Shown piece by piece: positions 1 through 64,000 of a stretch of DNA of 64,000 nucleotides. Each line of letters opens with the position of its first letter. Position 1 is the first letter of the stretch. A program made the position numbers and the translations under genes. Source of the DNA: Candidatus Bathyarchaeota archaeon (GTDB lineage Archaea; Thermoproteota; Bathyarchaeia; Bathyarchaeales; Bathycorpusculaceae). The notes under the pieces were generated by a model. The model ran no database searches, was not told where the DNA came from, and saw nothing but the letters and a program-made list of their open reading frames with translations. Location: the NCBI GenBank assembly GCA_026014745.1, contig JAOZHS010000001.1:496001-560000 (forward strand), in the 5' to 3' direction.

Positions 1-699
1 GCAATCGAAGAAGTTGTCATGATTGAAAACAGCAGTATTCTCCAAGACGAAATCATCGCACACCGCCTCGGTTTAACTCCGCTAAAAACTGATTTAGATG
101 CATACAACCTCCCTGAGGAATGCAGTTGCCAAAGCGAATTCGGCTGCGCTCAATGCCGCGTCACCTTAACTCTTGACGCTGAAGCCAAAGATGGCACCCG
201 AACCGTATATTCAGGCGAAATCGTCTCCGAAAACCCGGAAATTCTTCCAGTATCTGACAAAGTCCCAATAATCAAACTGGCAAAGAACCAGAAGCTAAAA
301 CTTGAAGCCTACGCAAGACTCGGCAGAGGAAAAACTCACGCGAAATGGCAACCCGTTTCGATGTGCGCATACAAGTATTATCCAAAAATTACTCCTCCCG
401 AAGAGAAATGCGCTGACTGCTCCAAATGCGTTGACATTTGCTCCAAAAAAGTCTTAGCTATGAAAGACCAAAAAGTCGAAGTCCGCGACTTGCTTAGCTG
501 CACGCTTTGTATGGACTGCGTGGAAGCTTGCCCACAGAAGCCTTCACCGCTAAAAATCGAGTGGGAAAAGAATGCATTCATCATGAATATTGAATCTACA
601 GGTGCGCTTCCTCCAGATCGTATCTTAAAAGAAGCCACCAAACTTTTAGGCAAACAACTAAACGAGTTTGAAGAACAACTTAAGGCTGAAGAACTATGA
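1..699 (+). CDS. rpo3: RNA polymerase subunit Rpo3 (RpoD), 5'-truncated by window edge
   Basis: Archaeal RNA polymerase subunit D, counterpart of the bacterial alpha N-terminal domain and eukaryotic Rpb3, needed for polymerase assembly with Rpo10 and Rpo11. The reading frame is open from base 1 (AIEEVVMIEN...), so the first Met at base 19 is internal and the true N-terminus lies outside the window. The insert domain carries two complete ferredoxin-like cysteine sets, CADCSKCVDIC and CTLCMDCVEACP, so it probably binds two [4Fe-4S] clusters; many archaeal homologues have lost one or both. Its TGA overlaps the ATG of rpl18e, which indicates translational coupling in the operon. Confidence 0.97.
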   Translation, partial: AIEEVVMIENSSILQDEIIAHRLGLTPLKTDLDAYNLPEECSCQSEFGCAQCRVTLTLDAEAKDGTRTVYSGEIVSENPEILPVSDKVPIIKLAKNQKLKLEAYARLGRGKTHAKWQPVSMCAYKYYPKITPPEEKCADCSKCVDICSKKVLAMKDQKVEVRDLLSCTLCMDCVEACPQKPSPLKIEWEKNAFIMNIESTGALPPDRILKEATKLLGKQLNEFEEQLKAEEL

Positions 700-1058
700 G
701 AGAAACAAAAACCACCAACCCCCAACTAATCGACCTTATCAGTCAGCTACGCAAAACCAGCAAAGAGCAAGATGCACCAGTCTGGTTTGATGTAGCGGAC
801 TATCTTGCTAAAACACGCAGTCAACGCGTTGTAGTCAACTTAAGTAGCATCAACCGCAACAGCCAAAAACAAGATGTCGTGGTTGTCCCAGGCAAACTCC
901 TTGCCTCAGGAACCTTAGATCACGCCATGACGATTGCTGCCTTTGAAGTCTCCGAGCAGGCAGTTGCAAAAATTGAGGCTGTAAAAGCCAAATATATCTC
1001 AATCAAAGAGCTTCTGGAAAAAAACCCCAAGGGCTCTAATGTAAAAATCATTCGGTGA
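696..1058 (+). CDS. rpl18e: 50S ribosomal protein L18e
   Basis: Large-subunit ribosomal protein of the L18e/L15 superfamily, 120 aa, the usual archaeal length. The family signature around VVVPGKLLASG and the C-terminal basic stretch are visible. It starts inside the rpo3 stop codon (ATGA overlap) and ends overlapping the GTG that may start rpl13. The order rpo3-rpl18e-rpl13-rps9-rpo10 is the standard archaeal arrangement, which makes the identity secure. Confidence 0.97.
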   Translation: MRETKTTNPQLIDLISQLRKTSKEQDAPVWFDVADYLAKTRSQRVVVNLSSINRNSQKQDVVVVPGKLLASGTLDHAMTIAAFEVSEQAVAKIEAVKAKYISIKELLEKNPKGSNVKIIR

Positions 1059-1534
1059 AAAAAATAATGTCACAAACTACAACCAGCAAACCAGCAAAAT
1101 CACCTAAAGTCACCTTAGTGAACGCTGAAGGCTTAATCGTCGGTAGAATGGGCAGTAAAGTCGCTAAACTTCTCCTCAACGGTCAAGAAGTCATCATACT
1201 CAACGCAGAAAAGGCTGTCTTTAGCGGTAAACGCAAAAGCAAAATCGCCGAAGCTCACCTATTCCTCGAAGTCGGCGCACCCGAACGCGGACCCTTCCAT
1301 TACCGCCGACCTGACCGCCTTCTACGCAAAACTCTCCGTGGCATGTTGCCCTTCAAACAGCCCAAAGGCATAAGCGCATACAAACGCCTAAAAGTCTACA
1401 TGGGCATACCCCAAGAATTCACCGTCAAAGAAATGATTACATTCACAGATGCTTCATCCGCCGACCTTAAGGGTCCACATTTCACCTTAGGCGAATTAGC
1501 AACCGAAATCGGATGGAGAAACAGGATGGAATAA
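1055..1534 (+). CDS. rpl13: 50S ribosomal protein L13
   Basis: Ribosomal protein L13 (uL13), with family motifs VGRMGSKVAKLLLNG, RGPFHYRRPDR and the conserved LRGMLPFKQPKG block. Two starts are possible: GTG at 1055, overlapping the rpl18e stop, or ATG at 1067, which removes four residues. The latter is closer to the usual archaeal N-terminus after the short lysine-rich tail. It sits between rpl18e and rps9 and is co-transcribed with them. Confidence 0.96.
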   Translation: MKKIMSQTTTSKPAKSPKVTLVNAEGLIVGRMGSKVAKLLLNGQEVIILNAEKAVFSGKRKSKIAEAHLFLEVGAPERGPFHYRRPDRLLRKTLRGMLPFKQPKGISAYKRLKVYMGIPQEFTVKEMITFTDASSADLKGPHFTLGELATEIGWRNRME

Positions 1535-1536
1535 TT

Positions 1537-1947
1537 ATGCCAACAAAAAAAGTTTTAGTTGTTAGTGGAAAACGCAAAACCGCAACCGCCCGCGCCATCA
1601 TAAAACCCGGCGTCGGCAAAGTCAGAATCAACCTGACCCCCGTCGAAATTTATGAACCCGCCATCGCCAAAGAAAAAATCATGGAGCCTCTATTGCAGGC
1701 AGGCGGCGAAGTATGGCAACAAGTCGACATGGACATCAAAACCCAAGGCGGAGGCTACATGGGTCAAGCTGAAGCAGCCCGCATGGCCATAGCTAACGGA
1801 CTCCTAAAATGGACTAAGAGCAGTCACCTACGCACCGTTTTCAGCGAATACGACCGCACTATGATTGCAGGCGACAGCCGAACTAAAGAAACCAAGAAAG
1901 TCGGCGGCGCAGGCGCACGTAGTAAAGAACAGAAGAGCTATCGGTAG
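1537..1947 (+). CDS. rps9: 30S ribosomal protein S9
   Basis: Small-subunit protein uS9, 136 aa from ATG 1537. The frame is open from 1513 inside rpl13, but [20 protein letters not shown] is the family N-terminus and lies just after the rpl13 stop. The C-terminal tail ends in KEQKSYR, matching the invariant basic tail that reaches the P-site tRNA anticodon. It overlaps nothing and leads directly into rpo10. Confidence 0.96.
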
Positions 1948-1961
1948 GAGAAAAACAAAAA

Positions 1962-2192
1962 ATGATTATCCCCGTCAGATGCTTCACTTGCGGCAAACTC
2001 GTCGGCGACAAATGGGACGAGTTTACCCGACGCATCAAGACAGGCGAAAACGCCAGCGATGTCCTTGACAGCCTCGGATTAAAACGATACTGTTGCAGAC
2101 GCATGTTGCTCTCTAACGTGGAAATCATCGACGAAGTTCTGCGCTTCTACGAAGAATCTGAAAAACGCAAAGAAGCCCGCAACTTCTACTAA
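1962..2192 (+). CDS. rpo10: RNA polymerase subunit Rpo10 (RpoN)
   Basis: Small zinc-binding polymerase subunit equivalent to eukaryotic Rpb10, which bridges Rpo3 and the large subunits. The 76 aa protein has both halves of the atypical zinc site, CFTCGK near the N-terminus and the adjacent pair RYCCRRM. It is the last gene of the rpo3-ribosomal operon and is preceded by a GGAG-type ribosome binding site (taggagaaa). A pyrimidine-rich tract follows. Confidence 0.97.
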
Positions 2193-2216
2193 ACTTTCTT
2201 TTCCTTAGTTTTGTTG
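2193..2216 (+). terminator. T-rich terminator after rpo10
   Basis: Pyrimidine/T-rich tract (actttcttttccttagttttgttg) directly after the rpo10 stop without a strong hairpin, the usual form of archaeal transcription termination. Confidence 0.5.
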
Positions 2217-2271
2217 TTTTATGGTAGTGCTAACTGTTATTAGCTGATTCTCTAAATAACTTTGAAGTGTT

Positions 2272-3288
2272 ATGACCCACGATTGGTGTGCGTCCCTCAA
2301 AATTAATCCTGCTTCAGTGTTGTTGGGGTCTGGTAACCCTGCGGTTGAATATTTTACTCGCCGCGACCTAATAGGCGAAACGGTTGAAGCCCCCAATATT
2401 GTTTGGCAGTTGCCTGAAGTCCAAAAATTCTTCCACAAACAGCAACCAGACGGCTCATGGAAACATAGCGCCAACCAAACCGTAACCTACCCCCCTTATC
2501 ATGGTGCTTTGGTTGAGACTTGGAAGGCTTTTCGCATATTGGTAGAACGCTACGAAGTGACTACGGCGCATGAGGGGGCGCGGCGGGCTGCTGAATTTTT
2601 GTTTTCCTGCCAAACTTGTGAGGGCGACATTCGGGGTATGATTGCAAACCAGTACGCCACATACTACACAGGCGCAATGCTGGCTGTTCTCATAAAAGCT
2701 GGCTATCAAGATGACCCTCGCGTCGAAAAAGGGTTGGATTGGTTGCTCTCGATGCGGCAGGACGATGGCGGCTGGACAATACCTGTTCTTACACATTATT
2801 TTGACAAGCAAACCTTCTATGACCTGACAAGCAAACCCGCAAACCCCGTTGAACCAGACAGGACAAAGCCGTTTTCTCATAATTGGACGGATATGGTTTT
2901 GCGCGCCTTTGCCGCCCACCCAAAACTGCGCTATTCTAAAGAGGCAAGAAAAGCCGCTGACCTGCTCAAATCAACCTTTTTACAACCTGACTATTACGCC
3001 TCTTACCAAGATGCCGGCTACTGGGTACGCTTCCTGTTTTGGTGGCCCAACCTCATAACCGCACTGGATTCGCTTTCTTTGATGGGGTACTCAAAGGATG
3101 ACCCTGACATCAAAAAAGCCTTGACGTGGCTAGTGGAACACCAGTTGCCCAACGGCTTATGGAAACTGACCTACGCTAAGGACTCAAAAGAAACCGCTAA
3201 GGCTTTAGGCGAACAATTGTGGTTGACTTTGGCGGTGGCTAGAATATTCAAACGGTTCTATCAAAATCCGCCTGATTTCTCTAAGTAG
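2272..3288 (+). CDS. Prenyltransferase/squalene-oxidase-repeat protein
   Basis: A 338 aa soluble protein of the alpha/alpha-toroid type. Repeats such as WLLSMRQDDGGWTIP and WLVEHQLPNGLWKL match the QW-like repeats of prenyltransferases, class II terpene cyclases and related helical-barrel proteins. No DXDD or similar cyclase acid motif is obvious, so a catalytic role is uncertain. It has no signal peptide. It follows the ribosomal operon after 80 bp and is probably transcribed separately. The fold assignment is fairly safe; the substrate is unknown. Confidence 0.7.
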   Translation: MTHDWCASLKINPASVLLGSGNPAVEYFTRRDLIGETVEAPNIVWQLPEVQKFFHKQQPDGSWKHSANQTVTYPPYHGALVETWKAFRILVERYEVTTAHEGARRAAEFLFSCQTCEGDIRGMIANQYATYYTGAMLAVLIKAGYQDDPRVEKGLDWLLSMRQDDGGWTIPVLTHYFDKQTFYDLTSKPANPVEPDRTKPFSHNWTDMVLRAFAAHPKLRYSKEARKAADLLKSTFLQPDYYASYQDAGYWVRFLFWWPNLITALDSLSLMGYSKDDPDIKKALTWLVEHQLPNGLWKLTYAKDSKETAKALGEQLWLTLAVARIFKRFYQNPPDFSK

Positions 3289-3721
3289 TCCGTTCAGTTA
3301 TTGCAGGAATAAAAAGGCGCTTTTGCCTTCAGAGACCTTGGGGGGGTACCCTTTCCCTTATTTGTCAGTAGTTCCTTTTTTGTTTTTGTCTCTTTGTGTG
3401 GGTTTGGCGGTTTACGGTACGCCACAAGATTGCAACGGGGGAAAGCTGCTTTTGGTGGTTACAACGATTTTCAGCGTCTGTTTGGGTGTGGCATAACTGA
3501 ATTTCTCCACACGCTCAACATAGAAGTATGTTGAAGCCGTCGCCATGTGCGCGTGGCGACATGTAGAAACTGGTTTTCTTCCCACAACAACCAAACCCAC
3601 CAACAAACAATACTTTTTGATCTACTGTTAAAGCGCCCTCACAAAAATCTGCTGCTTAGTCAAGAAAGCTTGACGAAAACCGTTTTATGCCTAAAACCCC
3701 CTCTTCAAAACGAGACACTCT
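3289..3721. other. 433-bp intergenic region with one short hairpin
   Basis: No convincing gene. A perfect 7-bp hairpin (GTCGCCA...TGGCGAC, 3539-3560, 8-nt loop) is the only structure seen. A weak TATA-like element (gttttatg) lies about 35 bp before the next CDS. Short open frames on both strands here lack ribosome binding sites and family features. Confidence 0.4.
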
Positions 3722-4801
3722 ATGAACAAACTGCCCATTGCTGCAACAGCCCTCTTCCTCCTAATTCTGTTACCCTCGACTGTAGCTTCCGCGGCACAGC
3801 TTGCTTATCCAAGCGCCTCATGGAACTATGCACCCCTCACCCCAAGAGTCGGCGACCCCGTTACCTTCGATGCATCCGACTCACTCGCATATTGGGCGAT
3901 AGTGGATTTTGACTGGGACTTCGCGGATGGCACCACCGACAGCGGCGCCGTCGTCACGCATGTTTTTACTCAACCCGGAGAATACTGGGTAGGTATAACG
4001 GTAACCGATAACCGCGGCTACAGCGGCACCAGCCAAATGTTAGTAACCGTGGCTGATCAAACCCCCGTAACAGTTTATCTTTCGTTGAGCAGTGAACGAG
4101 TTTACATCGGGGAAGACGTTACCTTAAGCGGAAACCTAACTTACAACGGTGACGGTGTGCCCCGCGAAACCATTATTTTTTCAACTAAGACTTATGCTGA
4201 CTCTGCGGGGTGGGTTGACATAGGAACCACCCAAACTGACGCGTCAGGCGTGTACAAGTTTAACTGGCATACTCAGGAGCCGAAGGGTTATCGGGTCCGC
4301 GCCATGTGGGCAGGCAACTCCACTTACACTCAAAGCAGCATCAGTCGTGTCCTCTATGTCATATCCTATGGTGACCTCATAACCGGCTTCCAATCCAACT
4401 CTACCATCACTGGATTAAACTTCAACATGACCACCCGCCAATTAAAATTCAATGCAGCAGGCCCCGGCGGCACAAGTGGCTACGTCAACATAACCCTCCA
4501 AAAAAGCTCCTTGGTTAATCCCGAAAACCTCACTGTACTCCTCGACAACCAACCCCTACAGTACAGTTTAGAATCCGCCGGTCAAACTTGGAACCTGCAT
4601 TTCGTCTATACCCATAGCACCCATGATGTGCTCGTCGACTTCACAGGCGCATCCTCACAACAAATTAGTCCACATTCATCTGACCAAGAGGCACCTCAAA
4701 TATCTGGGTCTTTGTCTATTGTAACTTTGGTCATTATCTCTGGAGTGTTGGTGGCGGGTTTGATTTTAGGATTATTGATTTACCTAAAGAAGAATCATTG
4801 A
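3722..4801 (+). CDS. Secreted PKD-domain surface protein with C-terminal TM anchor
   Basis: A 359 aa cell-surface protein. It has an N-terminal signal peptide ending near SAA (about residue 25), then a PKD domain (about 30-115) with the typical WDFADGT and HVFTQPGEYWVGITVTD motifs. An Ig-like domain around residues 120-215 follows, with a further beta-rich region. One C-terminal transmembrane helix is followed by a short basic tail (LKKNH). Such proteins decorate the archaeal envelope and often bind polysaccharide or other cells. The next gene has the same overall architecture. No enzymatic motif was seen. Confidence 0.8.
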   Translation: MNKLPIAATALFLLILLPSTVASAAQLAYPSASWNYAPLTPRVGDPVTFDASDSLAYWAIVDFDWDFADGTTDSGAVVTHVFTQPGEYWVGITVTDNRGYSGTSQMLVTVADQTPVTVYLSLSSERVYIGEDVTLSGNLTYNGDGVPRETIIFSTKTYADSAGWVDIGTTQTDASGVYKFNWHTQEPKGYRVRAMWAGNSTYTQSSISRVLYVISYGDLITGFQSNSTITGLNFNMTTRQLKFNAAGPGGTSGYVNITLQKSSLVNPENLTVLLDNQPLQYSLESAGQTWNLHFVYTHSTHDVLVDFTGASSQQISPHSSDQEAPQISGSLSIVTLVIISGVLVAGLILGLLIYLKKNH

Positions 4802-4913
4802 GTGCTGACCGTGGTTTGTCAAGAAATCCTGACTAAACCCGAAGTTTTTACACCATAAATCAGGACAAAAAATTATTTAATTCACCCGCCAAACCCAGTC
4901 TTGTGAAAATTAG

Positions 4914-6206
4914 ATGAAAAAAGTCCCACTACTCTTCCCGTTGTTCCTTGCATGTTTGTTGCTTTTCAGCATTAGCTTAGACGCGCAGTGTTTGTCTTTT
5001 GCGCAAACGAACGTTCCAACATCCCCCTCAATAAAATCTACTCCGATAACTGTTAATGTCACTATAAACAATGACGGCACCGTAGAACCCTCCACTGCAC
5101 CTATCGCAAAAACCGGGAACTATTACTATCTGTTATCCCCAATTGTCGGCGCCATCTCTGTATACAAGAGCAATATCGTGTTTGACGGTTCTCAATACGA
5201 ATTAACCTTTAGTGGTTATCCTAAATTTGGTTTCCAAATGGTTGATGTATTTAATGTGACAGTCAAGAACTTGACGATATCTGGCAACTTCTTGGGCCCT
5301 AACCACGGCATTATGTTACTTAATGCATCCAATTGCATGGTTGTTAATAATACCGTAAGAAACATTGGCAGTATCTATGGATTGAACGGTGTAGCTTTTG
5401 AGGGGTTATATGTTAGCGGCGGTGGCTCAAACGATATATCTGGCAACGTTTTTGAGAACAACACTTGCGCCATGGTGTTTCGTCAAACCACGCTGAACCG
5501 TATCTATCTAAACACTATTAATGACGAATATACTCCATGGAGCGTTTATAGTACCGCCGTTTTTTTCAATGAAGCCTCAAACAACACCATTTACCACAAC
5601 AACATAAAAAACCACATAGGCGAGTTTATCTCTCATGCTGCCACCACACATTCCATCAACATCTGGGACCTCGGGTTTCCTTCAGGCGGTAACTACTGGG
5701 GCGATTATTATACCCGCTACCCCGATGCTGCCGAAATCGACGAATGGGGCATAGCCAACATTCCTTACCTTATAGACTCCGCCAATATTGACCACTATCC
5801 CCTAACCGAGCCCTACACTTCCGCCACTTATTTATTACAGACAACCCCCCCGAATTTGTCTCTTGAATCTCCAAGAGACCAAGCCTACAACACCTCAACC
5901 GTCGAATTGACGTTTTCTGTTGATAAAGCTACTAACTGGACTGGCTACAGCTTAGACAACCAGCCTATAGTCACCATTTTTGGAAACACTACCCTAGCTA
6001 ATGTAACCAACGGCATCCACGCTTTCATCCTCTACGCAAATGATAGCTACGGCAACTTGGGTACTTCATCAGTTAACTTCACAGTTGCATTGGCCGACGC
6101 TGAAAAAGAGCAACCTTCAGTTTGGTCCTTGGTCGCTGTTGGTGTAGTGGTTGGGGTAGCCGTTGTTTTGGGTTTGATTGTTTACGCTAAGAAACGTCGC
6201 CAATAA
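4914..6206 (+). CDS. Secreted beta-helix (NosD-like) surface protein, TM-anchored
   Basis: A 430 aa protein with a signal peptide (residues 1-27), a right-handed parallel beta-helix region of repeated short Asn-rich turns (NNTVRNIG, SGNVFENNTC, NNTIYHNNIKNH, the NosD/PbH1 pattern), the NosD-type GGNYWGDY motif, and a C-terminal Ig-like module with YSLDNQ and YANDSYGN. A final transmembrane helix ends in KKRRQ. NosD-type repeats bind or cleave polysaccharide in some families, but no catalytic residues can be assigned here. The Ig-like module recurs in the secreted protein at 39006-39902. Confidence 0.8.
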   Translation: MKKVPLLFPLFLACLLLFSISLDAQCLSFAQTNVPTSPSIKSTPITVNVTINNDGTVEPSTAPIAKTGNYYYLLSPIVGAISVYKSNIVFDGSQYELTFSGYPKFGFQMVDVFNVTVKNLTISGNFLGPNHGIMLLNASNCMVVNNTVRNIGSIYGLNGVAFEGLYVSGGGSNDISGNVFENNTCAMVFRQTTLNRIYLNTINDEYTPWSVYSTAVFFNEASNNTIYHNNIKNHIGEFISHAATTHSINIWDLGFPSGGNYWGDYYTRYPDAAEIDEWGIANIPYLIDSANIDHYPLTEPYTSATYLLQTTPPNLSLESPRDQAYNTSTVELTFSVDKATNWTGYSLDNQPIVTIFGNTTLANVTNGIHAFILYANDSYGNLGTSSVNFTVALADAEKEQPSVWSLVAVGVVVGVAVVLGLIVYAKKRRQ

Positions 6207-6238
6207 TACCCTTGCCCATTGGGGGGGGGGTTAAGCGT

Positions 6239-6898
6239 TTATTGCTTAACTTCTTTTATGAGTTTAAACGAGTTCAGAATGTCCTGTAAGCCGCCGAAGA
6301 GTGCCGGCGAAGACTCATCAACCGGTATGTAGCTGGCGCTGAGGTAGTAGGCGCGTCCTGCGTAGAGGAAAATCTGGAGCACATTATAAATAGTTACTTT
6401 GTTGTTTAGGGGGCTCATAGCCATGCCAATAAAGGCTGCGCTGTTGGCGTTGGGTGAAATTTTAACGCTGTTTGCGTCTACGGTGAAGCCTTGTTGTTGC
6501 ATCAGGATTTGGTTGACGCCGACGAGGTCTTGTATGCTGGTGAAGGAACCCACGTCTTCCACGGTGACAACTAACATGGGTCGGTACAGTTTTACCATGT
6601 TTTTAGACATGATTAGTATCGGTACGTCTCGGACGGGTAGCGCGTACGAGGTGCCCAGTGACGCTATGAATTGGGCTGTTGGTTTCCAGAAGCGCCAGTT
6701 GTCGTCAGGTATGGCTATTTGGAATTTGTAGTCGCCTGAATAGAAATTGTTGCCGACAATGCCGTTTTTAGCGTCCGGAGTAGATAACTCTGCGGGCGGT
6801 TTGAGGCGTTTCCAAATGTCTTTTCCTACATCGATAATTTCAGGGGTATACTTGAGGCTTTCAAGAATTGCGGATACAGCAACTGCGGCCAAAATCAT
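6239..6898 (-). CDS. Hypothetical 219-aa protein, possibly PsbP/DcrB-like
   Basis: Unrecognised protein with a weakly hydrophobic N-terminus (AAVAVSAILESL) and a beta-rich body. The pattern YKFQIAIPDDNWRFWKP near the start of the domain and a terminal ILNSFKLI resembles PsbP/DcrB-type folds (opening strand with a bulky aromatic, closing helix ending in SFK). It is convergent with the preceding beta-helix gene after a G-run. Function unknown; the fold suggestion is inference from motif shape only. Confidence 0.6.
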   Translation of the reverse strand: MILAAVAVSAILESLKYTPEIIDVGKDIWKRLKPPAELSTPDAKNGIVGNNFYSGDYKFQIAIPDDNWRFWKPTAQFIASLGTSYALPVRDVPILIMSKNMVKLYRPMLVVTVEDVGSFTSIQDLVGVNQILMQQQGFTVDANSVKISPNANSAAFIGMAMSPLNNKVTIYNVLQIFLYAGRAYYLSASYIPVDESSPALFGGLQDILNSFKLIKEVKQ

Positions 6899-6995
6899 TA
6901 ACCACCATTTTTTGCTAACTTGATTCTTGTTTCTGTAGTCTCTACATTAATAAGACTTGCCTAGCTCACACAGATAACCACTAACTTGCTATTCT

Positions 6996-7355
6996 TTATG
7001 GGATGTCTTCTTCGTCAACGTTGAGGAAGACTTTGATGGATGCCATGATCTTCTCAAGCCCCTTCTCAGTCAAAGGCGGATCATAAGGAATACGCAAAAC
7101 ATCCCAGCCCTGCAGCTCCAAGAGATCATCGATTTCTGAATCTTTAGCGATTTGTTTGTCCTTGTTGTGGACAGGGTTGCCGTCGAGGTAGACGATTTTG
7201 CGTTTTTCTATCCAGCAGAAGTCAGGTATGGTAGATTTTAGGATAATGGGCTTCTGTGTGACCATGCCACCGGTTAATCCTGCCATGCTGAGAGATTGAA
7301 AAACGGCGAGTTCAGCTTGGCTGACTTTGGGGTGCATGTTTGCTTTGTAACTCAA
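6996..7355 (-). CDS. Small PD-(D/E)XK nuclease-like protein (Vsr/DUF559 type)
   Basis: A 119 aa protein resembling Vsr-type and DUF559 endonuclease domains. IPDFCWIEKRKIVYLDG supplies an acidic residue before a hydrophobic strand. DDLLELQGWDVLRIPYD is the typical final helix-strand of this fold (LxxxGWxVxRIPY). The canonical E/D-x-K pair is not clear, since the strand reads KRKIVYLDG, so activity is uncertain. No methyltransferase, mismatch-repair or other nuclease partner is nearby. Confidence 0.6.
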   Translation of the reverse strand: MSYKANMHPKVSQAELAVFQSLSMAGLTGGMVTQKPIILKSTIPDFCWIEKRKIVYLDGNPVHNKDKQIAKDSEIDDLLELQGWDVLRIPYDPPLTEKGLEKIMASIKVFLNVDEEDIP

Positions 7356-7700
7356 GTTAGCTCACAGATGGAAGCAATGCAACTAGGGGGTTAATAAATT
7401 GTATACAAAAAATCGGCTAAAGATGCCGTGTAACTAAAAATAGGCTTGACGGATCGCCTCTGATGGCCCAAGGCGCTAATCAAAAATAGTTCCCTAATCC
7501 TTCTTTAGGGGTTGGCGACTTCGCGTCCTGACCACCTGCTGACCCGTCAAGCTTGGGTGTACCTCTTGGATGGCTATTTCTCGCAAAAGAACATCTGTAA
7601 AACTTGCTATAAATGCAATTGTGGTTGTGCAGTGATAACAACAAACCTGCTTGCTTAATAAATAAAATGAAAAAATTGCTGTTCAACAATTATGAGTGGT
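7356..7700. other. 345-bp intergenic region with possible structured RNA (7444-7552)
   Basis: No convincing protein gene. Bases 7444-7452 (GCTTGACGG) and 7544-7552 (CCGTCAAGC) form a perfect 9-bp stem enclosing about 90 nt with further stems: CGCC/GGCG around 7455-7473, CCCTAA/TTAGGG at 7492-7510 with a 7-nt loop, and GCGA/TCGC near 7524. The strand cannot be decided. A 69-codon frame on the minus strand spans part of it but has no ribosome binding site. Confidence 0.4.
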
Positions 7701-10115
7701 TTAGGCTTGGTCCTTTTTGGGTTTAAACTCCATTGCGGGATACTCTTTAAGTCTATCCGCCATCAAACCAAGTTGTTTTTCAACCAAAAAGTTCACCGTG
7801 CCCTCCTCATATGAGCCGTCCGCGTTACGTTGACCCGCCTTAGCTCCAGTGAGCACTTCAATACCTTCATCGATGGTTTTAACCGAGCAGATGCTAAACT
7901 TGCCCTCCCTCACCGCGTCAAGAACCTCTTCTTTTAGCATCAAGTTCTGCACGTTGCTCTCAGGAATCATCACGCCCTGCTCACCCGTCAAGCCTTTAAC
8001 CTTGCAGACTTCAAAGAACCCCTCGATTTTTTCGTTAACGCCCCCAATCGCCTGCACTTCGCCTTTCTGATTCACCGAACCCGTGACCGCTATGTTTTGC
8101 TTAATCGGTAAACCACTAAGGGCGGAGAGGATGGCGTAGAGTTCGGTGCTGGATGCGCTGTCACCTTCCACGCCTTCGTAGTTCTGCTCAAAAACCAACC
8201 TTGCAGAGAGGCTAAGCGGTTTGTCACGGGCGTATTTGTCGTTTAAGTAGCCACTGAGGATAAGCACGCCTTTGGTGTGGATGGGACCGCCCATTTTTGC
8301 TTCCCGCTCAATGTCAATGATTCCTTCGCGTCCAAGCCCAATGCTAACAGTGACGCGGCTGGGTGTCCCGAAGGCGAAGTCGCCTAAGCCCATAACCGAT
8401 AAGCCGTTGACTTGCCCCACGGTTTGGTCTTTAGTGTCGATAAGGAAGAAGCCGCGGCTTATCATCTCTTGCACTTTTTCTTGGATTAGTTTGGAGCGAT
8501 AAATCTTTTCTTCGATGGCTTTTTTGACGTGTTCAGCGGTTATGTATTGGTTGTTTTCTTGGTCTGAGTAATAGTTGGATTCGCGGACGATGTCGGCGAT
8601 GTTACTGAATTTTGTTGAGAGTTTCTGTTGGTCTTCTACGATGCGGCTGCTGTATTCAACGATTTTTGCTAAGCCGCCACTGTTGAGATGTTTTAGTCCC
8701 TCGCGTTCACATAGGCCACAGACAAACTGGGCGTATTGGAGCATTTTTTCGTCGGTTCGGGGCATGGTGGTGTCAAATTCTGCTTTGATTTTGAAGAGTT
8801 CTTGGAAGTCGGGGTCCATGGTGAAGAGGAGTTGGTAGATGTTGGGGTCGCCGATGAGGATGACTTTGGCGGTTAAAGGTATGGGTTGGGGTTTGAGGGT
8901 TTTGACGCTTAAAAACCCGTAGCGTTCTTCGGGTTCTTCGATGGAGAGTCTGCTTTCTTTGATGTCACGTTTCAAACCGTCATAAGAGAGGGGGTTACGG
9001 AGAAGGTCCTCAACGGGTACAATGAGGTAGCCGCCGTTAGCTTTGTGGATGGAGCCCGCCCTAATCATGGTGAAGTCTGTGGTGAGGGCGCCGAATTGAG
9101 CTTCCTTTTCGGTTCTGCCCAAAAGGTTATGATATGTGGGGTTAGTTTCTACGACTACAGGTGCCCCCGTAGTCTCGGAATTGTCAATGACGACATTAAC
9201 CGCATATTTCTTGAAGGGCTCCTCTTTTGCCCAAGGCAACGGAAACGGTAACTGCTGCTCCTGTTGCCCCCGCCGACTAAACTGCGAAAGATTGTCCAGA
9301 ATATCTTTCTCTACTTCTTTCAAGTAGGCGTTTACATCGGGGGCTAATTGATACTTATCGATGAGGCTTTGGACTTGATGACCTATGGCGTAGAGTGCGA
9401 CTTCTTTGTTGAGTTTCTTTACCGTGTCATGGATTTGGCGTTCCATATCAAGGAGAGTACGCATTGCATTGGTGAATTCTTTTTCAAGTTTTTCCCGTTT
9501 CTCGGTGAGGCTGTCTTTGGTTTTTTGGGGCAACGCAAGCATCTCTTCTTCACTTAGCGGTTTGCCGTCCAATATTGGAACAAGCATCAACCCCCCTGGA
9601 GTGGTCTGTATCACGAAGCCTTCGCTGCGTGCCTTTGCATTTAACTCATCCACAAGACGTTTCCGTTGATTTTCCAGTCCCTGCAGGGTGGTTTCTCGTT
9701 TGGCTTCGTAATCTTCGCTTTCAAAAGCTTTAGGCAAGGCGGTGCGGATGTTTTCGATAAAGTTTTTCATGTCATCGCGGAATTCTTTTCCTTTGCCTGC
9801 TGCCAGTTGGATAGCTTTGGGTTCGTAGCTGTTTGTGAAATTGTTGACGTAGCACCAGTCTGGAGGTATAGGCTGCGTTTTGGCTTGGGCTTCCACGAAC
9901 TGCTTAACTGCGGTTTTTCGTCCTGTCCCAGGATAACCCGCCACGTACATGTTGAAGCCATGGTTTTTTATGCCTAACCCAAACTTTAAGGCGCGAACGG
10001 CTCTTTCCTGACCAATAATTTCAGTTGACGGAATCAAGCTTTGGGTTGAATCACAATGTATAAAGTCAACGTCACAGGAATTTCGCAGTTTTTCAACTGG
10101 CAGTTTTTCAATCAA
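7701..10115 (-). CDS. Lon-family ATP-dependent protease (COG1067 type)
   Basis: An ATP-dependent serine protease of the LonB/LonC-like branch, cytosolic (no TM). The N-terminal AAA+ part has a variant Walker A loop, GYPGTGRKT. A long coiled-coil insertion follows, then the second part of the ATPase and a C-terminal Lon protease domain with the catalytic Ser in EGDSASS and the Lys in VNEKIEGF. I place the start at TTG 10115: GGAGG lies 8 nt upstream (10124-10128), giving 804 aa. An ATG 13 codons earlier (10154) would put this ribosome binding site inside the gene. Likely role: protein quality control. Confidence 0.88.
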   Translation of the reverse strand: MIEKLPVEKLRNSCDVDFIHCDSTQSLIPSTEIIGQERAVRALKFGLGIKNHGFNMYVAGYPGTGRKTAVKQFVEAQAKTQPIPPDWCYVNNFTNSYEPKAIQLAAGKGKEFRDDMKNFIENIRTALPKAFESEDYEAKRETTLQGLENQRKRLVDELNAKARSEGFVIQTTPGGLMLVPILDGKPLSEEEMLALPQKTKDSLTEKREKLEKEFTNAMRTLLDMERQIHDTVKKLNKEVALYAIGHQVQSLIDKYQLAPDVNAYLKEVEKDILDNLSQFSRRGQQEQQLPFPLPWAKEEPFKKYAVNVVIDNSETTGAPVVVETNPTYHNLLGRTEKEAQFGALTTDFTMIRAGSIHKANGGYLIVPVEDLLRNPLSYDGLKRDIKESRLSIEEPEERYGFLSVKTLKPQPIPLTAKVILIGDPNIYQLLFTMDPDFQELFKIKAEFDTTMPRTDEKMLQYAQFVCGLCEREGLKHLNSGGLAKIVEYSSRIVEDQQKLSTKFSNIADIVRESNYYSDQENNQYITAEHVKKAIEEKIYRSKLIQEKVQEMISRGFFLIDTKDQTVGQVNGLSVMGLGDFAFGTPSRVTVSIGLGREGIIDIEREAKMGGPIHTKGVLILSGYLNDKYARDKPLSLSARLVFEQNYEGVEGDSASSTELYAILSALSGLPIKQNIAVTGSVNQKGEVQAIGGVNEKIEGFFEVCKVKGLTGEQGVMIPESNVQNLMLKEEVLDAVREGKFSICSVKTIDEGIEVLTGAKAGQRNADGSYEEGTVNFLVEKQLGLMADRLKEYPAMEFKPKKDQA

Positions 10116-10221
10116 AAATTTATCCTCCGTGAAATAGATTACACAAATACACACATTTATCTTTTAACCTATACGTGCAAACAGCAAAAACACAAGAAAA
10201 TAAAAATCGGGACCGACACTG

Positions 10222-10767
10222 TCAGGTTAGTTTGAGAAATCTTTGGAGGATTTCGAGGTTTCGCACTTCGGGATGAAACATTACCCCGTAGATTGGTTTT
10301 TCTTTGTGTTTGAGGGATTCCACGCAATTTTGGGAGCGGGCTAAAACTTCAAAGGCGCTGGGGGCTTCGACGGAGAAGTTGTGGAGTGCATATGCGTTAA
10401 AGGTGCCTTCAAAGAGCGGGTTCTCTTTTGTGGTGGTGATTTCGGTCATGCCGACCTGTAAACATCGACTTAGGGTTTCGCCATAAACCAAGCAGATGGT
10501 TTGGATGCCCGCGCATATGCCCAGCACTGGTTGAGTGCACTTCTTTATCCAACTGAATTTTTCGGGTTGCCGCAATGTTTCGTTGTCTTTTAAGGTGGTG
10601 CCGCAAAGGATGATTTTGCTATACCCGTTCAATCGTGTGGGGTCAACTTCGGTGAAGTGCTTGACCTCGCAAGCCTCAAAGTTTTCTGCAACTGAGGTAA
10701 CTGGTGAGACAAACTCGTTATAAGACAACGAGTCTGGTTTCGAGTTCATGTCGACAACCAGAATCAT
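10222..10767 (-). CDS. Class I glutamine amidotransferase (GuaA-N-like)
   Basis: A 181 aa class I glutaminase resembling the archaeal GMP synthase amidotransferase subunit. The catalytic triad is visible: Cys85 in LGICAGIQ, and His165 and Glu167 in FHPEVRN. Its start overlaps the stop of the preceding minus-strand gene, a diphthine-ammonia ligase-like ATP pyrophosphatase, by 4 bp, so the two are translationally coupled. No GMP synthetase subunit is nearby. An ammonia-supply role for the overlapping ligase is therefore as plausible as GuaA function; this is inference. Confidence 0.82.
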   Translation of the reverse strand: MILVVDMNSKPDSLSYNEFVSPVTSVAENFEACEVKHFTEVDPTRLNGYSKIILCGTTLKDNETLRQPEKFSWIKKCTQPVLGICAGIQTICLVYGETLSRCLQVGMTEITTTKENPLFEGTFNAYALHNFSVEAPSAFEVLARSQNCVESLKHKEKPIYGVMFHPEVRNLEILQRFLKLT

Positions 10768-11444
10768 TTGGGCATCAGCCTCGCCTGCTTAATTTGAAAA
10801 ACGCCGCAGTCGCCTCTCCAATCAATTGCTGAGTCTGTGATTTCGATTTTTTGCTTAAACAAGGGGGCATCAAGCACTGTGGTTTCAATTTCGCCGCCCT
10901 CCCCCGACGGGCTAATCCCGTATTTGCCCTGAAGGTCCACAAGCCGCTCAATCACTGCGTTGTCGATGCGTTTGCCCAGCCACGCTGCATCTAGCGGATA
11001 AGCAAAAACCCCCGAAATAACCACTACAAATCCGCCCTGTACAAGCGTTTGTAGAAGCTTTTTTTGGTTATGTTTCCATAGCGGGTTGAAGCTCCAGAGG
11101 TCAAGTCGGTTGCAGATGCGCTGTACGCGGGAAGCCTGATAGACGGATTCTACTGCTCCCGTGACGACGCCTTCTATGCCGAAGCGGTCTTTAGCCTCAA
11201 GGATTGCGTTTTCTAAGTCGACGAGTTCCTCTTCCTTTTGCCCCGCGGTTTCCACCCGAACCAACGGCAGCCCCAACGCATCCGCCTGCAAAGCGGTCCT
11301 GTCGATGTTGGGGGTGTGGAACATGTAGCTTTCACGGTTTTTGGAAGCCATAGTGATGAGGCAGGCTACCTGCTCTTTTTCGTTTGCCAAATGCAGGGCA
11401 AGTGTAGAATCCTTGCCGCCTGAAAACAACACACCAAGCTTCAT
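10764..11444 (-). CDS. dph6: Diphthine-ammonia ligase-like ATP-PPase (Dph6 family)
   Basis: A 226 aa adenine-nucleotide alpha-hydrolase of the Dph6/MJ0570 family. The PP-loop SGGKDS is at residues 9-14, the family GAVES motif is in the middle, and a C-terminal SGEGGEIETTVLDAPLF block is typical of Dph6. Dph6 amidates diphthine on elongation factor 2 using ATP and ammonium. The downstream, overlapping glutaminase gene may deliver the ammonia, which would be a glutamine-dependent variant of the reaction. Confidence 0.85.
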   Translation of the reverse strand: MKLGVLFSGGKDSTLALHLANEKEQVACLITMASKNRESYMFHTPNIDRTALQADALGLPLVRVETAGQKEEELVDLENAILEAKDRFGIEGVVTGAVESVYQASRVQRICNRLDLWSFNPLWKHNQKKLLQTLVQGGFVVVISGVFAYPLDAAWLGKRIDNAVIERLVDLQGKYGISPSGEGGEIETTVLDAPLFKQKIEITDSAIDWRGDCGVFQIKQARLMPK

Positions 11445-11579
11445 GGCTACGACTACAGGGAAACCTGCTTATATTACCACTGCCGCAGATTGAAAAAACC
11501 CTAAGAGGGGTAGGGTGCTATTTGTGCAAAAACAAGCCAAAGCATGTTAAAAATGAAGGGAAAGAAAAATAGTTCCCTT

Positions 11580-12764
11580 TTAGAATTTGACGTTGCAGAC
11601 GTTGGGGACTGCCTTTAGGTTCGCCGCAATTTCTGGCGTTACGGCTTGATGCAGCACATAGACGGATATGGCGTAGCCGCTGTTGATTTGGCGGCTGTAG
11701 TTGGCGCGGATGTTGATGTTGCTGTCGGCAAGCACCTTATCGATGTTGGCGAATACTCCAGGCACGTCTTTATGGTGAACGAAAAGCGTAAAGATTTCTT
11801 TTTCTTCAACTTCGATGGATTCGCCTGCGTTGACTGCGTTGGTGAAGTCGCCGCCTAAGAGATAGCTGCTTAGAACGCGTGCCATTTCGGTTGCGGTTTC
11901 TTGTTGTGCTTCTACGGTGGATGCGCCGAGGTGGCTGCTTAGGATGACGTTGTCGAGTTCTTTGAGTTTATCTACGAAGGGGTCGTTTTCGGCTTTGGGT
12001 TCTTCTTTGTAGACGTCGGTGGCGTAACCGGCGATTTTGCCTTCTTTGAGGGCATTGTATAGTGCTTGTTGGTCGATGTTGTTGCCTCTGCTGGTGTTGA
12101 TGATGTAAGCGGTGGGTTTCATGATGGCGAGTTCTTTGGCGCCGATGATTATGTCTTTGCCGCCCGTGTGAACGCTGATGTAATCCGCAGCTTTAAGCAC
12201 GTCTTCTTTTGAGGCGAGGAATTTGATGCCGCTTTCTGGGCAGGGTTTAATGTCAAAGCCCACGACTTCCATGTTAAAGCCAAGTTTTGCGATTTGGGCT
12301 ACTTTTTGGCCGATTCTACCGCAGCCGATTAAGCCTAACATTTTTCCGTTGAGTTCTCTGCCTTCAAGTTTCTTTTTTATCCAAACTCCATTTTTGAGTG
12401 AGTGGTGGGCTTGGGGGGTGTTTCGGGAGATGGCAAGCATTAAGCATATTGCTAACTCTGCAACGGCGTTCGTGCTGCCAAACGGAGCGATTTTTACGAC
12501 GACGCCATATTCAGAGGCGGCGGCAACATCAATGTTGTCAAATCCAACGCCTGCGCGTCCGATGATTTTGAGTTTTCCTTTGGCGCCTGCCTCGATGACT
12601 TCGCGGGTGACTTTGGTGGCGCTGCGAACTACTAGCGCGTCAAAGTTTCCGATTTCCGCGATGAGGCTGGATAAATCACGTTTTTTAGTGTCAGTTTCTA
12701 TGCCTGCTTCTTGGAAGAGGTTTAACCCTTCTTTTTCTAAACCATCGTTTAAGAGGACTTTCAT
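11580..12764 (-). CDS. serA: D-3-phosphoglycerate dehydrogenase (short form)
   Basis: First enzyme of the phosphorylated serine pathway: oxidises 3-phosphoglycerate with NAD. The 394 aa protein has the Rossmann signature LIGCGRIGQKVAQIAK and the 2-hydroxyacid dehydrogenase catalytic His in SSHLGAS. It ends in an ACT domain (HKDVPGVFANIDKVL...) for serine feedback. It is shorter than the roughly 525 aa form because the intervening ASB domain is absent. glyA lies 1.9 kb upstream on the same strand, so serine and glycine synthesis cluster loosely. Confidence 0.93.
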   Translation of the reverse strand: MKVLLNDGLEKEGLNLFQEAGIETDTKKRDLSSLIAEIGNFDALVVRSATKVTREVIEAGAKGKLKIIGRAGVGFDNIDVAAASEYGVVVKIAPFGSTNAVAELAICLMLAISRNTPQAHHSLKNGVWIKKKLEGRELNGKMLGLIGCGRIGQKVAQIAKLGFNMEVVGFDIKPCPESGIKFLASKEDVLKAADYISVHTGGKDIIIGAKELAIMKPTAYIINTSRGNNIDQQALYNALKEGKIAGYATDVYKEEPKAENDPFVDKLKELDNVILSSHLGASTVEAQQETATEMARVLSSYLLGGDFTNAVNAGESIEVEEKEIFTLFVHHKDVPGVFANIDKVLADSNINIRANYSRQINSGYAISVYVLHQAVTPEIAANLKAVPNVCNVKF

Positions 12765-12839
12765 TGGAAACTTCTCTCCAACGAGAAACAGTCTAATTGT
12801 ATATAATAAAGTTCTCTAGCCAAACAGGGGCTGTCTATG

Positions 12840-13124
12840 CTATGCTTTGGGTTTTTTGGTGGGTTTAGCGGTTCGGACGCGGGTGGCGGCGATTTCGTAG
12901 TTGTTTTGGATGTGGCAGTAGGGGCATTTGAGTTTACGGTGGTTGCGATTCATGATGGAGGTTATGGTTGCGCCGGGGATCCAGTGGAAGTTAAACGTTT
13001 TTTTGCAGTTGGGGCAGGTGAGCCGCGAGGTGTAGTGGGGTCCCCATCTGGGTAGCACAAAAAATAGTATAATGAAGCCTATGGCAACGACGATGGCGAG
13101 CACCTGAACGAGGTCTAAGAGCAT
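12840..13124 (-). CDS. Small membrane-anchored zinc-ribbon protein
   Basis: A 94 aa protein with one N-terminal transmembrane helix (about residues 5-26) followed by a cytosolic zinc ribbon made of CPNCKKTF and CPYCHIQN, and a basic tail (KPTKKPKA). Similar CxxC...CxxC domains occur in many archaeal membrane-tethered proteins of unknown function. Another zinc-ribbon protein of this general style lies at 60900-61232. Confidence 0.7.
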   Translation of the reverse strand: MLLDLVQVLAIVVAIGFIILFFVLPRWGPHYTSRLTCPNCKKTFNFHWIPGATITSIMNRNHRKLKCPYCHIQNNYEIAATRVRTAKPTKKPKA

Positions 13125-13312
13125 AGTTTTCCTGTTCTGATTGCGCGGTTTGTTTTATTAAGGTTTAGCTCAATTTCCGATTTTTGATAGTAACTCCCTG
13201 TTGAGGAGGTATTATGTAAGGGTCAATTTACCGACTGTCTGCTCACCTATCCTGCCTTTTTAAAAGTAAAGCAACTAACCGAAAACCCGCAGAGCCTTGT
13301 TGTCTTAGTGGC

Positions 13313-14554
13313 TTATCTGTGGGTATGCCTCCAAAGCAACACTATAGCGGCAACCGCTACAACAACCACTGCAGCAATTATTGCAAGTCCAGTTTGCATG
13401 CTCAAAAGTGGCGTGGGGTCATTTTGGGGGCTGCTTGTGGGCGCTTCAGTTGGGGTGGGAGTTGCTGCTGGAAGCGTGGGGTCTCGATTTAATTTGGTGA
13501 GGTTAACACAGGGTGTGCCATTCACCTTTTCTGTTCCTACAAGAGCGTAGCCGCCATCTGTAGTTTGAATTATGTTTCCGCCAATATCAGTTTGCCACTG
13601 CTCCGCGCCATTAGCATCTACCTTAACAAGCCCATTTGCCTGAACAAAAACAAACCCATCATCCGCTGTCTTGATCATTGAATCAATCACTCCCTTCTCA
13701 TAGTATTGAACCCACTGTTTTACGCCCTCAGCATCTGTTTTTACCAGTGCCCGATATTTGGCGCCGCCCTCAAACCGTAGCCACATAAACCCCGCCAAAG
13801 CAAACCCCCCATCACTGGTCTGAACACCGCTACTCAATCCATTCATGTCCTGTTCAACGTAGATTTTGCTCCAGTTCAGAGCCCCCTCTGAATCCAGCTT
13901 GGTAAGGTTAAAGTCGTAGTTTTTTGCGATTACGTAGCTGCCATCAGATGTTTGTATAATGGATTTGGGTGGGTCGCTTAATGTTTGATTCCACTCCACG
14001 TTACCTGTCTGGTTAGTTTTAAGGAGCCATGTTCGGGTCAGTTCATAGGGCTCGGTTTGTAGGGTTTGGATTCCTACAAGAACATAGCCGCCTTCTTGGG
14101 TTTGCATTACACTATGACCAACGCATTCTCCGAGGTCAGAGTAGCTTTTATTCCATTGTTGGTTGCCTGCCGCGTCAAGTTTAACCAAATAGAACGTTTT
14201 GTAGTTTGCAACCACCATCGCGTAGCCGTCGTCAGATGTTTGAATGACGTTTTTATTATAACCCGATATTATCAAGGCGTAGTGTTGTTTCCACTGTATT
14301 TTTCCAGCTGAGTCAGTTTTTAGCAGAGAAAAATAGCCATCTGAAATGTAGGAGTCGCCACATAATAGCAGGTATCCGCCGTCGTTTGTTTGGAGAATCC
14401 AACGCCCATAACCTCGAAAATCTGGGTAGGTTTGGCTCCAAGCAATCGAGGGTGCCTCAACAGAACCATATGCTAGGTTAACGGCTGACAAAACAACAAT
14501 AACGCTACAGAACAGCGCCAAAAAAGCCGACGCCTTATCATTCATCATTATCAA
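13313..14554 (-). CDS. Secreted beta-propeller-like repeat protein with TM anchor
   Basis: A 413 aa surface protein with a signal peptide (residues 9-30) and about seven copies of a repeat of roughly 45-50 residues built around QTSDGGYALAG or QTNDGGYLLL followed by a Lys/Trp strand (LVKLDAAGNQQWNKSY). This looks like a beta propeller. A Thr/Pro-rich linker (TPTPTEAPTSSP) leads to one transmembrane helix and a short basic end. Function unknown; probably extracellular binding. Confidence 0.75.
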   Translation of the reverse strand: MIMMNDKASAFLALFCSVIVVLSAVNLAYGSVEAPSIAWSQTYPDFRGYGRWILQTNDGGYLLLCGDSYISDGYFSLLKTDSAGKIQWKQHYALIISGYNKNVIQTSDDGYAMVVANYKTFYLVKLDAAGNQQWNKSYSDLGECVGHSVMQTQEGGYVLVGIQTLQTEPYELTRTWLLKTNQTGNVEWNQTLSDPPKSIIQTSDGSYVIAKNYDFNLTKLDSEGALNWSKIYVEQDMNGLSSGVQTSDGGFALAGFMWLRFEGGAKYRALVKTDAEGVKQWVQYYEKGVIDSMIKTADDGFVFVQANGLVKVDANGAEQWQTDIGGNIIQTTDGGYALVGTEKVNGTPCVNLTKLNRDPTLPAATPTPTEAPTSSPQNDPTPLLSMQTGLAIIAAVVVVAVAAIVLLWRHTHR

Positions 14555-14632
14555 CTGCCCTACGGGAGGTAATACGACGAAAAAATGTTATAAAATTTAC
14601 GAAACTAGGGCAAAACCAAAAGAAAAGGCAGA

Positions 14633-15970
14633 TTATGCCTTTTTGGCGTAGTTGAGGGCTTCTTCGACGCTTTGGAAGCCGTATTTTACTTGGCTGAATT
14701 CTTTTTTGAGCGCCAAAACATCCACCTTCACCTGTGCGGGGGTGCGTTTGCCTTTGATGACATCAATCATTAGGTCGCAGAGGTGTTTGATGTCGCCCTC
14801 GCCCATGCCATGCCGCGTGACATCTTGGAAGCCTACACGCAAGCCCGAGGGGTTCTCTTTGGTGCTCTGGTCATCGTAGGGGAGGAGGTTTTTGTTTATG
14901 ATGATGTTGGCGTCTTCGAGGTCTTGGGCGATTTTGTTGCCGCCGCCAAAGCCTCGGACGTCAAGTGCGATTTGGTGGCTGCGGGTGAAGCCTTTATGTT
15001 CGGCTACGACTTTAACGCCGTTCTCATAGAGATACTGACCGGCGATCTGCGCATTTTTGACAATTTGCGCGGCAAGTTGTTGACCGAAAACCTTCATTTC
15101 CAAGCAAGCGATACCTAACGCGGGTAATCTGCCAAGGTGCGTGCTGGAGGCACTCAGCGGGAATACGGCGTATTGGATTTTTCGAACCGCCTTCTCTTTT
15201 GCGGGGGTGTTGGGGTTGCCCATGATGACGCCGCCCTGCGGACCTGGAAAAGTCTTGTGAGTGGAAGCGGTGATGAAGTCTGCACCTTCCCGTAGCGGGT
15301 CTTGGAATTGGCCGCCTGCAATCAAACCCAACACGTGTGCAGCATCGTAGGCGACATATGCGCCGACTTCGTCACAGACTGCCTTGAGTTCTTTTACTGG
15401 GTGCGGAAAGAGGAAGAGACTACCGCCGAAGGTGACAATGCCGGGTTTGGCGGCGCGGATGACATAGGCGGATTTGTCGGGATCAATGTTGAATTCGTTA
15501 ATGTCATAAACATGGTTGATGTTGTCAATGCCTAGAATGCTTCCGGCTAAGCCCGTGTAGTCATGGCTTATGTGCGCCCCACAGCTTAGAGGTGTGACAA
15601 CCATTTTGTTGTTTTTAGATGCCAACGATAAGCCTTTGAAGGTGGCAGTGTTGGCGTGGGTGCCTGAAATTAAGCGGACATCTGCCCAACTGGCGCAAAA
15701 GAGGCTCTTGACCGCGTCAGTTGCGAGGTCCTCTATTTGGCTCATGTATTTTTGGCCCTGATAATACCGCTTTTTAACGTGTCCTTCGGCGTCGTTGTCG
15801 CCTTCAGCGTACCGCGTGGCAAGGTCATGGGACATGTCAAGCATTTGGCAAACCGCGGGGCTTTTGATGCCTTCGCTTGCAATCATGTTTATGCATTCTT
15901 TGTCGCGGTAGATTTCATGTTTTTTGGATGCGTCGATTAAGTCGGTGATTATTTGGGGCAAGTCATTCAT
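14633..15970 (-). CDS. glyA: Serine hydroxymethyltransferase
   Basis: PLP enzyme that interconverts serine and glycine and transfers a one-carbon unit to a pterin (in archaea often tetrahydromethanopterin). The 445 aa length fits. The PLP-binding Lys is K239 in ASTHKTFPGPQGG, and the substrate-binding YAEGDNDAEGHVKKRYYQGQ-type N-terminal motif is modified from the bacterial YAEGYPGKRYYGG, as in other archaeal forms. Same strand as serA, with which it shares a pathway. Confidence 0.93.
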   Translation of the reverse strand: MNDLPQIITDLIDASKKHEIYRDKECINMIASEGIKSPAVCQMLDMSHDLATRYAEGDNDAEGHVKKRYYQGQKYMSQIEDLATDAVKSLFCASWADVRLISGTHANTATFKGLSLASKNNKMVVTPLSCGAHISHDYTGLAGSILGIDNINHVYDINEFNIDPDKSAYVIRAAKPGIVTFGGSLFLFPHPVKELKAVCDEVGAYVAYDAAHVLGLIAGGQFQDPLREGADFITASTHKTFPGPQGGVIMGNPNTPAKEKAVRKIQYAVFPLSASSTHLGRLPALGIACLEMKVFGQQLAAQIVKNAQIAGQYLYENGVKVVAEHKGFTRSHQIALDVRGFGGGNKIAQDLEDANIIINKNLLPYDDQSTKENPSGLRVGFQDVTRHGMGEGDIKHLCDLMIDVIKGKRTPAQVKVDVLALKKEFSQVKYGFQSVEEALNYAKKA

Positions 15971-16118
15971 TTTTGGTTCTCCACTGGGTTATCAACGACA
16001 TTGGGCTTTGATGTATTTAGCCGTTACTGGATGGACAGGTCGGTTCAAGGGTTTGGAGTATTAAATTTGAATCGATTCCCGCTGTTTGGGTTTAGCCGTT
16101 TAGAAGGAGTGCTTTTTG

Positions 16119-16334
16119 TTAAGCTGTCAACTTTGCGCGGTATTTTCCGCAGTATTGGTAGGGTCCGCAGGTGCAGGTTGTGCTTTGGGTGGAGTGTAGG
16201 GGGCAGGCGTTTTTTTGGGGGCATCCGCGTAGTCTTTGGAGTAGTTTGGATAGGTGTTTCATGAGTGTGTTTGGTGTTTTTTGGTTTTTAAGGGGTGTTT
16301 CGGTTTCGTAATATGTTCTGTTGTGTAGTTGCAT
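16119..16334 (-). CDS. Small Cys-rich protein under DtxR-type control (predicted)
   Basis: Predicted 71 aa protein from ATG 16334; a TTG two codons earlier is in frame. The C-terminal half holds five cysteines in the spacing C-x5-C-x9-C-x-C-x5-C (GCPQKNACP...TCTCGPYQYC), preceded by a basic helix (MKHLSKLLQRLR). The TATA element at 16363-16370 read on the minus strand (ATATAAAG) is about 30 bp upstream, placing transcription start near the ATG, so the mRNA may be leaderless. A DtxR-like palindrome sits between them. No family recognised; a metal-related role is inferred from context only. Confidence 0.5.
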   Translation of the reverse strand: MQLHNRTYYETETPLKNQKTPNTLMKHLSKLLQRLRGCPQKNACPLHSTQSTTCTCGPYQYCGKYRAKLTA

Positions 16335-16345
16335 AGTCAATATTT

Positions 16346-16361
16346 TTTAGGTGTGCCTAAA
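16346..16361. promoter_or_regulatory. DtxR-like operator 1
   Basis: Perfect palindrome TTTAGG-TGTG-CCTAAA on the small-gene side of the shared TATA box. The half-site matches the TTAGG/CCTAA core of DtxR/IdeR/MntR operators. From its position it would block start-site access for the divergent Cys-rich gene. Confidence 0.75.
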
Positions 16362-16362
16362 C

Positions 16363-16370
16363 CTTTATAT
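16363..16370. promoter_or_regulatory. Bidirectional TATA box
   Basis: CTTTATAT within CCTTTATATGG, which reads CCATATAAAGG on the other strand, lies between the two DtxR-like palindromes. It can serve both the dtxR-feoB operon (+) and the small Cys-rich gene (-). Confidence 0.6.
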
Positions 16371-16383
16371 GGTTCCATGGTCA

Positions 16384-16403
16384 TTTTTAGGTAAACCTAA
16401 AAA
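16384..16403. promoter_or_regulatory. DtxR-like operator 2
   Basis: Palindrome TTTTTAGGT-AA-ACCTAAAAA with 9-bp arms, at the predicted start site of the dtxR-feoB transcript (about 25 bp after the TATA box). This is the expected layout for metal-dependent autorepression by the regulator encoded 14 bp downstream. Confidence 0.8.
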
Positions 16404-16416
16404 CAAGGCTGGAAAG

Positions 16417-17139
16417 ATGGAACAAAAATCAACCCAAGACTACCTAAAAACCGTCTACGGGCTATCCAAAAACGGAGACCTCGTCACCACAACCGCAATC
16501 TCCCAAAAACTAGACGTGGCACCAGCCAGCGTCACCGAAATGCTCAAAAAACTAGCCCAAGACGGCTACGTCAACTACTCCCCCTACCACGGAAGCACCC
16601 TAACAGACAAAGGACTAGAAGAAGCCCAAAAAGTCACCCGCAAACACCGCCTCCTCGAAAAATTCCTCACCGACGTCCTCCACATCGGCAAAGACAAAGT
16701 CCACAGCGAAGCCTGCCAAATGGAACACGCCCTCTCCGACGAAGCAGAAGAATCCCTCTGCCGCTTCCTCAAACACCCCGACACCTGCAGCGACGACCAC
16801 AAAACCATACCTGCCTGCGATCTCCCTTTCACAAGCTGCGAAGAATGCATACGATTACACAACCAAGGGCTTGAAGAAGTCGGTCGACGCCACAAAAACC
16901 TCACAAGCATCCGCGACCTCAAAAGCGGCAAATACGGCAAAATAAGCTTCATCCGAGGCGAACACAAAGTGCTACAACGCCTTTTAGACATGGGGTTGAC
17001 GCCTGGAACCCGCATACAAGTGGTAAAAGTGGCACCTATGGATGGCCCCGTGGAGGTTGCAGTTCGGGGTTCCAAGCTAGCGTTGGGGCAAGACATAGCC
17101 TGCAACGTGTTTGTCGAGGAAGAAAAACCAGCCAGCTAG
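16417..17139 (+). CDS. DtxR/MntR-family regulator fused to FeoA domain
   Basis: A 240 aa metal-dependent repressor from ATG 16417, which has GGAAAG just upstream. The frame is open from 16351, but those codons overlap the operators. Residues 1-60 form the winged helix (KLDVAPASVTEMLKKLAQDGYV). The dimerisation/metal domain has the family HRLLEKFL, HALSDEAEE and Cys-rich CEEC elements. Residues about 165-238 are an SH3-like FeoA domain (RLLDMGLTPGTRIQVV). It precedes feoB by 12 bp, so it regulates, and with its FeoA part perhaps assists, ferrous-iron import. Confidence 0.92.
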   Translation: MEQKSTQDYLKTVYGLSKNGDLVTTTAISQKLDVAPASVTEMLKKLAQDGYVNYSPYHGSTLTDKGLEEAQKVTRKHRLLEKFLTDVLHIGKDKVHSEACQMEHALSDEAEESLCRFLKHPDTCSDDHKTIPACDLPFTSCEECIRLHNQGLEEVGRRHKNLTSIRDLKSGKYGKISFIRGEHKVLQRLLDMGLTPGTRIQVVKVAPMDGPVEVAVRGSKLALGQDIACNVFVEEEKPAS

Positions 17140-17151
17140 GAGAATACGCTT

Positions 17152-19140
17152 ATGTCCTGTGATGTAGAACAAAATGGCAACGGTGAAGTATGCAACAATA
17201 AGCAAAGCAACGGCAAAAAATTGACGTTTGCTTTGGCAGGGAACGCTAACGTCGGCAAAAGCGTCATATTCAACCAGCTCACTGGCTCCAACCAAATCAT
17301 CGGTAACTGGCCTGGCAAAACCGTGGACCGCGCCGAAGGCACCCTGAGCTTTGAAGGCTACGAAATCAAAATCATTGACTTACCCGGCATATACTCCTTC
17401 TCCACATTCTCCATGGAGGAACTGGTATCACGCGACTACATCGCCTTAGAAAAACCCGACGCCGTAATCAACGTGGTTGATGCTTCGGTTTTGGAACGCA
17501 ACCTCTTCTTCACCCTGCAACTGTTAGAGATGAATGCGCCGCTGGTGTTGTGTCTCAACCAAATTGACGTAGCAAAAAGCAAAGGCATAATCATCGACAA
17601 AGAAAAACTCGAACACGCCCTAGGCATCCCCGTAGTTTTTGCAACGGCTACCCGTGGAGAAGGCATCTACGAAGTAGTCCGTGAAGCCGTAAAAGTCGCC
17701 GTCCACAAACCCAAACCAAAACAACTCAAATACCGAAAAGACCTCGAAGACCACATAGAAAAACTTCAAAAACTAATCGAAAAAGAAAACCTCGACTTGC
17801 AGTATCCTGCACGTTGGCTAGCGATTAAGCTGCTTGAGGGCGACACTGAAATCAAAAAAATCGTCGCCGCCAAATCCCCCGCAGTCGTAGATTCAGCTAA
17901 AGTGATTGCACAGGAGCTTCAAAGTACCTGCCAGGAACCCTGCTTCTCCGTGATTGCATCCGAGCGGTATGCGTTGGCAAGCTCCATTGCGGCTTCGTCG
18001 TTGCAGCAAAGCGAAATCTGGAACACCTTCTCTGATAAGCTGGAATGGTTCACTACTCACAAAATCTTTGGCTACGTCACCGCTGTAGGAGTCATCGGTG
18101 GTTTGCTGCTTTGGACATTCTTTGTGGGTAACTGGCTATCAACGTTGATTGCTTCAGCGTTAAGCATCATAACCCCCACTGACCCCGCACTGTCGATGTC
18201 GCAGCCCATTCTTAGTATAATAGTTAATGGGCTCTGGGGTGGCATCGCTGCGGGTTTAACGCTGATCATTCCCTTCGTAATCCCCTTCTATCTGCTGCTA
18301 GCCTTCATAGAGGATTCGGGGCTTCTAACCCGCGTCGCGTTTATGATGGATAGTGCGATGCACAAAATCGGGTTACACGGCAAAGCCCTCATCCCCATAA
18401 TCTTAGGCTACGGCTGCAACGTACCCGCTATTCATAGCTGCAAAATCATGGAAACCCGACGTGAACGGCTGCTGGCTGCGTTTGCCATCACCTTTGCCCC
18501 CTGCTCAGCACGAACCATCATCCTCTTCGGCATGGTTGGCCTCTTCGTTGGCATCCAATGGGCGCTGCTGCTCTACGTCGTCGACATAGCCATCATATTC
18601 CTTTTGGGTAGAATCGCCATGAAAGCCGTGCCCGGTAAATCCACAGGCTTAATCATGGAGATGAGCAGCTTCAAACGGCCCTCCCTAAAAGTCGTTGCGA
18701 AGCAGACTTGGGCGCGAACCAAATCCCTAATCTTAGTCGTGTTCCCCATCTACATCGTCGGCAGCGCGCTCATCCAAGCCCTCTACGTAACCAACATATT
18801 GACGCCAATCAGTGACGCAATGATACCGCTCACGGTGTGGTGGCTAGGTTTACCCGCCATGGCAGGTGTACTGCTCATCTTGGGCACTGTCCGCAAGGAA
18901 CTCATACTGGTGGGCGCTGTGGCAATCTTGGGCACTACGAATTTGCTTGTGGGCTTTTCGCCTGTGCAGTTGGTGGTGATGGCGCTTGTGGCGATGCTCT
19001 ACATCCCCTGCGTCTCGACAGTGGCGATTTTGGGCAAAGAATTCGGGTGGAAAGCCACAGCAGTAATAACCGCAGCCAACATAGGCGCCGCGCTCTTAGT
19101 AGGCGGCTTAGCCTATCGGCTGCTCTCACTATTTTTCTAG
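17152..19140 (+). CDS. feoB: Ferrous iron transporter FeoB
   Basis: A 662 aa membrane protein for Fe2+ uptake. The N-terminal G domain has G1 GNANVGKS (residues 30-37), G2 TVDRAEG, G3 DLPGIYS and G4 NQID. A GDI-like helical linker follows, then two Gate repeats and about eight to ten transmembrane helices with conserved cysteines in LGYGCNVPA and TFAPCSAR. It is co-transcribed with the DtxR-FeoA gene, so the FeoA function is carried by that fusion and no free feoA is seen. Ends in a strong T-tract. Confidence 0.96.
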
Positions 19141-19163
19141 TTTCTTTTTTTTTAAAAAAAATG
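19141..19163 (+). terminator. T-tract/hairpin terminator after feoB
   Basis: The sequence gtttcttttttttt directly after the stop bases, followed by an A-run that can pair with it (T8/A8). It fits an archaeal T-run terminator for the feo operon. Confidence 0.6.
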
Positions 19164-19278
19164 GGTATCGAGAAAGCTTTTGATAACGAAGCTAAAAGTT
19201 TGAGTACTTCTAAATCACCTTAAGAAAGACTTAAACAGCATCTCCACTAGTAATTATTCGGTTTTTGAGGCGACAAAT

Positions 19279-19788
19279 ATGGGGAAGTTGCCCGTTTTGA
19301 TAGTTGTTACATTATTAATTGCAATAATAATTGCCTTTGTAGCGATTATTTTTTTGCGGGTTTATCGTTTTCCCTTCGTTTATTATACTGTGTTTGGAGC
19401 AACTAATTCCTTAACTCACTGGTTTGCTTGGATTGGAACGATATACCTCATCGTTGCTTCACCCATACAACCCATTATCAAACGCAAAGCACCAACCCAT
19501 TACACAACAATGCTAAAAATTCACATGATAGGCAATCTGATTGCGGTTATTTTGGTGTCAATTCATTTTTCTCAGCAAGTAACCCGACCCGCCACAGCGT
19601 ATCCCGAGTTAGGAACGGGAATATTACTGTATGCAACGATGATACTTTTGGTCTCTACTGGGCTGCTTAGATACCTCGGAGTGCCAAAACAATATTTTAA
19701 GCAAGAGATATTTCTTCATGCAGCGTTTGCCTTGATGTTTTATGCTGTGATAATTGTCCATATCCTGCATGGAATCTCTATCATTTAG
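19279..19788 (+). CDS. Membrane protein, possible b-type cytochrome/ferric-reductase-like
   Basis: A 169 aa protein with four to five transmembrane helices. Two helices carry His pairs spaced as in bis-His haem b proteins: KIHMIGNLIAVILVSIHF and FLHAAFALMFYAVIIVHILH. This pattern occurs in cytochrome b561 and ferric-reductase-like domains. It lies 138 bp after feoB on the same strand but behind the terminator. A role in reducing Fe3+ before FeoB uptake is suggested by position only; no flavin or NAD domain is present. Confidence 0.55.
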   Translation: MGKLPVLIVVTLLIAIIIAFVAIIFLRVYRFPFVYYTVFGATNSLTHWFAWIGTIYLIVASPIQPIIKRKAPTHYTTMLKIHMIGNLIAVILVSIHFSQQVTRPATAYPELGTGILLYATMILLVSTGLLRYLGVPKQYFKQEIFLHAAFALMFYAVIIVHILHGISII

Positions 19789-19789
19789 G

Positions 19790-20572
19790 CTATTGGGTTT
19801 TTATTTTCGCAATTGCAACGGTGCCTGAGAGGACGCTGGTGTTGAGGAACTCGATTTCTTTGCCTGAATCCAGCTGTATTATTGTGTGGTATGCGGTGAC
19901 TTCTTTGACGATTCCTTCTTCATTGCGGTAGGAAGTGATGACGCGGTCGCCTACGGTGTAGTGGAGTCGGGTTTCTTGTTGCGGTTCGGGTTTGCGGACG
20001 GCAGTGACGATGACGCCGCCGTTGGCTATGGCGCTGTTGGGGATTGTGATTTGTCCCACGTCGGTGCGGATGCGCATAACCAGTGCAGACATGTCGGTGA
20101 CTTTACCGGGCATATTGTTGACCATAACGTCGTCGCCGATTTTGAATTGGTATGTGGTGAAGACTAAGGCGCCAGAGAGTATGCCGCCGACGAAGGTGGA
20201 TATGATTAAGCCGACCGTGACTGATATGATGCCTGCACTGGTTAAAAGCGTAGATATTGGGACGCCAAATATGCCTAAGACAACAAAGCTAAGGATCACT
20301 CCTGCTATGGCTAAGAGAAAGAATTGGATTATGGTTGCTGCTTGTATGCCAATGTGGGGCGTTAGAAGCGTTTTTGAGCGCGCTAAAAGGAAAATGGCGG
20401 CTATGCCAAACACGAAGACGATTATGAGGTCGCCTAACTGTTTGAGGAAGGTTGGCAGGTTTATGGGTCCTGTTGCAAAGAGACCAAACACCAAAACGGT
20501 GCAGACGGCTAAGATAACTATGAACATTAAAAATACGAAGAGCTTTTTTAGTGAACCTATGATAGCTGCCAA
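19790..20572 (-). CDS. MscS-family mechanosensitive channel
   Basis: A 260 aa small-conductance mechanosensitive channel. It has three N-terminal transmembrane helices and a pore-lining third helix rich in Gly/Ala (STFVGGILSGALVFTTYQFKIGDDV). The cytosolic beta domain contains IPNSAIANGGVIV, the MscS IPN motif. It is tail-to-tail with the preceding membrane gene (1 bp apart). A second MscS homologue lies at 21046-22089. Confidence 0.88.
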   Translation of the reverse strand: MAAIIGSLKKLFVFLMFIVILAVCTVLVFGLFATGPINLPTFLKQLGDLIIVFVFGIAAIFLLARSKTLLTPHIGIQAATIIQFFLLAIAGVILSFVVLGIFGVPISTLLTSAGIISVTVGLIISTFVGGILSGALVFTTYQFKIGDDVMVNNMPGKVTDMSALVMRIRTDVGQITIPNSAIANGGVIVTAVRKPEPQQETRLHYTVGDRVITSYRNEEGIVKEVTAYHTIIQLDSGKEIEFLNTSVLSGTVAIAKIKTQ

Positions 20573-20674
20573 GTTAAGTCACTCTTGATTAGTGAGCGTA
20601 AGGAGATTTCTATAGTTTTCCTACATGATAGCAATTCAAGTAACAGTTATATCGTGTGCGGAGTGTGATTGGGT

Positions 20675-20794
20675 ATGCCAGATTTAGCTCCCCATTGTCC
20701 TTGCCCAGAAAAAAAGTGTCCCCACCATAGCAACTGCCAAAAATGCGTAGAATACCACAAAGAAAGAAACGAACTACCCTACTGCGCAAGGTAG
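20675..20794 (+). CDS. 39-aa Cys-rich protein (DUF6485-like)
   Basis: A short gene of 39 codons with eight cysteine or histidine-rich positions in the pattern CPCPEKKCPHHSNCQKCVEYH...LPYC. This matches the small Cys-rich proteins (CPRHGxCxxCxxYH...LPxC) common in methanogens and clostridia that I associate with DUF6485. A TATA-like element (gttatatcg, 20646-20654) lies about 25 bp before the start, so the mRNA may be nearly leaderless. It precedes the next gene by 5 bp. Probably metal-binding; function unknown. Confidence 0.7.
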   Translation: MPDLAPHCPCPEKKCPHHSNCQKCVEYHKERNELPYCAR

Positions 20795-20799
20795 TGCCT

Positions 20800-21039
20800 A
20801 TGAGTAAACCTTCAGATGCGGAAGCAAAGAAGCGTGCCCTGGTGCAGGCTTACTTTTGGAACATCGTGGGCTCCGTTGAGCACATTAACATCCCCAAACT
20901 TGAGGATGCTATAAAGAAAGAATTCCACACCACTGACCCACGGCAGATAAAAACACAGATTACGCTCATGCAAAATGAGGGCAGAATAAAGGTTCAGAAT
21001 AACGTGAAGGTTTGGATTAAGCAACCGTCCGACATTTAG
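20800..21039 (+). CDS. Small winged-helix-like protein
   Basis: A 79 aa protein from ATG 20800. The frame is open further upstream, but that part overlaps the Cys-rich gene. It has helix-rich and wing-like segments (HTTDPRQIKTQITLMQNEGRI followed by VQNNVKVWIKQP) that look like a winged helix with a recognition helix and a short beta wing. It is probably co-transcribed with the 39-aa gene. No family recognised. Confidence 0.6.
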   Translation: MSKPSDAEAKKRALVQAYFWNIVGSVEHINIPKLEDAIKKEFHTTDPRQIKTQITLMQNEGRIKVQNNVKVWIKQPSDI

Positions 21040-21045
21040 GTCTCT

Positions 21046-22089
21046 TTAGGGTTCATTTAAGTTGCTAAGGTATTTGGGTGTCTTAACAGTGTTTTGGGAT
21101 TCTCGCATGGCAATATGTGTTGGTGACATTATTTCGACTCCTGCTAACTTGAATTCCGTGAGGATATTGTTGATTAGGTCGCTTTTTATTTGGATGAGTC
21201 GGTTGGATTCGTTGGTGTACGCGTTGATTTCGTAGGTTATGGCATAGTTACCAAGGTCCCGCAGTAGGACAAAGGGCATTTTGCCCGGCACAAGTAGGAC
21301 GCCGGGGGTTTTTTGGGCGCTGTCAATGAGTAGTTTTTGGGCAAGGTCCTTGTCGACGTCGTAGCCTAAAGTGAATGGAACATAGATTAGAACTTCTTTG
21401 AGGGCGCTAAAGTTTCGGATTTCTTTACTCATAACCGTTAGGTTGGGGATACTTACGATTTCGTCTTTTATGGTTTTGACACGGGTGAAAAACACGCCGA
21501 CTTCAACAATGTCTCCATATGTGTCGCCGATTTGGACGCGGTCACCCTCCTTAAATTCGCTTGTACCGCCCAGAATGGTGTACGCTAGAACGTTACCCAA
21601 AACGCTGGATGTAAACAAGCCTAAAACAAACGTTAAAGCAACAATCAAGCCAGTTCCGAGCAGGTTGGAAATCCAAGAGACAATTGATGAGTAAGCCCAA
21701 ATCAAAATGAGCGCAATTATTACGATGAGGTAGACAAGGTAGGTTAGGTATTGGGTTATGGTTTTGTTGGTTTTTTGGCGGGTGCTTCCGTCGCGGACGA
21801 TTTTTCCCAAAGCAGGAGAAACGCTCAGGATGGTTATGGGGATTATCAATTTCTTTGCGGCAGCCAAAAAGAACCAGACTATGAATGAGAAAACTATTTT
21901 CTGAAGGGTGCCGTAAATGAGAAGTTGGAGTTCTTCGTCGCCAAAAACGGACAAGCCTCCAAAACGGTAAATCGACTCCAGCAGAACAAGCATAACAATA
22001 ATCACGCCAACTCGGATTGCTAACCAACCTAGATAGCTTCCGATTATGACGGCGCGATTAGCGTATTTTCTCTTCTGTTGTTTCTGCAA
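21046..22089 (-). CDS. MscS-family mechanosensitive channel
   Basis: A 347 aa channel with four predicted N-terminal helices and the MscS pore helix (LGLFTSSVLGNVLAYTILGG). The beta domain has GDRVQIGDTYGDIVEVGVFFTRV and SIPNLTVMSKEIRNFS, and the alpha/beta C-terminal domain carries GYDVDKD. It shares family but little sequence with the channel at 19790-20572, so the two are old paralogues. Convergent with the small winged-helix gene. Confidence 0.88.
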   Translation of the reverse strand: MQKQQKRKYANRAVIIGSYLGWLAIRVGVIIVMLVLLESIYRFGGLSVFGDEELQLLIYGTLQKIVFSFIVWFFLAAAKKLIIPITILSVSPALGKIVRDGSTRQKTNKTITQYLTYLVYLIVIIALILIWAYSSIVSWISNLLGTGLIVALTFVLGLFTSSVLGNVLAYTILGGTSEFKEGDRVQIGDTYGDIVEVGVFFTRVKTIKDEIVSIPNLTVMSKEIRNFSALKEVLIYVPFTLGYDVDKDLAQKLLIDSAQKTPGVLLVPGKMPFVLLRDLGNYAITYEINAYTNESNRLIQIKSDLINNILTEFKLAGVEIMSPTHIAMRESQNTVKTPKYLSNLNEP

Positions 22090-22172
22090 TCGGATGATAG
22101 CCCTCAGCGATAATTCTTTTGGCGAAATTTAAGTCTTGCAGATTAATTGCCGATTAACGCCTAAAAAAGAGG

Positions 22173-23276
22173 TTATTTGTAGGTGAGGGTTGAGCATAAT
22201 TCTTCAACAGTGCGGTTTAATGTGAGTTCGGCCATGCTGCGGCTGTAATCCATGATGCGACGGGAACTGTCAAAAATCAACCGCAACACCGAAACGATGT
22301 TGGGGTCAAGTTTTTTGCTAGACATCAGCAGAATAATCTCATTTTCAAGCGACACCAGATCCTCACGTTTAGAGATTAGTTTCTCCGCGTCTTTATAGTC
22401 GCGCTTGAAGAGGGCTTTGATGGAGTCATCGTAGAGTTGGTGCGCTTGGCCGCTAAAAGCCACGAGCTGATTGTATATTTCTTCATCGAGGGGGTCCTTG
22501 ATGAAGAGGGTTTGGTCATCGATTAGCTTTTGCAGAGTGCCCAAGTTGTGGATAATGTTCATAGCGTTTTGGGCGATGCTTTCAATGTCGTTCACGGCTA
22601 TACGATATAGCAGAAACTCTTTTGGTGTTCGGAAACCCAATTCGCGAAAGAGGTTACGTTCGATGCCGTGCTTGAGTTGCCGTACGATGTAGAGGCCTAG
22701 GCGGTTGACGTCATTGTGGGCATTTATTACGCTGTCAAAGAGTACGTCGCTGCGGTCTTTGAGGGCTGCGATGGCGTCTCGATTGGCTGCTAAGGCTACG
22801 ATGGCCATGCGGCGAACGGCTTTTTCAATGGGGAACTCGCTGTGTTTTATTAGGATTTGGAGAGTGATTTCGTCTTGGGTCTCGTCGATAATTTCGGAGC
22901 CTAAAAATTTGTCGCGGGCGAGGTTTTTGATCTCGTTTTTGTATTTGGTGGTGTCGGGTGCGTTTTTGAATCGGACTCGGATGATGTCGGCGCCAATGGC
23001 GTATAGTGCGCGTATCATGCGTAGTGCGGATTGGGTGGGCTCTTTGGTGTCTACGTTTACGAGGTATTCTTTGGGTTTTGCGAGGTCGCTGTGGCCTTCT
23101 TTTTCGAGGAGTTTGCGGGGGACTAAGGTTAGTTTGGAGTCGGGTTGGAGGTTGAAGGCTATTTCGCTGCCCCTGTTTAATTCTAGGTCTTCGACCCATT
23201 CTTTTGGGAGGGATATTATGTAGGAGCCTCTGCCTGTGCATTGGACGCGTCTATATCCAAGGTCTTTTTCTGCCAT
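22173..23276 (-). CDS. AbrB-PhoU family regulator
   Basis: A 367 aa archaeal regulator. The N-terminal SpoVT/AbrB-like swapped-hairpin DNA-binding domain (residues about 8-55, GRGSYIISLPKEWVEDLELNRGSEI) is followed by two PhoU-type helical repeats. Such proteins are annotated as phosphate-uptake or PhoU-family transcriptional regulators, but no pst genes are present here. It is divergent from the glutamate synthase operon, and a palindrome just upstream of its start suggests autoregulation. Confidence 0.85.
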   Translation of the reverse strand: MAEKDLGYRRVQCTGRGSYIISLPKEWVEDLELNRGSEIAFNLQPDSKLTLVPRKLLEKEGHSDLAKPKEYLVNVDTKEPTQSALRMIRALYAIGADIIRVRFKNAPDTTKYKNEIKNLARDKFLGSEIIDETQDEITLQILIKHSEFPIEKAVRRMAIVALAANRDAIAALKDRSDVLFDSVINAHNDVNRLGLYIVRQLKHGIERNLFRELGFRTPKEFLLYRIAVNDIESIAQNAMNIIHNLGTLQKLIDDQTLFIKDPLDEEIYNQLVAFSGQAHQLYDDSIKALFKRDYKDAEKLISKREDLVSLENEIILLMSSKKLDPNIVSVLRLIFDSSRRIMDYSRSMAELTLNRTVEELCSTLTYK

Positions 23277-23291
23277 ATCAACGCACCTTTG

Positions 23292-23340
23292 ATAAATGAT
23301 TCATTTATGTAACATATTTCATTAAGTGCAATATAAATGA
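23292..23340. promoter_or_regulatory. Triple ATAAATGA operator candidate
   Basis: Perfect palindrome ATAAATGA-T-TCATTTAT at 23292-23308, plus a third copy ATAAATGA at 23333-23340. The array sits 16-64 bp upstream of the AbrB-PhoU start and covers its likely start site and TATA region (TTTATATT on the minus strand). Confidence 0.55.
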
Positions 23341-23352
23341 TTAGCGACATGG

Positions 23353-23359
23353 TTATATA
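23353..23359 (+). promoter_or_regulatory. TATA box of the glutamate synthase operon
   Basis: TTATATA in the context ggttatatagag, the only strong TATA box facing the glt operon. It predicts a start near 23380-23385 and a leader of about 175 nt, or translation of the small gene at 23389. Confidence 0.5.
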
Positions 23360-23388
23360 GAGTATGTGACATGTGGAGGGCAATTCCT

Positions 23389-23526
23389 ATGGAACTAGGT
23401 GATAAAATGCCGTTAAACACATGTAGAATAATAATTAAAAAAACTAGCCAAACAACTACAAGCAAGGGCATTTTATGCACAAATGACGTGGAACTTCACG
23501 TACAAATGATCACATGCCCCCGCTAA
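23389..23526 (+). CDS. Predicted 45-aa Cys-containing leader protein
   Basis: A 45-codon open frame between the glt promoter and the first glt gene, with GGAGGG 8 nt before its ATG. The product starts MELGDKMPLNTCRIIIKK, has cysteines at 12, 30 and 43, and ends ITCPR. No family recognised. The same DNA holds a 10-bp inverted repeat (ATAAAATGCC 23402-23411, GGCATTTTAT 23467-23476), so it could instead be a structured untranslated leader. Whether the predicted start lies up- or downstream of the GGAGGG is uncertain. Confidence 0.4.
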   Translation: MELGDKMPLNTCRIIIKKTSQTTTSKGILCTNDVELHVQMITCPR

Positions 23527-23557
23527 AGACAAAAAAACGTCAAGAAGGCACACAAAC

Positions 23558-24001
23558 ATGAAAAAAATTATTGCCATTCAAGAAAACTGCATAGGCTGTG
23601 GACTCTGCGAAGTATACTGCACCGTGCAGCACTCCAAATCAAAGGACATAATCAAAGCCTACAACAGCGAACGCCCTAGACCCATCAGTCGCGTCCGCGT
23701 TGAACGCAACAAACCCGTATCATTCGCCATCCAATGCCGCCACTGCGACGACGCCCCCTGTGTCACCGCATGCCTAGCAGGCGCCATGACCAAAGACCCC
23801 AAAACAGGCGAAGTAATCCACAACAAAGACAAATGCATGGGTTGCTGGACCTGTGTCATGATTTGCCCCTATGGCGCCATAAAGATGGATAAAGAAGGGC
23901 ACGTCATCGCCAAATGCGACCTTTGCCAGGGATTTGACAAACCCGCATGCGTCGCCAATTGTCCTAACGAGGCTCTCATCTTCAAAGAGGTGAAACCCTA
24001 G
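23558..24001 (+). CDS. Polyferredoxin-type electron-transfer subunit (four 4Fe-4S sites)
   Basis: A 147 aa iron-sulphur protein of the HycB/CooF/DmsB type. Four cysteine groups are visible: CIGCGLCEVYC, CRHCDDAPCVTAC, CMGCWTCVMICP and CDLCQGFDKPACVANCP, enough for four [4Fe-4S] clusters. It is the first gene of the glutamate synthase operon and abuts the FAD oxidoreductase directly. It probably passes electrons between that flavoprotein, or a free ferredoxin, and the FMN subunit. Confidence 0.88.
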   Translation: MKKIIAIQENCIGCGLCEVYCTVQHSKSKDIIKAYNSERPRPISRVRVERNKPVSFAIQCRHCDDAPCVTACLAGAMTKDPKTGEVIHNKDKCMGCWTCVMICPYGAIKMDKEGHVIAKCDLCQGFDKPACVANCPNEALIFKEVKP

Positions 24002-25285
24002 ATGGCAAAATATGTCATTGTGGGCGCTTCAGCAGCAGGCGTAGGAGCAGTTGAAGCCATCCGCGAAATTGACTCAACTGGCGCAATCACAGTTATCACT
24101 GAAGAAGCCTGTGCCTACTACAGTCGACCTATGATAAGCGACTACGTAAGCGGCAAAGCTGACGTTCAGAAAATGAAATGTAAAACTGATGACTTCTTCA
24201 AAGCATATAACGCCGAAGTCTTAATCAACAAAAAAGTTACCGCCCTCAACCTTGCCGAGAAAACCCTCAGCTTAGACGGCGGAGAAAAAGTCATCTACGA
24301 GAAGCTTTTGCTTGCCACTGGCGGTAAACCCTTCGTTCCCAAGATGGAGGGCCAAGAAAAAGATGGTGTCTTCACTTTTACCACCATGGCAGATGCTCAA
24401 AGCCTTGCAGCAAAAATCGACGCAATCCACGCAAAATCTGCCGTAGTCATCGGTGCTGGCTTGATTGGGATTAGCGTCACTGAAGCCCTCACCAAACGGG
24501 GCATAAAGGTAACCGTGGTGGAGTTACAAGAGAAAATCTTAAGTTTACTCTTAGACGCAAAAGCATCAGATATGGTAGAAGCTGTAATCCGCAAGGCAGG
24601 CGTAGACTTTGCCACCGGTCAATCTGTCCAGAAAATCATCGGCACACCCGACAACGACGCAGTTGTCGGCGGAGTCATAACCACCAAGGGCACTCAGATT
24701 CCCTGCGACCTCGTAATATGCGCCATCGGCGTCATACCCCGAACAGAACTCGTCGCTGGGTCAGCTGTCAAAGTTAACCGCGGCATAGTTGTCGACAGCA
24801 CCATGCAAACCAGCCTTCCCGATGTGTACGCCAGCGGTGACGTTGCTGAAGCCTACGACTTCATCTTAAATCAAAACCGTCTCTTGCCGCTTTGGCCACT
24901 GGCAGTTCTGGAAGGTAAGGTTGCAGGCGCTAACATGGCAGGTCAGAAAGCCACCTACGCGGGCGGCACCAACATGAGCAGCCTCAAGTACTTCGGTATC
25001 CCACTGGTCTCCATAGGCAACGCCAACCCCAAACCCGACGACACAACCGTTGAAGTGATCAGCAAACTTGACGAGGTACACAATGCTTACCGAAAGTTGG
25101 TGCTTAAAGATAACGTGATCGTGGGCATGACCTTTGTTAACTGCATTGACCGTGCAGGTATTTTCTTTAATTTAATGAAGAAACAAATAAACGTAAAGAA
25201 ATTCAAGCAAGACCTGCTCCGAGACGACTTCGGCTTAGCCGTATTGCCCTCGAGTCTGGTAAAGAAAATGAGTGTGGTGCAATAA
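24002..25285 (+). CDS. FAD/NAD(P)-dependent oxidoreductase
   Basis: A 427 aa pyridine nucleotide-disulphide oxidoreductase-like flavoprotein related to rubredoxin reductase and NirB-type modules. It has an N-terminal FAD site (VGASAAGVGAVEAI), a central NAD(P) site (VIGAGLIGISVTEAL), and the C-terminal FAD-contacting DVYASGDVAEAYD. No redox-active CxxC is seen, which suggests transfer to the adjacent polyferredoxin. Its start follows the upstream stop without a gap, and the amidotransferase follows by 2 bp. It likely stands in for the usual glutamate synthase small subunit. Confidence 0.87.
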   Translation: MAKYVIVGASAAGVGAVEAIREIDSTGAITVITEEACAYYSRPMISDYVSGKADVQKMKCKTDDFFKAYNAEVLINKKVTALNLAEKTLSLDGGEKVIYEKLLLATGGKPFVPKMEGQEKDGVFTFTTMADAQSLAAKIDAIHAKSAVVIGAGLIGISVTEALTKRGIKVTVVELQEKILSLLLDAKASDMVEAVIRKAGVDFATGQSVQKIIGTPDNDAVVGGVITTKGTQIPCDLVICAIGVIPRTELVAGSAVKVNRGIVVDSTMQTSLPDVYASGDVAEAYDFILNQNRLLPLWPLAVLEGKVAGANMAGQKATYAGGTNMSSLKYFGIPLVSIGNANPKPDDTTVEVISKLDEVHNAYRKLVLKDNVIVGMTFVNCIDRAGIFFNLMKKQINVKKFKQDLLRDDFGLAVLPSSLVKKMSVVQ

Positions 25286-25287
25286 AC

Positions 25288-26400
25288 ATGGACCAAGACG
25301 ATAGAAAAATAATAAACCCCTACGGCGACGACAAAGACTTCGCAGCCTGCGGCATATTCGCCATGATGAACACCGAAGGCAAACGCTTTGGCAGCAAGGA
25401 CCCTGTGCGTGCCATGGCAAACATGCATGACCGCGGCAACGGACTCGGCGGAGGCTTCGCAGTCTACGGTATTTACCCGCAGTTCAAAGACTACTACGCT
25501 TTCCATGTCATGTACCTCAGTAAAGACGCTAAAGAAAAAACGGACCGCATCCTTGCCTCCAAGTTTGACATAGTCTACGATGAGGAGATGCAGACTAAAC
25601 CTGCCGATGTTCGTGACCCACCGCTGGTTTGGCGTTACTTCGTGGAACCCAAAAAACGTCGTCCAGAAGGGCAAAGTGAAGAGGACTATGTAATAGAAGC
25701 TGTCATGCGGGTCAACACGGAAACTGGCAAGGCTTTCATTTTCTCCAGCGGTAAAGACATGGGTGTCTTTAAAGGCGTGGGTTTTCCCGAGGACATTGCA
25801 GAGTTCTTCTGTCTTGAAGACTACCAGGGCTACCTCTGGAGTTGCCATAGTCGCTTTCCAACTAACACTCCTGGTTGGTGGGGCGGTGCGCATCCATTTA
25901 ACATCTTAGACTGGACTGTCGTCCACAACGGTGAACTCTCCAGCTACGGAATAAACCGCCGCTTCCTCGAAATGTATGGGTACAAATGCACAATGCAAAC
26001 CGACACCGAAGTCCTCGCCTACGCCGTCGACCTACTCATGCGCAGACAACACTTACCCATGAGCTTAGTCTCGCAAATCTTTGCGTCACCGCTCTGGGAA
26101 GAAATCGAAAATCTAAAACCCCCAGAAGCCCAACTGCTCACGGCACTCCGCCAAACCTACGGCAGCCTACTCATGAACGGACCCTTCGGCATCGTCATCG
26201 CTCATCATGGCGAAATGATTGGGTTAGGTGACCGCATAAAACTCCGCCCAATGGTTGCAGGTACACGCGGCGATTTCCAGTTCATCTCATCCGAAGAAGC
26301 CGCAATACGCTTAGTTTCACCCCAACTCGACAAGTTCTGGGCGCCCAGAGGCGGCGAACCCGTAGTATGCAGACTAAAAAATTTCAAAGGAGAGCTCTAA
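25288..26400 (+). CDS. gltB: Glutamate synthase, class II glutaminase subunit
   Basis: A 370 aa Ntn-type amidotransferase domain of a split archaeal glutamate synthase, releasing ammonia from glutamine. The catalytic Cys is Cys21 (AACGIFAMMN), so a 20-residue propeptide must be removed to expose the N-terminal thiol. Other conserved blocks are SCHSRFPTNTPGWWGGAHPF and VHNGELSSYG. It is followed after 1 bp by the FMN subunit, which would receive the ammonia. Confidence 0.9.
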   Translation: MDQDDRKIINPYGDDKDFAACGIFAMMNTEGKRFGSKDPVRAMANMHDRGNGLGGGFAVYGIYPQFKDYYAFHVMYLSKDAKEKTDRILASKFDIVYDEEMQTKPADVRDPPLVWRYFVEPKKRRPEGQSEEDYVIEAVMRVNTETGKAFIFSSGKDMGVFKGVGFPEDIAEFFCLEDYQGYLWSCHSRFPTNTPGWWGGAHPFNILDWTVVHNGELSSYGINRRFLEMYGYKCTMQTDTEVLAYAVDLLMRRQHLPMSLVSQIFASPLWEEIENLKPPEAQLLTALRQTYGSLLMNGPFGIVIAHHGEMIGLGDRIKLRPMVAGTRGDFQFISSEEAAIRLVSPQLDKFWAPRGGEPVVCRLKNFKGEL

Positions 26401-26401
26401 A

Positions 26402-27913
26402 ATGAAAACTTACGTCCAACCTGAATACCTAGTGGAACGCGACACGAAACGTTGCATACGCTGTAAAGTTTGCGTTAACCAATGCACATATGATACCCAC
26501 TTCTACGACGAAGAAACCGATATGATGTCTAGCAAAGACGAGAACTGTGTTAACTGTCAACGCTGCGTTACATTCTGTCCCACGCATGCTTTAACAATAA
26601 AAAAGAACCCTAACGCCAGCCGCGAAAACGCCAACTGGAACATGGAGGCAATCCGCGATATCAAAAAACAGGCTGAAAACGGCGCTGTCATCATCACCGG
26701 TATGGGCAACGACAAACCCGCCTTCACCTACTGGGACCGCCTACTCCTAAACGCCAGCCAAGTCACCAACCCCTCCATCGACCCCTTACGTGAACCCATG
26801 GAAATACGCACCTACCTCGGCGCAAAACCAGACAAACTTGAAGTAGCAAAAGAAAACGGCGAGGTAGTCCTCAAAACACAGCTAACCCCCCAGTTATGCC
26901 TCGATACGCCAATTATGTTCTCTGCGATGTCCTATGGCGCGATTAGCCTCAACGTCCACACAGCTCTCGCTCGAGCAGCCACTGAATGCGGCACCTACTG
27001 GAACACTGGCGAAGGCGGCTTAGATAAAAGCCTCTATCAATACGGCGACCACACCATCGTGCAGGTGGCGTCAGGCCGATTCGGTGTCCACCCAGAATAC
27101 CTCGATACAGGTGCAGCTGTTGAGATTAAGATTGGGCAAGGCGCAAAACCCGGCATCGGCGGACACTTACCTGGCGAAAAAGTAACCGACCCCGTCGCAA
27201 AAACCCGCATGATTCCAACAGGCAGCGACGCACTCTCACCCTACCCGCAACACGACATCTACTCAATCGAAGACCTAAGACAACTAATCTATGCCCTCAA
27301 AGAAGCCACCAACTACACCAAACCCATTTCAGTAAAAATCGCAGCGGTCCACAACGCCCCCGCCATCGCAAGCGGCATGGTTCGAGCAGGCGCAGACATA
27401 ATCGCCGTCGACGGCGTCCGCGGCGCAACCGGCGCAGCACCCAAAGTCATCCGAGACAACGTCGGCATCCCCATCGAACTAGCCTTAGCACAGATTGACC
27501 AGCGTCTCCGACAAGAAGGTATCCGCAACCACGCAGGCGTAGTGGTAGCAGGCGGCATCCGAAGCGCAGGCGACGTAGTTAAAGCCATAGCATTAGGAGC
27601 TGATGCAGTCTACATCGGTACCGCAGCACTCATCGCAATGGGCTGTACAGTTTGTCAACGTTGCTTTACTGGTAAATGTCCTTGGGGCATCGCTACTAGT
27701 GACCCTTGGATTAGCAAACGTATTAACCCCGACATCGCATCCACGCGGCTCATCAACCTCCTGCATAGCTGGAGCGTCGAAATCAAAGACATGATGGGCG
27801 GCATGGGCATCAACGCCATAGAGAGCCTACGCGGCAACCGATTGGCGCTGCGTGCTGTCGGTTTAACCAAGACTGAGCTTGAAATCTTGGGCGTTAAAAT
27901 GGCAGGAGAATAA
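26402..27913 (+). CDS. gltB: Glutamate synthase, FMN/Fe-S catalytic subunit
   Basis: A 503 aa catalytic subunit converting 2-oxoglutarate and ammonia to glutamate. An N-terminal two-cluster ferredoxin domain (CIRCKVCVNQC, CVNCQRCVTFCP) is fused to the TIM-barrel FMN domain (MSYGAISLNVHTALARA, VDGVRGATGAAP, VAGGIRSAGDVVKA). Cys residues in CTVCQRCFTGKCPWG supply the [3Fe-4S] cluster. The ferredoxin fusion is typical of archaeal split enzymes. It lies between the glutaminase and GXGXG genes. Confidence 0.92.
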   Translation: MKTYVQPEYLVERDTKRCIRCKVCVNQCTYDTHFYDEETDMMSSKDENCVNCQRCVTFCPTHALTIKKNPNASRENANWNMEAIRDIKKQAENGAVIITGMGNDKPAFTYWDRLLLNASQVTNPSIDPLREPMEIRTYLGAKPDKLEVAKENGEVVLKTQLTPQLCLDTPIMFSAMSYGAISLNVHTALARAATECGTYWNTGEGGLDKSLYQYGDHTIVQVASGRFGVHPEYLDTGAAVEIKIGQGAKPGIGGHLPGEKVTDPVAKTRMIPTGSDALSPYPQHDIYSIEDLRQLIYALKEATNYTKPISVKIAAVHNAPAIASGMVRAGADIIAVDGVRGATGAAPKVIRDNVGIPIELALAQIDQRLRQEGIRNHAGVVVAGGIRSAGDVVKAIALGADAVYIGTAALIAMGCTVCQRCFTGKCPWGIATSDPWISKRINPDIASTRLINLLHSWSVEIKDMMGGMGINAIESLRGNRLALRAVGLTKTELEILGVKMAGE

Positions 27914-27917
27914 ACAG

Positions 27918-28724
27918 ATGCAATCCCAAAACACAACCCCTCAACCAATCGACCCCAAATATGAAGCACGAATAGCCAGATTCGGCACCACCGTCAAAGT
28001 CGACGCTGAAGGACTCTACTACAAAGAACTCAACTGCCTACTCCGCCAACTCATACAAGCGGACGGCATAGAAAAACTTGAGCTCCTCAACGTATGTGGC
28101 CAACGCTACATAGGCACAGACCTCGCCACCAAACTCCAAATAGACATCTACGGTACTCCCGGCAACGACTTAGGCGCTTTCCTTAACGGTCCCAAAATCA
28201 CCGTTTATGGTAACGCACAGGACGGCTGCGGCAACACCATGAACGAAGGCGAAATCATCATCCACGGACACGCAGGCGACGTCACAGGCAACTCCATGCG
28301 GGGCGGCAGAATCTTCGTCAAAGATTACGTCGGGTACCGCGTAGGTATCCACATGAAAGAATACAAAAACAAAGTCCCCACAATCGTCATCGGCGAAACT
28401 GCAGGCGACTTCCTAGCTGAGTACATGGCAGGCGGAATTATCTTGTTGTTGGGTCTCAATCTTGGGGACTGTGAACAGTGCAAAGCTCGATTTGTAGCTA
28501 CAGGTATGCATGGCGGCGTCATCTATGAGCGCGGCGATATGCTTCGACCGGTTGCAGGCACCAAAACCTTGCCCGTCGGCAAACGTGACATGCAAGTCAT
28601 CGAGGGCTTAGTTAATCAGTACTGTAGCCATTTCGGCGGCGACCCCAAAGCTATCCTTGCAGGTAAATTCCTAAAAATCCTGCCGCTCTCCAGTCGACCC
28701 TACGCGAAACTGTTTTCGCATTAG
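27918..28724 (+). CDS. gltB: Glutamate synthase, GXGXG-domain subunit
   Basis: A 268 aa beta-helical subunit equivalent to the C-terminal domain of bacterial GltB. It has the repeated GxxGxG pattern (GNDLGAFLNGPKITVYGNA, GCGNTMNEGEIIIHG, GDVTGNSMRGGRIFVKG-like) that forms the structural spacer between the catalytic sites. ATG 27918 lies 2 bp after the FMN subunit stop. Last gene of the operon, followed by a T-rich terminator. Confidence 0.92.
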   Translation: MQSQNTTPQPIDPKYEARIARFGTTVKVDAEGLYYKELNCLLRQLIQADGIEKLELLNVCGQRYIGTDLATKLQIDIYGTPGNDLGAFLNGPKITVYGNAQDGCGNTMNEGEIIIHGHAGDVTGNSMRGGRIFVKDYVGYRVGIHMKEYKNKVPTIVIGETAGDFLAEYMAGGIILLLGLNLGDCEQCKARFVATGMHGGVIYERGDMLRPVAGTKTLPVGKRDMQVIEGLVNQYCSHFGGDPKAILAGKFLKILPLSSRPYAKLFSH

Positions 28725-28728
28725 GGCG

Positions 28729-28758
28729 TTATTTCTTTTATTTTTCTCTTTTCTGTTT
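28729..28758 (+). terminator. T-rich terminator between glt and nif operons
   Basis: The sequence ttatttcttttatttttctcttttctgttt follows the last glt gene. Two short inverted repeats lie further on, at 28784-28802 (TAGTTTA/TAAACTA) and 28813-28824 (GTGT/ACAC). The nif genes are therefore probably transcribed from their own promoter. Confidence 0.55.
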
Positions 28759-28798
28759 AGTGGTTCGTTAGTGTTATTGGTTTTAGTTTAATTTCTAA

Positions 28799-29806
<1,008 letters not shown>

Positions 29807-29817
29807 GTGGATTTTCT

Positions 29818-30720
29818 ATGCTAAGTTACGCCCAACCCGAAATACAGCGGACACGCTGCACCAAACTAGTGCGGGAACACCCCTGCTATGGTGCAGATGC
29901 CCACTTCAAATTTGGCAGAGTTCACCTTCCCGTTGTTTCAGGATGCAACATAGGCTGCAACTACTGCGTCCGAAAATACGACTGCGTCAACGAGAACCGA
30001 CCAGGCGTAACCAGCAAAATCTTAACCGCACAAGAAGCCATCGAAAGAGTTCGTCAAGCAGCAAAAAGTGACCCCCGCCTACGAGTAGTGGGCATCTCTG
30101 GACCCGGAGACCCCCTAACAAGCGACGTTACCTTCGAGACCCTTCAGCTTGTCCAAGAAGAATTCCCCCACCTGCACCGCTGTGTATCCACTAACGGGTT
30201 ATTGTTGCCTCAAAAAGTCGGTGCTCTAAAATCAGTCGGAGTAACCGCATTAACCGTAACCATCAACGCCGTTGACGCTGACGTAGGCAAAAAAATCTAC
30301 TCTTTTGTGCAATACAATAATCAAACGTTGCGTGGCAAAGAAGCCTTTGAGGTTCTCAGCCAAAACCAACTTGAAGGACTCTATGCTGCTGCAAAAGCAG
30401 GTATCGTGGTCAAAGTAAACTCTGTCTATATCCCCGGTGTAAACTCCGAGCACCTCGTTGAGGTAGCAAAGATAGCCCGCGACTTAGGCGCATACATCCA
30501 CAACATCATGCCGCTTATTCCTCAGGGCAAATTCGCCAATATTAAAGCACCCGCGATGGAGGAAGTCAAAGCTCTACGCTACGCATGCGGAGATGTGATG
30601 GTGCAGTTCCATAACTGTGTCCAATGCAGAGCAGACGCTGTGGGTGTCCCAAGCGAGGAAAGCTGTGGAAAACGCTTTACAGCTTTTCAACGAACCGAAC
30701 AAAAAACTGAGGTGCCCTAA
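29818..30720 (+). CDS. nifB: Nitrogenase cofactor biosynthesis radical SAM protein NifB
   Basis: Builds the 8Fe-9S-carbide precursor of the nitrogenase cofactor from Fe-S clusters and SAM. The 300 aa form lacks the C-terminal NifX domain, as in other archaea. Motifs: HPCYGADAH, the radical SAM triad Cys43, Cys47 and Cys50 in SGCNIGCNYC, then YDCVNENRPGV, ISGPGDPL, STNGL and the C-terminal QCRADAVG. These extra cysteines hold the K-cluster irons in known NifB. It lies between nifH and nifD. Its stop touches the nifD ATG, so the two are translated together. Confidence 0.95.
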   Translation: MLSYAQPEIQRTRCTKLVREHPCYGADAHFKFGRVHLPVVSGCNIGCNYCVRKYDCVNENRPGVTSKILTAQEAIERVRQAAKSDPRLRVVGISGPGDPLTSDVTFETLQLVQEEFPHLHRCVSTNGLLLPQKVGALKSVGVTALTVTINAVDADVGKKIYSFVQYNNQTLRGKEAFEVLSQNQLEGLYAAAKAGIVVKVNSVYIPGVNSEHLVEVAKIARDLGAYIHNIMPLIPQGKFANIKAPAMEEVKALRYACGDVMVQFHNCVQCRADAVGVPSEESCGKRFTAFQRTEQKTEVP

Positions 30721-32097
30721 ATGCCCCTAATTCTTCCTGAGTGTGATAAGAAAGTTCCTGAAAGACAAAAACACATTTACCTAAAAGACATCCGTGACCC
30801 TTTCACCATCCCCGCCTGCAACATAGCAACCATCCCCGGAGACATGACCGAACGCGGATGCACCTACGCAGGCTGCCGAGGGGTGGTGGGCGGACCAGTA
30901 AAAGATGTTATCCAACTTCAGCATGGTCCCATCGGCTGCTGCTATTATCCTTGGGATGCGCGACCCCACGTTGCGACAGGCACAAACTTCCAGTTAGCCA
31001 ACGTATTCTCCACAGATCTCCGCGAACCCAACATCGTATTTGGAGGAGAAAAAAAACTCTACGACTCCATCATAGAAGCCAGCAAAGCCTTCCCCGACGC
31101 CCAAGGCGTATTTGTCTACGCGACCTGCGTGGCAGGACTCATAGGCGACGACATGGACGCCGTGGCGAAACGCGCAACCAAAGCCATAGGCAAACCCGTC
31201 GTAGCCTTCAGTTGCCCAGGTTTCCGCGGCGTAAGCCAAAGCCTAGGCCACCACGTAGGCAACGAGGTTCTCTTTAACCGCATAGTCGGCACCGAAGAAC
31301 CCGCAGAGAAAACCACCTATGACATCAACCTCGTCGGCGAATACAACATCCGAGGCGACGACTGGCTCATCCTACCCCTGCTTGAAGCCGTCGGCTTACG
31401 TGTACTGTGCACCTTTACTGGTGACTGCTCAATCCATGACATCGCCAAAATGCATGCCGCAAAACTCAACGTTATCCGATGCGCCCGCTCCGCCAAGTAC
31501 ATCGCGGATATGATGAAAGACAAATACGGGACACCCTTCGTCGAAGTTGACCTCTATGGAATACAGCAAACCGCCGATGACCTGCGTTTAGTCGCCAAGT
31601 TTTTTGGGTTAGAAGCCAAAGCTGAAGAAGTCATAGCCAAAGAACTCTCTGAAATCAAAGAGGAAATGGAGTTCTACCGCCAAAAATTCCAAGGCAAAAC
31701 CGCCATGATATACCAAGGTGGACCCCGCAGTTGGCACTGGCCCAAATTCATGGAGGAACTGGGCATGGACGTAAAGGTAGTTGCAACCACTTTTGGTCAC
31801 GAAGATGACTACGAAAAAATCGTTCGCCGCGTCAAAAACGGCACGCTTGTCATCGATAACCCCAACGCACCCGAATTCGAAGAAATGATGCTCAAATACA
31901 AACCTGACATATTCATCGCGGGCACCAAAGAAAAATACCTTGCCTACAAATACGGCGTACCCTTCCTAAACGGGCACACCTACGAGAGCAAGGGCGGCTA
32001 CATGGCGTTTAAGGGCGCAGTCAGATTTGCACGGGACATGTACAAAGCAATGTACTTGCCTTCATGGCGATTCATACGCAACACAGGAGCGCAATAG
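30721..32097 (+). CDS. nifD: Nitrogenase alpha subunit NifD (Anf/Vnf-like features)
   Basis: A 458 aa catalytic subunit. P-cluster ligands are Cys47, Cys73 and Cys136. Cofactor ligands are Cys254 (VIRCARS) and His419 (FLNGHTYE). Around the cofactor, Val55, Arg81, Gln173, His177, Arg256, Arg336 and Lys403 match Azotobacter Val70, Arg96, Gln191, His195, Arg277, Arg359 and homocitrate-anchoring Lys426. A second Cys (Cys74) follows the P-cluster Cys73. GGPRSWHW and the C-terminal VRFARDMYKAMY resemble AnfD/VnfD more than NifD. Residue mapping is by eye. The ligand set argues against CfbD or BchN-type reductases, which lack this cofactor. Confidence 0.9.
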   Translation: MPLILPECDKKVPERQKHIYLKDIRDPFTIPACNIATIPGDMTERGCTYAGCRGVVGGPVKDVIQLQHGPIGCCYYPWDARPHVATGTNFQLANVFSTDLREPNIVFGGEKKLYDSIIEASKAFPDAQGVFVYATCVAGLIGDDMDAVAKRATKAIGKPVVAFSCPGFRGVSQSLGHHVGNEVLFNRIVGTEEPAEKTTYDINLVGEYNIRGDDWLILPLLEAVGLRVLCTFTGDCSIHDIAKMHAAKLNVIRCARSAKYIADMMKDKYGTPFVEVDLYGIQQTADDLRLVAKFFGLEAKAEEVIAKELSEIKEEMEFYRQKFQGKTAMIYQGGPRSWHWPKFMEELGMDVKVVATTFGHEDDYEKIVRRVKNGTLVIDNPNAPEFEEMMLKYKPDIFIAGTKEKYLAYKYGVPFLNGHTYESKGGYMAFKGAVRFARDMYKAMYLPSWRFIRNTGAQ

Positions 32098-32099
32098 AC

Positions 32100-33434
32100 A
32101 TGGTGGTAATTAACCGAACCCGAAGCGTAACAATCAACCCCCCAAAAATGTGTCAACCCATCGGCGCCATCTGGGCAACTCTAGGCGTACACGGTAGCGT
32201 ACCCTTGGTGCATGGCTCACAGGGTTGCTCTACGTATCCGCGCAACCTCATGTCTCGTCACTTCCGCGAACCCATCGAAGTCGCCATCACCTCACTTCAC
32301 GAAAAAGCCACGATATTTGGCGGCGCAGCAAATCTCAAAACCGCGTTAGGCAACATCATCGAACGCCAGCACCCTGAACTCATAACCGTAATAACCACCT
32401 GCCTTAGCGAAACCACAGGCGACGACATACATGGTATTGCCAAAGCTTTCAGAGCAGAAAATCCTGAGCTTGCCAGCCGCTCCAAAATCGTAACCATTAA
32501 CACCCCCAGCTACGTTGGCACCCACGTCGTCGGCTACGACAACGCCCTAAAAGCCATGGTCACCCAGCTTGGCGAAAAAAAGATTCCCAACGGCAAACTT
32601 AACGTCATTCCCGGCATGATAAACCCCGGTGACGTTCTCGAAATCAAACATATCCTAACCCAAATGGGCGTAGACGCCATTTACTTAACTGACATTTCCC
32701 AAACACTCAACGCGCCTCTTCGTCTGCCTAAACCGCATTTCCCGCCTGGCGGAACCACTGTATCTGAAATCGCTGATTCCCCCAATTCATGCGGCACTCT
32801 AGTCGTATGCAAGCATGAAGGGCAAACCGCAGCCAACATCCTACAAGAAAAACATGGAGTACCTGCTGCTATCGGTGAAGCCCCCATAGGCGTGGAAGCC
32901 ACTGATACATTCGTCAAAAACATCACCAGACTTACTGGCAAAAAAGCACCCGACAGCCTCATCGACGAGCGCGATTTGCTTGTGGACGCTTTGGTTGACA
33001 GTAGCCAAATCACCTTTGCTACTAAAGCCGCAGTGTTTGGTGACCCTGACCAAGTGCTTGGGTTAACGAGGTTTCTCTTCGAGTTAGGTATCCAACCCAT
33101 ACATGTGTTAACCACCCTTGAGGACCCGCAATTTGGCACTGCAATGCAAAATCTTGCACGAGCCTACGACATCAAGGAAGATGAACAAAACATAATCGTC
33201 GGCGGCGACCTCTACGACCTAAGCCAGAAAATCAAAGAACGCAAAGTAGACCTCATAATCGGCGACTACAAAGGCAAATACATCTCCAAAGAAGAAAACA
33301 TCCCTCTGATACGTGTAGGATTCCCCAACGCTGACCGCTTCGGCTACCAAAGGAAAACCATGATGGGCTACCGCGGCTCCCTACAACTCCTCGACACAAT
33401 CGTTAACACCATAATGGACATCAGGGACAACTAG
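32100..33434 (+). CDS. nifK: Nitrogenase beta subunit NifK
   Basis: A 444 aa partner of NifD from ATG 32100, 2 bp after the nifD stop. P-cluster ligands are Cys18 (KMCQPIG), Cys43 (HGSQGCSTY) and Cys101 (TTCLSETTGDD), and Ser137 in NTPSYVGTHV matches the beta-Ser188 region. It starts close to the first ligand and so lacks the N-terminal extension of about 50 residues of molybdenum NifK, as in VnfK/AnfK and other archaeal forms. NifN lacks a full P-cluster ligand set, so NifK is the better name. Confidence 0.9.
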   Translation: MVVINRTRSVTINPPKMCQPIGAIWATLGVHGSVPLVHGSQGCSTYPRNLMSRHFREPIEVAITSLHEKATIFGGAANLKTALGNIIERQHPELITVITTCLSETTGDDIHGIAKAFRAENPELASRSKIVTINTPSYVGTHVVGYDNALKAMVTQLGEKKIPNGKLNVIPGMINPGDVLEIKHILTQMGVDAIYLTDISQTLNAPLRLPKPHFPPGGTTVSEIADSPNSCGTLVVCKHEGQTAANILQEKHGVPAAIGEAPIGVEATDTFVKNITRLTGKKAPDSLIDERDLLVDALVDSSQITFATKAAVFGDPDQVLGLTRFLFELGIQPIHVLTTLEDPQFGTAMQNLARAYDIKEDEQNIIVGGDLYDLSQKIKERKVDLIIGDYKGKYISKEENIPLIRVGFPNADRFGYQRKTMMGYRGSLQLLDTIVNTIMDIRDN

Positions 33435-33440
33435 GAGCAG

Positions 33441-34712
33441 GTGAACTTGAAGCTGGACGATTTTTTCTTCAAATTGCCCAAACTTCAAGTCAACCCCATC
33501 ATAGACGACACCACACTCCGCGACGGTATGCAAATGCCCGGGTTAGTCGTACAACCCAACAATGCCGCCAAAATCGCAGAGCACCTTTGCAACGTCGGGG
33601 CTGAACGCCTCGAACTTTTTCATTTTCAAGAACCCGACAAAAAAGCAGCCAAACTAATCCTCAACAAAAAACTGCCCCTTCGAGTCTCAGGCTGGTGTCG
33701 AACCAACAAACAAGACATCGACAGTGCCCTCGACGCGGGCTTTGAAGAAGTCGGCATCTCGCACCCCGTTTCAGAAATTCACTTAAAAGCAAAGTGGCCC
33801 AACAAATCCCATGAGCAGCTCCTCTCTGACTTTGGGGATGTGGTAGAATATTCTGCAAAAACGCATGGTCTGCGTACTTTTGTTCATGGCGAAGATGGTA
33901 CCCGCGCTGATTGGGCTTTTGAGAAGCGACTGGTAAATTTGGCTGCGGACGCTGGAGCAGAATGCTACCGCGTCTGCGACACTGTCGGAATCGGATTGCC
34001 CCAACCATACGCGCCCTCACCAATGGGCATCCCCGCGAAACTACGCGCACTAAAAGCTGAAACTCGCATAAAATCCGTCGGTATCCATGCCCACGACGAC
34101 TTAGGCAATGCCCTCGCAAACACCCTTGCCGCTGTTTCGGCTGCCTCGGGGCTTTGGCAGCAAATCTACATAAACACTACGCTTCTGGGTATCGGAGAAC
34201 GGGCAGGCAACGCTGAAACAGAAAAAGTCCTGCTAAACCTGTATTTGCACTTCGGCGTAAAAAAGTACGCTGACAAACTTAAAAACCTAAAAGCTGCCGC
34301 CGATTACCTCAGTGAAGTCACAGGCATCAACGTCCCCGCAAAAGTAGCAATCGTCGGTAAATACAGCTTCGCACACGAATCCGGTATCCATACCTACGCT
34401 GTACTGGTTGACCCCCAGACCTACGAGCCCTACCCACCCGAACTCGTCGGCAACACGAGACGCTTATCGGTGGGGAAGCAATCGGGAAAAAACATCATCA
34501 AACACAAAATCATCGAGTTAACCGGAAAATGTCCCACCGACGAAACCTTAACCGCTTGTGTTCAAACGATAAAAGCTGTCTATGCGAAGGGCAAACGCAA
34601 ATCACTAAGTGATGAGGAATTCAAAAAGATAATTGAGAATCTCAACAAAAAACCTAAACCGCCTGTTAATCGGGACTGTATAGTTTTGGAGCACTGTGTT
34701 AGCTCCAGCTAG
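33441..34712 (+). CDS. nifV: Homocitrate synthase-like enzyme (NifV family)
   Basis: A 423 aa HMGL-family acyltransferase, presumably joining acetyl-CoA and 2-oxoglutarate to give homocitrate, the organic ligand of the nitrogenase cofactor. Motifs: DDTTLRDGMQMPG, the metal-binding HAHDDLGNA, LGIGERAGNAE and FAHESGIH. The usual RDGEQ has become RDGMQ. Start is GTG 33441, or TTG 33447, which has better spacing to AGGAG (33433-33437). Substrate specificity of this family cannot be read with certainty, so isopropylmalate or citramalate synthase remain possible. Position after nifK favours NifV. Confidence 0.8.
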   Translation: MNLKLDDFFFKLPKLQVNPIIDDTTLRDGMQMPGLVVQPNNAAKIAEHLCNVGAERLELFHFQEPDKKAAKLILNKKLPLRVSGWCRTNKQDIDSALDAGFEEVGISHPVSEIHLKAKWPNKSHEQLLSDFGDVVEYSAKTHGLRTFVHGEDGTRADWAFEKRLVNLAADAGAECYRVCDTVGIGLPQPYAPSPMGIPAKLRALKAETRIKSVGIHAHDDLGNALANTLAAVSAASGLWQQIYINTTLLGIGERAGNAETEKVLLNLYLHFGVKKYADKLKNLKAAADYLSEVTGINVPAKVAIVGKYSFAHESGIHTYAVLVDPQTYEPYPPELVGNTRRLSVGKQSGKNIIKHKIIELTGKCPTDETLTACVQTIKAVYAKGKRKSLSDEEFKKIIENLNKKPKPPVNRDCIVLEHCVSSS

Positions 34713-34722
34713 CAGATGGTAT

Positions 34723-35571
34723 CTATAGCTGGCAGGCGATATCCACTTCTCCCTGCTCAAAGGCGGCTTCTCCGGTTTTTTCAATGCGGCAGTAATTGGC
34801 TATGGTTAGGAGTTGTTGGAGTCTAGTTATTGTCAGATGTGGTTTTATGTTCGGGTTGGTTTTTGGTCGACGCTTGATGTGCACAGAGGTCATGCCTGCC
34901 TTTTTTGAGCCAAACACATCTGTTTCGAGTGTATCGCCTACAAACAGGGCTCGGTTGGGTTTCACTCTCAAATATCGAAGTGCCATGCTGAAAATCTGCG
35001 GATGCGGCTTGCGTAGGTTAATGTCTCCGCTGACCACGATAACGTCGAGGAAATCTTTGAGTTGGTATTCGTCGAGGAGTTCCCAGGCACATTCTGAAAA
35101 GGAAAGGTTCGATATTAAACCTGTTTTGTACCTTTTGTGGAGCGGCTCCAATACATCCAGGGCTTGGGGGTCGAGGGTTAAGTGCCGTTTGAATTCTTTG
35201 GAGAACTCATCAGTTGCATCCAACACTACATATTGTTCATCTTTGAGTTTTGCGCCCAATACTGTCAATGCTTGCTCGATGTATAGGCTGAAATGTGGCT
35301 CTTCAAGAGAGATGGCTGTTTGGTTTTCTATGCTATCGACGGCTTTGAAAAAGGCGTTTTTGAAGACGTCAAAAGTGGCGTTTAAACCGTTATGGGTAAG
35401 GTGCTGGTGGGTTTTTTTAAGACTCTGGATGTAGGACTCATGTTCGTCATCTATTAGGACTAACGTGTCGAAGAGGTCAAAGAGGACTGCGTCTATGACT
35501 GGCTGAGGCTGCATGCGGATGGGTTTGTTTTCCCCCGTTTTGTTTTGGGTGGTTTTGGCTGCATATGTCAT
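34723..35571 (-). CDS. HAD-superfamily hydrolase
   Basis: A 282 aa HAD phosphatase-like protein. Motif I is DLFDTLV (nucleophile Asp in VLFDLFDTL), motif II is the SNLS serine, motif III the Lys in RKPHPQIF, and motif IV FVGDTLETDVFGSKKAG. The start may be ATG 35571 or the internal ATG 35514 (MQPQPVIDAVLF), since the first 19 residues are not conserved-looking. It is convergent with nifV, 10 bp apart, and not part of that operon. Substrate unknown. Confidence 0.83.
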   Translation of the reverse strand: MTYAAKTTQNKTGENKPIRMQPQPVIDAVLFDLFDTLVLIDDEHESYIQSLKKTHQHLTHNGLNATFDVFKNAFFKAVDSIENQTAISLEEPHFSLYIEQALTVLGAKLKDEQYVVLDATDEFSKEFKRHLTLDPQALDVLEPLHKRYKTGLISNLSFSECAWELLDEYQLKDFLDVIVVSGDINLRKPHPQIFSMALRYLRVKPNRALFVGDTLETDVFGSKKAGMTSVHIKRRPKTNPNIKPHLTITRLQQLLTIANYCRIEKTGEAAFEQGEVDIACQL

Positions 35572-35713
35572 GTTTGATTAGGTCTCCGCGGCGGGTATAT
35601 ACTTTGATTCTGTAATAGATAGAGGCGGCTATAAACAATATATTTCTCTGTTGTCACACCTCGAAATAGCTACTGGAGCAGGGCGTGATATTAGAAAAAC
35701 TTAGATGTAATCA

Positions 35714-36418
35714 ATGCATAACATGCTTACAGGTGTGATAGAAATAGACGATTTTCCGCCTGTTACCTTCAAGATAGGAAGCGGTGAAACAAAAAGCGAC
35801 CGCGAGTGGCTGAAAAAGAAAAAAGAGTATTATGACAAAGTCTGGAACAAAAACGGACCAAAAATCCTGACGAAAATTGAGGATTTATGCGGCGACTCTT
35901 TCCCCAAGACAGCTAAACAGACTGGCATAACGGTTCTTCTGCATAAGAAGACCCCTAAAAACCCCGTCAGCAGTTTCCTAAGTGAGCAGTCCCCTCTTGA
36001 AGTCAACCTGTTTTTGAATAGAAATGACACAACCGCCTCTCTAAAGGACCTGTTAGTTCGCATGCTTGTACATTCGTTTATTCATCAACAATACGAGTAC
36101 CGTTTTCGAATACGGGAACTAACGCTTTTCGAGGACATTTTAGCCGACGAATTAGTAACCTCAAAAATCAGTTTTATGGTCATGGGCAGAAAGCTTGGAC
36201 GAGCAAACTGTGCCAAAGCACTCAGCGAAGCCGTTGAACAGACAGTTTACCGCATATCAGAAAAGCAAGCTCGAGACAAACTGGTTGATCTAGCTTACAA
36301 GTTCTTCCAAGAAAGCACAGCCAAAAACAAGCAGCCGAAAACAGATATTTTAACGAGCCGAGAAGAACTGATACTTTTGCTACTAGAGCTTCTGCCAAAA
36401 ACAGTTATCAACGAATAA
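35714..36418 (+). CDS. Hypothetical protein with possible HxxxH...E metal site
   Basis: A 234 aa soluble protein of unknown family. The central helix LLVRMLVHSFIHQQYEYRF followed by FEDILADELVTSKI places two His (HSFIH) and downstream acidic residues as in gluzincin-like folds. The spacing HxxxH and the lack of Glu after the first His differ from HExxH, so protease activity is doubtful. No signal peptide. Flanked by unrelated genes. Confidence 0.6.
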   Translation: MHNMLTGVIEIDDFPPVTFKIGSGETKSDREWLKKKKEYYDKVWNKNGPKILTKIEDLCGDSFPKTAKQTGITVLLHKKTPKNPVSSFLSEQSPLEVNLFLNRNDTTASLKDLLVRMLVHSFIHQQYEYRFRIRELTLFEDILADELVTSKISFMVMGRKLGRANCAKALSEAVEQTVYRISEKQARDKLVDLAYKFFQESTAKNKQPKTDILTSREELILLLLELLPKTVINE

Positions 36419-36479
36419 ACAGAACAGGTGAAAAAAACTGGCGTCAGGAGCTTTTAATCTTCGCGGCACTGCGAAACCT

Positions 36480-38486
36480 TCAGCGCGCCCTGTGGGAGTT
36501 CTGTTTCTGGTGTATTACAAAAGCTCCAAAGCATATCGCGAGTGCCATGAGTGCACCAAAAGCGTATTCGGGGACTACGAACGTTCCGGAAACGACTTCA
36601 ACCATGGTATCTAACGCGTCTATGCCTGCGTCATATTTGCCGTTGTCGTTTACATCTATGAGTATGTCAAACTGTCCCGTCCTATCAGGGAACCATAGCC
36701 ACCAAGCGTCCGCGTCGAAATAGCCTTCGTCATTTGTTGCCACATATTCAGTAGAGTATTCAAGCCTCGGCGGAATGTCCACCCCGTCCGTCCAAATAAA
36801 ATCATTGACTATGAAACTTGGATATTCTGTGTTAGCCGCAAACCCTGAGCCAACTACATAAATCGATTCTTGATCTTCTCCGCTGCTGCTCTCTCTTAGA
36901 ATAAAGGTGTTCTTAGGTGCACCTGTGTCGTCGCAACTCTCAACAACGGGCGAAGCAACGAAAAACCCTGCTGTGGTCTGCACGTCATTATCATCCAGAA
37001 CATCAACTCCAGCGTCGTACTTACTATTGCCGTTAACATCAATGATAATGTCAAACTTTCCCGGCAATGTTGGGTCCCAAACAACAGTTGGTGTTATTTC
37101 TCCGTTTGTGTTTGTGCCGATATTCTCCAATGAGTTTTCAAGCCTTTTAGGAATATCCATGCCATTCAACCAAGTTTGGACATCCACAACTACATGGAGG
37201 GGATATGTTGTTGAGTTTGCAAAGCCTGTTCCTTTAATGTTAACCCCTGTATCGGTTAAGCTAAAGGCATCCTGCTGGTTTCCTGATATGTTGCAGCTTT
37301 CAATCTCGGGGTCAGATTCCATTTGGTAAGCATATTTTACATCTCCGTTGGCAAAGTCATAGTAAGCAATGCAAGCCCTGTCATCATATAGAGCAAGAGA
37401 CGTGCCGTAACCGACAGTATCCACATGTTCATCTGTCCATGAAGTGCCGTCGTAGCTAGCGTAATGCAAGCCGTCGTCCGCGCAGTAAGCGATATGGGGA
37501 TAGTTGTGGGAATCAATCGCAATGGATGTCCATTCTCCTACGTGAAGGAATCCAGATGCAGCATTAACTGTCTCAACGCTAAAGCCGCCGATGGTCCCAT
37601 ATGCATGCTTCAAGCACTGGTGGTCAGCGTCATAATAACTCATGTGAACCATACCTACAGAGTCAACGGCGATTGAGCAGAATTTGCCGACGTCTCCTTC
37701 TGAGTCAACTGTCTCGCTTAGCCAGTCAAACCCTTGTTCTTTCGCGGCGTACTTTAGGTCTTTGTTCACCCAGTCATAATAGCAAACGTGGAGGTTTCCA
37801 TCTTCATCAACTGCTAGAGAGGTATAGTCAGAGCCAACTTGACCGATTTCATCTACCACAGAAAATTCCCAGTCAGTGAATCCAGTTTGAACCGTAGATT
37901 TTAGGTCTCCTCGGCTGTAGTCATAGTAAATCATGTTTGGATTGTCAGAATCTAACACCAAAGAGGTGTACGTGCCGACAAAATTCGGGCCAACGGGGAA
38001 TTTATCTGGGTCATCTTTGTTTCCGTTGTCTATGGCCCTAAGAGTCCATGAGTCGTCAATCATGGTGGCGTACTTTAGCTCATGATTTGTTGAGTCTGCA
38101 TAACTGATGCACGGGGAATATTCCGAATCTAAGGCAAGTGAACAGAAAGCCCCCACATCGACATCATCATTATCCCAAACATATCCATCAACAATTTCGC
38201 AATCCCACTCAAGACCATTCTTGGAAGCATACCATAAGCAACCTCGATCCGATTCGTAGAAGCAAATACGTGGCCAGCCCCATGTGCTTAGTGCCAAATC
38301 AAGATATTGTCCAACGTTTCCCTGAGAATACACTGTCTCCGTATGCCAAACCCTAACACTTGCCTGCGCTTTCATGGATAGGCAAGGGATTAAAATTAGA
38401 AAAGCCAAAAACAATGCAACGGCGCCCAAACGTAGACCCGCCTTCACCTTCCCCTTTCCTCCTTTCGTTTTACTTTTTCGCTGCAA
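36480..38486 (-). CDS. Large secreted repeat protein with PEF-like C-terminus
   Basis: A 668 aa extracellular protein. A signal peptide (about residues 15-42) is followed by roughly eight repeats of about 50 residues with the core SLALDSEYSPCISYAD...LKYA, probably a beta propeller. Two repeated Ig-like modules each contain NGKYDAGID or NSKYDAGVD loops, which look calcium-binding (DVNDNGKYDAG, dockerin or EF-like). The end, VVPEYAFGALMAL then a hydrophobic helix and HRAR, resembles PEF-CTERM sorting signals. The start is TTG 38486 or uncertain. TATA element TTTATATAAA lies about 45 bp upstream. Confidence 0.75.
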   Translation of the reverse strand: MQRKSKTKGGKGKVKAGLRLGAVALFLAFLILIPCLSMKAQASVRVWHTETVYSQGNVGQYLDLALSTWGWPRICFYESDRGCLWYASKNGLEWDCEIVDGYVWDNDDVDVGAFCSLALDSEYSPCISYADSTNHELKYATMIDDSWTLRAIDNGNKDDPDKFPVGPNFVGTYTSLVLDSDNPNMIYYDYSRGDLKSTVQTGFTDWEFSVVDEIGQVGSDYTSLAVDEDGNLHVCYYDWVNKDLKYAAKEQGFDWLSETVDSEGDVGKFCSIAVDSVGMVHMSYYDADHQCLKHAYGTIGGFSVETVNAASGFLHVGEWTSIAIDSHNYPHIAYCADDGLHYASYDGTSWTDEHVDTVGYGTSLALYDDRACIAYYDFANGDVKYAYQMESDPEIESCNISGNQQDAFSLTDTGVNIKGTGFANSTTYPLHVVVDVQTWLNGMDIPKRLENSLENIGTNTNGEITPTVVWDPTLPGKFDIIIDVNGNSKYDAGVDVLDDNDVQTTAGFFVASPVVESCDDTGAPKNTFILRESSSGEDQESIYVVGSGFAANTEYPSFIVNDFIWTDGVDIPPRLEYSTEYVATNDEGYFDADAWWLWFPDRTGQFDILIDVNDNGKYDAGIDALDTMVEVVSGTFVVPEYAFGALMALAICFGAFVIHQKQNSHRAR

Positions 38487-38749
38487 ATAGTTAATAAAAC
38501 TTATGCAAATATGGCGTTATGATGCCAATTTATATAAAAAATAAGGAGTTTTATGAGTTATATCATAAGAAAAATCTCTTCAAGTGCATTAATATAATTA
38601 GATGTCGTGTTGCCTCGCTGTAACGCACCTACGTTCAATTACGAGCGCAAACCTTCGGTTAATAATCGTACTGAAAACTGCAAAAATTTACCCCTTGAAT
38701 GGTCTAAGAAACCCGTCGAGTTGCTGATAAATTTAGAAATTAGGATAAT

Positions 38750-38865
38750 TGGCGCCGGGAGGGGGATTTGAACCCCCGCGGCCCCGAAAGGCCACAAGCT
38801 AACAGGTACCTTCCTGAAGATTGGTATCTCCAGGCTTGCTCCCTGCCTGGCTAGGAGACCCCGGC
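38750..38865 (-). tRNA. tRNA-Ser(GGA) with intron, CCA encoded
   Basis: Read on the minus strand, the acceptor GCCGGGG pairs with TCCCGGC, the discriminator is G73 and CCA is encoded. The anticodon stem is CAAGC/GCTTG and the loop begins CTGGAG, giving anticodon GGA. A 27-nt intron follows position 37 (atacc...ctgtt), the usual archaeal site, with TACC/GGTA able to form the splicing helix. The long variable arm GGCC-TTTCGG-GGCC and the T-arm GGGGG-TTCAAAT-CCCCC fit a class II serine tRNA. The rest of the 519-bp gap around it (38487-39005) shows only the TATA box of the upstream minus-strand gene. Confidence 0.9.
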
Positions 38866-39005
38866 AACAAGCTATGAAACCATTGGTTTCACCTTTTCTT
38901 AACCTACGCGGAATTTAAAGCTTTATCGACCTCTCTAATAGAAAAAGGGGGCTCGCCATTATTGCGACTGTGGCTTTGGTGGTGCAGAAAAGAAAGGGTC
39001 CTGTT

Positions 39006-39902
39006 TTATGTTTTGTTGGGTCTGGCGGGTGTACATTTTCTTTTTTTCCACCCTGTTTTCCGATCATAAAACAATACAGTCAAACAAGAAACGACTGCAA
39101 CAACAATTATGCCTACCGCAGCAACTAAAGGTGCCGCGGACTCTGAAGCAATAACAAAAAAGACAAGACTATCGGATGCCACCCAATTATCATATTCGTC
39201 AATCGCATAAACGGTAACGTTGTGTTTACCCGCAGATAGCCCATTTAAGGTTAGGTTTCCAGTGACAGAAGCATTTCCTTGATTATCTAAACTGTACGTC
39301 ATTTCAGATGTTGGATAGTTAACCGTGAAATTAATGTCAAAAGAGTTGTTTTCATAGATGCTATATTGTGGTGCATTAAAATTTATTGCACGCTTTATTT
39401 CCACTGGCGAAGCGGTCATTGTAAAGTTCAAAGAGATTGTTTTCTCTAAACCAAAAACATACCGGGTACCGTTTTGACTATACTGTCCACTTCCGCTCGC
39501 TTTGATATTTAACGTATGTTCACCAACAGGCACATCTTTGACGTAAAAATCATATTCTAAGTATCTGTGATTATCCTGTGGGTCTACACCCGAGGGAAAA
39601 GGGCACCACCTGCTACTTTGCATCCAATCACCCTGATAATAAGTGATGATGTTGAGGGTTGTAGTGATACCGGATAAACTCTTAATTGATTCATTAAAAT
39701 GTACATGTATCGTGCCATTCGAATATTCGCCGTTTTCGTTTGGACTTGAGATTCCCAAGGAAATTAGGGCGTCGGCGTTTGCTGGCGCGGGAACTATTGT
39801 ATAAGGATCGATGGCTCCCATTGGATTAGCGCTAACTTCCAAGAGGGGTAGGTAAAGGAAAATCAAAACGCTAACTAAAAAAACCGCTAACTTCTTTCTC
39901 AA
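39006..39902 (-). CDS. Secreted TM-anchored protein, GDWM-domain family
   Basis: A 298 aa surface protein with signal peptide (1-25). A domain of about 130 residues carries NGTIHVHF, ITYYQGDWMQSSRWCPFPSG and NGTRYVFGLEK. An Ig-like module follows (MTYSLDNQ...YAIDEYDNW), then a transmembrane helix and a Lys/Arg-rich tail. The first domain recurs in the protein at 58478-59116, and the Ig-like module in the beta-helix protein at 4914-6206. Many NxS/T sites suggest N-glycosylation. Function unknown. Confidence 0.72.
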   Translation of the reverse strand: MRKKLAVFLVSVLIFLYLPLLEVSANPMGAIDPYTIVPAPANADALISLGISSPNENGEYSNGTIHVHFNESIKSLSGITTTLNIITYYQGDWMQSSRWCPFPSGVDPQDNHRYLEYDFYVKDVPVGEHTLNIKASGSGQYSQNGTRYVFGLEKTISLNFTMTASPVEIKRAINFNAPQYSIYENNSFDINFTVNYPTSEMTYSLDNQGNASVTGNLTLNGLSAGKHNVTVYAIDEYDNWVASDSLVFFVIASESAAPLVAAVGIIVVAVVSCLTVLFYDRKTGWKKRKCTPARPNKT

Positions 39903-40081
39903 CCTTTAACCCAACTGTCATATGGTTCATTTGTACATTTAAATTTTAAAATGTAGACTTCAAAACAGGAATTAAAGAAAACAAAAAAGCCTACATATCG
40001 CTAACTTGTCAGTAACTTTATAGAGCTGAAGAATCTAACTAGATAGCGCTTCTATGAAGCACTCTTTTTAGGCGAATAAAA

Positions 40082-41440
40082 ATGGTAAAACGGACTTTTA
40101 TTTCAAAAATCATCGTAGTAACTGCCCTCATTTTAACCCTGTCTCTTCCAACCTTAAACGTGTCAGCCGCCACCCTATTTTTTGATGGCTTTGAAAACGG
40201 CCTCGCCACCAACTGGACAACCCAAGTCGGCGCCTCTACCCTCACAACTGCCCCAGTGCATAGCGGAAACTACGCCGCCAACTTCACCTACTCAACTGCG
40301 GCATGTTACCAAACCAGATCCATAACCCCCACAAACACCCTTAACTACACTTACTACGTTAACTTCAAAACTCTGCCCACGAACTACGTCTGTGTAGTTT
40401 TAGCGCGAGATGCAGGTGGAACGCCCATATTTTATCGGGTACAGGCTTCCGAGGGGGTTTATCAGTGGAGATTTGCCTCCGCTAACACCGTAGTAATCAA
40501 CTCTTCAAACCCTACCGTGACAACTGGGCAATGGTACAAAATCCAGCTCTTAGCCAACACAGGCGAAAACAGCACCCTCTACTTCTTAGTTAACGACCAA
40601 CTACGCGCAACCATAACAAACCTCGAATTGGGACCAATTACCCAGCTGCAGATAGGCAACGACTGGACAGATTTTGGCGATTACATTCCGCAAGGCGAAT
40701 CCATCTTTGACGACGTCTCAGCCACGGATGCAATAACAACCTTTGTCAGTGCTTTTGCTGATGCAGGCGGCTCCATAACACCCAGCGGCGTAATCTCTGT
40801 CCCCCTCGACGGCACCCAAACCTTTACCATCACAGCTGACCCTCACTATCACATCAAAGACGTTTTAGTCGACGACCACTCTGTAGGCGCAGTAGCGACA
40901 TACACCTTTACCAATGTGGAGACCATCCACAGCATACATGCCACCTTTGAACTTGATACCTGCACAATTTCTGCTCAAGCAGGTTCAAACGGCAGAATTT
41001 CTCCCAGCGGCAACGTAGCCGTCCCCTACGGTACAGACCAAACCTTCACCATAACGGCAAACAGTGGATACCGCATAGCTAACGTGGTTGTCAATGGCGT
41101 CTCTGTAGGCTCGGTTTCATCCTACACATTTAGCAACGTCCAAGCAACTGGCAGCATCTCAGCTTCCTTTGAAGCTAACCCTTCGTCAGGCTCCTCAAAC
41201 ACCCAAGCTTCCCCAACACCTTCCCCCAGCCCCACACCTACCCCCACTCCAGCACCGACTGATTCTGCGCTACCAACAGCCACAGCGACTCCGCCGATAA
41301 AACAATTAGAAAACGCCACCAACGATTACACGTCATACATAATAATTGTCGTTGTTGTTGCAGTGCTGACGGTGTTTATTCTGCTGGTGCTCCGAAGGAA
41401 CCGAAATGGTCACAGTGAAGAACACGATACAGTTGCGTAG
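40082..41440 (+). CDS. Secreted protein with LamG-like and InlB-type repeat domains
   Basis: A 452 aa surface protein. Signal peptide (1-29), then a concanavalin/LamG-like jelly-roll domain of about 185 residues (FFDGFENGLATNWT...). Two divergent InlB-type beta repeats of about 70 residues follow (ITPSGVISVPLDGTQTFTITAD and ISPSGNVAVPYGTDQTFTITAN, each with YTFxNV). Then come a Ser/Thr/Pro linker (TPSPSPTPTPTP), a transmembrane helix and a short cytosolic tail. Likely carbohydrate-binding or adhesive; no catalytic motif. Confidence 0.8.
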   Translation: MVKRTFISKIIVVTALILTLSLPTLNVSAATLFFDGFENGLATNWTTQVGASTLTTAPVHSGNYAANFTYSTAACYQTRSITPTNTLNYTYYVNFKTLPTNYVCVVLARDAGGTPIFYRVQASEGVYQWRFASANTVVINSSNPTVTTGQWYKIQLLANTGENSTLYFLVNDQLRATITNLELGPITQLQIGNDWTDFGDYIPQGESIFDDVSATDAITTFVSAFADAGGSITPSGVISVPLDGTQTFTITADPHYHIKDVLVDDHSVGAVATYTFTNVETIHSIHATFELDTCTISAQAGSNGRISPSGNVAVPYGTDQTFTITANSGYRIANVVVNGVSVGSVSSYTFSNVQATGSISASFEANPSSGSSNTQASPTPSPSPTPTPTPAPTDSALPTATATPPIKQLENATNDYTSYIIIVVVVAVLTVFILLVLRRNRNGHSEEHDTVA

Positions 41441-41630
41441 CAGTCAAAAATCCTTTTTTTCTCTATGGTTATTTGTACTATTGGTTTTTCCTGAATCTGA
41501 AAACATGTTGCTTTATGGGCTTTTTAGCTGCGAAGCGTTGGTCAGGCATCAGGAAATCTCTTTTTCTTTCTGGGGTGACTAGAGGCAAAATGCAAGAAAC
41601 TAAACCAGACAATCGCGTAGGAAGCCTTAA

Positions 41631-41640
41631 AGTTTATATT
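41631..41640 (+). promoter_or_regulatory. TATA box of the thermosome gene
   Basis: The sequence agtttatatt preceded by a purine-rich BRE-like stretch (ccttaa), 64 bp before the thermosome ATG. It is the best TATA match in the 263-bp gap; no other feature is seen there. Confidence 0.55.
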
Positions 41641-41703
41641 TCTGATTTGATTTTTGCATATTTCCGAATTAAAGAAAGTGTTCTATTAAAGTAGGGATAA
41701 TAC

Positions 41704-43347
41704 ATGGCGTATTTAACAACAACAGGTTCAGGACAACCCGTTCTTATCCTCAAAGAAGGAACTACACGAAGCAGAGGCAAAGAAGCCCAACGAAACAACA
41801 TCATGGCAGCCCGAGTTATCGGTGAAGTCCTAAAAACCACATTAGGACCCCGCGGCATGGATAAAATGCTTATCGATAGCCTAGGCGACATCACCATAAC
41901 TAACGATGGCGCAGCCATCCTCAAAGAAATCGATGTTGAACATCCCGCAGCAAAGATGATGGTCGAAATAGCTAAAACTCAAGACGATATGGTCGGCGAT
42001 GGAACAACCAGCGCAGTAGTTTTGGCCAGCGAATTGCTCCGAAAAGCCGAAGAACTTCTCGACCAAAACATTCACCCAACCATTCTTGTAAGTGGCTTCC
42101 GAAAAGCCTCCGTTAAAGCTATCGAAGTTATCAGCAAAACCGCGGTTCCCCTCGACATTAATGACCGCAAAACACTGCTTAAAGTTGCTTTAACCAGCAT
42201 GAGCAGCAAAGCAGTCGGCAGCGCAAAAGATCACCTTGCAGAAATCAGCATAGACGCAGTTAAACAAATCAGTGAAGTCCGCGGAGACAAAACCATCGCA
42301 GACATCGACAATATCCAAATGATTAAGAAAACGGGTAAAAGCCTCCTTGAAACCCAACTAATCCAAGGCATAATCGTTGACAAAGAAGTCGTCAACCCCG
42401 GCATGCCTAAAATTAAAGAAAACGCAAAAATCGCGCTTCTTGATTCAGCTCTTGAAATCGAAAAAACTGAGATTACAGCTGAAATCCGCATCAAAGACCC
42501 CTCACAGATGAAAGCGTTCCTTGACCAAGAAACCGACATCATGCAAGAAATGGTTACAAAAGTCAAGGCTTCCGGCGCAGACGTCATATTCTGCCAAAAA
42601 GGCATCGACGACATGGTACAACACTTCTTAGCTAAAGAAGGAATCATTGCAGCACGCCGCGTCAAAGAATCCGACATGGAAAAACTCGCACGTGCAACCG
42701 GCGCCCGCATCATCAGCGACCTCGATGACCTCAAAAAAGAAGACCTTGGCAGCGCAGGCTTAGTGGACGAACGCAAAATCGGCGACGACAAAATGATCTT
42801 CGTCGAAAAATGCAAAAACCCCCACAGCGTAGCCATACTCATCCGTGCAGGTCTCGAACGCCTCGTTGACGAAGCCGAACGAGCCATGACTGACTCACTC
42901 TCCGTAGTCTCCGATGTACTCGAAAACAACAAAATTGTACCAGGCGGCGGCGCCATAGAAATCGAAATGGCTAAAGAACTCCGCAAGTACGCAACCAAAG
43001 TCGGCGGACGCGAACAGTTAGCAGTTGAAGCCTTTGCAGACGCAGTTGAAGTTATTCCCCGAACCCTAGCCGAAAACGCAGGCCTCGAACCAATCGACAT
43101 CCTCGTTGAGTTACGCAGCAAACACGACACCGCAGAAGGCAAAAACTTAGGCGTTAACGTTTTCACCGGCAAACTTCAAGACAGCATCGCCAACGGAGTC
43201 ATCGAACCCATAGTCGTCAAAGAACAAGCCATTAAATCCGCAGCAGAATCAGCAGCTATGATCCTTCGCATTGATGACGTTATCACATCTAAAGCACCCA
43301 AAGGCGGTCCAGGTGGCCCAGGCGGAATGCCGGGCGGCATGGAATAA
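41704..43347 (+). CDS. ths: Thermosome (group II chaperonin) subunit
   Basis: A 547 aa ATP-driven protein-folding chaperonin forming double rings in the cytosol. ATP-site and family motifs: TLGPRGMDKML, NDGAAILKEID, GDGTTSAVVLA and GGGAIEIEMAK. The flexible C-terminus GGPGGPGGMPGGME projects into the cavity. The length is standard. Only one subunit gene is visible in this window. A T-rich tract follows the stop (43361-43390). Confidence 0.97.
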   Translation: MAYLTTTGSGQPVLILKEGTTRSRGKEAQRNNIMAARVIGEVLKTTLGPRGMDKMLIDSLGDITITNDGAAILKEIDVEHPAAKMMVEIAKTQDDMVGDGTTSAVVLASELLRKAEELLDQNIHPTILVSGFRKASVKAIEVISKTAVPLDINDRKTLLKVALTSMSSKAVGSAKDHLAEISIDAVKQISEVRGDKTIADIDNIQMIKKTGKSLLETQLIQGIIVDKEVVNPGMPKIKENAKIALLDSALEIEKTEITAEIRIKDPSQMKAFLDQETDIMQEMVTKVKASGADVIFCQKGIDDMVQHFLAKEGIIAARRVKESDMEKLARATGARIISDLDDLKKEDLGSAGLVDERKIGDDKMIFVEKCKNPHSVAILIRAGLERLVDEAERAMTDSLSVVSDVLENNKIVPGGGAIEIEMAKELRKYATKVGGREQLAVEAFADAVEVIPRTLAENAGLEPIDILVELRSKHDTAEGKNLGVNVFTGKLQDSIANGVIEPIVVKEQAIKSAAESAAMILRIDDVITSKAPKGGPGGPGGMPGGME

Positions 43348-43414
43348 GCCTTCCCCCTTTAATTTTATTTTTTAATTTTAGTAATTTTACTGTTGCTAAC
43401 GGGACCGTTTGCCG

Positions 43415-43849
43415 TTAATGTTTGGTTTTTGCTCTAAATCGTAGGGCTTCCTCAAGAAAAATTGCTGCCGAAACTGCTGTGACCAAAATTAACAGCCACA
43501 GTGACTCTTGAATTGATGCTCCCACAATTACGTGTGGAATCACAATTGCGACTTCCCCGATTAAAATGCCGATAAAAACGAAACCGAAGATGGCGAAGCT
43601 GGGGATGAGAATTTTGCCGACCCAGACGTAGCCTTTCATGCCGACTTTTTCTTTAACGATATAGTTGCCATAGTTGTCTTTGACTACCAGACCCAATTCG
43701 ACGAGTTTTTGGAGGTTGCGGTAGGCGACGCTTGGACTGCTTAGGTTGGCGCCGCGCATTACGTCTCGGGGGCCCACGGCTCTGCCTGACTTGACGAGGT
43801 AAACGTAGGTTTGAAAGGTGGTTGCATTGAGTTCTTGGTCGTTTTCCAA
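43415..43849 (-). CDS. Winged-helix protein with two transmembrane helices
   Basis: A 144 aa protein. The N-terminal MarR/TrmB-like winged helix (residues about 1-65: TTFQTYVYLVKSGRAVGPRDVMRGANLSSPSVAYRNL in part) is followed by two hydrophobic helices (about 75-100 and 110-135). Membrane-tethered wHTH proteins of this layout are common in archaea and of unknown function. Convergent with the thermosome gene. Confidence 0.68.
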   Translation of the reverse strand: MENDQELNATTFQTYVYLVKSGRAVGPRDVMRGANLSSPSVAYRNLQKLVELGLVVKDNYGNYIVKEKVGMKGYVWVGKILIPSFAIFGFVFIGILIGEVAIVIPHVIVGASIQESLWLLILVTAVSAAIFLEEALRFRAKTKH

Positions 43850-43984
43850 GCTTTTGCACCTTCCCTTAAGTAGGTAGGGGTGCCTTAAAAATCAAGTCAT
43901 AGCAGCACTTGCCGCTGAAGCGGTGGGTTTTGGTTGGTTGTGTGCAAAACGTATTTATTTCCTTTAGAGAACCCTTTTGCGCAT

Positions 43985-44062
43985 GCTCCGGTAGTATAGT
44001 CCGGTCAAGTATAGCGGCCTCTCGAGTCGCGGACCCGGGTCCAAATCCCGGCCGGAGCACCA
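43985..44062 (+). tRNA. tRNA-Glu(CTC), CCA encoded
   Basis: Acceptor GCTCCGG/CCGGAGC, discriminator A, CCA encoded. D-stem GTAT/GTAT with wobble pairs. Anticodon arm GCGGC-CTCTCGA-GTCGC gives anticodon CTC. T-arm CCGGG-TCCAAAT-CCCGG, in which position 55 is C instead of the nearly universal U. Otherwise well folded. Nothing else is recognised in the surrounding gap 43850-44234. Confidence 0.92.
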
Positions 44063-44234
44063 GCCCCTGCCTTAATTTCACAAACGTGCCGTCTGTTCAT
44101 GAGGACTTGGCGGGTTTTCTTCGTTGCCGCTGAGGTTTGTTGTTTGGGTCCCTCTTCGCTGTTGGGTACTTACAGCCCCTACCAGAAAATCCCTTAAACC
44201 CAACTGTGAATATTATGGCTATTGAGGGATAAAA

Positions 44235-45449
44235 ATGGGCGGAAAACGTGTGCTTTTCATCGGCGGACCGCTTGGTTTAGGACATGTCGGACGTGACTTG
44301 GAAATAGTCCGAGCGCTAAGAAGAAAAATACCCGACGCAGAAATTGTTTGGTTGTGTGAGGAACCCGCCAGCATGGTTTTGGAAAAAGCAGGCGAACAAA
44401 TCCACCCTGACTCGAAACTTCTCGGCAAGGGCAACATAAAATTGGGCAATATGGCGGAAAACTACCGTGTCAACATGGTGAAGTGGACGATGAATATGAG
44501 GCGGGACTGGGCAGCCAACGCCAAAGTCGTCTCTGACTTAACTCAGCGGGAGTGCTTCGACCTTGTTGTCGGCGACGAAAGGTACGAGATTATAGTTGCA
44601 ATGTCGTCTGATTCTAATTTCAAAACGTTCCCATTTGTTATAATCTATGACTTTATCGGAATAGACAATGTCACGGGCAGTCCCATCGACGCCTTCTCTA
44701 CTTACATGGTTAACCGCATCTGGGCGAAGGGTATGCAAAGCAAAAAAACGCTCGCTGACCTCAGCCTCTTTGTCGGCGAACCAGAGGATGTCCCCGACCG
44801 TAAGTTTGGGTTCATGCTGCCAAACCGGCGGTTACTAGCGGAGAGAACACTCAAGTTTCTTGGTTACATTCTTCCGTTTAAGCCCGATCAATATCGTGAC
44901 AAATTCCATGTCCGAGAGCTTTTAGGTTATGGCATGGCGCCTTTAGTGGTCTGCTCTATAGGTGGAACCTCCGCTGGGAAGAAGCTTTTAGATTTATGCA
45001 CCGCAGCTTACCCAATTATAAAACGCAACATTCCAGACCTGCTAATGGTACTGGTCTGCGGTCCAATGGTGGATCCAAAAACAATCAAAGCCCCACAAGG
45101 CATAGACGTCAAAAGCTATGTACCAGACCTCTACAAGCATATGGCAGCCGCTGATCTCTGCATAGTTGCCGGCGGCGGCACCGCAACCTTAGAATTGACA
45201 GCTCTGCAAAAGCCGTTCCTGTATTTTCCGCTTGAAGGGCACTTCGAGCAAGAGGTTCCAGTTGCCAGCCGTTGCGCTAGGCATAGGGCTGGTATAAAAA
45301 TGGACTTCTCGAAGACTACACCAGAAATACTATCTGACGCAATTTTGGTGAATTTGAACTCGCACCCAGTTTACGCAACAATCCCACTTGGCGGCGAAGA
45401 GAAAGCCGCGGAATTGCTCAGCAAACTCCTTGTGGACGTTAATGCTTAG
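44235..45449 (+). CDS. MurG-like glycosyltransferase (GT28/GT-B fold)
   Basis: A 404 aa GT-B enzyme. The N-terminal glycine-rich loop GGPLGLGHVGRDLEIVRAL and the C-terminal UDP-sugar-binding region (ICSIGGT-like VVCSIGGTSAGKKLL, AAADLCIVAGGGTATLELTALQKPFLYFPLEGHFEQ) match MurG and related transferases. GAGGG precedes the ATG by 6 nt. Archaea lack murein, so the acceptor is probably a lipid or S-layer glycan. Its last 11 bp overlap the convergent regulator gene. Confidence 0.8.
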   Translation: MGGKRVLFIGGPLGLGHVGRDLEIVRALRRKIPDAEIVWLCEEPASMVLEKAGEQIHPDSKLLGKGNIKLGNMAENYRVNMVKWTMNMRRDWAANAKVVSDLTQRECFDLVVGDERYEIIVAMSSDSNFKTFPFVIIYDFIGIDNVTGSPIDAFSTYMVNRIWAKGMQSKKTLADLSLFVGEPEDVPDRKFGFMLPNRRLLAERTLKFLGYILPFKPDQYRDKFHVRELLGYGMAPLVVCSIGGTSAGKKLLDLCTAAYPIIKRNIPDLLMVLVCGPMVDPKTIKAPQGIDVKSYVPDLYKHMAAADLCIVAGGGTATLELTALQKPFLYFPLEGHFEQEVPVASRCARHRAGIKMDFSKTTPEILSDAILVNLNSHPVYATIPLGGEEKAAELLSKLLVDVNA

Positions 45450-46218
45450 CTTGGTTCCAGTAGTGCATGAAGACAACTTTTGCCCAGTTAAGAGCCGCTT
45501 CATCTTGGCTTGTGAACCCCGTATAGTCAATCTTGCCCTCTAAATTGGGAAAAGAAACCAAGGCGAGTTCTTTTTCGGAAAGAAAGAGAAATACCGGCAA
45601 CTTGTTAACATCGTCGAGATAGCGGCTCTCCACCTTTTTGGCCCTAGCCCCCTGCTCAAACACTTTATCGTTCGTCAACGCTAAGATGTCTGGCGGTATC
45701 TGTGCGTTGCGGGGCATAAGCTTAAGGAATTCTACTCCCCGAGAAACTGCATTAGCACCAAGCGGAACTGCATTGGCTAAGATTTCGTCTACGAGAACCC
45801 AAATGTAACTTTGGGCTTCGCGAATCATTTTTTCGCACAGAAAAATCGATGTTAAAGGCTCATTTACGAGTTTGCTGTTAGCAAGTGCCCCTATTCCTGC
45901 ACATAATTCATCGGGTACTGTCGAGAGTGAATGCGTCTTGAAGTATTTCTGGTTCTTTGACAGAAAATGGAAGCTTGGCACAAGCCGTACAGCGACTTCG
46001 CCAAATGGAGTTAAGTGAAAGAAGCCTTCTGAGTCTTTGGTTATAAGGTTTGAAGCTGTTAGTCTTGATAAGTTGCGGGCAGTTTCTGGCACGGTGAAAT
46101 CGAATCGCTCTGAGACGCGGGAAAGCTTCATCGGGTTCTTCTTGAGTTCAAATAGTATGTTCAGTCGGTCTTCGTTTGAAAGCTCAAACAGTAAACCGCA
46201 AAGTTCTTTCAAGGGCAA
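45439..46218 (-). CDS. ArsR-like winged-helix regulator with FilR1-type domain
   Basis: A 259 aa transcription regulator common in methanogens. The N-terminal winged helix (FELSNEDRLNILFELKK...FDFTVPETARNLSRLTASNLI) is followed by a sensor-like alpha/beta domain of the HTH_FilR1/DUF1724 type (YIWVLVDEIL, PVFLFLSEKELALVSFP). It is divergent from the CrtI-like gene at 46317 and may regulate it. Confidence 0.78.
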   Translation of the reverse strand: MPLKELCGLLFELSNEDRLNILFELKKNPMKLSRVSERFDFTVPETARNLSRLTASNLITKDSEGFFHLTPFGEVAVRLVPSFHFLSKNQKYFKTHSLSTVPDELCAGIGALANSKLVNEPLTSIFLCEKMIREAQSYIWVLVDEILANAVPLGANAVSRGVEFLKLMPRNAQIPPDILALTNDKVFEQGARAKKVESRYLDDVNKLPVFLFLSEKELALVSFPNLEGKIDYTGFTSQDEAALNWAKVVFMHYWNQAKH

Positions 46219-46316
46219 ACCATCAGCAATGGGTTATAGTTAATTATTATATTTCATATTTTCTGTTTAGAATATTTTATCCCAAACTTCAAGCAGATGA
46301 GTCTTGGGAAGAAAAG

Positions 46317-47840
46317 ATGTCAACAAATTATGATGCAATCGTAATTGGGTCAGGTCTCGGCGGCTTATCCTGCGCCGCCTACATGGCTAAGAACGGCAAA
46401 AAGGTTCTGGTTATCGAAAAACACAGTGTCCCCGGAGGGTACGCTCAATGCTTCCGACGAGGAGACTTCACATTCGACTGCGGATTGCACATGATCGGCG
46501 GGATCGGAAAAAACCAAAAAAACTACAAGTTCTTCGAATTCTGCGGCATCGCCGACTGCACCAACTTCATCCCGCTGAAGTATTCTATGCGAGCGGTTTT
46601 CCCCGAACACGACTTACGGTTGCCCGCGGGAAACATCGAAGAAGTCATAGCCGTTTTACAAGGCGCTTTTCCCGAAGAAAAAGACGGCATCCGAGCCTTA
46701 ATGGATGAAATGATGCGCATAAACCGGGACATCAACAAACTTCTTTTCTCCAGCCAACCCATGTGGCAGCAACTGCCCGTGTTTCCCTTCCGTTACAGGG
46801 CACTCTTTCCAATGCTTAAGAAAACCACGGGGCAACTGCTTGACAAGCACATAAAAAACAGCAAACTAAAAGCCATCCTTATGTCAAACTACGGCTACTT
46901 CGGGCTACCCCCCGATCAAGTGAACGTTTTCCCCGTTATCGCCAACATAACATACTGGGCAGACGGTGGTTTCTACCCGCAAGGTGGAAACCAAACCATA
47001 CCCGACGCGTTAGTGGCGGTAGTTAAGAAAAATGGCGGAGACATGGTTTTAGGCACAGAAGTATCTTCGATAATTACTGAGAATGGGAAAGCAGTTGGCG
47101 TAGAAACAGCAAAGGGCCAGAAATACTTTGCTGCAAACATCGTTTCCAACGCGAGTGCTCCTGAGACTTTCCACCGCATGGTCGGCGAAGAGAAAACCCC
47201 CAAAAAACTCCTCACAAAAATCGATTGTTTGGAGCCCTCGGTGTCAGGCTTCATAATTTACTTGGGCCTCGATGAAGGCTTCTCAAAAACACTTCAAAAC
47301 AAAAACGAATACGATATAGCAATCTTCGAAACTTACGACCAAAACCTAGACTACCGCTGGATACAAAACGGCGAAGTCGAAAAAGCTCATTTCTTCCTCA
47401 CACTCTATTCCAATTACGACAAATCACTCGCAAAAAGCGGCAAATTTGTAGCCTCTATAGTTCAAGGCCAACCCTATAGTCGGTGGCAACGCTTTGAAGC
47501 AGGCTACAATGAAGGACAAAAAGAAGAATACAACAAAGAAAAAGACCGCGTTGCGGGCATACTCATTAAGCGAGCGGAAAAAGTGGTTCCTGAGCTCTCA
47601 AAACACATAGACGTCATCGAATGTGCAAGCCCCTTGACGCTTAAGCGGTACACAAGTAACTACAATGGCGCAATGTATGGGTGGGCAAACACAACAAAAC
47701 AGTTCTCGCCCATGGATCGACTCGCTGAATTGCCGATCAAAAACCTAAATTTATGCTCGGCGTGGACGTTTCCAGGCGAAGGCCAATCCACTGTGATAGC
47801 TTGCGGTTATCGATTGGGCAAAAAACTAATAGGCAAATAG
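46317..47840 (+). CDS. Phytoene desaturase/carotenoid isomerase-like FAD oxidoreductase
   Basis: A 507 aa flavoprotein of the CrtI/CrtISO/retinol saturase superfamily. N-terminal FAD fold DAIVIGSGLGGLSCAAYMAKNG with VIEKHSVPGGYAQ, family block FDCGLHMIGG, and a C-terminal GEGQSTVIACGYRLGK. I start at ATG 46317; the frame is open to 46176 across the divergent promoter. No other carotenoid gene is in the window, so the substrate (an isoprenoid or lipid polyene) is unknown. Confidence 0.82.
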   Translation: MSTNYDAIVIGSGLGGLSCAAYMAKNGKKVLVIEKHSVPGGYAQCFRRGDFTFDCGLHMIGGIGKNQKNYKFFEFCGIADCTNFIPLKYSMRAVFPEHDLRLPAGNIEEVIAVLQGAFPEEKDGIRALMDEMMRINRDINKLLFSSQPMWQQLPVFPFRYRALFPMLKKTTGQLLDKHIKNSKLKAILMSNYGYFGLPPDQVNVFPVIANITYWADGGFYPQGGNQTIPDALVAVVKKNGGDMVLGTEVSSIITENGKAVGVETAKGQKYFAANIVSNASAPETFHRMVGEEKTPKKLLTKIDCLEPSVSGFIIYLGLDEGFSKTLQNKNEYDIAIFETYDQNLDYRWIQNGEVEKAHFFLTLYSNYDKSLAKSGKFVASIVQGQPYSRWQRFEAGYNEGQKEEYNKEKDRVAGILIKRAEKVVPELSKHIDVIECASPLTLKRYTSNYNGAMYGWANTTKQFSPMDRLAELPIKNLNLCSAWTFPGEGQSTVIACGYRLGKKLIGK

Positions 47841-47854
47841 GTCAAGACGGCTTA

Positions 47855-47932
47855 GCATGGCTATAAGAGTCCGGTCGAGTATAGCGGTACCTCGAGTCGC
47901 GGAGCTGGGTCCAAATCTCGGCCAGAGCACCA
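47855..47932 (+). pseudogene. Degenerate tRNA-Glu copy
   Basis: Aligns without gaps to the tRNA-Glu at 43985-44062 with 15 differences in 78 positions, seven of them in the first 13 bases. The 5' acceptor (GCATGGC) no longer pairs with the 3' side (CCAGAGC), the D-stem is broken and U33 is C. The 3' half, including anticodon CTC and the terminal CCA, remains. It shares C55 with the intact gene, so it arose by duplication of this lineage's own tRNA. Confidence 0.75.
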
Positions 47933-47964
47933 CACCTTCCAATTTGTTAAATCATCAATTACTC

Positions 47965-48930
47965 TCAGCTTGCTGGTTCGGGCAGGTCAAACGCTTGCTT
48001 CAAAATTGGCTCCAACTGATATCTTACCATCAAATTCTCGCTTTCGCTTGTTAAGATGTCATGGTCTCCCGCTGACACTTTAATGAAATATGTTTCTACT
48101 CCCGCCGCCGTTAGCTTATTGTAAAATGATTCTGCGACCTGTATGGGAATCACAGCGTCCATGGTTCCGTGGACAATAACAAAGATAGGGTCACCCGACG
48201 AAACGTAGGTTGCAGGTGAGGCTTGATGCCACAGTTCGGGGTTCTCTTCATAGGTAACATTCCCCAGCGAATAGGCGATTACTCGGTCGATGAAGGTTTG
48301 GTTTTCATGTTTGCCCACATACTCAAGGTCAGTTGCGCCAGCGTAATCGATGATAATGTGAACTTGACTTTTTATGGTCTCATTGCCACTTGAACCAACC
48401 AAAAACGGTTCGTCTCCCGTCAAAGTTCCCGATAGAGATGCAAGTTGGGCTCCTGCGCTGACCCCTAAGATGCCTATTCTTTCGGTGTCGATGTTGTAGG
48501 TTTGAGCGTTTTGTCGAATGTATCGGATAGCTTCGATTACGTCTTGGATGTTTTCGGGCCAGCTTGTTTTGTTATTAGTGGATAGTGTGTAGTCTATGGT
48601 GAAGCCTGCGATGCCCCGTTTAGCGTAGAACGTTGCCGTGTCGTTTAAGTCTGTTCGGCTACCCGTTTTCCATCCGCCGCCGTGTATGTAGATCAATGCG
48701 GGGAAGGGTCCCTCTCCGGTGGGTGTGTAAACATCCATGACCCGGTAGGGGCTAGAGCCATTAGAGTAGGATACGTTTGTTTGTGTGGTGCAGTTGGTTA
48801 TTTCTGGTAGTAGGTTTGTTTGGTCTTCAACGGTGGTCTGGTTGCTTTGGGGTTGGTATGAAAAGGTAAGAACAGACATAACACTAATTGCGACAAAAAC
48901 CAGTGCGAATAGGATATAGAGCGCCTTTAT
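47965..48930 (-). CDS. Alpha/beta-hydrolase esterase, membrane-anchored, apparent AUA start
   Basis: A carboxylesterase/lipase of the HSL/BD-FAE type: oxyanion motif YIHGGGW, nucleophile Ser in GVSAGAQLA, acid Asp in GTMDAVIP and His in SAGDHDIL. The first ATG (48879) gives 304 aa but cuts through a hydrophobic segment. The frame continues upstream (IKALYILFALVFVAISV) to ATA 48930, with GGAGG 9 nt before it (48940-48944) and a stop just beyond. Using it gives 321 aa with a complete N-terminal anchor. Either AUA is used or ATG has mutated. Confidence 0.78.
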   Translation of the reverse strand: MKALYILFALVFVAISVMSVLTFSYQPQSNQTTVEDQTNLLPEITNCTTQTNVSYSNGSSPYRVMDVYTPTGEGPFPALIYIHGGGWKTGSRTDLNDTATFYAKRGIAGFTIDYTLSTNNKTSWPENIQDVIEAIRYIRQNAQTYNIDTERIGILGVSAGAQLASLSGTLTGDEPFLVGSSGNETIKSQVHIIIDYAGATDLEYVGKHENQTFIDRVIAYSLGNVTYEENPELWHQASPATYVSSGDPIFVIVHGTMDAVIPIQVAESFYNKLTAAGVETYFIKVSAGDHDILTSESENLMVRYQLEPILKQAFDLPEPAS

Positions 48931-49025
48931 TGTCTCTTACCTCCTCGAACCAGACACTTGTTACTCTGTTAGCTTATTTGCTTTCCAGACTTAAAATATT
49001 TTACCCAAATCAACAATTACCCGTT

Positions 49026-50078
49026 TCAAGTCAACTGTTTGTCTTTTTTTTGCTTGACGTTTTTAATTAGCATAAACCCTAGCGGAACCAAAATGATGCA
49101 AATCACAATCCTCACTCCCTGATAGAGGTAGAAGAGTGGTCCACTTGCAAAGAATGTGTCTGGCATGTTGAAGACTAAGGTTAAAATTGCAAAGCTGATG
49201 AAGGGTTCCGCGAGGTAGATGTAGGCGCTTCTTTTGGCTATCTGTTGGGCAAAGCCGTTTTTGGGGACGTGTAGTTTTCTTAACAGCAGTAGTGCAAGCA
49301 AAACAAGCCCTGCGGTTAAGAGGATTGTGCGAAGGTTAAAGTAGAGTTGTGATAGCCATGGATTGCCGCTTACGAGGTAGGTGAGGTCAATGGCAAAGAA
49401 GATTACCACGGGTAGGGCGATGGCGGCCATTTTGTAGTTTAAGATTTTTTCGTAGAGGTTGAATTTATTTATGTAGAAGCCAAATGCGAAGACCAACAGG
49501 AACTGGGTGAAGAGTTCGCCCAGCCGAAAAGGCGACGTGTAAACCCACAGCATGATTGCCGTTAACCACACAGCCGCCACAGTTAGTAACTGTATTTTGG
49601 TGCTCTTGACGTATTTGTCCAATAAGCAGATAATCAGCATGAATAGTAAGAGGTATGGTATGAACCAAAGTGAACTCCAGTTATAGACTGAGTTAACAGA
49701 GTCAAAGATATTGAGCATGGTAAGTTGGGAACCTAATTTTATGGGATTAAACGGCAAGCCCATTACTGACTGGAATGCAAAGTAAAAGATGACTGCGATT
49801 GCAAAAGGCAAGTAGAGTGTTCTAGCTTTGGACTTAAAGAAACGTGTGAGGCTGCTGTCGCGTCTATGGAAAGAATCATACGCTAAGTACCCGCTGATAA
49901 AGAAGAAGGCGCTTAACAGGAACCCTTGAACTTGGAACATAGCGTCGGGGTAAACAACAACGAGGTCGCTGTGCACGAAGAGTAGCAGAATTAGAGCGGT
50001 GATTTTGAGGTAGTTGAACTCCGAGATTATCCGTGCCTGCGGCGAACTATCGTGAGGTTGGGTGTTGTTTAGCGACAT
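49026..50078 (-). CDS. Acyltransferase family 3 membrane protein
   Basis: About 350 aa with ten predicted transmembrane helices. N-terminal LKITALILLLFVHSDLV with the His of the family motif, and FLLSAFFFISGYLAYDS, typical of acyltransferase-3/OafA-like proteins that acetylate or succinylate surface glycans. Start is ATG 50078 or the upstream TTG 50102. The esterase gene lies 95 bp downstream on the same strand, so the pair may add and remove acyl groups; this is inference. Confidence 0.8.
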   Translation of the reverse strand: MSLNNTQPHDSSPQARIISEFNYLKITALILLLFVHSDLVVVYPDAMFQVQGFLLSAFFFISGYLAYDSFHRRDSSLTRFFKSKARTLYLPFAIAVIFYFAFQSVMGLPFNPIKLGSQLTMLNIFDSVNSVYNWSSLWFIPYLLLFMLIICLLDKYVKSTKIQLLTVAAVWLTAIMLWVYTSPFRLGELFTQFLLVFAFGFYINKFNLYEKILNYKMAAIALPVVIFFAIDLTYLVSGNPWLSQLYFNLRTILLTAGLVLLALLLLRKLHVPKNGFAQQIAKRSAYIYLAEPFISFAILTLVFNMPDTFFASGPLFYLYQGVRIVICIILVPLGFMLIKNVKQKKDKQLT

Positions 50079-50237
50079 CTCTGCACCGACATAATGCCTC
50101 AACCAAACAGTTTGTTCACTATTAGCTGTTGTGGTTAAGAAAAAACGAACTCCCCGATTATGTGCAAGATATTTTAGATGTTTTAAACTGTGGTTTTTTT
50201 AACATTTTGGGGGCTATTTATTAGCTGTGCAAAGAAG

Positions 50238-50624
50238 TTAGCGTTGGAGGTTTTCTTTTACTCTGAACCGAACCATATCTTTGACCAATTCAAATGGAAT
50301 GGGCTCTTCAAGGGGGAATCGGACGGTGCCTTTGCTTGTTTGGTACGGTGCCAATCGCTTTTTGAATACTTCAATCGTGTTGGCGGTTGGAAAAAAGCCT
50401 ATGTGATTTTTGAAAGCGGCAAACCATACTAAGACGTGGTCTTGTTTAAACGCGGGCATTTGATAGCTTATGGTTTCTTGGGCTTCTGGCGCGGCTTCTT
50501 TGATGGCTTCTCTGAGTTGTTCTAAAATTGTTTGTATGTTTTTTGGGTATGCTGCGATGTATTCGTCTATGGTTTTGGGTGCAGCTTTTTTCTTATCCAT
50601 AACTCTTACCTGAAATACATCCAA
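50238..50624 (-). CDS. DUF1801/YdhG-like protein
   Basis: A 128 aa single-domain protein of the DUF1801 family (iron-chaperone YdhG/frataxin-like fold). It has IDEYIAAYPKNIQTILEQLREAIKEAAPEAQETISYQMPAF near the N-terminus and the C-terminal GTVRFPLEEPIPFELVKDMVRFR. Family members have been proposed to bind iron or act on phosphate groups, but the role is not settled. Stand-alone gene. Confidence 0.85.
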   Translation of the reverse strand: MDVFQVRVMDKKKAAPKTIDEYIAAYPKNIQTILEQLREAIKEAAPEAQETISYQMPAFKQDHVLVWFAAFKNHIGFFPTANTIEVFKKRLAPYQTSKGTVRFPLEEPIPFELVKDMVRFRVKENLQR

Positions 50625-50748
50625 TACTTGTGCGCACCAGTTGATTTCGTTTTGGGTTCAGCTCAATCTGTGAAAACGGTTGAAATTGAACTGTGAGCAG
50701 TAACCTTTTATTAATCGATAAACGGAATGAATTGAGATGTGAACTTAT

Positions 50749-50982
50749 ATGGCTGATTCAATCCAAAAAAGAGTCCAAGAAGCCCTAGACGAAATTAGAC
50801 CACAAATCCAAATGGACGGCGGCGACGTACAACTAGTAGCCGTTGAAGGCGGCATCGTTAAAGTCCGCTTAGTTGGCCACTGCGCAGGCTGCCCCATGTC
50901 ACAAATGACGCTCAAAAACGGCATCGAAGCACACCTTAAAATGGTTGTACCCGAAGTCGAAAGCGTCGAAGCAGTCCGCTAA
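50749..50982 (+). CDS. NifU-like C-terminal domain Fe-S carrier (Nfu)
   Basis: A 77 aa Nfu-type protein. VQEALDEIRPQIQMDGGDVQLV opens the domain and CAGCPMSQMTLKNGIE carries the CxxC that bridges a [4Fe-4S] cluster between two monomers. It delivers clusters to Fe-S apoproteins. It is the only Fe-S assembly-type gene in the window and lies 16 kb from the nif genes, so it is probably a general carrier. TATA and ribosome-binding signals are weak. Confidence 0.92.
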   Translation: MADSIQKRVQEALDEIRPQIQMDGGDVQLVAVEGGIVKVRLVGHCAGCPMSQMTLKNGIEAHLKMVVPEVESVEAVR

Positions 50983-51100
50983 ACACCCGCCTTTATCTTC
51001 TATTTTTTAGTTACCACTTTTTGTTAAAGCCCTTTGTCGCTACCTTTTTTGCAGATGCCCCCACGAATCTTATATAGCCGCTACGGGTAGGGGAGTCGAT

Positions 51101-52087
51101 ATGACCAGCGATTTCGTTATCCAGACCAAGGCTTTGCGAAAAATCTTTGTCTCCAAAGAACACCGCATAAAAAAAGAATTCGAAGCAGTCAAAGGCATAG
51201 ACTTGATGGTACGGCGTGGCGAAATCTTTGGGTTTCTGGGACCCAACGGCGCTGGAAAATCCACCACACAAAAAATGCTCTCAACCCTAATGCGCCCCAC
51301 CAGCGGAGAAGTCAAAGTTTTAGGCTTTGAACTCGCCACGCAGCAGGAGCAAATCCGCAAAAACGTGGGGTTCGTGAGTCAAGCAGGCGGCGCCAACTTA
51401 GCCGCTACAGGGGTAGAAAACCTTGTTTTGCAAGCACAACTCTACGGCATAAACAAACAGACCGCCAAGAAATACGCAAAAGAGTTCGCTGAGCGCTTCC
51501 AGATGACCACGTTTGTTGATAGAGCGGCATCTACCTATTCTGGCGGTCAAAAACGGCGCTTAGACATCGCGCTTGGCATGATACATCACCCCCAACTGCT
51601 GCTCTTAGATGAACCCACCACGGGTTTGGATCCGCAGAGCCGCGCGTATCTTTGGGAGGAAATCAAGAAGCTCCAAACTGACGGCGTCACCATCTTTCTA
51701 ACCACTCAATACATGGATGAAGCAGACAAACTCTGCGACACCATCGCAATCATTGACCACGGCAAAATAATCATAACCGGCACGCCCGAGGAACTCAAAG
51801 ACTCCGTGGGCGGAGACACCATCGTGTTAGGTTTCCTTTCACCTGAACAAACCCAAAAAGCAGAGGTTGTGCTTTCAAAAAAATTCGAATTTGAACGCAT
51901 CCAAACCATTGAAAGTTCTCTGCATATAACCATCAAAAATGGTGAGCTTACCTTGCCGGAGCTGTTGCGGCTGCTGGACAGCGAAGATTTGCCTGTACAG
52001 GGCGTGACGCTCTCCCGACCCAGCCTTGACGATGTTTTCTTAAAGTATACTGGTCGCTCTCTTCGTGAGGACGGAAAAACCCCATGA
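51101..52087 (+). CDS. ABC exporter ATP-binding protein (DrrA-like)
   Basis: A 328 aa ABC ATPase of the drug/lipid exporter group. Walker A GPNGAGKST, signature YSGGQKRRLDIA, Walker B LLLLDEPTTGLDP, switch His in LTTQYMDEADKL. A C-terminal extension of about 90 residues is usual for DrrA. It overlaps the permease gene by 4 bp, so they form a two-gene transporter. Substrate unknown. Confidence 0.93.
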   Translation: MTSDFVIQTKALRKIFVSKEHRIKKEFEAVKGIDLMVRRGEIFGFLGPNGAGKSTTQKMLSTLMRPTSGEVKVLGFELATQQEQIRKNVGFVSQAGGANLAATGVENLVLQAQLYGINKQTAKKYAKEFAERFQMTTFVDRAASTYSGGQKRRLDIALGMIHHPQLLLLDEPTTGLDPQSRAYLWEEIKKLQTDGVTIFLTTQYMDEADKLCDTIAIIDHGKIIITGTPEELKDSVGGDTIVLGFLSPEQTQKAEVVLSKKFEFERIQTIESSLHITIKNGELTLPELLRLLDSEDLPVQGVTLSRPSLDDVFLKYTGRSLREDGKTP

Positions 52088-52842
52088 AGCTACTACACGA
52101 CACCAAACTGATGTTCAATGCCAGCTTGCAGCATACCCTAAAAACCCCCGTGTTCATATTCGTCAGCCTATTCCAGCCATTAATGTATCTGGTACTCTAC
52201 ATGCCCCTGTTAAGTGGATTAGGCGACGTTCCTGGGTTATCCAGCGGCACCGCCAACGTCTTCATCCCGGGACTGCTGGTTATGCAAGCCATCTTTGGCT
52301 GCGCATTCAACGGGTTCCCCTTAATCGATGACATCCGAACAGGCGTCATCCACCGCTACCTCGTTACACCCGTCAGCAGAGCCGCCATCCTACTCGGCAG
52401 AGTGCTGCGTGACGCTGTGATTCTGCTTGCCCAATGCATCCTCATCACCCTAGTCGCTATACCATTTGGGTTAACTGTGAACCCTGCTGGTTTTGCTTTG
52501 TCACTTGTGATGTATGCGTTAATCGGCATAACTATGGCGTCGATATCCTATGGGTTTGCTCTGATTTACAAACTTGAGGATGCACTTGCACCCACCATGA
52601 ACACCCTAACCCTGCCAGTTTCACTCCTTTCCGGTATCTTTTTGCCGTTGGTGCTTGCGCCCCTTTGGCTGCAGGATATAGCCAAATTAAATCCCTTCTC
52701 CTACGGTGTCGAAGCTACCCGCGACTTGTTTGTGGGTAACTTCCAAAACCTCAGCATCCCTATGGGCTTTCTTATTGTTGGGGTCTTATCGGTTGTGGTG
52801 TTTTATTGGGCGTTGGGTGCGCTTAAAAAAATGGCGACTTAA
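52084..52842 (+). CDS. ABC-2 type permease (DrrB-like)
   Basis: A 252 aa membrane component with six transmembrane helices and the ABC-2 motif region around SGIFLPLVLAPLWLQDIAKLNPFSYGVEATRD. It partners the upstream ATPase, with which it overlaps (ATGA). Terminator-like T tract after the stop (cttcttttttagc). Confidence 0.92.
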   Translation: MKLLHDTKLMFNASLQHTLKTPVFIFVSLFQPLMYLVLYMPLLSGLGDVPGLSSGTANVFIPGLLVMQAIFGCAFNGFPLIDDIRTGVIHRYLVTPVSRAAILLGRVLRDAVILLAQCILITLVAIPFGLTVNPAGFALSLVMYALIGITMASISYGFALIYKLEDALAPTMNTLTLPVSLLSGIFLPLVLAPLWLQDIAKLNPFSYGVEATRDLFVGNFQNLSIPMGFLIVGVLSVVVFYWALGALKKMAT

Positions 52843-53040
52843 CGCCTTCTTTTTTAGCGCCAAAAAACTGTTTTTTGTATATTGATTTAGTTTTCATAAA
52901 ATATTTGAATTAAATGAGTCAATTAGTGGGTGGGTTAAGAGGGAATGCATTGATGGCTCGCCATCTTAACTGCATATCCACACAACTCTTAACCCGTAAA
53001 CCCCACAAACTTGTTCTCTTTAGGAAAAACGGCTTAAACC

Positions 53041-54405
53041 TTAATGCATAAGCTTGTACATGGCGTCGGTTATTTTTTCAAAGGGCGTCCCTATAATTTG
53101 GTAACCTGCCTTGCCTGTGTGCTTGCGAATGTAATACTGAATCATGCCCTTAACAATGGCAAACTTTAGTTTTCCTTCACTGACTTGCGAGTCGAAAAGA
53201 AGTTTATGTTTTACCAACTGAATGTTTTTGGGTTCTTCCCACTCTTCTGGAGCCAAGCTGCTAGTTAATCTCTCAAATAGAGGTGTTCCCGGAATCGGAT
53301 AGGGCAGCGTAAAAGAAAGGTAATCCAGCGGAAGCGAAGAGGCAAACTTTACTGTGTTTAATATGGTTTTTTCGTTTTCGCCAGGGTATCCTACTATGAA
53401 GAAGGCTCCCGCTTTGATTCCTTTCTTTTCACACAACTCAACAGCTCGGGTTGCCTGCTTTGTTGTTATGTGCTTATTCATTATGACAAGAATTTGGTTG
53501 TTTCCTGATTCTATGCCGAAAAACATTCGCAGGCACCCCGCTTGTTTCATCTTGTCAACTGTTTCATCATCGAGGGTGTCGACTCTTGAGAGGCATTCCC
53601 AGCCTATTTTTATTCGACGTTTGATGATTTCGTCACATATTTTTATCAATCGTTTATGGTCTAAGGTGAAGCAGTCGTCCCCAAACCATATTCTGCTATA
53701 ACCTAATGCTGCAGCTTGTTCAATTTCATCAACAACCTTCGAAGCGTCTCTTACTCTAAACACATTGCCAAAAATAGGTTGACTGCAAAAATCGCATGAA
53801 AAAGGGCAGCCTCTTGAAGTCATGATAGGTGTCGTAGTGTAACCAAAATTTTTAGAATAGTACTCTTTGTAAGAATTATTATCAAACAGTTCTCTGGCAG
53901 GGTTAGGAAAATAATTTAGATCCTCTTTTAGTTCCCGCTTTGCTGTACGTCGAATTTCCCCCGAGTCTTTATCGTGGTAAATAATTCCTTTTACTGCCGA
54001 AAAATCGTCGCCATCTGTGAATTTTTTCGTGAGCTCCAACATAGTTTCTTCACCCTCACCCAAAACTACTACATCGAAGTCTTCGAGAAACTTTTCAGGT
54101 TCAATAGTTGGAAGAGCCCCGCCAACCACGAGCAACTCGCAGTGATTTCTTATCAGTTTGGCTATTTCCAGCGATTTTTCCTTCATCGAATACATTGATT
54201 GGATTCCAATAATCCTAGGTTTGGAAGCAACAATTTTTTTGAGGGCTTCTTTTTGTTTTAGGAAGGTGCAGTCTACGATTTCGACGGAAATGCCCTGCTG
54301 CTTTAGGTATGCTGCTATGTAGCCTAGTCCTAACGGTGGAAACCTAAAAATCGAGGAGTCAGCGCGAGCACGGAAATATGGGTAGACCAAAGTCACCGTA
54401 GTCAT
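53041..54405 (-). CDS. B12-binding radical SAM protein
   Basis: A 454 aa protein with an N-terminal cobalamin-binding-like Rossmann domain (residues 1-130, LGYIAAYLKQQGISVEIVD, LLVVGGALPTIEPE) and a radical SAM domain whose cluster ligands are in SRGCPFSCDFC. The class resembles hopanoid, bacteriochlorophyll and tryptophan methylases (BchE/HpnR-like). No DxHxxG base-off cobalamin motif is obvious. Divergent from a second such gene 330 bp away. Substrate unknown; membrane lipid or cofactor methylation are common roles. Confidence 0.82.
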   Translation of the reverse strand: MTTVTLVYPYFRARADSSIFRFPPLGLGYIAAYLKQQGISVEIVDCTFLKQKEALKKIVASKPRIIGIQSMYSMKEKSLEIAKLIRNHCELLVVGGALPTIEPEKFLEDFDVVVLGEGEETMLELTKKFTDGDDFSAVKGIIYHDKDSGEIRRTAKRELKEDLNYFPNPARELFDNNSYKEYYSKNFGYTTTPIMTSRGCPFSCDFCSQPIFGNVFRVRDASKVVDEIEQAAALGYSRIWFGDDCFTLDHKRLIKICDEIIKRRIKIGWECLSRVDTLDDETVDKMKQAGCLRMFFGIESGNNQILVIMNKHITTKQATRAVELCEKKGIKAGAFFIVGYPGENEKTILNTVKFASSLPLDYLSFTLPYPIPGTPLFERLTSSLAPEEWEEPKNIQLVKHKLLFDSQVSEGKLKFAIVKGMIQYYIRKHTGKAGYQIIGTPFEKITDAMYKLMH

Positions 54406-54735
54406 CTTGTCACCGAAACTTTCAATTTCATATTCAAAACAGGCCGGTTGGGCAATTCTCAGACTTTTGTTTCAACACCCTGCTCAGTTTTTTTGATAAT
54501 AAAGAAGTTCAAGATTTCTGACCGAAAAGTTAGCGGTGCCTTCAACTAAACAGGTCTATACACCTAAAACTAGCCTGTTCTTGACATAAAAATTTTCTCT
54601 TTACCATATCCAAACAAAGGAAATCACGTCCTCTAAGGCGCTCAGGAAATGTTTGTGAGGTTTTCCGATTGACCCGTTAGAGGCGCATCGCATTTGGAAT
54701 AGTTAACGTTAGGCTAATAAGTACAGACGGCTAAC
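54406..54735. other. 330-bp intergenic region between two radical SAM genes
   Basis: Divergent promoter region; AT-rich stretches occur near 54488-54510 and 54585-54605 (aaaaattttctcttta). No gene, RNA or clear palindrome seen. Confidence 0.4.
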
Positions 54736-56181
54736 ATGGCGTGTGGGAGTTTGGATTTGCGAGTCCTCTTTGTTGAGCCACCGAAGGACATATGGTTTGT
54801 TATGGGTGAGTATTTGCCGCCTCCTTATGGCATCATCCAGCTTGCGGCATATTTGGAAAAGCACGTCAGCGGCGTAGAGTTGGGTGTGCTAGATTGTAAC
54901 GCTGAGAAAGTTGATTGGGCAGCCATGGAGCAACGCATAGCTCAGTTTCGACCCGATGTGGTGGCTTGTGCGTCTTTGGCTACTTGCAATACCTACGCTG
55001 TAATCAAAACACTTGAAATTGCCAAGCGAATGGTCCCAAATGTTCTAACAGTTACTGGAGGGCAACATTTCACCGCCACCGCCCAGCAAAGCCTGCAGTC
55101 GTACCCTGAACTTGACGTTATCGTGCGCGGCGAAGGCGAACAAACCCTAACTGAACTCATAAAAACCTATCAAACCAAAGGCGACTTAGGCAACATCCAA
55201 GGGATATCCTATCGAAGCGGCGAAAAAATCATCAACAACGGCGAGCGCCCCCAAATCCAGAACCTCGAAGACCTCCCCTTCCCAGGCTATCACCTTGTCA
55301 AAGACAACATGCTCAAATACCATTTTACGGTCATGGGCGGCAAAAACACCCCCTACGCTCTCATAGAAGGCGGTCGAGGATGCAACCATCAATGCACGTT
55401 TTGTACGCAGTGGCGGCATTGGCAAGCGTGCTGGCGCGTGAAATCCCCCAAACGCATCGCTGATGAGTTGGCGTATTGCCACAACGAGTTCGGCAGCAAA
55501 TTCATTTGGTTAACCGATGACAATTTCGGGTCTGGGCAGCGTCCCGCAGAGATCGCTGAGGAAATTATTGCCAAAAAGTTGCCTGAGGACGTGTATTGGT
55601 TTGTGCAAGCCCGATGCGACGACATCATCCGCAACAAAGACATCCTGCCCCGCCTGCGGAAGTCAGGGTTGAATTGGGTGCTGCTTGGCGTGGAGAATTC
55701 TAACCCCAAAACTCTTGAAGGCTTCAAAAAAGGCATAAGCCCCACCGATGCAAAAACCGCCGTGAAACTCCTCAAAGACAACGGCATCTTCGCCCACGCT
55801 ATGCTAATCATTGGCAACCGACCAGACACCCACCAAAGCATTCAAGAAATGCGCGTCTTCGCCAACGATTTAGACCCTGACTTCGTCATGTTTGGAATCC
55901 TAACACCCTTTCCAGGCACCGAAATCTATGCGGAAGCAGAACGCAACGGTTGGCTTATGGACAAGAACTGGTCGCACTACGACATGATTCACGCCATCAT
56001 GCCCACCGAGACCCTAACGCCTCAAGAAGTGCAAGAAGAACTCTACCATTGCTACCGCGACTTCTACGGTTCCTGGAGCCGACGCTTAGACGGGCTCTTT
56101 GGCAAAAACAAGCTTAAGCGGAAGGTTTTCTGGCATATGGCGTCAACTGGCGTGATGGGAAAGGTGAAATCGCTGTTTTAA
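54736..56181 (+). CDS. B12-binding radical SAM protein
   Basis: A 481 aa protein with an N-terminal B12-binding-like domain (PPYGIIQLAAYLEKHVSGVELGVLDCNAE in part, VTGGQHFTATAQ) and a radical SAM core with ligands in GRGCNHQCTFC. A C-terminal region with an HExxx-free helical tail follows. GEGEQTLTELI matches the family link. It differs from the divergent homologue at 53041-54405, so they are not a recent duplication. Substrate unknown. Confidence 0.83.
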   Translation: MACGSLDLRVLFVEPPKDIWFVMGEYLPPPYGIIQLAAYLEKHVSGVELGVLDCNAEKVDWAAMEQRIAQFRPDVVACASLATCNTYAVIKTLEIAKRMVPNVLTVTGGQHFTATAQQSLQSYPELDVIVRGEGEQTLTELIKTYQTKGDLGNIQGISYRSGEKIINNGERPQIQNLEDLPFPGYHLVKDNMLKYHFTVMGGKNTPYALIEGGRGCNHQCTFCTQWRHWQACWRVKSPKRIADELAYCHNEFGSKFIWLTDDNFGSGQRPAEIAEEIIAKKLPEDVYWFVQARCDDIIRNKDILPRLRKSGLNWVLLGVENSNPKTLEGFKKGISPTDAKTAVKLLKDNGIFAHAMLIIGNRPDTHQSIQEMRVFANDLDPDFVMFGILTPFPGTEIYAEAERNGWLMDKNWSHYDMIHAIMPTETLTPQEVQEELYHCYRDFYGSWSRRLDGLFGKNKLKRKVFWHMASTGVMGKVKSLF

Positions 56182-56237
56182 ACCAAAAAACACTCAAAAA
56201 ACAGGATTCAACCGCCCTTCCATGGTTTCAGTTTGCT

Positions 56238-56876
56238 GTGGAGATTGTGGGGTTGGCTTTGCTTCCCCTTCTGGTTACGCAAACAAGCGTGGGCACCTTC
56301 GAGGTGAATGCCCAAAACTACTTTATCGGCGCCGCCTTCATCGCCCTCTGTCTGATGGGCATAATCGCCGTCTTCCACCCCGCCAAATGCAGAGGCATCT
56401 TCGAGAAATCTCAGGTAAAAACCTCTCCACAAAACGCTGACCCCCTACCAATCAGCGGGCATCACCCCGACTGCAAACAATACACACCAAACAGGATCAC
56501 CCTTGGCACGCGAAAGATTTGCGCAGCCTGCAGTGGACTCTTAATCGGAGGGGTGGCGGCTTTGGTTTTGGCGTTTCTCTACTTTTTTGCAGGTCTACCC
56601 CTGTTTTGGGGCAACCTATGGCTGCTGGTGCTTGGGGAATTGTTGATGGTTTTGGGGTTGGCACAAATCAAATTCTCTGGTTATGGCAAAGCTGCTGTTA
56701 ACGCGCTTTTTGTTGTGGGCGCATTTGTGGTTTTGGCTCAAACTAACCTGTTAAGCGGGGGCTTGATAGTTGATGTTTTTGCGCTTGGCTTAATTGCGTA
56801 TGCGCTTTGGCTTAGAATTTTGCTCTCTGAGTGGAACAACAGGCGAACATGCCTAAAATGCGGGGAGTGTTTTTAG
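56238..56876 (+). CDS. Membrane protein with HHPDC...CxxC motif
   Basis: A 212 aa protein from GTG 56238, though the frame is open to the previous gene and the start is uncertain. Two N-terminal helices, then a soluble stretch with GHHPDCKQYTPNRI and KICAACSGLLIGG, followed by four more helices. The His/Cys pattern (HPxC...CAxCxGL) resembles DUF2085-like archaeal membrane proteins and looks metal-binding. A final CLKCGEC lies at the C-terminus. Ends 4 bp inside the convergent gene. Confidence 0.65.
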   Translation: MEIVGLALLPLLVTQTSVGTFEVNAQNYFIGAAFIALCLMGIIAVFHPAKCRGIFEKSQVKTSPQNADPLPISGHHPDCKQYTPNRITLGTRKICAACSGLLIGGVAALVLAFLYFFAGLPLFWGNLWLLVLGELLMVLGLAQIKFSGYGKAAVNALFVVGAFVVLAQTNLLSGGLIVDVFALGLIAYALWLRILLSEWNNRRTCLKCGECF

Positions 56877-57211
56877 TATCTACGGTGTTTTCTTCCAAAG
56901 AGTCCGCCTAAGATGACCAAGACGCCGATGATTACTATTATAAGGGGCCAGAGGTATTGCCAGAAGTCAAAGATGTATCCGCTTGCCTGCAAAAGTGAGC
57001 CTAACCCGACAAGTAAAATGATAACACCGAAAATGACTGCTACAATCATGCCGCCGTGGGGTAAGCCGAAGCATTCGCCCTCAACTCGTCTGTAATGTTC
57101 TCGGTCGCTTCCCGGATACTGTTCGCCTACAGTGTAGAGGGGGGCTCCACAGTTTGTGCAGTTCCTTGCATCGTCTGGATTTTGAGTGCCGCATCTGCTA
57201 CAATAAACCAC
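56873..57211 (-). CDS. Zinc-ribbon membrane protein
   Basis: A 112 aa protein with an N-terminal zinc ribbon (YCSRCGTQNPDDARNCTNCGAPL) followed by two transmembrane helices and a basic tail (GRKHRRY). This is a common archaeal arrangement of unknown function, with the ribbon facing the cytosol. Convergent with the previous gene. Confidence 0.75.
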   Translation of the reverse strand: MVYCSRCGTQNPDDARNCTNCGAPLYTVGEQYPGSDREHYRRVEGECFGLPHGGMIVAVIFGVIILLVGLGSLLQASGYIFDFWQYLWPLIIVIIGVLVILGGLFGRKHRRY

Positions 57212-57305
57212 AATAACTCCTCAGACACGTTTAGGTGTGATTTGGTTTTAAGATTTGTGGTCAACAGTTTGGTGCAGGGCTTTTCTGATTTGAATTGCCC
57301 TTGGC

Positions 57306-57803
57306 TTAAAGAGTTAATACTTGGCGGGCGCTATACCCTGCCTGTTTCAGTGTAGCATCGATAAACTCTATTTTTACTGGTGTAACCTTCACCAATACTA
57401 CGGTTTGGGGAAATTCTTCTATCCCTAACTCCTTTGCGGTTTCTTCCCAGTTGTATGCTTCCAACCCCTCACTAAATTCGAAAGATTCCTCCCGCGATAT
57501 TATTTTTACCAAACCCGTGATTTGTGCACCTTTCGCACTGTTCCAGCCCTTATAGGGCAGGAAAACACCAATGCTGACTCGGGGGTTTTCTTTTATGTTT
57601 TTGAGTTTAATTCCGGGTTCACCAACAAAATAAATGGTTAACCCTTTGGAGCGGTACTCAAGTGGAGTTGCCCTTGGAACATTACCGCTGCAGGTAGCAA
57701 GCACACACATGTTAGTACTCTGCAAAAACGCAGCAATACGCTCTTTTAGGTCACTATCTGCGAGGGGTTTTCCAGAAAGATATCCTTGGGGCTCTGAACT
57801 CAT
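57306..57803 (-). CDS. Pyridoxamine 5'-phosphate oxidase-family protein
   Basis: A 165 aa flavin-binding split-barrel protein. FLQSTNMCVLATCSGNVPRATPLEY and LTIYFVGEPGIKLKNIKENPRVSIGVF are typical of PPOX-class FMN or F420-binding reductases. The length excludes a second domain. Substrate unknown. A short stand-alone gene with no operon partner. Confidence 0.85.
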   Translation of the reverse strand: MSSEPQGYLSGKPLADSDLKERIAAFLQSTNMCVLATCSGNVPRATPLEYRSKGLTIYFVGEPGIKLKNIKENPRVSIGVFLPYKGWNSAKGAQITGLVKIISREESFEFSEGLEAYNWEETAKELGIEEFPQTVVLVKVTPVKIEFIDATLKQAGYSARQVLTL

Positions 57804-57940
57804 AAAAACGCCTCATTAAATCAAGATTACTGCAACTAATAAGGTTAACAAAAAGAGTCGGAGAACTTGGAAGGATTTGGGGGGCCTCCCATTTGAACAG
57901 GAATCTAGGAGCAAATTCTATTTATGGACATTTTTCTTCT

Positions 57941-57958
57941 GTTTTAATCAATTAAAAC
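57941..57958. promoter_or_regulatory. Palindrome GTTTTAAT-CA-ATTAAAAC
   Basis: Perfect 8-bp arms with a 2-nt centre in the 449-bp gap before ywbE. It is 59 bp upstream of a small basic open frame and could be an operator. Nothing else is recognised in 57804-58016. Confidence 0.45.
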
Positions 57959-58016
57959 AAAAATCATGCAAACTCCTATATGTAACATCGCGGCTTTGAA
58001 GTGGAAGCGATTGAAT

Positions 58017-58205
58017 ATGAACCGTGAAAATTATAAAGTGGACAGAAAAAAACCAAAACAAAACAATGCGGTTAGCAGATCCAAAAGGCAAATGCTTGCA
58101 ACCCCTAAAATTACTAATTCTGCTGCTACGCCCAAACTACGTGAAATATACTCATCTAAAACTGAATGGGCAACAAAGGTTCTGCCTAAAATAAAAGAGC
58201 AGTAG
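58017..58205 (+). CDS. Possible small basic protein
   Basis: A 62-codon open frame (start MNRENYKVDRKKPKQ, end KVLPKIKEQ), strongly basic with no hydrophobic segment and no recognisable family. An in-frame ATG 17 codons upstream exists. No clear ribosome binding site. It may be chance; its basic composition and position behind a palindrome are the only arguments in favour. Confidence 0.25.
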   Translation: MNRENYKVDRKKPKQNNAVSRSKRQMLATPKITNSAATPKLREIYSSKTEWATKVLPKIKEQ

Positions 58206-58267
58206 TTTTTAAGGGCAAACTTAGAAGAACTAACATTTTTTAGTTTCTTAAATTGGGGTACAGTTGG

Positions 58268-58462
58268 TTGCAGCCGAATCAGCAAAGAAGCAACATCAAA
58301 GCAGGCATTCACGTAAGAATCGTTTTGAAGCAGGACCAGCAAAGCGGTAAATTAACTGACGGTATCGTCAAAAGTATCCTTACCAACAGCCCAACGCATC
58401 CCCATGGAATCAAGGTGCGATTAACCGACGGCAAAGTCGGCAGAGTACAAACAATAACATAA
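58268..58462 (+). CDS. ywbE: YwbE family protein (DUF2196)
   Basis: About 64 aa. NIKAGIHVRIVLKQDQQSG then KLTDGIVKSILTNSPTHPHG and IKVRLTDGKVGRVQ match the YwbE family almost end to end. These are short KOW-like beta-barrel proteins, suggesting nucleic-acid binding, but the function is unknown. No ATG is available: TTG 58268 (MQPNQQRSN...) aligns best, with TTG 58253 as an alternative. Confidence 0.85.
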   Translation: MQPNQQRSNIKAGIHVRIVLKQDQQSGKLTDGIVKSILTNSPTHPHGIKVRLTDGKVGRVQTIT

Positions 58463-58477
58463 TGCAGGCACACCCAG

Positions 58478-59116
58478 TTAACTGTCGTAGCTTCTTCTAA
58501 AGTAAACCAATGAGACAGACACAACTGCTATCACAAATAGGGTACCTGCCAATGGAAACTCGGGAACTGTAGGAGTTGCACTTGGAACTTGATTTATCGT
58601 TTGATTTCCATTAACGGGTGATGAAACCATAAAAAATGGTATGCTGATTGCCTTTTTTGGGAGTTGAAAAACATACTCGGTTCCGTTTATAAAATAGCTG
58701 CCTTGCGCATAAGCATCGATTGTCAGCGTATGGTACCCTTTGGGTATTTGGGTAAGGGTGAAGTTATGCTGTAAGATTTGATAACTGTTCCAATGACCAA
58801 CATCCGCTCCAGGTGGAAAAGGGCACCATTTGCTGCTGCTCATCCAGTCTCCTTTGTAATTACTTATGAGGTGAACATAGGTGGAGATTCCAGGGAGGCT
58901 ATTGATTTCTTTGGTAAAGCAAACGTTGATTGTCCCATTGGTGTAGGTTGCATTTTCTTTTGGGCTTAACACCTTGACTGAAAAAACTGCATTATCCGGC
59001 GGAGATGTATGAGTTGGAAAAATTATTGGATTAGCCTTAGTCACCTCAACAACGGGGAGCATAGCGAGTAATGAGAAAACAAGCATAATAGCAAAAAGTA
59101 ACGCTTTCCTCTTCAT
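58478..59116 (-). CDS. Secreted GDWM-domain protein with PEF-type C-terminus
   Basis: A 212 aa protein from ATG 59116 (MKRKALLF; an earlier TTG is in frame). Signal peptide, then a domain with NGTINVCF, ISNYKGDWMSSSKWCPFPPG and NGTEYVFQLPK, shared with the protein at 39006-39902. The C-terminus VPEFPLAGTLF, a hydrophobic helix and RRS resembles PEF-CTERM sorting signals, whereas the paralogue keeps an Ig module and an ordinary TM anchor. Function unknown. Confidence 0.72.
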   Translation of the reverse strand: MKRKALLFAIMLVFSLLAMLPVVEVTKANPIIFPTHTSPPDNAVFSVKVLSPKENATYTNGTINVCFTKEINSLPGISTYVHLISNYKGDWMSSSKWCPFPPGADVGHWNSYQILQHNFTLTQIPKGYHTLTIDAYAQGSYFINGTEYVFQLPKKAISIPFFMVSSPVNGNQTINQVPSATPTVPEFPLAGTLFVIAVVSVSLVYFRRSYDS

Positions 59117-59235
59117 ATCCACCAATTCTTCTAGATTGCCGTTGCCTTATGAGGTTTTACATAAAGCTGCTGCTACATAAAAAATACCTAAAATGGGCGG
59201 TTACCCCATTTTTGGATTCATCGATTTCAGCTTAC

Positions 59236-60564
59236 CTATGCTTCAGGTTCGGGGGCAGGTTGTGGACAGCAACGATACTCTTGGGCTTTGTCCAGTAACT
59301 CAATCTTGCGTTTGAGTAGTTCATTCTCAAGCCTCTTATGCTCAAGGTCCAACTCGATTTCTCGTTTTCGCGTCTCATCACATACATCGCAAGAGTCAAG
59401 GCAGCCCTTCACGAGCAGTCCAGGAGTCGGAAGAGAAGACCGCACTTCAAACGAAAACTCCTTAGTTTTAGTCGAAAGGTTTCCGTCTACATTAACCAAT
59501 CCTGCCTCAGCAAGTTGGGCATTCACCGCTGCGACCGCTTGTCTTCGCATGGTTAGAGAAATGGGTTGTTGACTTGCCACCGTGCTGGTGCGTGCTGAAA
59601 CCGTGGCTGTAGCTGTGATTGTTTGGGTATTCTTCTCTGCAGCTTCACTCTGCCTTGCCATGTTTTCCAACTCTAAGCGTTTGGGGCTCGTTGCAAGTAC
59701 GGCAGTTGCCAGCGTAGCAATTGAGCCCTTTGAGCCAAAGGCGTTGTTCGTGACTTTGGTGTCACCGGCTGGGTCAATTACTCGCTTCTCGATTGATACA
59801 AAACTAAACTTCACAGTTTGAGTCTTATTTATCTGGTAGAAGTAGTATGTGACGGCATGGCATTTGTTGGGGTTGCTGAACTCTCGTGACGAGGCTTCAA
59901 GGTGATCTTGACTTTCGCCTTCTTGGTGGCTTCGGGTCTCCACTTCACCGATGGTTTTGGAGCCAGCAGTGCGAGTTGCATTCTCCGACCGATTATGCGC
60001 AGCTTGAGCATGCTGAGTCAGTTCCCGCATGAACTCGCTTGTCGATTCCCCGTCAAAGTTGCCCTTTGCGTTAACCGAAGGGCTTGTAAATATGGTTTCT
60101 AGAATTCCGCTTGCGTTACTATGCGTATCATAATGCCCTTTTGTTGTATTGGTCGAGTTTGCCGAGTCTCGTATAGTCAGGTCGCTCATGAATTCATCCA
60201 TGCTGGTCATATAATACTGCTCTTCAGAAGTCTGCTCTGTTCGGTAATTTAGCTTAGTTTCACTGTCATAGGTGAATCGGCTCCGCCGATCACTGGTGAA
60301 GAGCCGGACTTTTTCGCCTGGAAGCAGAGTCGTCGAATACACCAAGTCACCCAGTGCTAGAGGTCCAGGGCACCTTTCCAGCCTCGCGGTAATGACTACT
60401 TCCACATTGACGGTTTGCCGTGCCGCAACAGCGCCTACCGTAACGGGATGCAACAGCCTATATTGATATTGCAGCACATCACAGGCAGGAAAAGAATCAA
60501 GCTGCGGACAACAAGGAACGATAAATTCTTGAGATTTTTCTTTTCTTGACATGTTTCTTCCCAT
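59236..60564 (-). CDS. Unknown 442-aa protein with central polar region and coiled-coil tail
   Basis: No named family recognised. The N-terminal third is beta-rich with LERCPGPLALGDLVYSTTL and LPGEKVRLFTSDRRSRFTYD, which look strongly conserved. The middle is rich in Ser/Thr/Glu/His with little hydrophobic content, and QTVKFSFVSIEKRVIDP is a further strand. The C-terminus has CLDSCDVCDE followed by a long charged coiled coil (KREIELDLEHKRLENELLKR) and a CCPQ end. Four cysteine pairs hint at metal or disulphide sites. No signal peptide. Monocistronic. Confidence 0.7.
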   Translation of the reverse strand: MGRNMSRKEKSQEFIVPCCPQLDSFPACDVLQYQYRLLHPVTVGAVAARQTVNVEVVITARLERCPGPLALGDLVYSTTLLPGEKVRLFTSDRRSRFTYDSETKLNYRTEQTSEEQYYMTSMDEFMSDLTIRDSANSTNTTKGHYDTHSNASGILETIFTSPSVNAKGNFDGESTSEFMRELTQHAQAAHNRSENATRTAGSKTIGEVETRSHQEGESQDHLEASSREFSNPNKCHAVTYYFYQINKTQTVKFSFVSIEKRVIDPAGDTKVTNNAFGSKGSIATLATAVLATSPKRLELENMARQSEAAEKNTQTITATATVSARTSTVASQQPISLTMRRQAVAAVNAQLAEAGLVNVDGNLSTKTKEFSFEVRSSLPTPGLLVKGCLDSCDVCDETRKREIELDLEHKRLENELLKRKIELLDKAQEYRCCPQPAPEPEA

Positions 60565-60723
60565 CCAAAAGCTGACAAATAATTAAGGGAACAATACTAA
60601 TTCAGATCATTTGCTTTAGTTTTACTTTTAAAACTTTTGACTACGAGCGTTAAGCGTATCAAGTTTTTCATTACATTCAAATTACAGGCCCAACCGAAAA
60701 GTCCCGGCAGGTTAGAATTAGAT

Positions 60724-60801
60724 TGGTGGGGCCTCCCGGATTTGAACCGGAGTCTATAGAGCCCAAGTCTACAAGCCTGGACCAAGCTAGCCGAAGGCCC
60801 C
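60724..60801 (-). tRNA. tRNA-Pro(TGG), CCA encoded
   Basis: On the minus strand: acceptor GGGGCCT/AGGCCCC, discriminator A, CCA encoded. D-stem GGC/GCT. Anticodon arm GTAGA-CTTGGGC-TCTAT gives anticodon TGG. T-arm TCCGG-TTCAAAT-CCGGG. Nothing else of note was seen in 60565-60899. Confidence 0.88.
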
Positions 60802-60899
60802 ACGTTTTGCTGGAGAAGAATAGTTTAGGTTGCATCATAAAAACCTTGTCAAATCAAACCCGCAAATTTAGCTCTGCCTTCTTGGCTTCGAGGGTTTGG

Positions 60900-61232
60900 T
60901 TATTTTTGGCGTAGGTTGCATTGGAGAACTTTGGGGCAGACGAGGCATTCTTCTTGCTGAAAGCGGCTCTCTGCGGGTTGATTGAGTAAGCCGCTGTAGT
61001 GGGCGCATTTGGCTGGGGAGTCAAGGACGGTGGGGTAGTCGACGGGTCTGATTTGGGTGATTTTGTTTTTTTCGGTGACTATGTTGAGTTTGGACATGCA
61101 GTAGGGGCATGCGTAGTGGGTTTGGCGGGGGAAGACGGAGGTGTCTGTAATCACGGTTGGTTTATCGAATGTTTTTTCGCATCCCTTGTAGGGGCATTTG
61201 AGTTTGTTTGATTGTTGCGAAAACAGACGCAT
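60900..61232 (-). CDS. Zinc-finger protein, four CxxC-type sites
   Basis: About 110 aa from ATG 61232 (MRLFSQQSNKLKCP). Cys pairs CPYKGC, CPYCMSK and a C-terminal CAHYSGLL...CLVCPKVLQC suggest one zinc ribbon plus a second metal or Fe-S site. The first part (CPYKGCEKTFDKPTVITD) resembles archaeal proteins annotated only as zinc-finger hypotheticals. Function unknown. Confidence 0.65.
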   Translation of the reverse strand: MRLFSQQSNKLKCPYKGCEKTFDKPTVITDTSVFPRQTHYACPYCMSKLNIVTEKNKITQIRPVDYPTVLDSPAKCAHYSGLLNQPAESRFQQEECLVCPKVLQCNLRQK

Positions 61233-61330
61233 GCTGATGCCTCCAACCAACTGGCATGGTATCGTAATATTTAATAAAGCTATCTTGTACGTCCAAAAAA
61301 CTGGCTATGTGCACAACACATCTACAAAAG

Positions 61331-61407
61331 TGGAGCCTCGAGCGGGCTTTGATCCCGCGGCCTGCTGCTTACGAGGCAGCCGCTCTACCAGGCTGAGCCA
61401 TCGGGGC
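61331..61407 (-). tRNA. tRNA-Thr(CGT), unusual T-loop
   Basis: On the minus strand: 5' GCCCCGA pairs with 3' TCGAGGC except for a C4-A69 mismatch. U73 followed by encoded CCA fits archaeal tRNA-Thr. Anticodon arm GCTGC-CTCGTAA-GCAGC gives CGT. The T-loop is ATCAAAG, so position 54 is A instead of U. Probably functional but divergent. The rest of the gap 61251-61546 shows no feature. Confidence 0.82.
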
Positions 61408-61546
61408 ACCTTGTTATGGGTACTGTTGGTTTTCGTGTTTTTAAATGTTGGTTTAGCCGCGTTGACTTTTGATTTACCTATCAAGTTAGTGGTATGTTGG
61501 TTTTTGGCGTGACTATCGAAAAGCTATTTAGCTAATTCAGCGATTT

Positions 61547-61792
61547 ATGGGTGGGGAAAAATCGTTGGCTTTAACAAAAAATGAGGTTGTTTTAGTTTTA
61601 AACAAATTAAAAATCGCATACTCTAACGATGTTGTAGAGGTCTTAACCTCTTCAACCGTCGTTGATGAGCAACTCGCATGCAAAGTCTTCAAATCCGCCT
61701 TCTACGTAGCCACCGAAGAAAACAGAAGAATCGTAACTGCACAAGACGTACAAAAAGTCCTCGACCAACTGCAGACCCTTGCACCCACCTAA
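61547..61792 (+). CDS. Small helical protein, histone-fold/AAA-lid-like
   Basis: An 81 aa all-helical protein of unknown family. The end (ATEENRRIVTAQDVQKVLDQL) has the helix-turn-VTxxDVxxxL pattern seen in histone folds and in the lid domains of AAA+ ATPases. The N-terminus lacks the archaeal histone consensus. Single gene before thiL. Confidence 0.55.
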   Translation: MGGEKSLALTKNEVVLVLNKLKIAYSNDVVEVLTSSTVVDEQLACKVFKSAFYVATEENRRIVTAQDVQKVLDQLQTLAPT

Positions 61793-61920
61793 AATAAGCA
61801 ACCTCAAGCGGAAACTGTTCCAAACGCTTGGCTAGCTTTCCCTATGAATTATATAAGCGTCAATTTTAAAAGGTGTAACGCGCCTAACTAATGATAAGGG
61901 TTTTTGGCGGAGAAGGGCGC

Positions 61921-62949
61921 ATGGATAAACACAGTGCCAAAGGGGCTGGCAGAGTAACCAGCAAAGATTTGGGCGAACACAAAATTATCGAAATCATAAA
62001 AAGCAAACTATCCCCCATGCCCAACATGCCTGTGCCGTTTGGCGACGACGTGTCCGCCGTTAGCCTTGACCCCCAAACTGTAGCGGTGCTAAAAACTGAT
62101 ATGCTCGTCGGCAAAACCGATGTCCCCAAACATATGAGTCTCTGGCAAGCCGCACGAAAAGCCCTCATCATGAACATCAGCGACTTCGCCTCCAAAGGCG
62201 TCCAACCCACCGCTGCCTTAGTGTCCTTGGGGTTGCCGCGTAATCTGTTAACCAAAGACATTGAAGAACTCGCAAGTGGTCTCAATTCGGGCGCCCAAGA
62301 GTATGATGCCTACATCATCGGTGGTGACACTAACGAAGCCTCCGACCTCGTAATTGCCATTTCGTTGTTTGGTACTGCACAAAAATCCAACCTGATGCTG
62401 CGAAGCGGAGCAAAACCGGGCGATATCCTTGCCGTAACGGGGTTTTTTGGTAAATCCGCTGCGGGGTTGCGGTTGCTGCTTGATGAGCAATGCCAAACGT
62501 CCCATAACCTGCGTGATGTGCTGTTGGGGGCGGTTTGTATGCCCAAAGCCCGCTTAGCTGAAGGATTGGCGCTTAGCAGGTCAGGCGGGGTTTCAGCTTC
62601 AATTGATTCTAGTGATGGTTTGGCGTGGAGTCTGCATGAAATCGCCCGCTTAAGCAACGTGGGCTTCTTGGTGGATAGTATTCCGGTGGCTGATGAGGTG
62701 CGTAGGTTTGCCGAGTTCAACCGCTTAGATGCTGTGGAGTTGGCGTTGCATGGCGGCGAAGAATACGAGTTGGTCGTTACGGTTAAGCCTAAAAACTGGG
62801 TGGACGCGGAAACCGCCGTGGAAGCCGTGGGGAGCTGCCTGTTGCCGATTGGGAAAGTGACCCGCGAAACTGATGTCGTCTTAAATGTGGATGGCAAAAA
62901 GTGCCCCATAGAAGACCGCGGCTGGGAACATTTCAAAACCAAAATCTAA
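61921..62949 (+). CDS. thiL: Thiamine-monophosphate kinase
   Basis: Phosphorylates thiamine monophosphate to the diphosphate cofactor with ATP. 342 aa from ATG 61921 (ribosome binding site GGAG just upstream; the frame is open 10 codons earlier). AIRS/PurM-fold motifs: PFGDDVSAV, KTDMLVGKTD, MNISDFASKGVQP, IGGDTNEASDL, and the C-terminal HGGEEYELVVTV. Its stop overlaps the convergent trmY end by 4 bp. Confidence 0.93.
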   Translation: MDKHSAKGAGRVTSKDLGEHKIIEIIKSKLSPMPNMPVPFGDDVSAVSLDPQTVAVLKTDMLVGKTDVPKHMSLWQAARKALIMNISDFASKGVQPTAALVSLGLPRNLLTKDIEELASGLNSGAQEYDAYIIGGDTNEASDLVIAISLFGTAQKSNLMLRSGAKPGDILAVTGFFGKSAAGLRLLLDEQCQTSHNLRDVLLGAVCMPKARLAEGLALSRSGGVSASIDSSDGLAWSLHEIARLSNVGFLVDSIPVADEVRRFAEFNRLDAVELALHGGEEYELVVTVKPKNWVDAETAVEAVGSCLLPIGKVTRETDVVLNVDGKKCPIEDRGWEHFKTKI

Positions 62950-63518
62950 CCTTTGCGGTCGAGCATGTAGTTGATGACAGTTATACATGACGCCGCGAGG
63001 TAGGGTTGCTTGCCTAAACTGATTTTTTCGCCAAACCGCAACGCAAACGTCTCCGCCTTCTTGGGCAACCCCACATGATCCCCAAGCACAAACAGGCAAT
63101 CCCCGCCAAGGTCAACGTCGGTTATGTCTTTGCCATCTTCTTCGAGCACAAAGACTTTGTGGGTTTGAGCCTCAGCTTTTAGCAGCGCCTCAAAGCTGGT
63201 TTTGTCGCGGCTGATGCCCGGGTGAGGTTTGCCTGCGAGGGTTTTTCTAAGGATTTGCTGCCACGTCTCCATGTCGGTGCGGACATCGTAGAGGCTGGCA
63301 CCGTCAATTTTGATGTGCACAGGCGGGTTAGGCGGACCGTTGAGGCTGGCGTGAAAGGTTACATCTCGACGTAGACCATGGCTGAAGAAGAGGCTGCTGA
63401 CGATGCATTCGTGTACAATGTCGAGGCGACCTGCGTCGTGGAGATTGTTAAAAGCTGAATCAGTTTTTCCTAGCCGAGAGAAGAGGATGAATTCTCTTGT
63501 CAAGCTTTCACCACCCAT
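62946..63518 (-). CDS. trmY: tRNA (pseudouridine-54 N1)-methyltransferase TrmY
   Basis: A 190 aa SPOUT methyltransferase (DUF358) that makes m1-pseudouridine at tRNA position 54 in archaea. Motifs: EFILFSRLGKTDSAF at the N-terminus, and the SAM-binding knot around GDCLFVLGDHVGLPKKAE and ISLGKQPYLAASCITVINYMLD. It follows the aIF5B gene on the same strand. Confidence 0.9.
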   Translation of the reverse strand: MGGESLTREFILFSRLGKTDSAFNNLHDAGRLDIVHECIVSSLFFSHGLRRDVTFHASLNGPPNPPVHIKIDGASLYDVRTDMETWQQILRKTLAGKPHPGISRDKTSFEALLKAEAQTHKVFVLEEDGKDITDVDLGGDCLFVLGDHVGLPKKAETFALRFGEKISLGKQPYLAASCITVINYMLDRKG

Positions 63519-63569
63519 TGCTATGGGATCAGAGGCTTTAAACTCAATCCTTGCTTCATATAAGAGAGG

Positions 63570-63600
63570 GGGTGGGTGCTCTAACTGAGCTATCCTGCGG
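63570..63600 (-). other. tRNA 5'-half-like fragment
   Basis: Immediately after the aIF5B stop, the minus strand reads CGCAGGATAGCTCAGTTAGAGC, a convincing tRNA 5' acceptor plus D-arm (GCTC/GAGC). No matching 3' acceptor (TCCTGCG) or T-arm follows within 80 nt. It is a tRNA remnant or a 5' half-gene. Confidence 0.45.
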
Positions 63601-64000
63601 TTACATGACGCCTGCCCAGAACGGCACCTTTTTGCGCATCATGTTGACGTATTCTTTTAGGAGGTCTTGTTCTTCCTGAGTCAAATCATCCAGATGTGTG
63701 GTCAGCAGAACTTTGGCGTCGTTTTCGGGGACTTTTACGTAGAGCACGTCGCGTTCAAAGATGTGGCGTCCCGCGATGGGTTTATCCATTGAAATCGCGA
63801 CTTGCGCGCCGACTTTGGCTTCGCCAATCGCTTTGCCTTGGTCTTGAATCTGGTCAATCTCCCCAAGATCGGCGCCGTCCTCTTTGCGAATTAAGCTGAC
63901 TCTGGGCTTTATTCTGCCGCTTTGCACCTCTACACCAGCGACAAGCGGTTTAGCTCGACGGAAAATGCAGTTAGGCAAAACCGTAACCTTACCCGGTTTA
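63601..64000 (-). CDS. infB: Translation initiation factor aIF5B, C-terminal part (truncated by window edge)
   Basis: The C-terminal 133 residues of the archaeal IF2/eIF5B GTPase that promotes subunit joining. The frame is open to the last base (KPGKVTVLPNCIFRRAKP...). The beta-barrel domain IV is visible: RAKPLVAGVEVQSGRIKPRVSLI, GEIDQIQDQGKAI and DVLYVKVP. It ends PFWAGVM, close to the PFW end of the family. The GTPase domain lies beyond the window. Confidence 0.92.
   Translation of the reverse strand, partial: KPGKVTVLPNCIFRRAKPLVAGVEVQSGRIKPRVSLIRKEDGADLGEIDQIQDQGKAIGEAKVGAQVAISMDKPIAGRHIFERDVLYVKVPENDAKVLLTTHLDDLTQEEQDLLKEYVNMMRKKVPFWAGVM

Follow-up and report, generated by a model that had tools for sequence, protein, structure and literature searches.

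Which metal the nitrogenase of this locus uses, and what kind of nitrogenase it is, were the questions raised by the 64,000-nucleotide stretch analysed here (the window), which comes from a 2.7 Mb Bathyarchaeia genome in three contigs. The genome's single nif cluster lies in the window and has the order nifH-nifB-nifD-nifK followed by a gene for an HMGL-family synthase, all on the plus strand and without large gaps (Table 1). A first-pass annotation had described NifD as mixing Mo-nitrogenase pocket residues with Anf/Vnf-like segments and had held that the metal (Mo, V or Fe only) cannot be assigned. Our analysis revealed that the unusual combination of residues characterises a clade that is already known and does not point to a hybrid enzyme whose metal is obscure. 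We consider it highly likely that this bathyarchaeal locus encodes a minimal Mo-nitrogenase system that belongs to the Clfx (Group IV) clade and works independently of NifEN.

Table 1. Positions of the nif cluster and of a neighbouring gene set in the window.
Feature	Position	Strand	Basis or remark
Three-gene archaeal-type glutamate synthase (GATase, synthase, GXGXG); neighbour, outside the conserved cluster	25288..28724	+	PF00310, PF01645, PF01493
nifH, nitrogenase Fe protein, 272 aa	28988..29806	+	ORF open upstream to 28856
nifB, radical SAM maturase for the Fe8S9C precursor, 300 aa, without NifX domain	29818..30720	+	
nifD, nitrogenase alpha subunit, Clfx/Group IV clade	30721..32097	+	TIGR01862, tree, pocket residues
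nifK, nitrogenase beta subunit, 456 aa	32064..33434	+	PF00148, 433 bits
nif-linked HMGL-family synthase, NifV-like by position, outside the NifV clade	33441..34712	+	PF00682, PF22617, trees

The nifD gene is an intact ORF of 458 codons whose product matched TIGR01862 at E=9.5e-175 (581 bits, above the cut-off of 486) and chain A of PDB 9spz at E=1e-152 (512 bits); there is no doubt that it matches nitrogenase alpha subunits, and chance is not the explanation. NifH exceeded the TIGR01287 cut-off (433 versus 394 bits), aligned over its full length with PDB 4wza chain E (E=9.8e-117) and has both cluster ligands, Cys94 and Cys129. NifB carries the CNIGCNYC motif and matched PDB 6y1x (a radical SAM domain protein) as well as 7jmb, 7bi7 and 7jma (deposited as NifB) at E<=2e-82; it matched TIGR01290 at E=2.5e-97, with a score of 326 bits that is slightly under the cut-off of 344 because the last 160 profile positions are missing. 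NifK matched the beta chains of PDB 9p1x and 9spz at E of about 1e-119 and contains all of the P-cluster motifs CQPIG, GCSTY, TTCLSE and NTPSY; its first ATG overlaps nifD, and a further in-frame Met occurs at about 32103. Only two PF00148 proteins, D and K, are encoded in the genome, and therefore NifE and NifN are absent from this assembly, which at 97.5% completeness could hide one in a gap.

The same five genes occur in the same order in five related genomes, making six Bathyarchaeia genomes with that of the window, and the NifDs of these relatives are 78-86% identical to the window NifD. True NifD was found in 6 of the 257 genomes of class Bathyarchaeia, and in an even, phylum-wide sample of 398 genomes it was confined to members of the window organism's family. 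No PII protein is encoded in the genome for NifI/PII regulation, and the NrpR-type operator GGAAN6TTCC matched once in the window (1.35 matches expected) and nowhere near nif. Directly upstream of nif, positions 23558-28724 hold genes for a ferredoxin-like protein, a pyridine-nucleotide oxidoreductase and the split archaeal glutamate synthase, suggesting local ammonia assimilation; this gene set is not kept beside nif in relatives, none of the five having glutamate synthase genes there.

In a maximum-likelihood tree built from 73 sequences of D subunits and NifE, the six Bathyarchaeial NifDs, two archaeal MAGs (UBA8915 and SZUA-158) and the Chloroflexota Clfx sequences formed one clade (support 96/94), whose sister was the F-Mc clade (93/83). 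A separate group held VnfD, AnfD and one methanobacterial sequence, and the NifDs of Rhizobium and Nitratidesulfovibrio fell outside. The window NifD is 56-59% identical to Clfx sequences, about 50% to F-Mc, 43-44% to Vnf/Anf and about 40% to rhizobial NifD. Membership of the window NifD in the Clfx clade, outside Vnf/Anf and classical Nif, is thus well supported by sequence comparison. The Bathy-6 nifHBDK genes, published in 2024 as a Mo-nitrogenase, have already been placed in this clade (PMC11697101), and our placement repeats that statement with another genome and more sequences. Like the Bathy-6 genes, those of the window comprise nifHBDK without nifE or nifN and cluster with Clfx, and they very probably represent the same gene family. 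Clfx-clade NifD is also present in archaeal MAGs L033 (SZUA-158) and L032/L073 (UBA8915, Candidatus Methanolliviera); the SZUA-158 NifD lies among Chloroflexota sequences (96/81), suggesting transfer or mis-binning.

Inspection of NifD showed where its residue mix originates. Direct reading gave C47, V55, C73, C74, R81, C136, Q173, H177, C254 and H419, and all P-cluster and cofactor ligands and examined second-shell residues are kept. Offsets from the P-cluster cysteines confirmed the first-pass equation of Arg81 and Val55 with the Mo-type Arg96 and Val70, and the remarks that Cys74 directly follows the P-cluster ligand Cys73 (Av Cys88) and that both chains are short (D 458 aa, K 456 aa) also held. 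Cys74 was rejected as an additional P-cluster ligand, since only four of the six Bathyarchaeial NifDs have Cys there and two have Ala, and it is not diagnostic because it varies within the family. The segments singled out as Anf/Vnf-like, GPIGCCYYPWDAR, GGPRSWHW and RFARDMYKAMY, are present but are not specific to Anf/Vnf, since GGPRxWHW and the FARD-x-Y segment also occur in nitrogenase 9spz and across the Clfx/F-Mc lineage. Such segments are typical of a lineage, the second major one among nitrogenases, that comprises Clfx, F-Mc, Mb-Mc, Vnf and Anf, and they therefore amount to inherited resemblance. The description of a Mo pocket mixed with Anf/Vnf segments is apt for that lineage, but there is no mixture within this protein, and a hybrid or recombinant nifD is unneeded, the segments being clade-wide. 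Because they are common to Clfx, F-Mc and PDB 9spz, they carry no metal information; where a D subunit has Anf/Vnf-looking segments, they come from an ancestor common to one half of the nitrogenase tree and say little about the metal.

McGlynn et al. (PMC3578447) list positions of the pocket at which Mo enzymes differ from V/Fe enzymes. At those examined, the window NifD has Ala50 (Av 65), Gly54 (69), Arg81 (96), Thr357 (380), Lys403 (426) and Lys405 (428), all of Mo/uncharacterised type, and the Clfx sequences show nearly letter for letter the same pattern. In contrast, VnfD and AnfD (PDB 5n6y, 8boq and 8oie), which share 43-44% identity, the common segments and a similar chain length with the window NifD, have Cys, Leu/His, Lys, Lys, Arg and Gly at these positions, and a G subunit in addition. 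The V/Fe signature (Cys65, Leu/His69, Lys96, Lys380 and Gly428) is therefore absent, the window NifD having Ala, Gly, Arg, Thr and Lys instead; position 380 is Thr, Leu or Met in the uncharacterised group and Lys in V/Fe enzymes (PMC3578447). The absence of a nearby G-subunit gene, noted in the first pass, extends to the entire genome, in which no match to AnfG/VnfG (PF03139) was found (the control, Methanosarcina acetivorans, matched); the lack of an anfG-type gene again favours Mo. Contig C3 carries a mod locus, modA-modB-ATPase (ModABC), with ModE-like and MobB-like neighbours, in which modA and modB exceed their NCBIfam cut-offs, although by itself this locus is no proof of a Mo-nitrogenase because it may serve molybdopterin enzymes.

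Several observations count against the Mo reading and bear on the improbable alternative that the enzyme is a V- or Fe-only nitrogenase, or a multi-metal acceptor, that has lost its G subunit. Along with GGPRSWHW and the N-terminal CDKxVPERQKH, the CARS motif around the cofactor ligand Cys254, which had been missed in the first pass, resembles VnfD/AnfD. CARS at this ligand is the Anf/Vnf (V/Fe) pattern of older literature, yet it is present in several Clfx members, and members of the clade differ here, having A, Q or T; the remaining resemblances extend to F-Mc sequences and PDB 9spz. NifD also scored higher on TIGR01284, a subfamily model for alternative nitrogenases whose cut-off it exceeded (561 bits), than on the canonical NifD model TIGR01282 (491 bits, below the cut-off of 654), but its scores on the VNFD and ANFD models were far under the cut-offs (TIGR01860, 467 of 823 bits; TIGR01861, 433 of 874 bits). 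In a fold search with the AlphaFold2 model of NifD (pLDDT 79.7, pTM 0.81), V and Fe proteins came out on top by a small margin, but V, Fe and Mo proteins all matched strongly (E 2.5e-46 to 5e-40), so that the search says nothing on metal; no pocket geometry was read from the model because several cofactor-facing and P-cluster loops (residues 31-57, 73-93 and 167-172) have pLDDT < 50. The pocket positions diagnostic for metal, all non-V/Fe, and the missing G gene further oppose this alternative, as do the preference of the Roseiflexus enzyme for Mo and the finding that Anf/Vnf occur only alongside a full Nif set (PMC3578447).

Less probable still, indeed very improbable, is a nitrogenase-like enzyme with another substrate, such as a methylthio-alkane or tetrapyrrole reductase, that does not fix N2. 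Diazotrophic growth of this organism is not known and nitrogenase-like proteins of such kind occur in many other Bathyarchaeia, but the clade includes a member for which N2 reduction was shown (PMC11573651). The complete retention of ligands and examined second-shell residues also argues against it. Moreover, NifD matched chain A of PDB 9d9u/9fmg, which is labelled only 'Nitrogenase' and which we take to be a methylthio-alkane reductase, at only E=2.6e-30, compared with 1e-152 for 9spz. Judged by sequence and kinship, Mo is the best metal assignment for the window nitrogenase and would be the metal used in the organism, which settles the metal question as far as sequence allows.

Roseiflexus, the hosts of the closest studied relatives of this enzyme and the comparison on which this assignment leans, are hot-spring bacteria. 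In vitro, NifHBDK of Roseiflexus sp. RS-1 constitute an N2-reducing Mo-nitrogenase that builds FeMo-co without NifEN, requires homocitrate and SAM, needs molybdate for full activity and prefers Mo (PMC11573651). Because NifDK of this same clade is Mo-dependent, the window enzyme does have close kin in a characterised clade whose metal is known, and the first-pass statement that the metal cannot be assigned was unsupported. The window system shares with that of Roseiflexus the HBDK order, the lack of NifEN, the NifD clade and the equivalents of Arg96, His442 and Cys275; it differs in its archaeal host. The Roseiflexus NifD numbering, R85 and H422 (PMC11573651), was matched by several of the Clfx sequences compared, and Clfx members mostly have CQRS where the window NifD has CARS. 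The best solved relative of the window NifD is the alpha chain of PDB 9spz/9sq3, an F-Mc clade member beside Methanothermococcus in the tree, which has the same N-terminus, GGPRxWHW, Arg96 and Val70 but is only 52% identical and has CQRS; F-Mc taxa have NifE and sometimes NifN (PMC7216921). A literature search found no purified protein from any archaeal Clfx-clade member.

Gene content, clade, pocket residues, the absence of NifEN and of a G subunit, and the presence of molybdate import genes were established directly; for Mo use and in-place maturation we infer from Roseiflexus how the window system might work. After making the Fe8S9C precursor, NifB would hand it over directly to apo-NifDK, which would act as its own maturase. 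FeMo-co would be completed in place on NifDK with NifH, molybdate taken up through ModABC, and an organic acid that may come from the nif-linked synthase, and NifH would then drive N2 reduction by the matured NifDK. Evidence for a Mo-nitrogenase based on nifHBDK alone is thereby extended to a further Bathyarchaeia genome.

NifV would usually be expected at the place in the cluster that the fifth gene occupies. The encoded protein belongs to the HMGL family, as do NifV and Re-citrate synthase, shares nif linkage with NifV and matched the homocitrate synthase PDB 6ktq at E=4e-49, but it reached only 267 bits on the NifV model TIGR02660, whose cut-off is 463. In a quick HMGL tree of 49 distinct proteins, its nearest neighbour was a paralogue from the same genome, followed by a UBA8915 protein and clostridial sequences that, by expected length and motifs and with no database label, we presume to be Re-citrate-synthase candidates; its motifs LGIGER and DTVGIG are nearer to theirs. 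It was apart from NifV of Firmicutes, cyanobacterial and proteobacterial nif clusters, in a separate Bathyarchaeial group, and the TIGR02660 score and the tree together rule out 'nifV' as a name for the gene. In each of the six genomes the synthase gene comes immediately after nifK on the 3' side, whereas none was detected there in the Clfx loci compared.

Many Bathyarchaeia carry the paralogue, whether or not they have nif. The six nif-linked synthases split from 21 chromosomal paralogues with support of 84/100, and four fixed differences distinguish the two sets. A single clade of the six was not rejected (p-AU 0.277); the root of this tree is unsure because the outgroup branches are very long. 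Since the nif-linked copies split from a widespread resident paralogue, it seems that an enzyme already present in the genome was duplicated and one copy taken into the cluster. By these comparisons the fifth gene is no true NifV; it is predicted to be a nif-linked copy that arose by duplication of a homocitrate/Re-citrate-synthase-like enzyme found across Bathyarchaeia. We did not find this in print, and searching the main text of PMC11697101 for homocitrate and citrate turned up nothing on this gene or its origin. The nitrogenase itself is of a known kind whose type is already published, and the nif-specific synthase is the point not found in print.

An organic-acid source is required, given that the Roseiflexus system had to be supplied with homocitrate in vitro (PMC11573651), and the fifth gene is likely to be the source of the cofactor acid; its position and family suggest homocitrate synthesis. 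We tentatively propose that the acid comes from a nif-dedicated Re-citrate/homocitrate-synthase-like duplicate recruited independently of NifV, so that the cofactor may carry homocitrate from a separate enzymatic source, or else citrate or another acid. It is also possible, if somewhat doubtful, that the fifth gene encodes a second citrate/isopropylmalate-type synthase for carbon metabolism and that homocitrate comes from elsewhere, which would be compatible with a Mo-nitrogenase. The low NifV score, the grouping with clostridial Re-citrate-synthase candidates and the UBA8915 homologue rather than NifV, and the kinship with a paralogue found across Bathyarchaeia regardless of nif all fit such a role. 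Its constant position directly 3' of nifK, which the glutamate synthase genes do not share, and the split from the chromosomal paralogues oppose it, and the genome already has an ordinary citrate synthase and other synthase paralogues for carbon metabolism. The ordinary citrate synthase also led us to reject the chromosomal paralogue as the cell's sole citrate synthase. If the nif-linked synthase is the true maker of the cofactor acid, it would represent a second origin of that function, within a compact five-gene set.

Other nitrogenase-like systems were seen in the genomes compared. About ten other Bathyarchaeia genomes have an open frame of 719-774 aa (L011 1195-3354 on the minus strand, L012-L020 and L200-L203), and in the four examined (L200-L203) a NifH-type Fe protein (residues 1-265) is fused to a nitrogenase-component-1-like domain (about 318-640), with a second component-1-like gene coming next. 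BtuCDF/FecCD-type ABC transporter-like genes lie upstream in three of these loci and cobalamin-synthesis-like genes lie near in two; the fused protein is possibly a tetrapyrrole or corrinoid reductase. Eight F-Mc-type nifD genes (L046, L047, L049, L053, L055, L057, L064 and L078, including a Thermodesulfobacteriales MAG) have an in-frame TGA at the codon for the P-cluster ligand Cys62, with the frame open beyond and TGC/TGT in relatives. These look like the selenocysteine NifD described in three species (PMC3760896) and listed in PMC13188914. Finally, a distant Bathyarchaeia genome (G216; L027 4563-9011) has a separate cluster of D-like, K-like, H-like and B-like genes, a nitrogenase-like system whose D-like protein is 30% identical to the window NifD.
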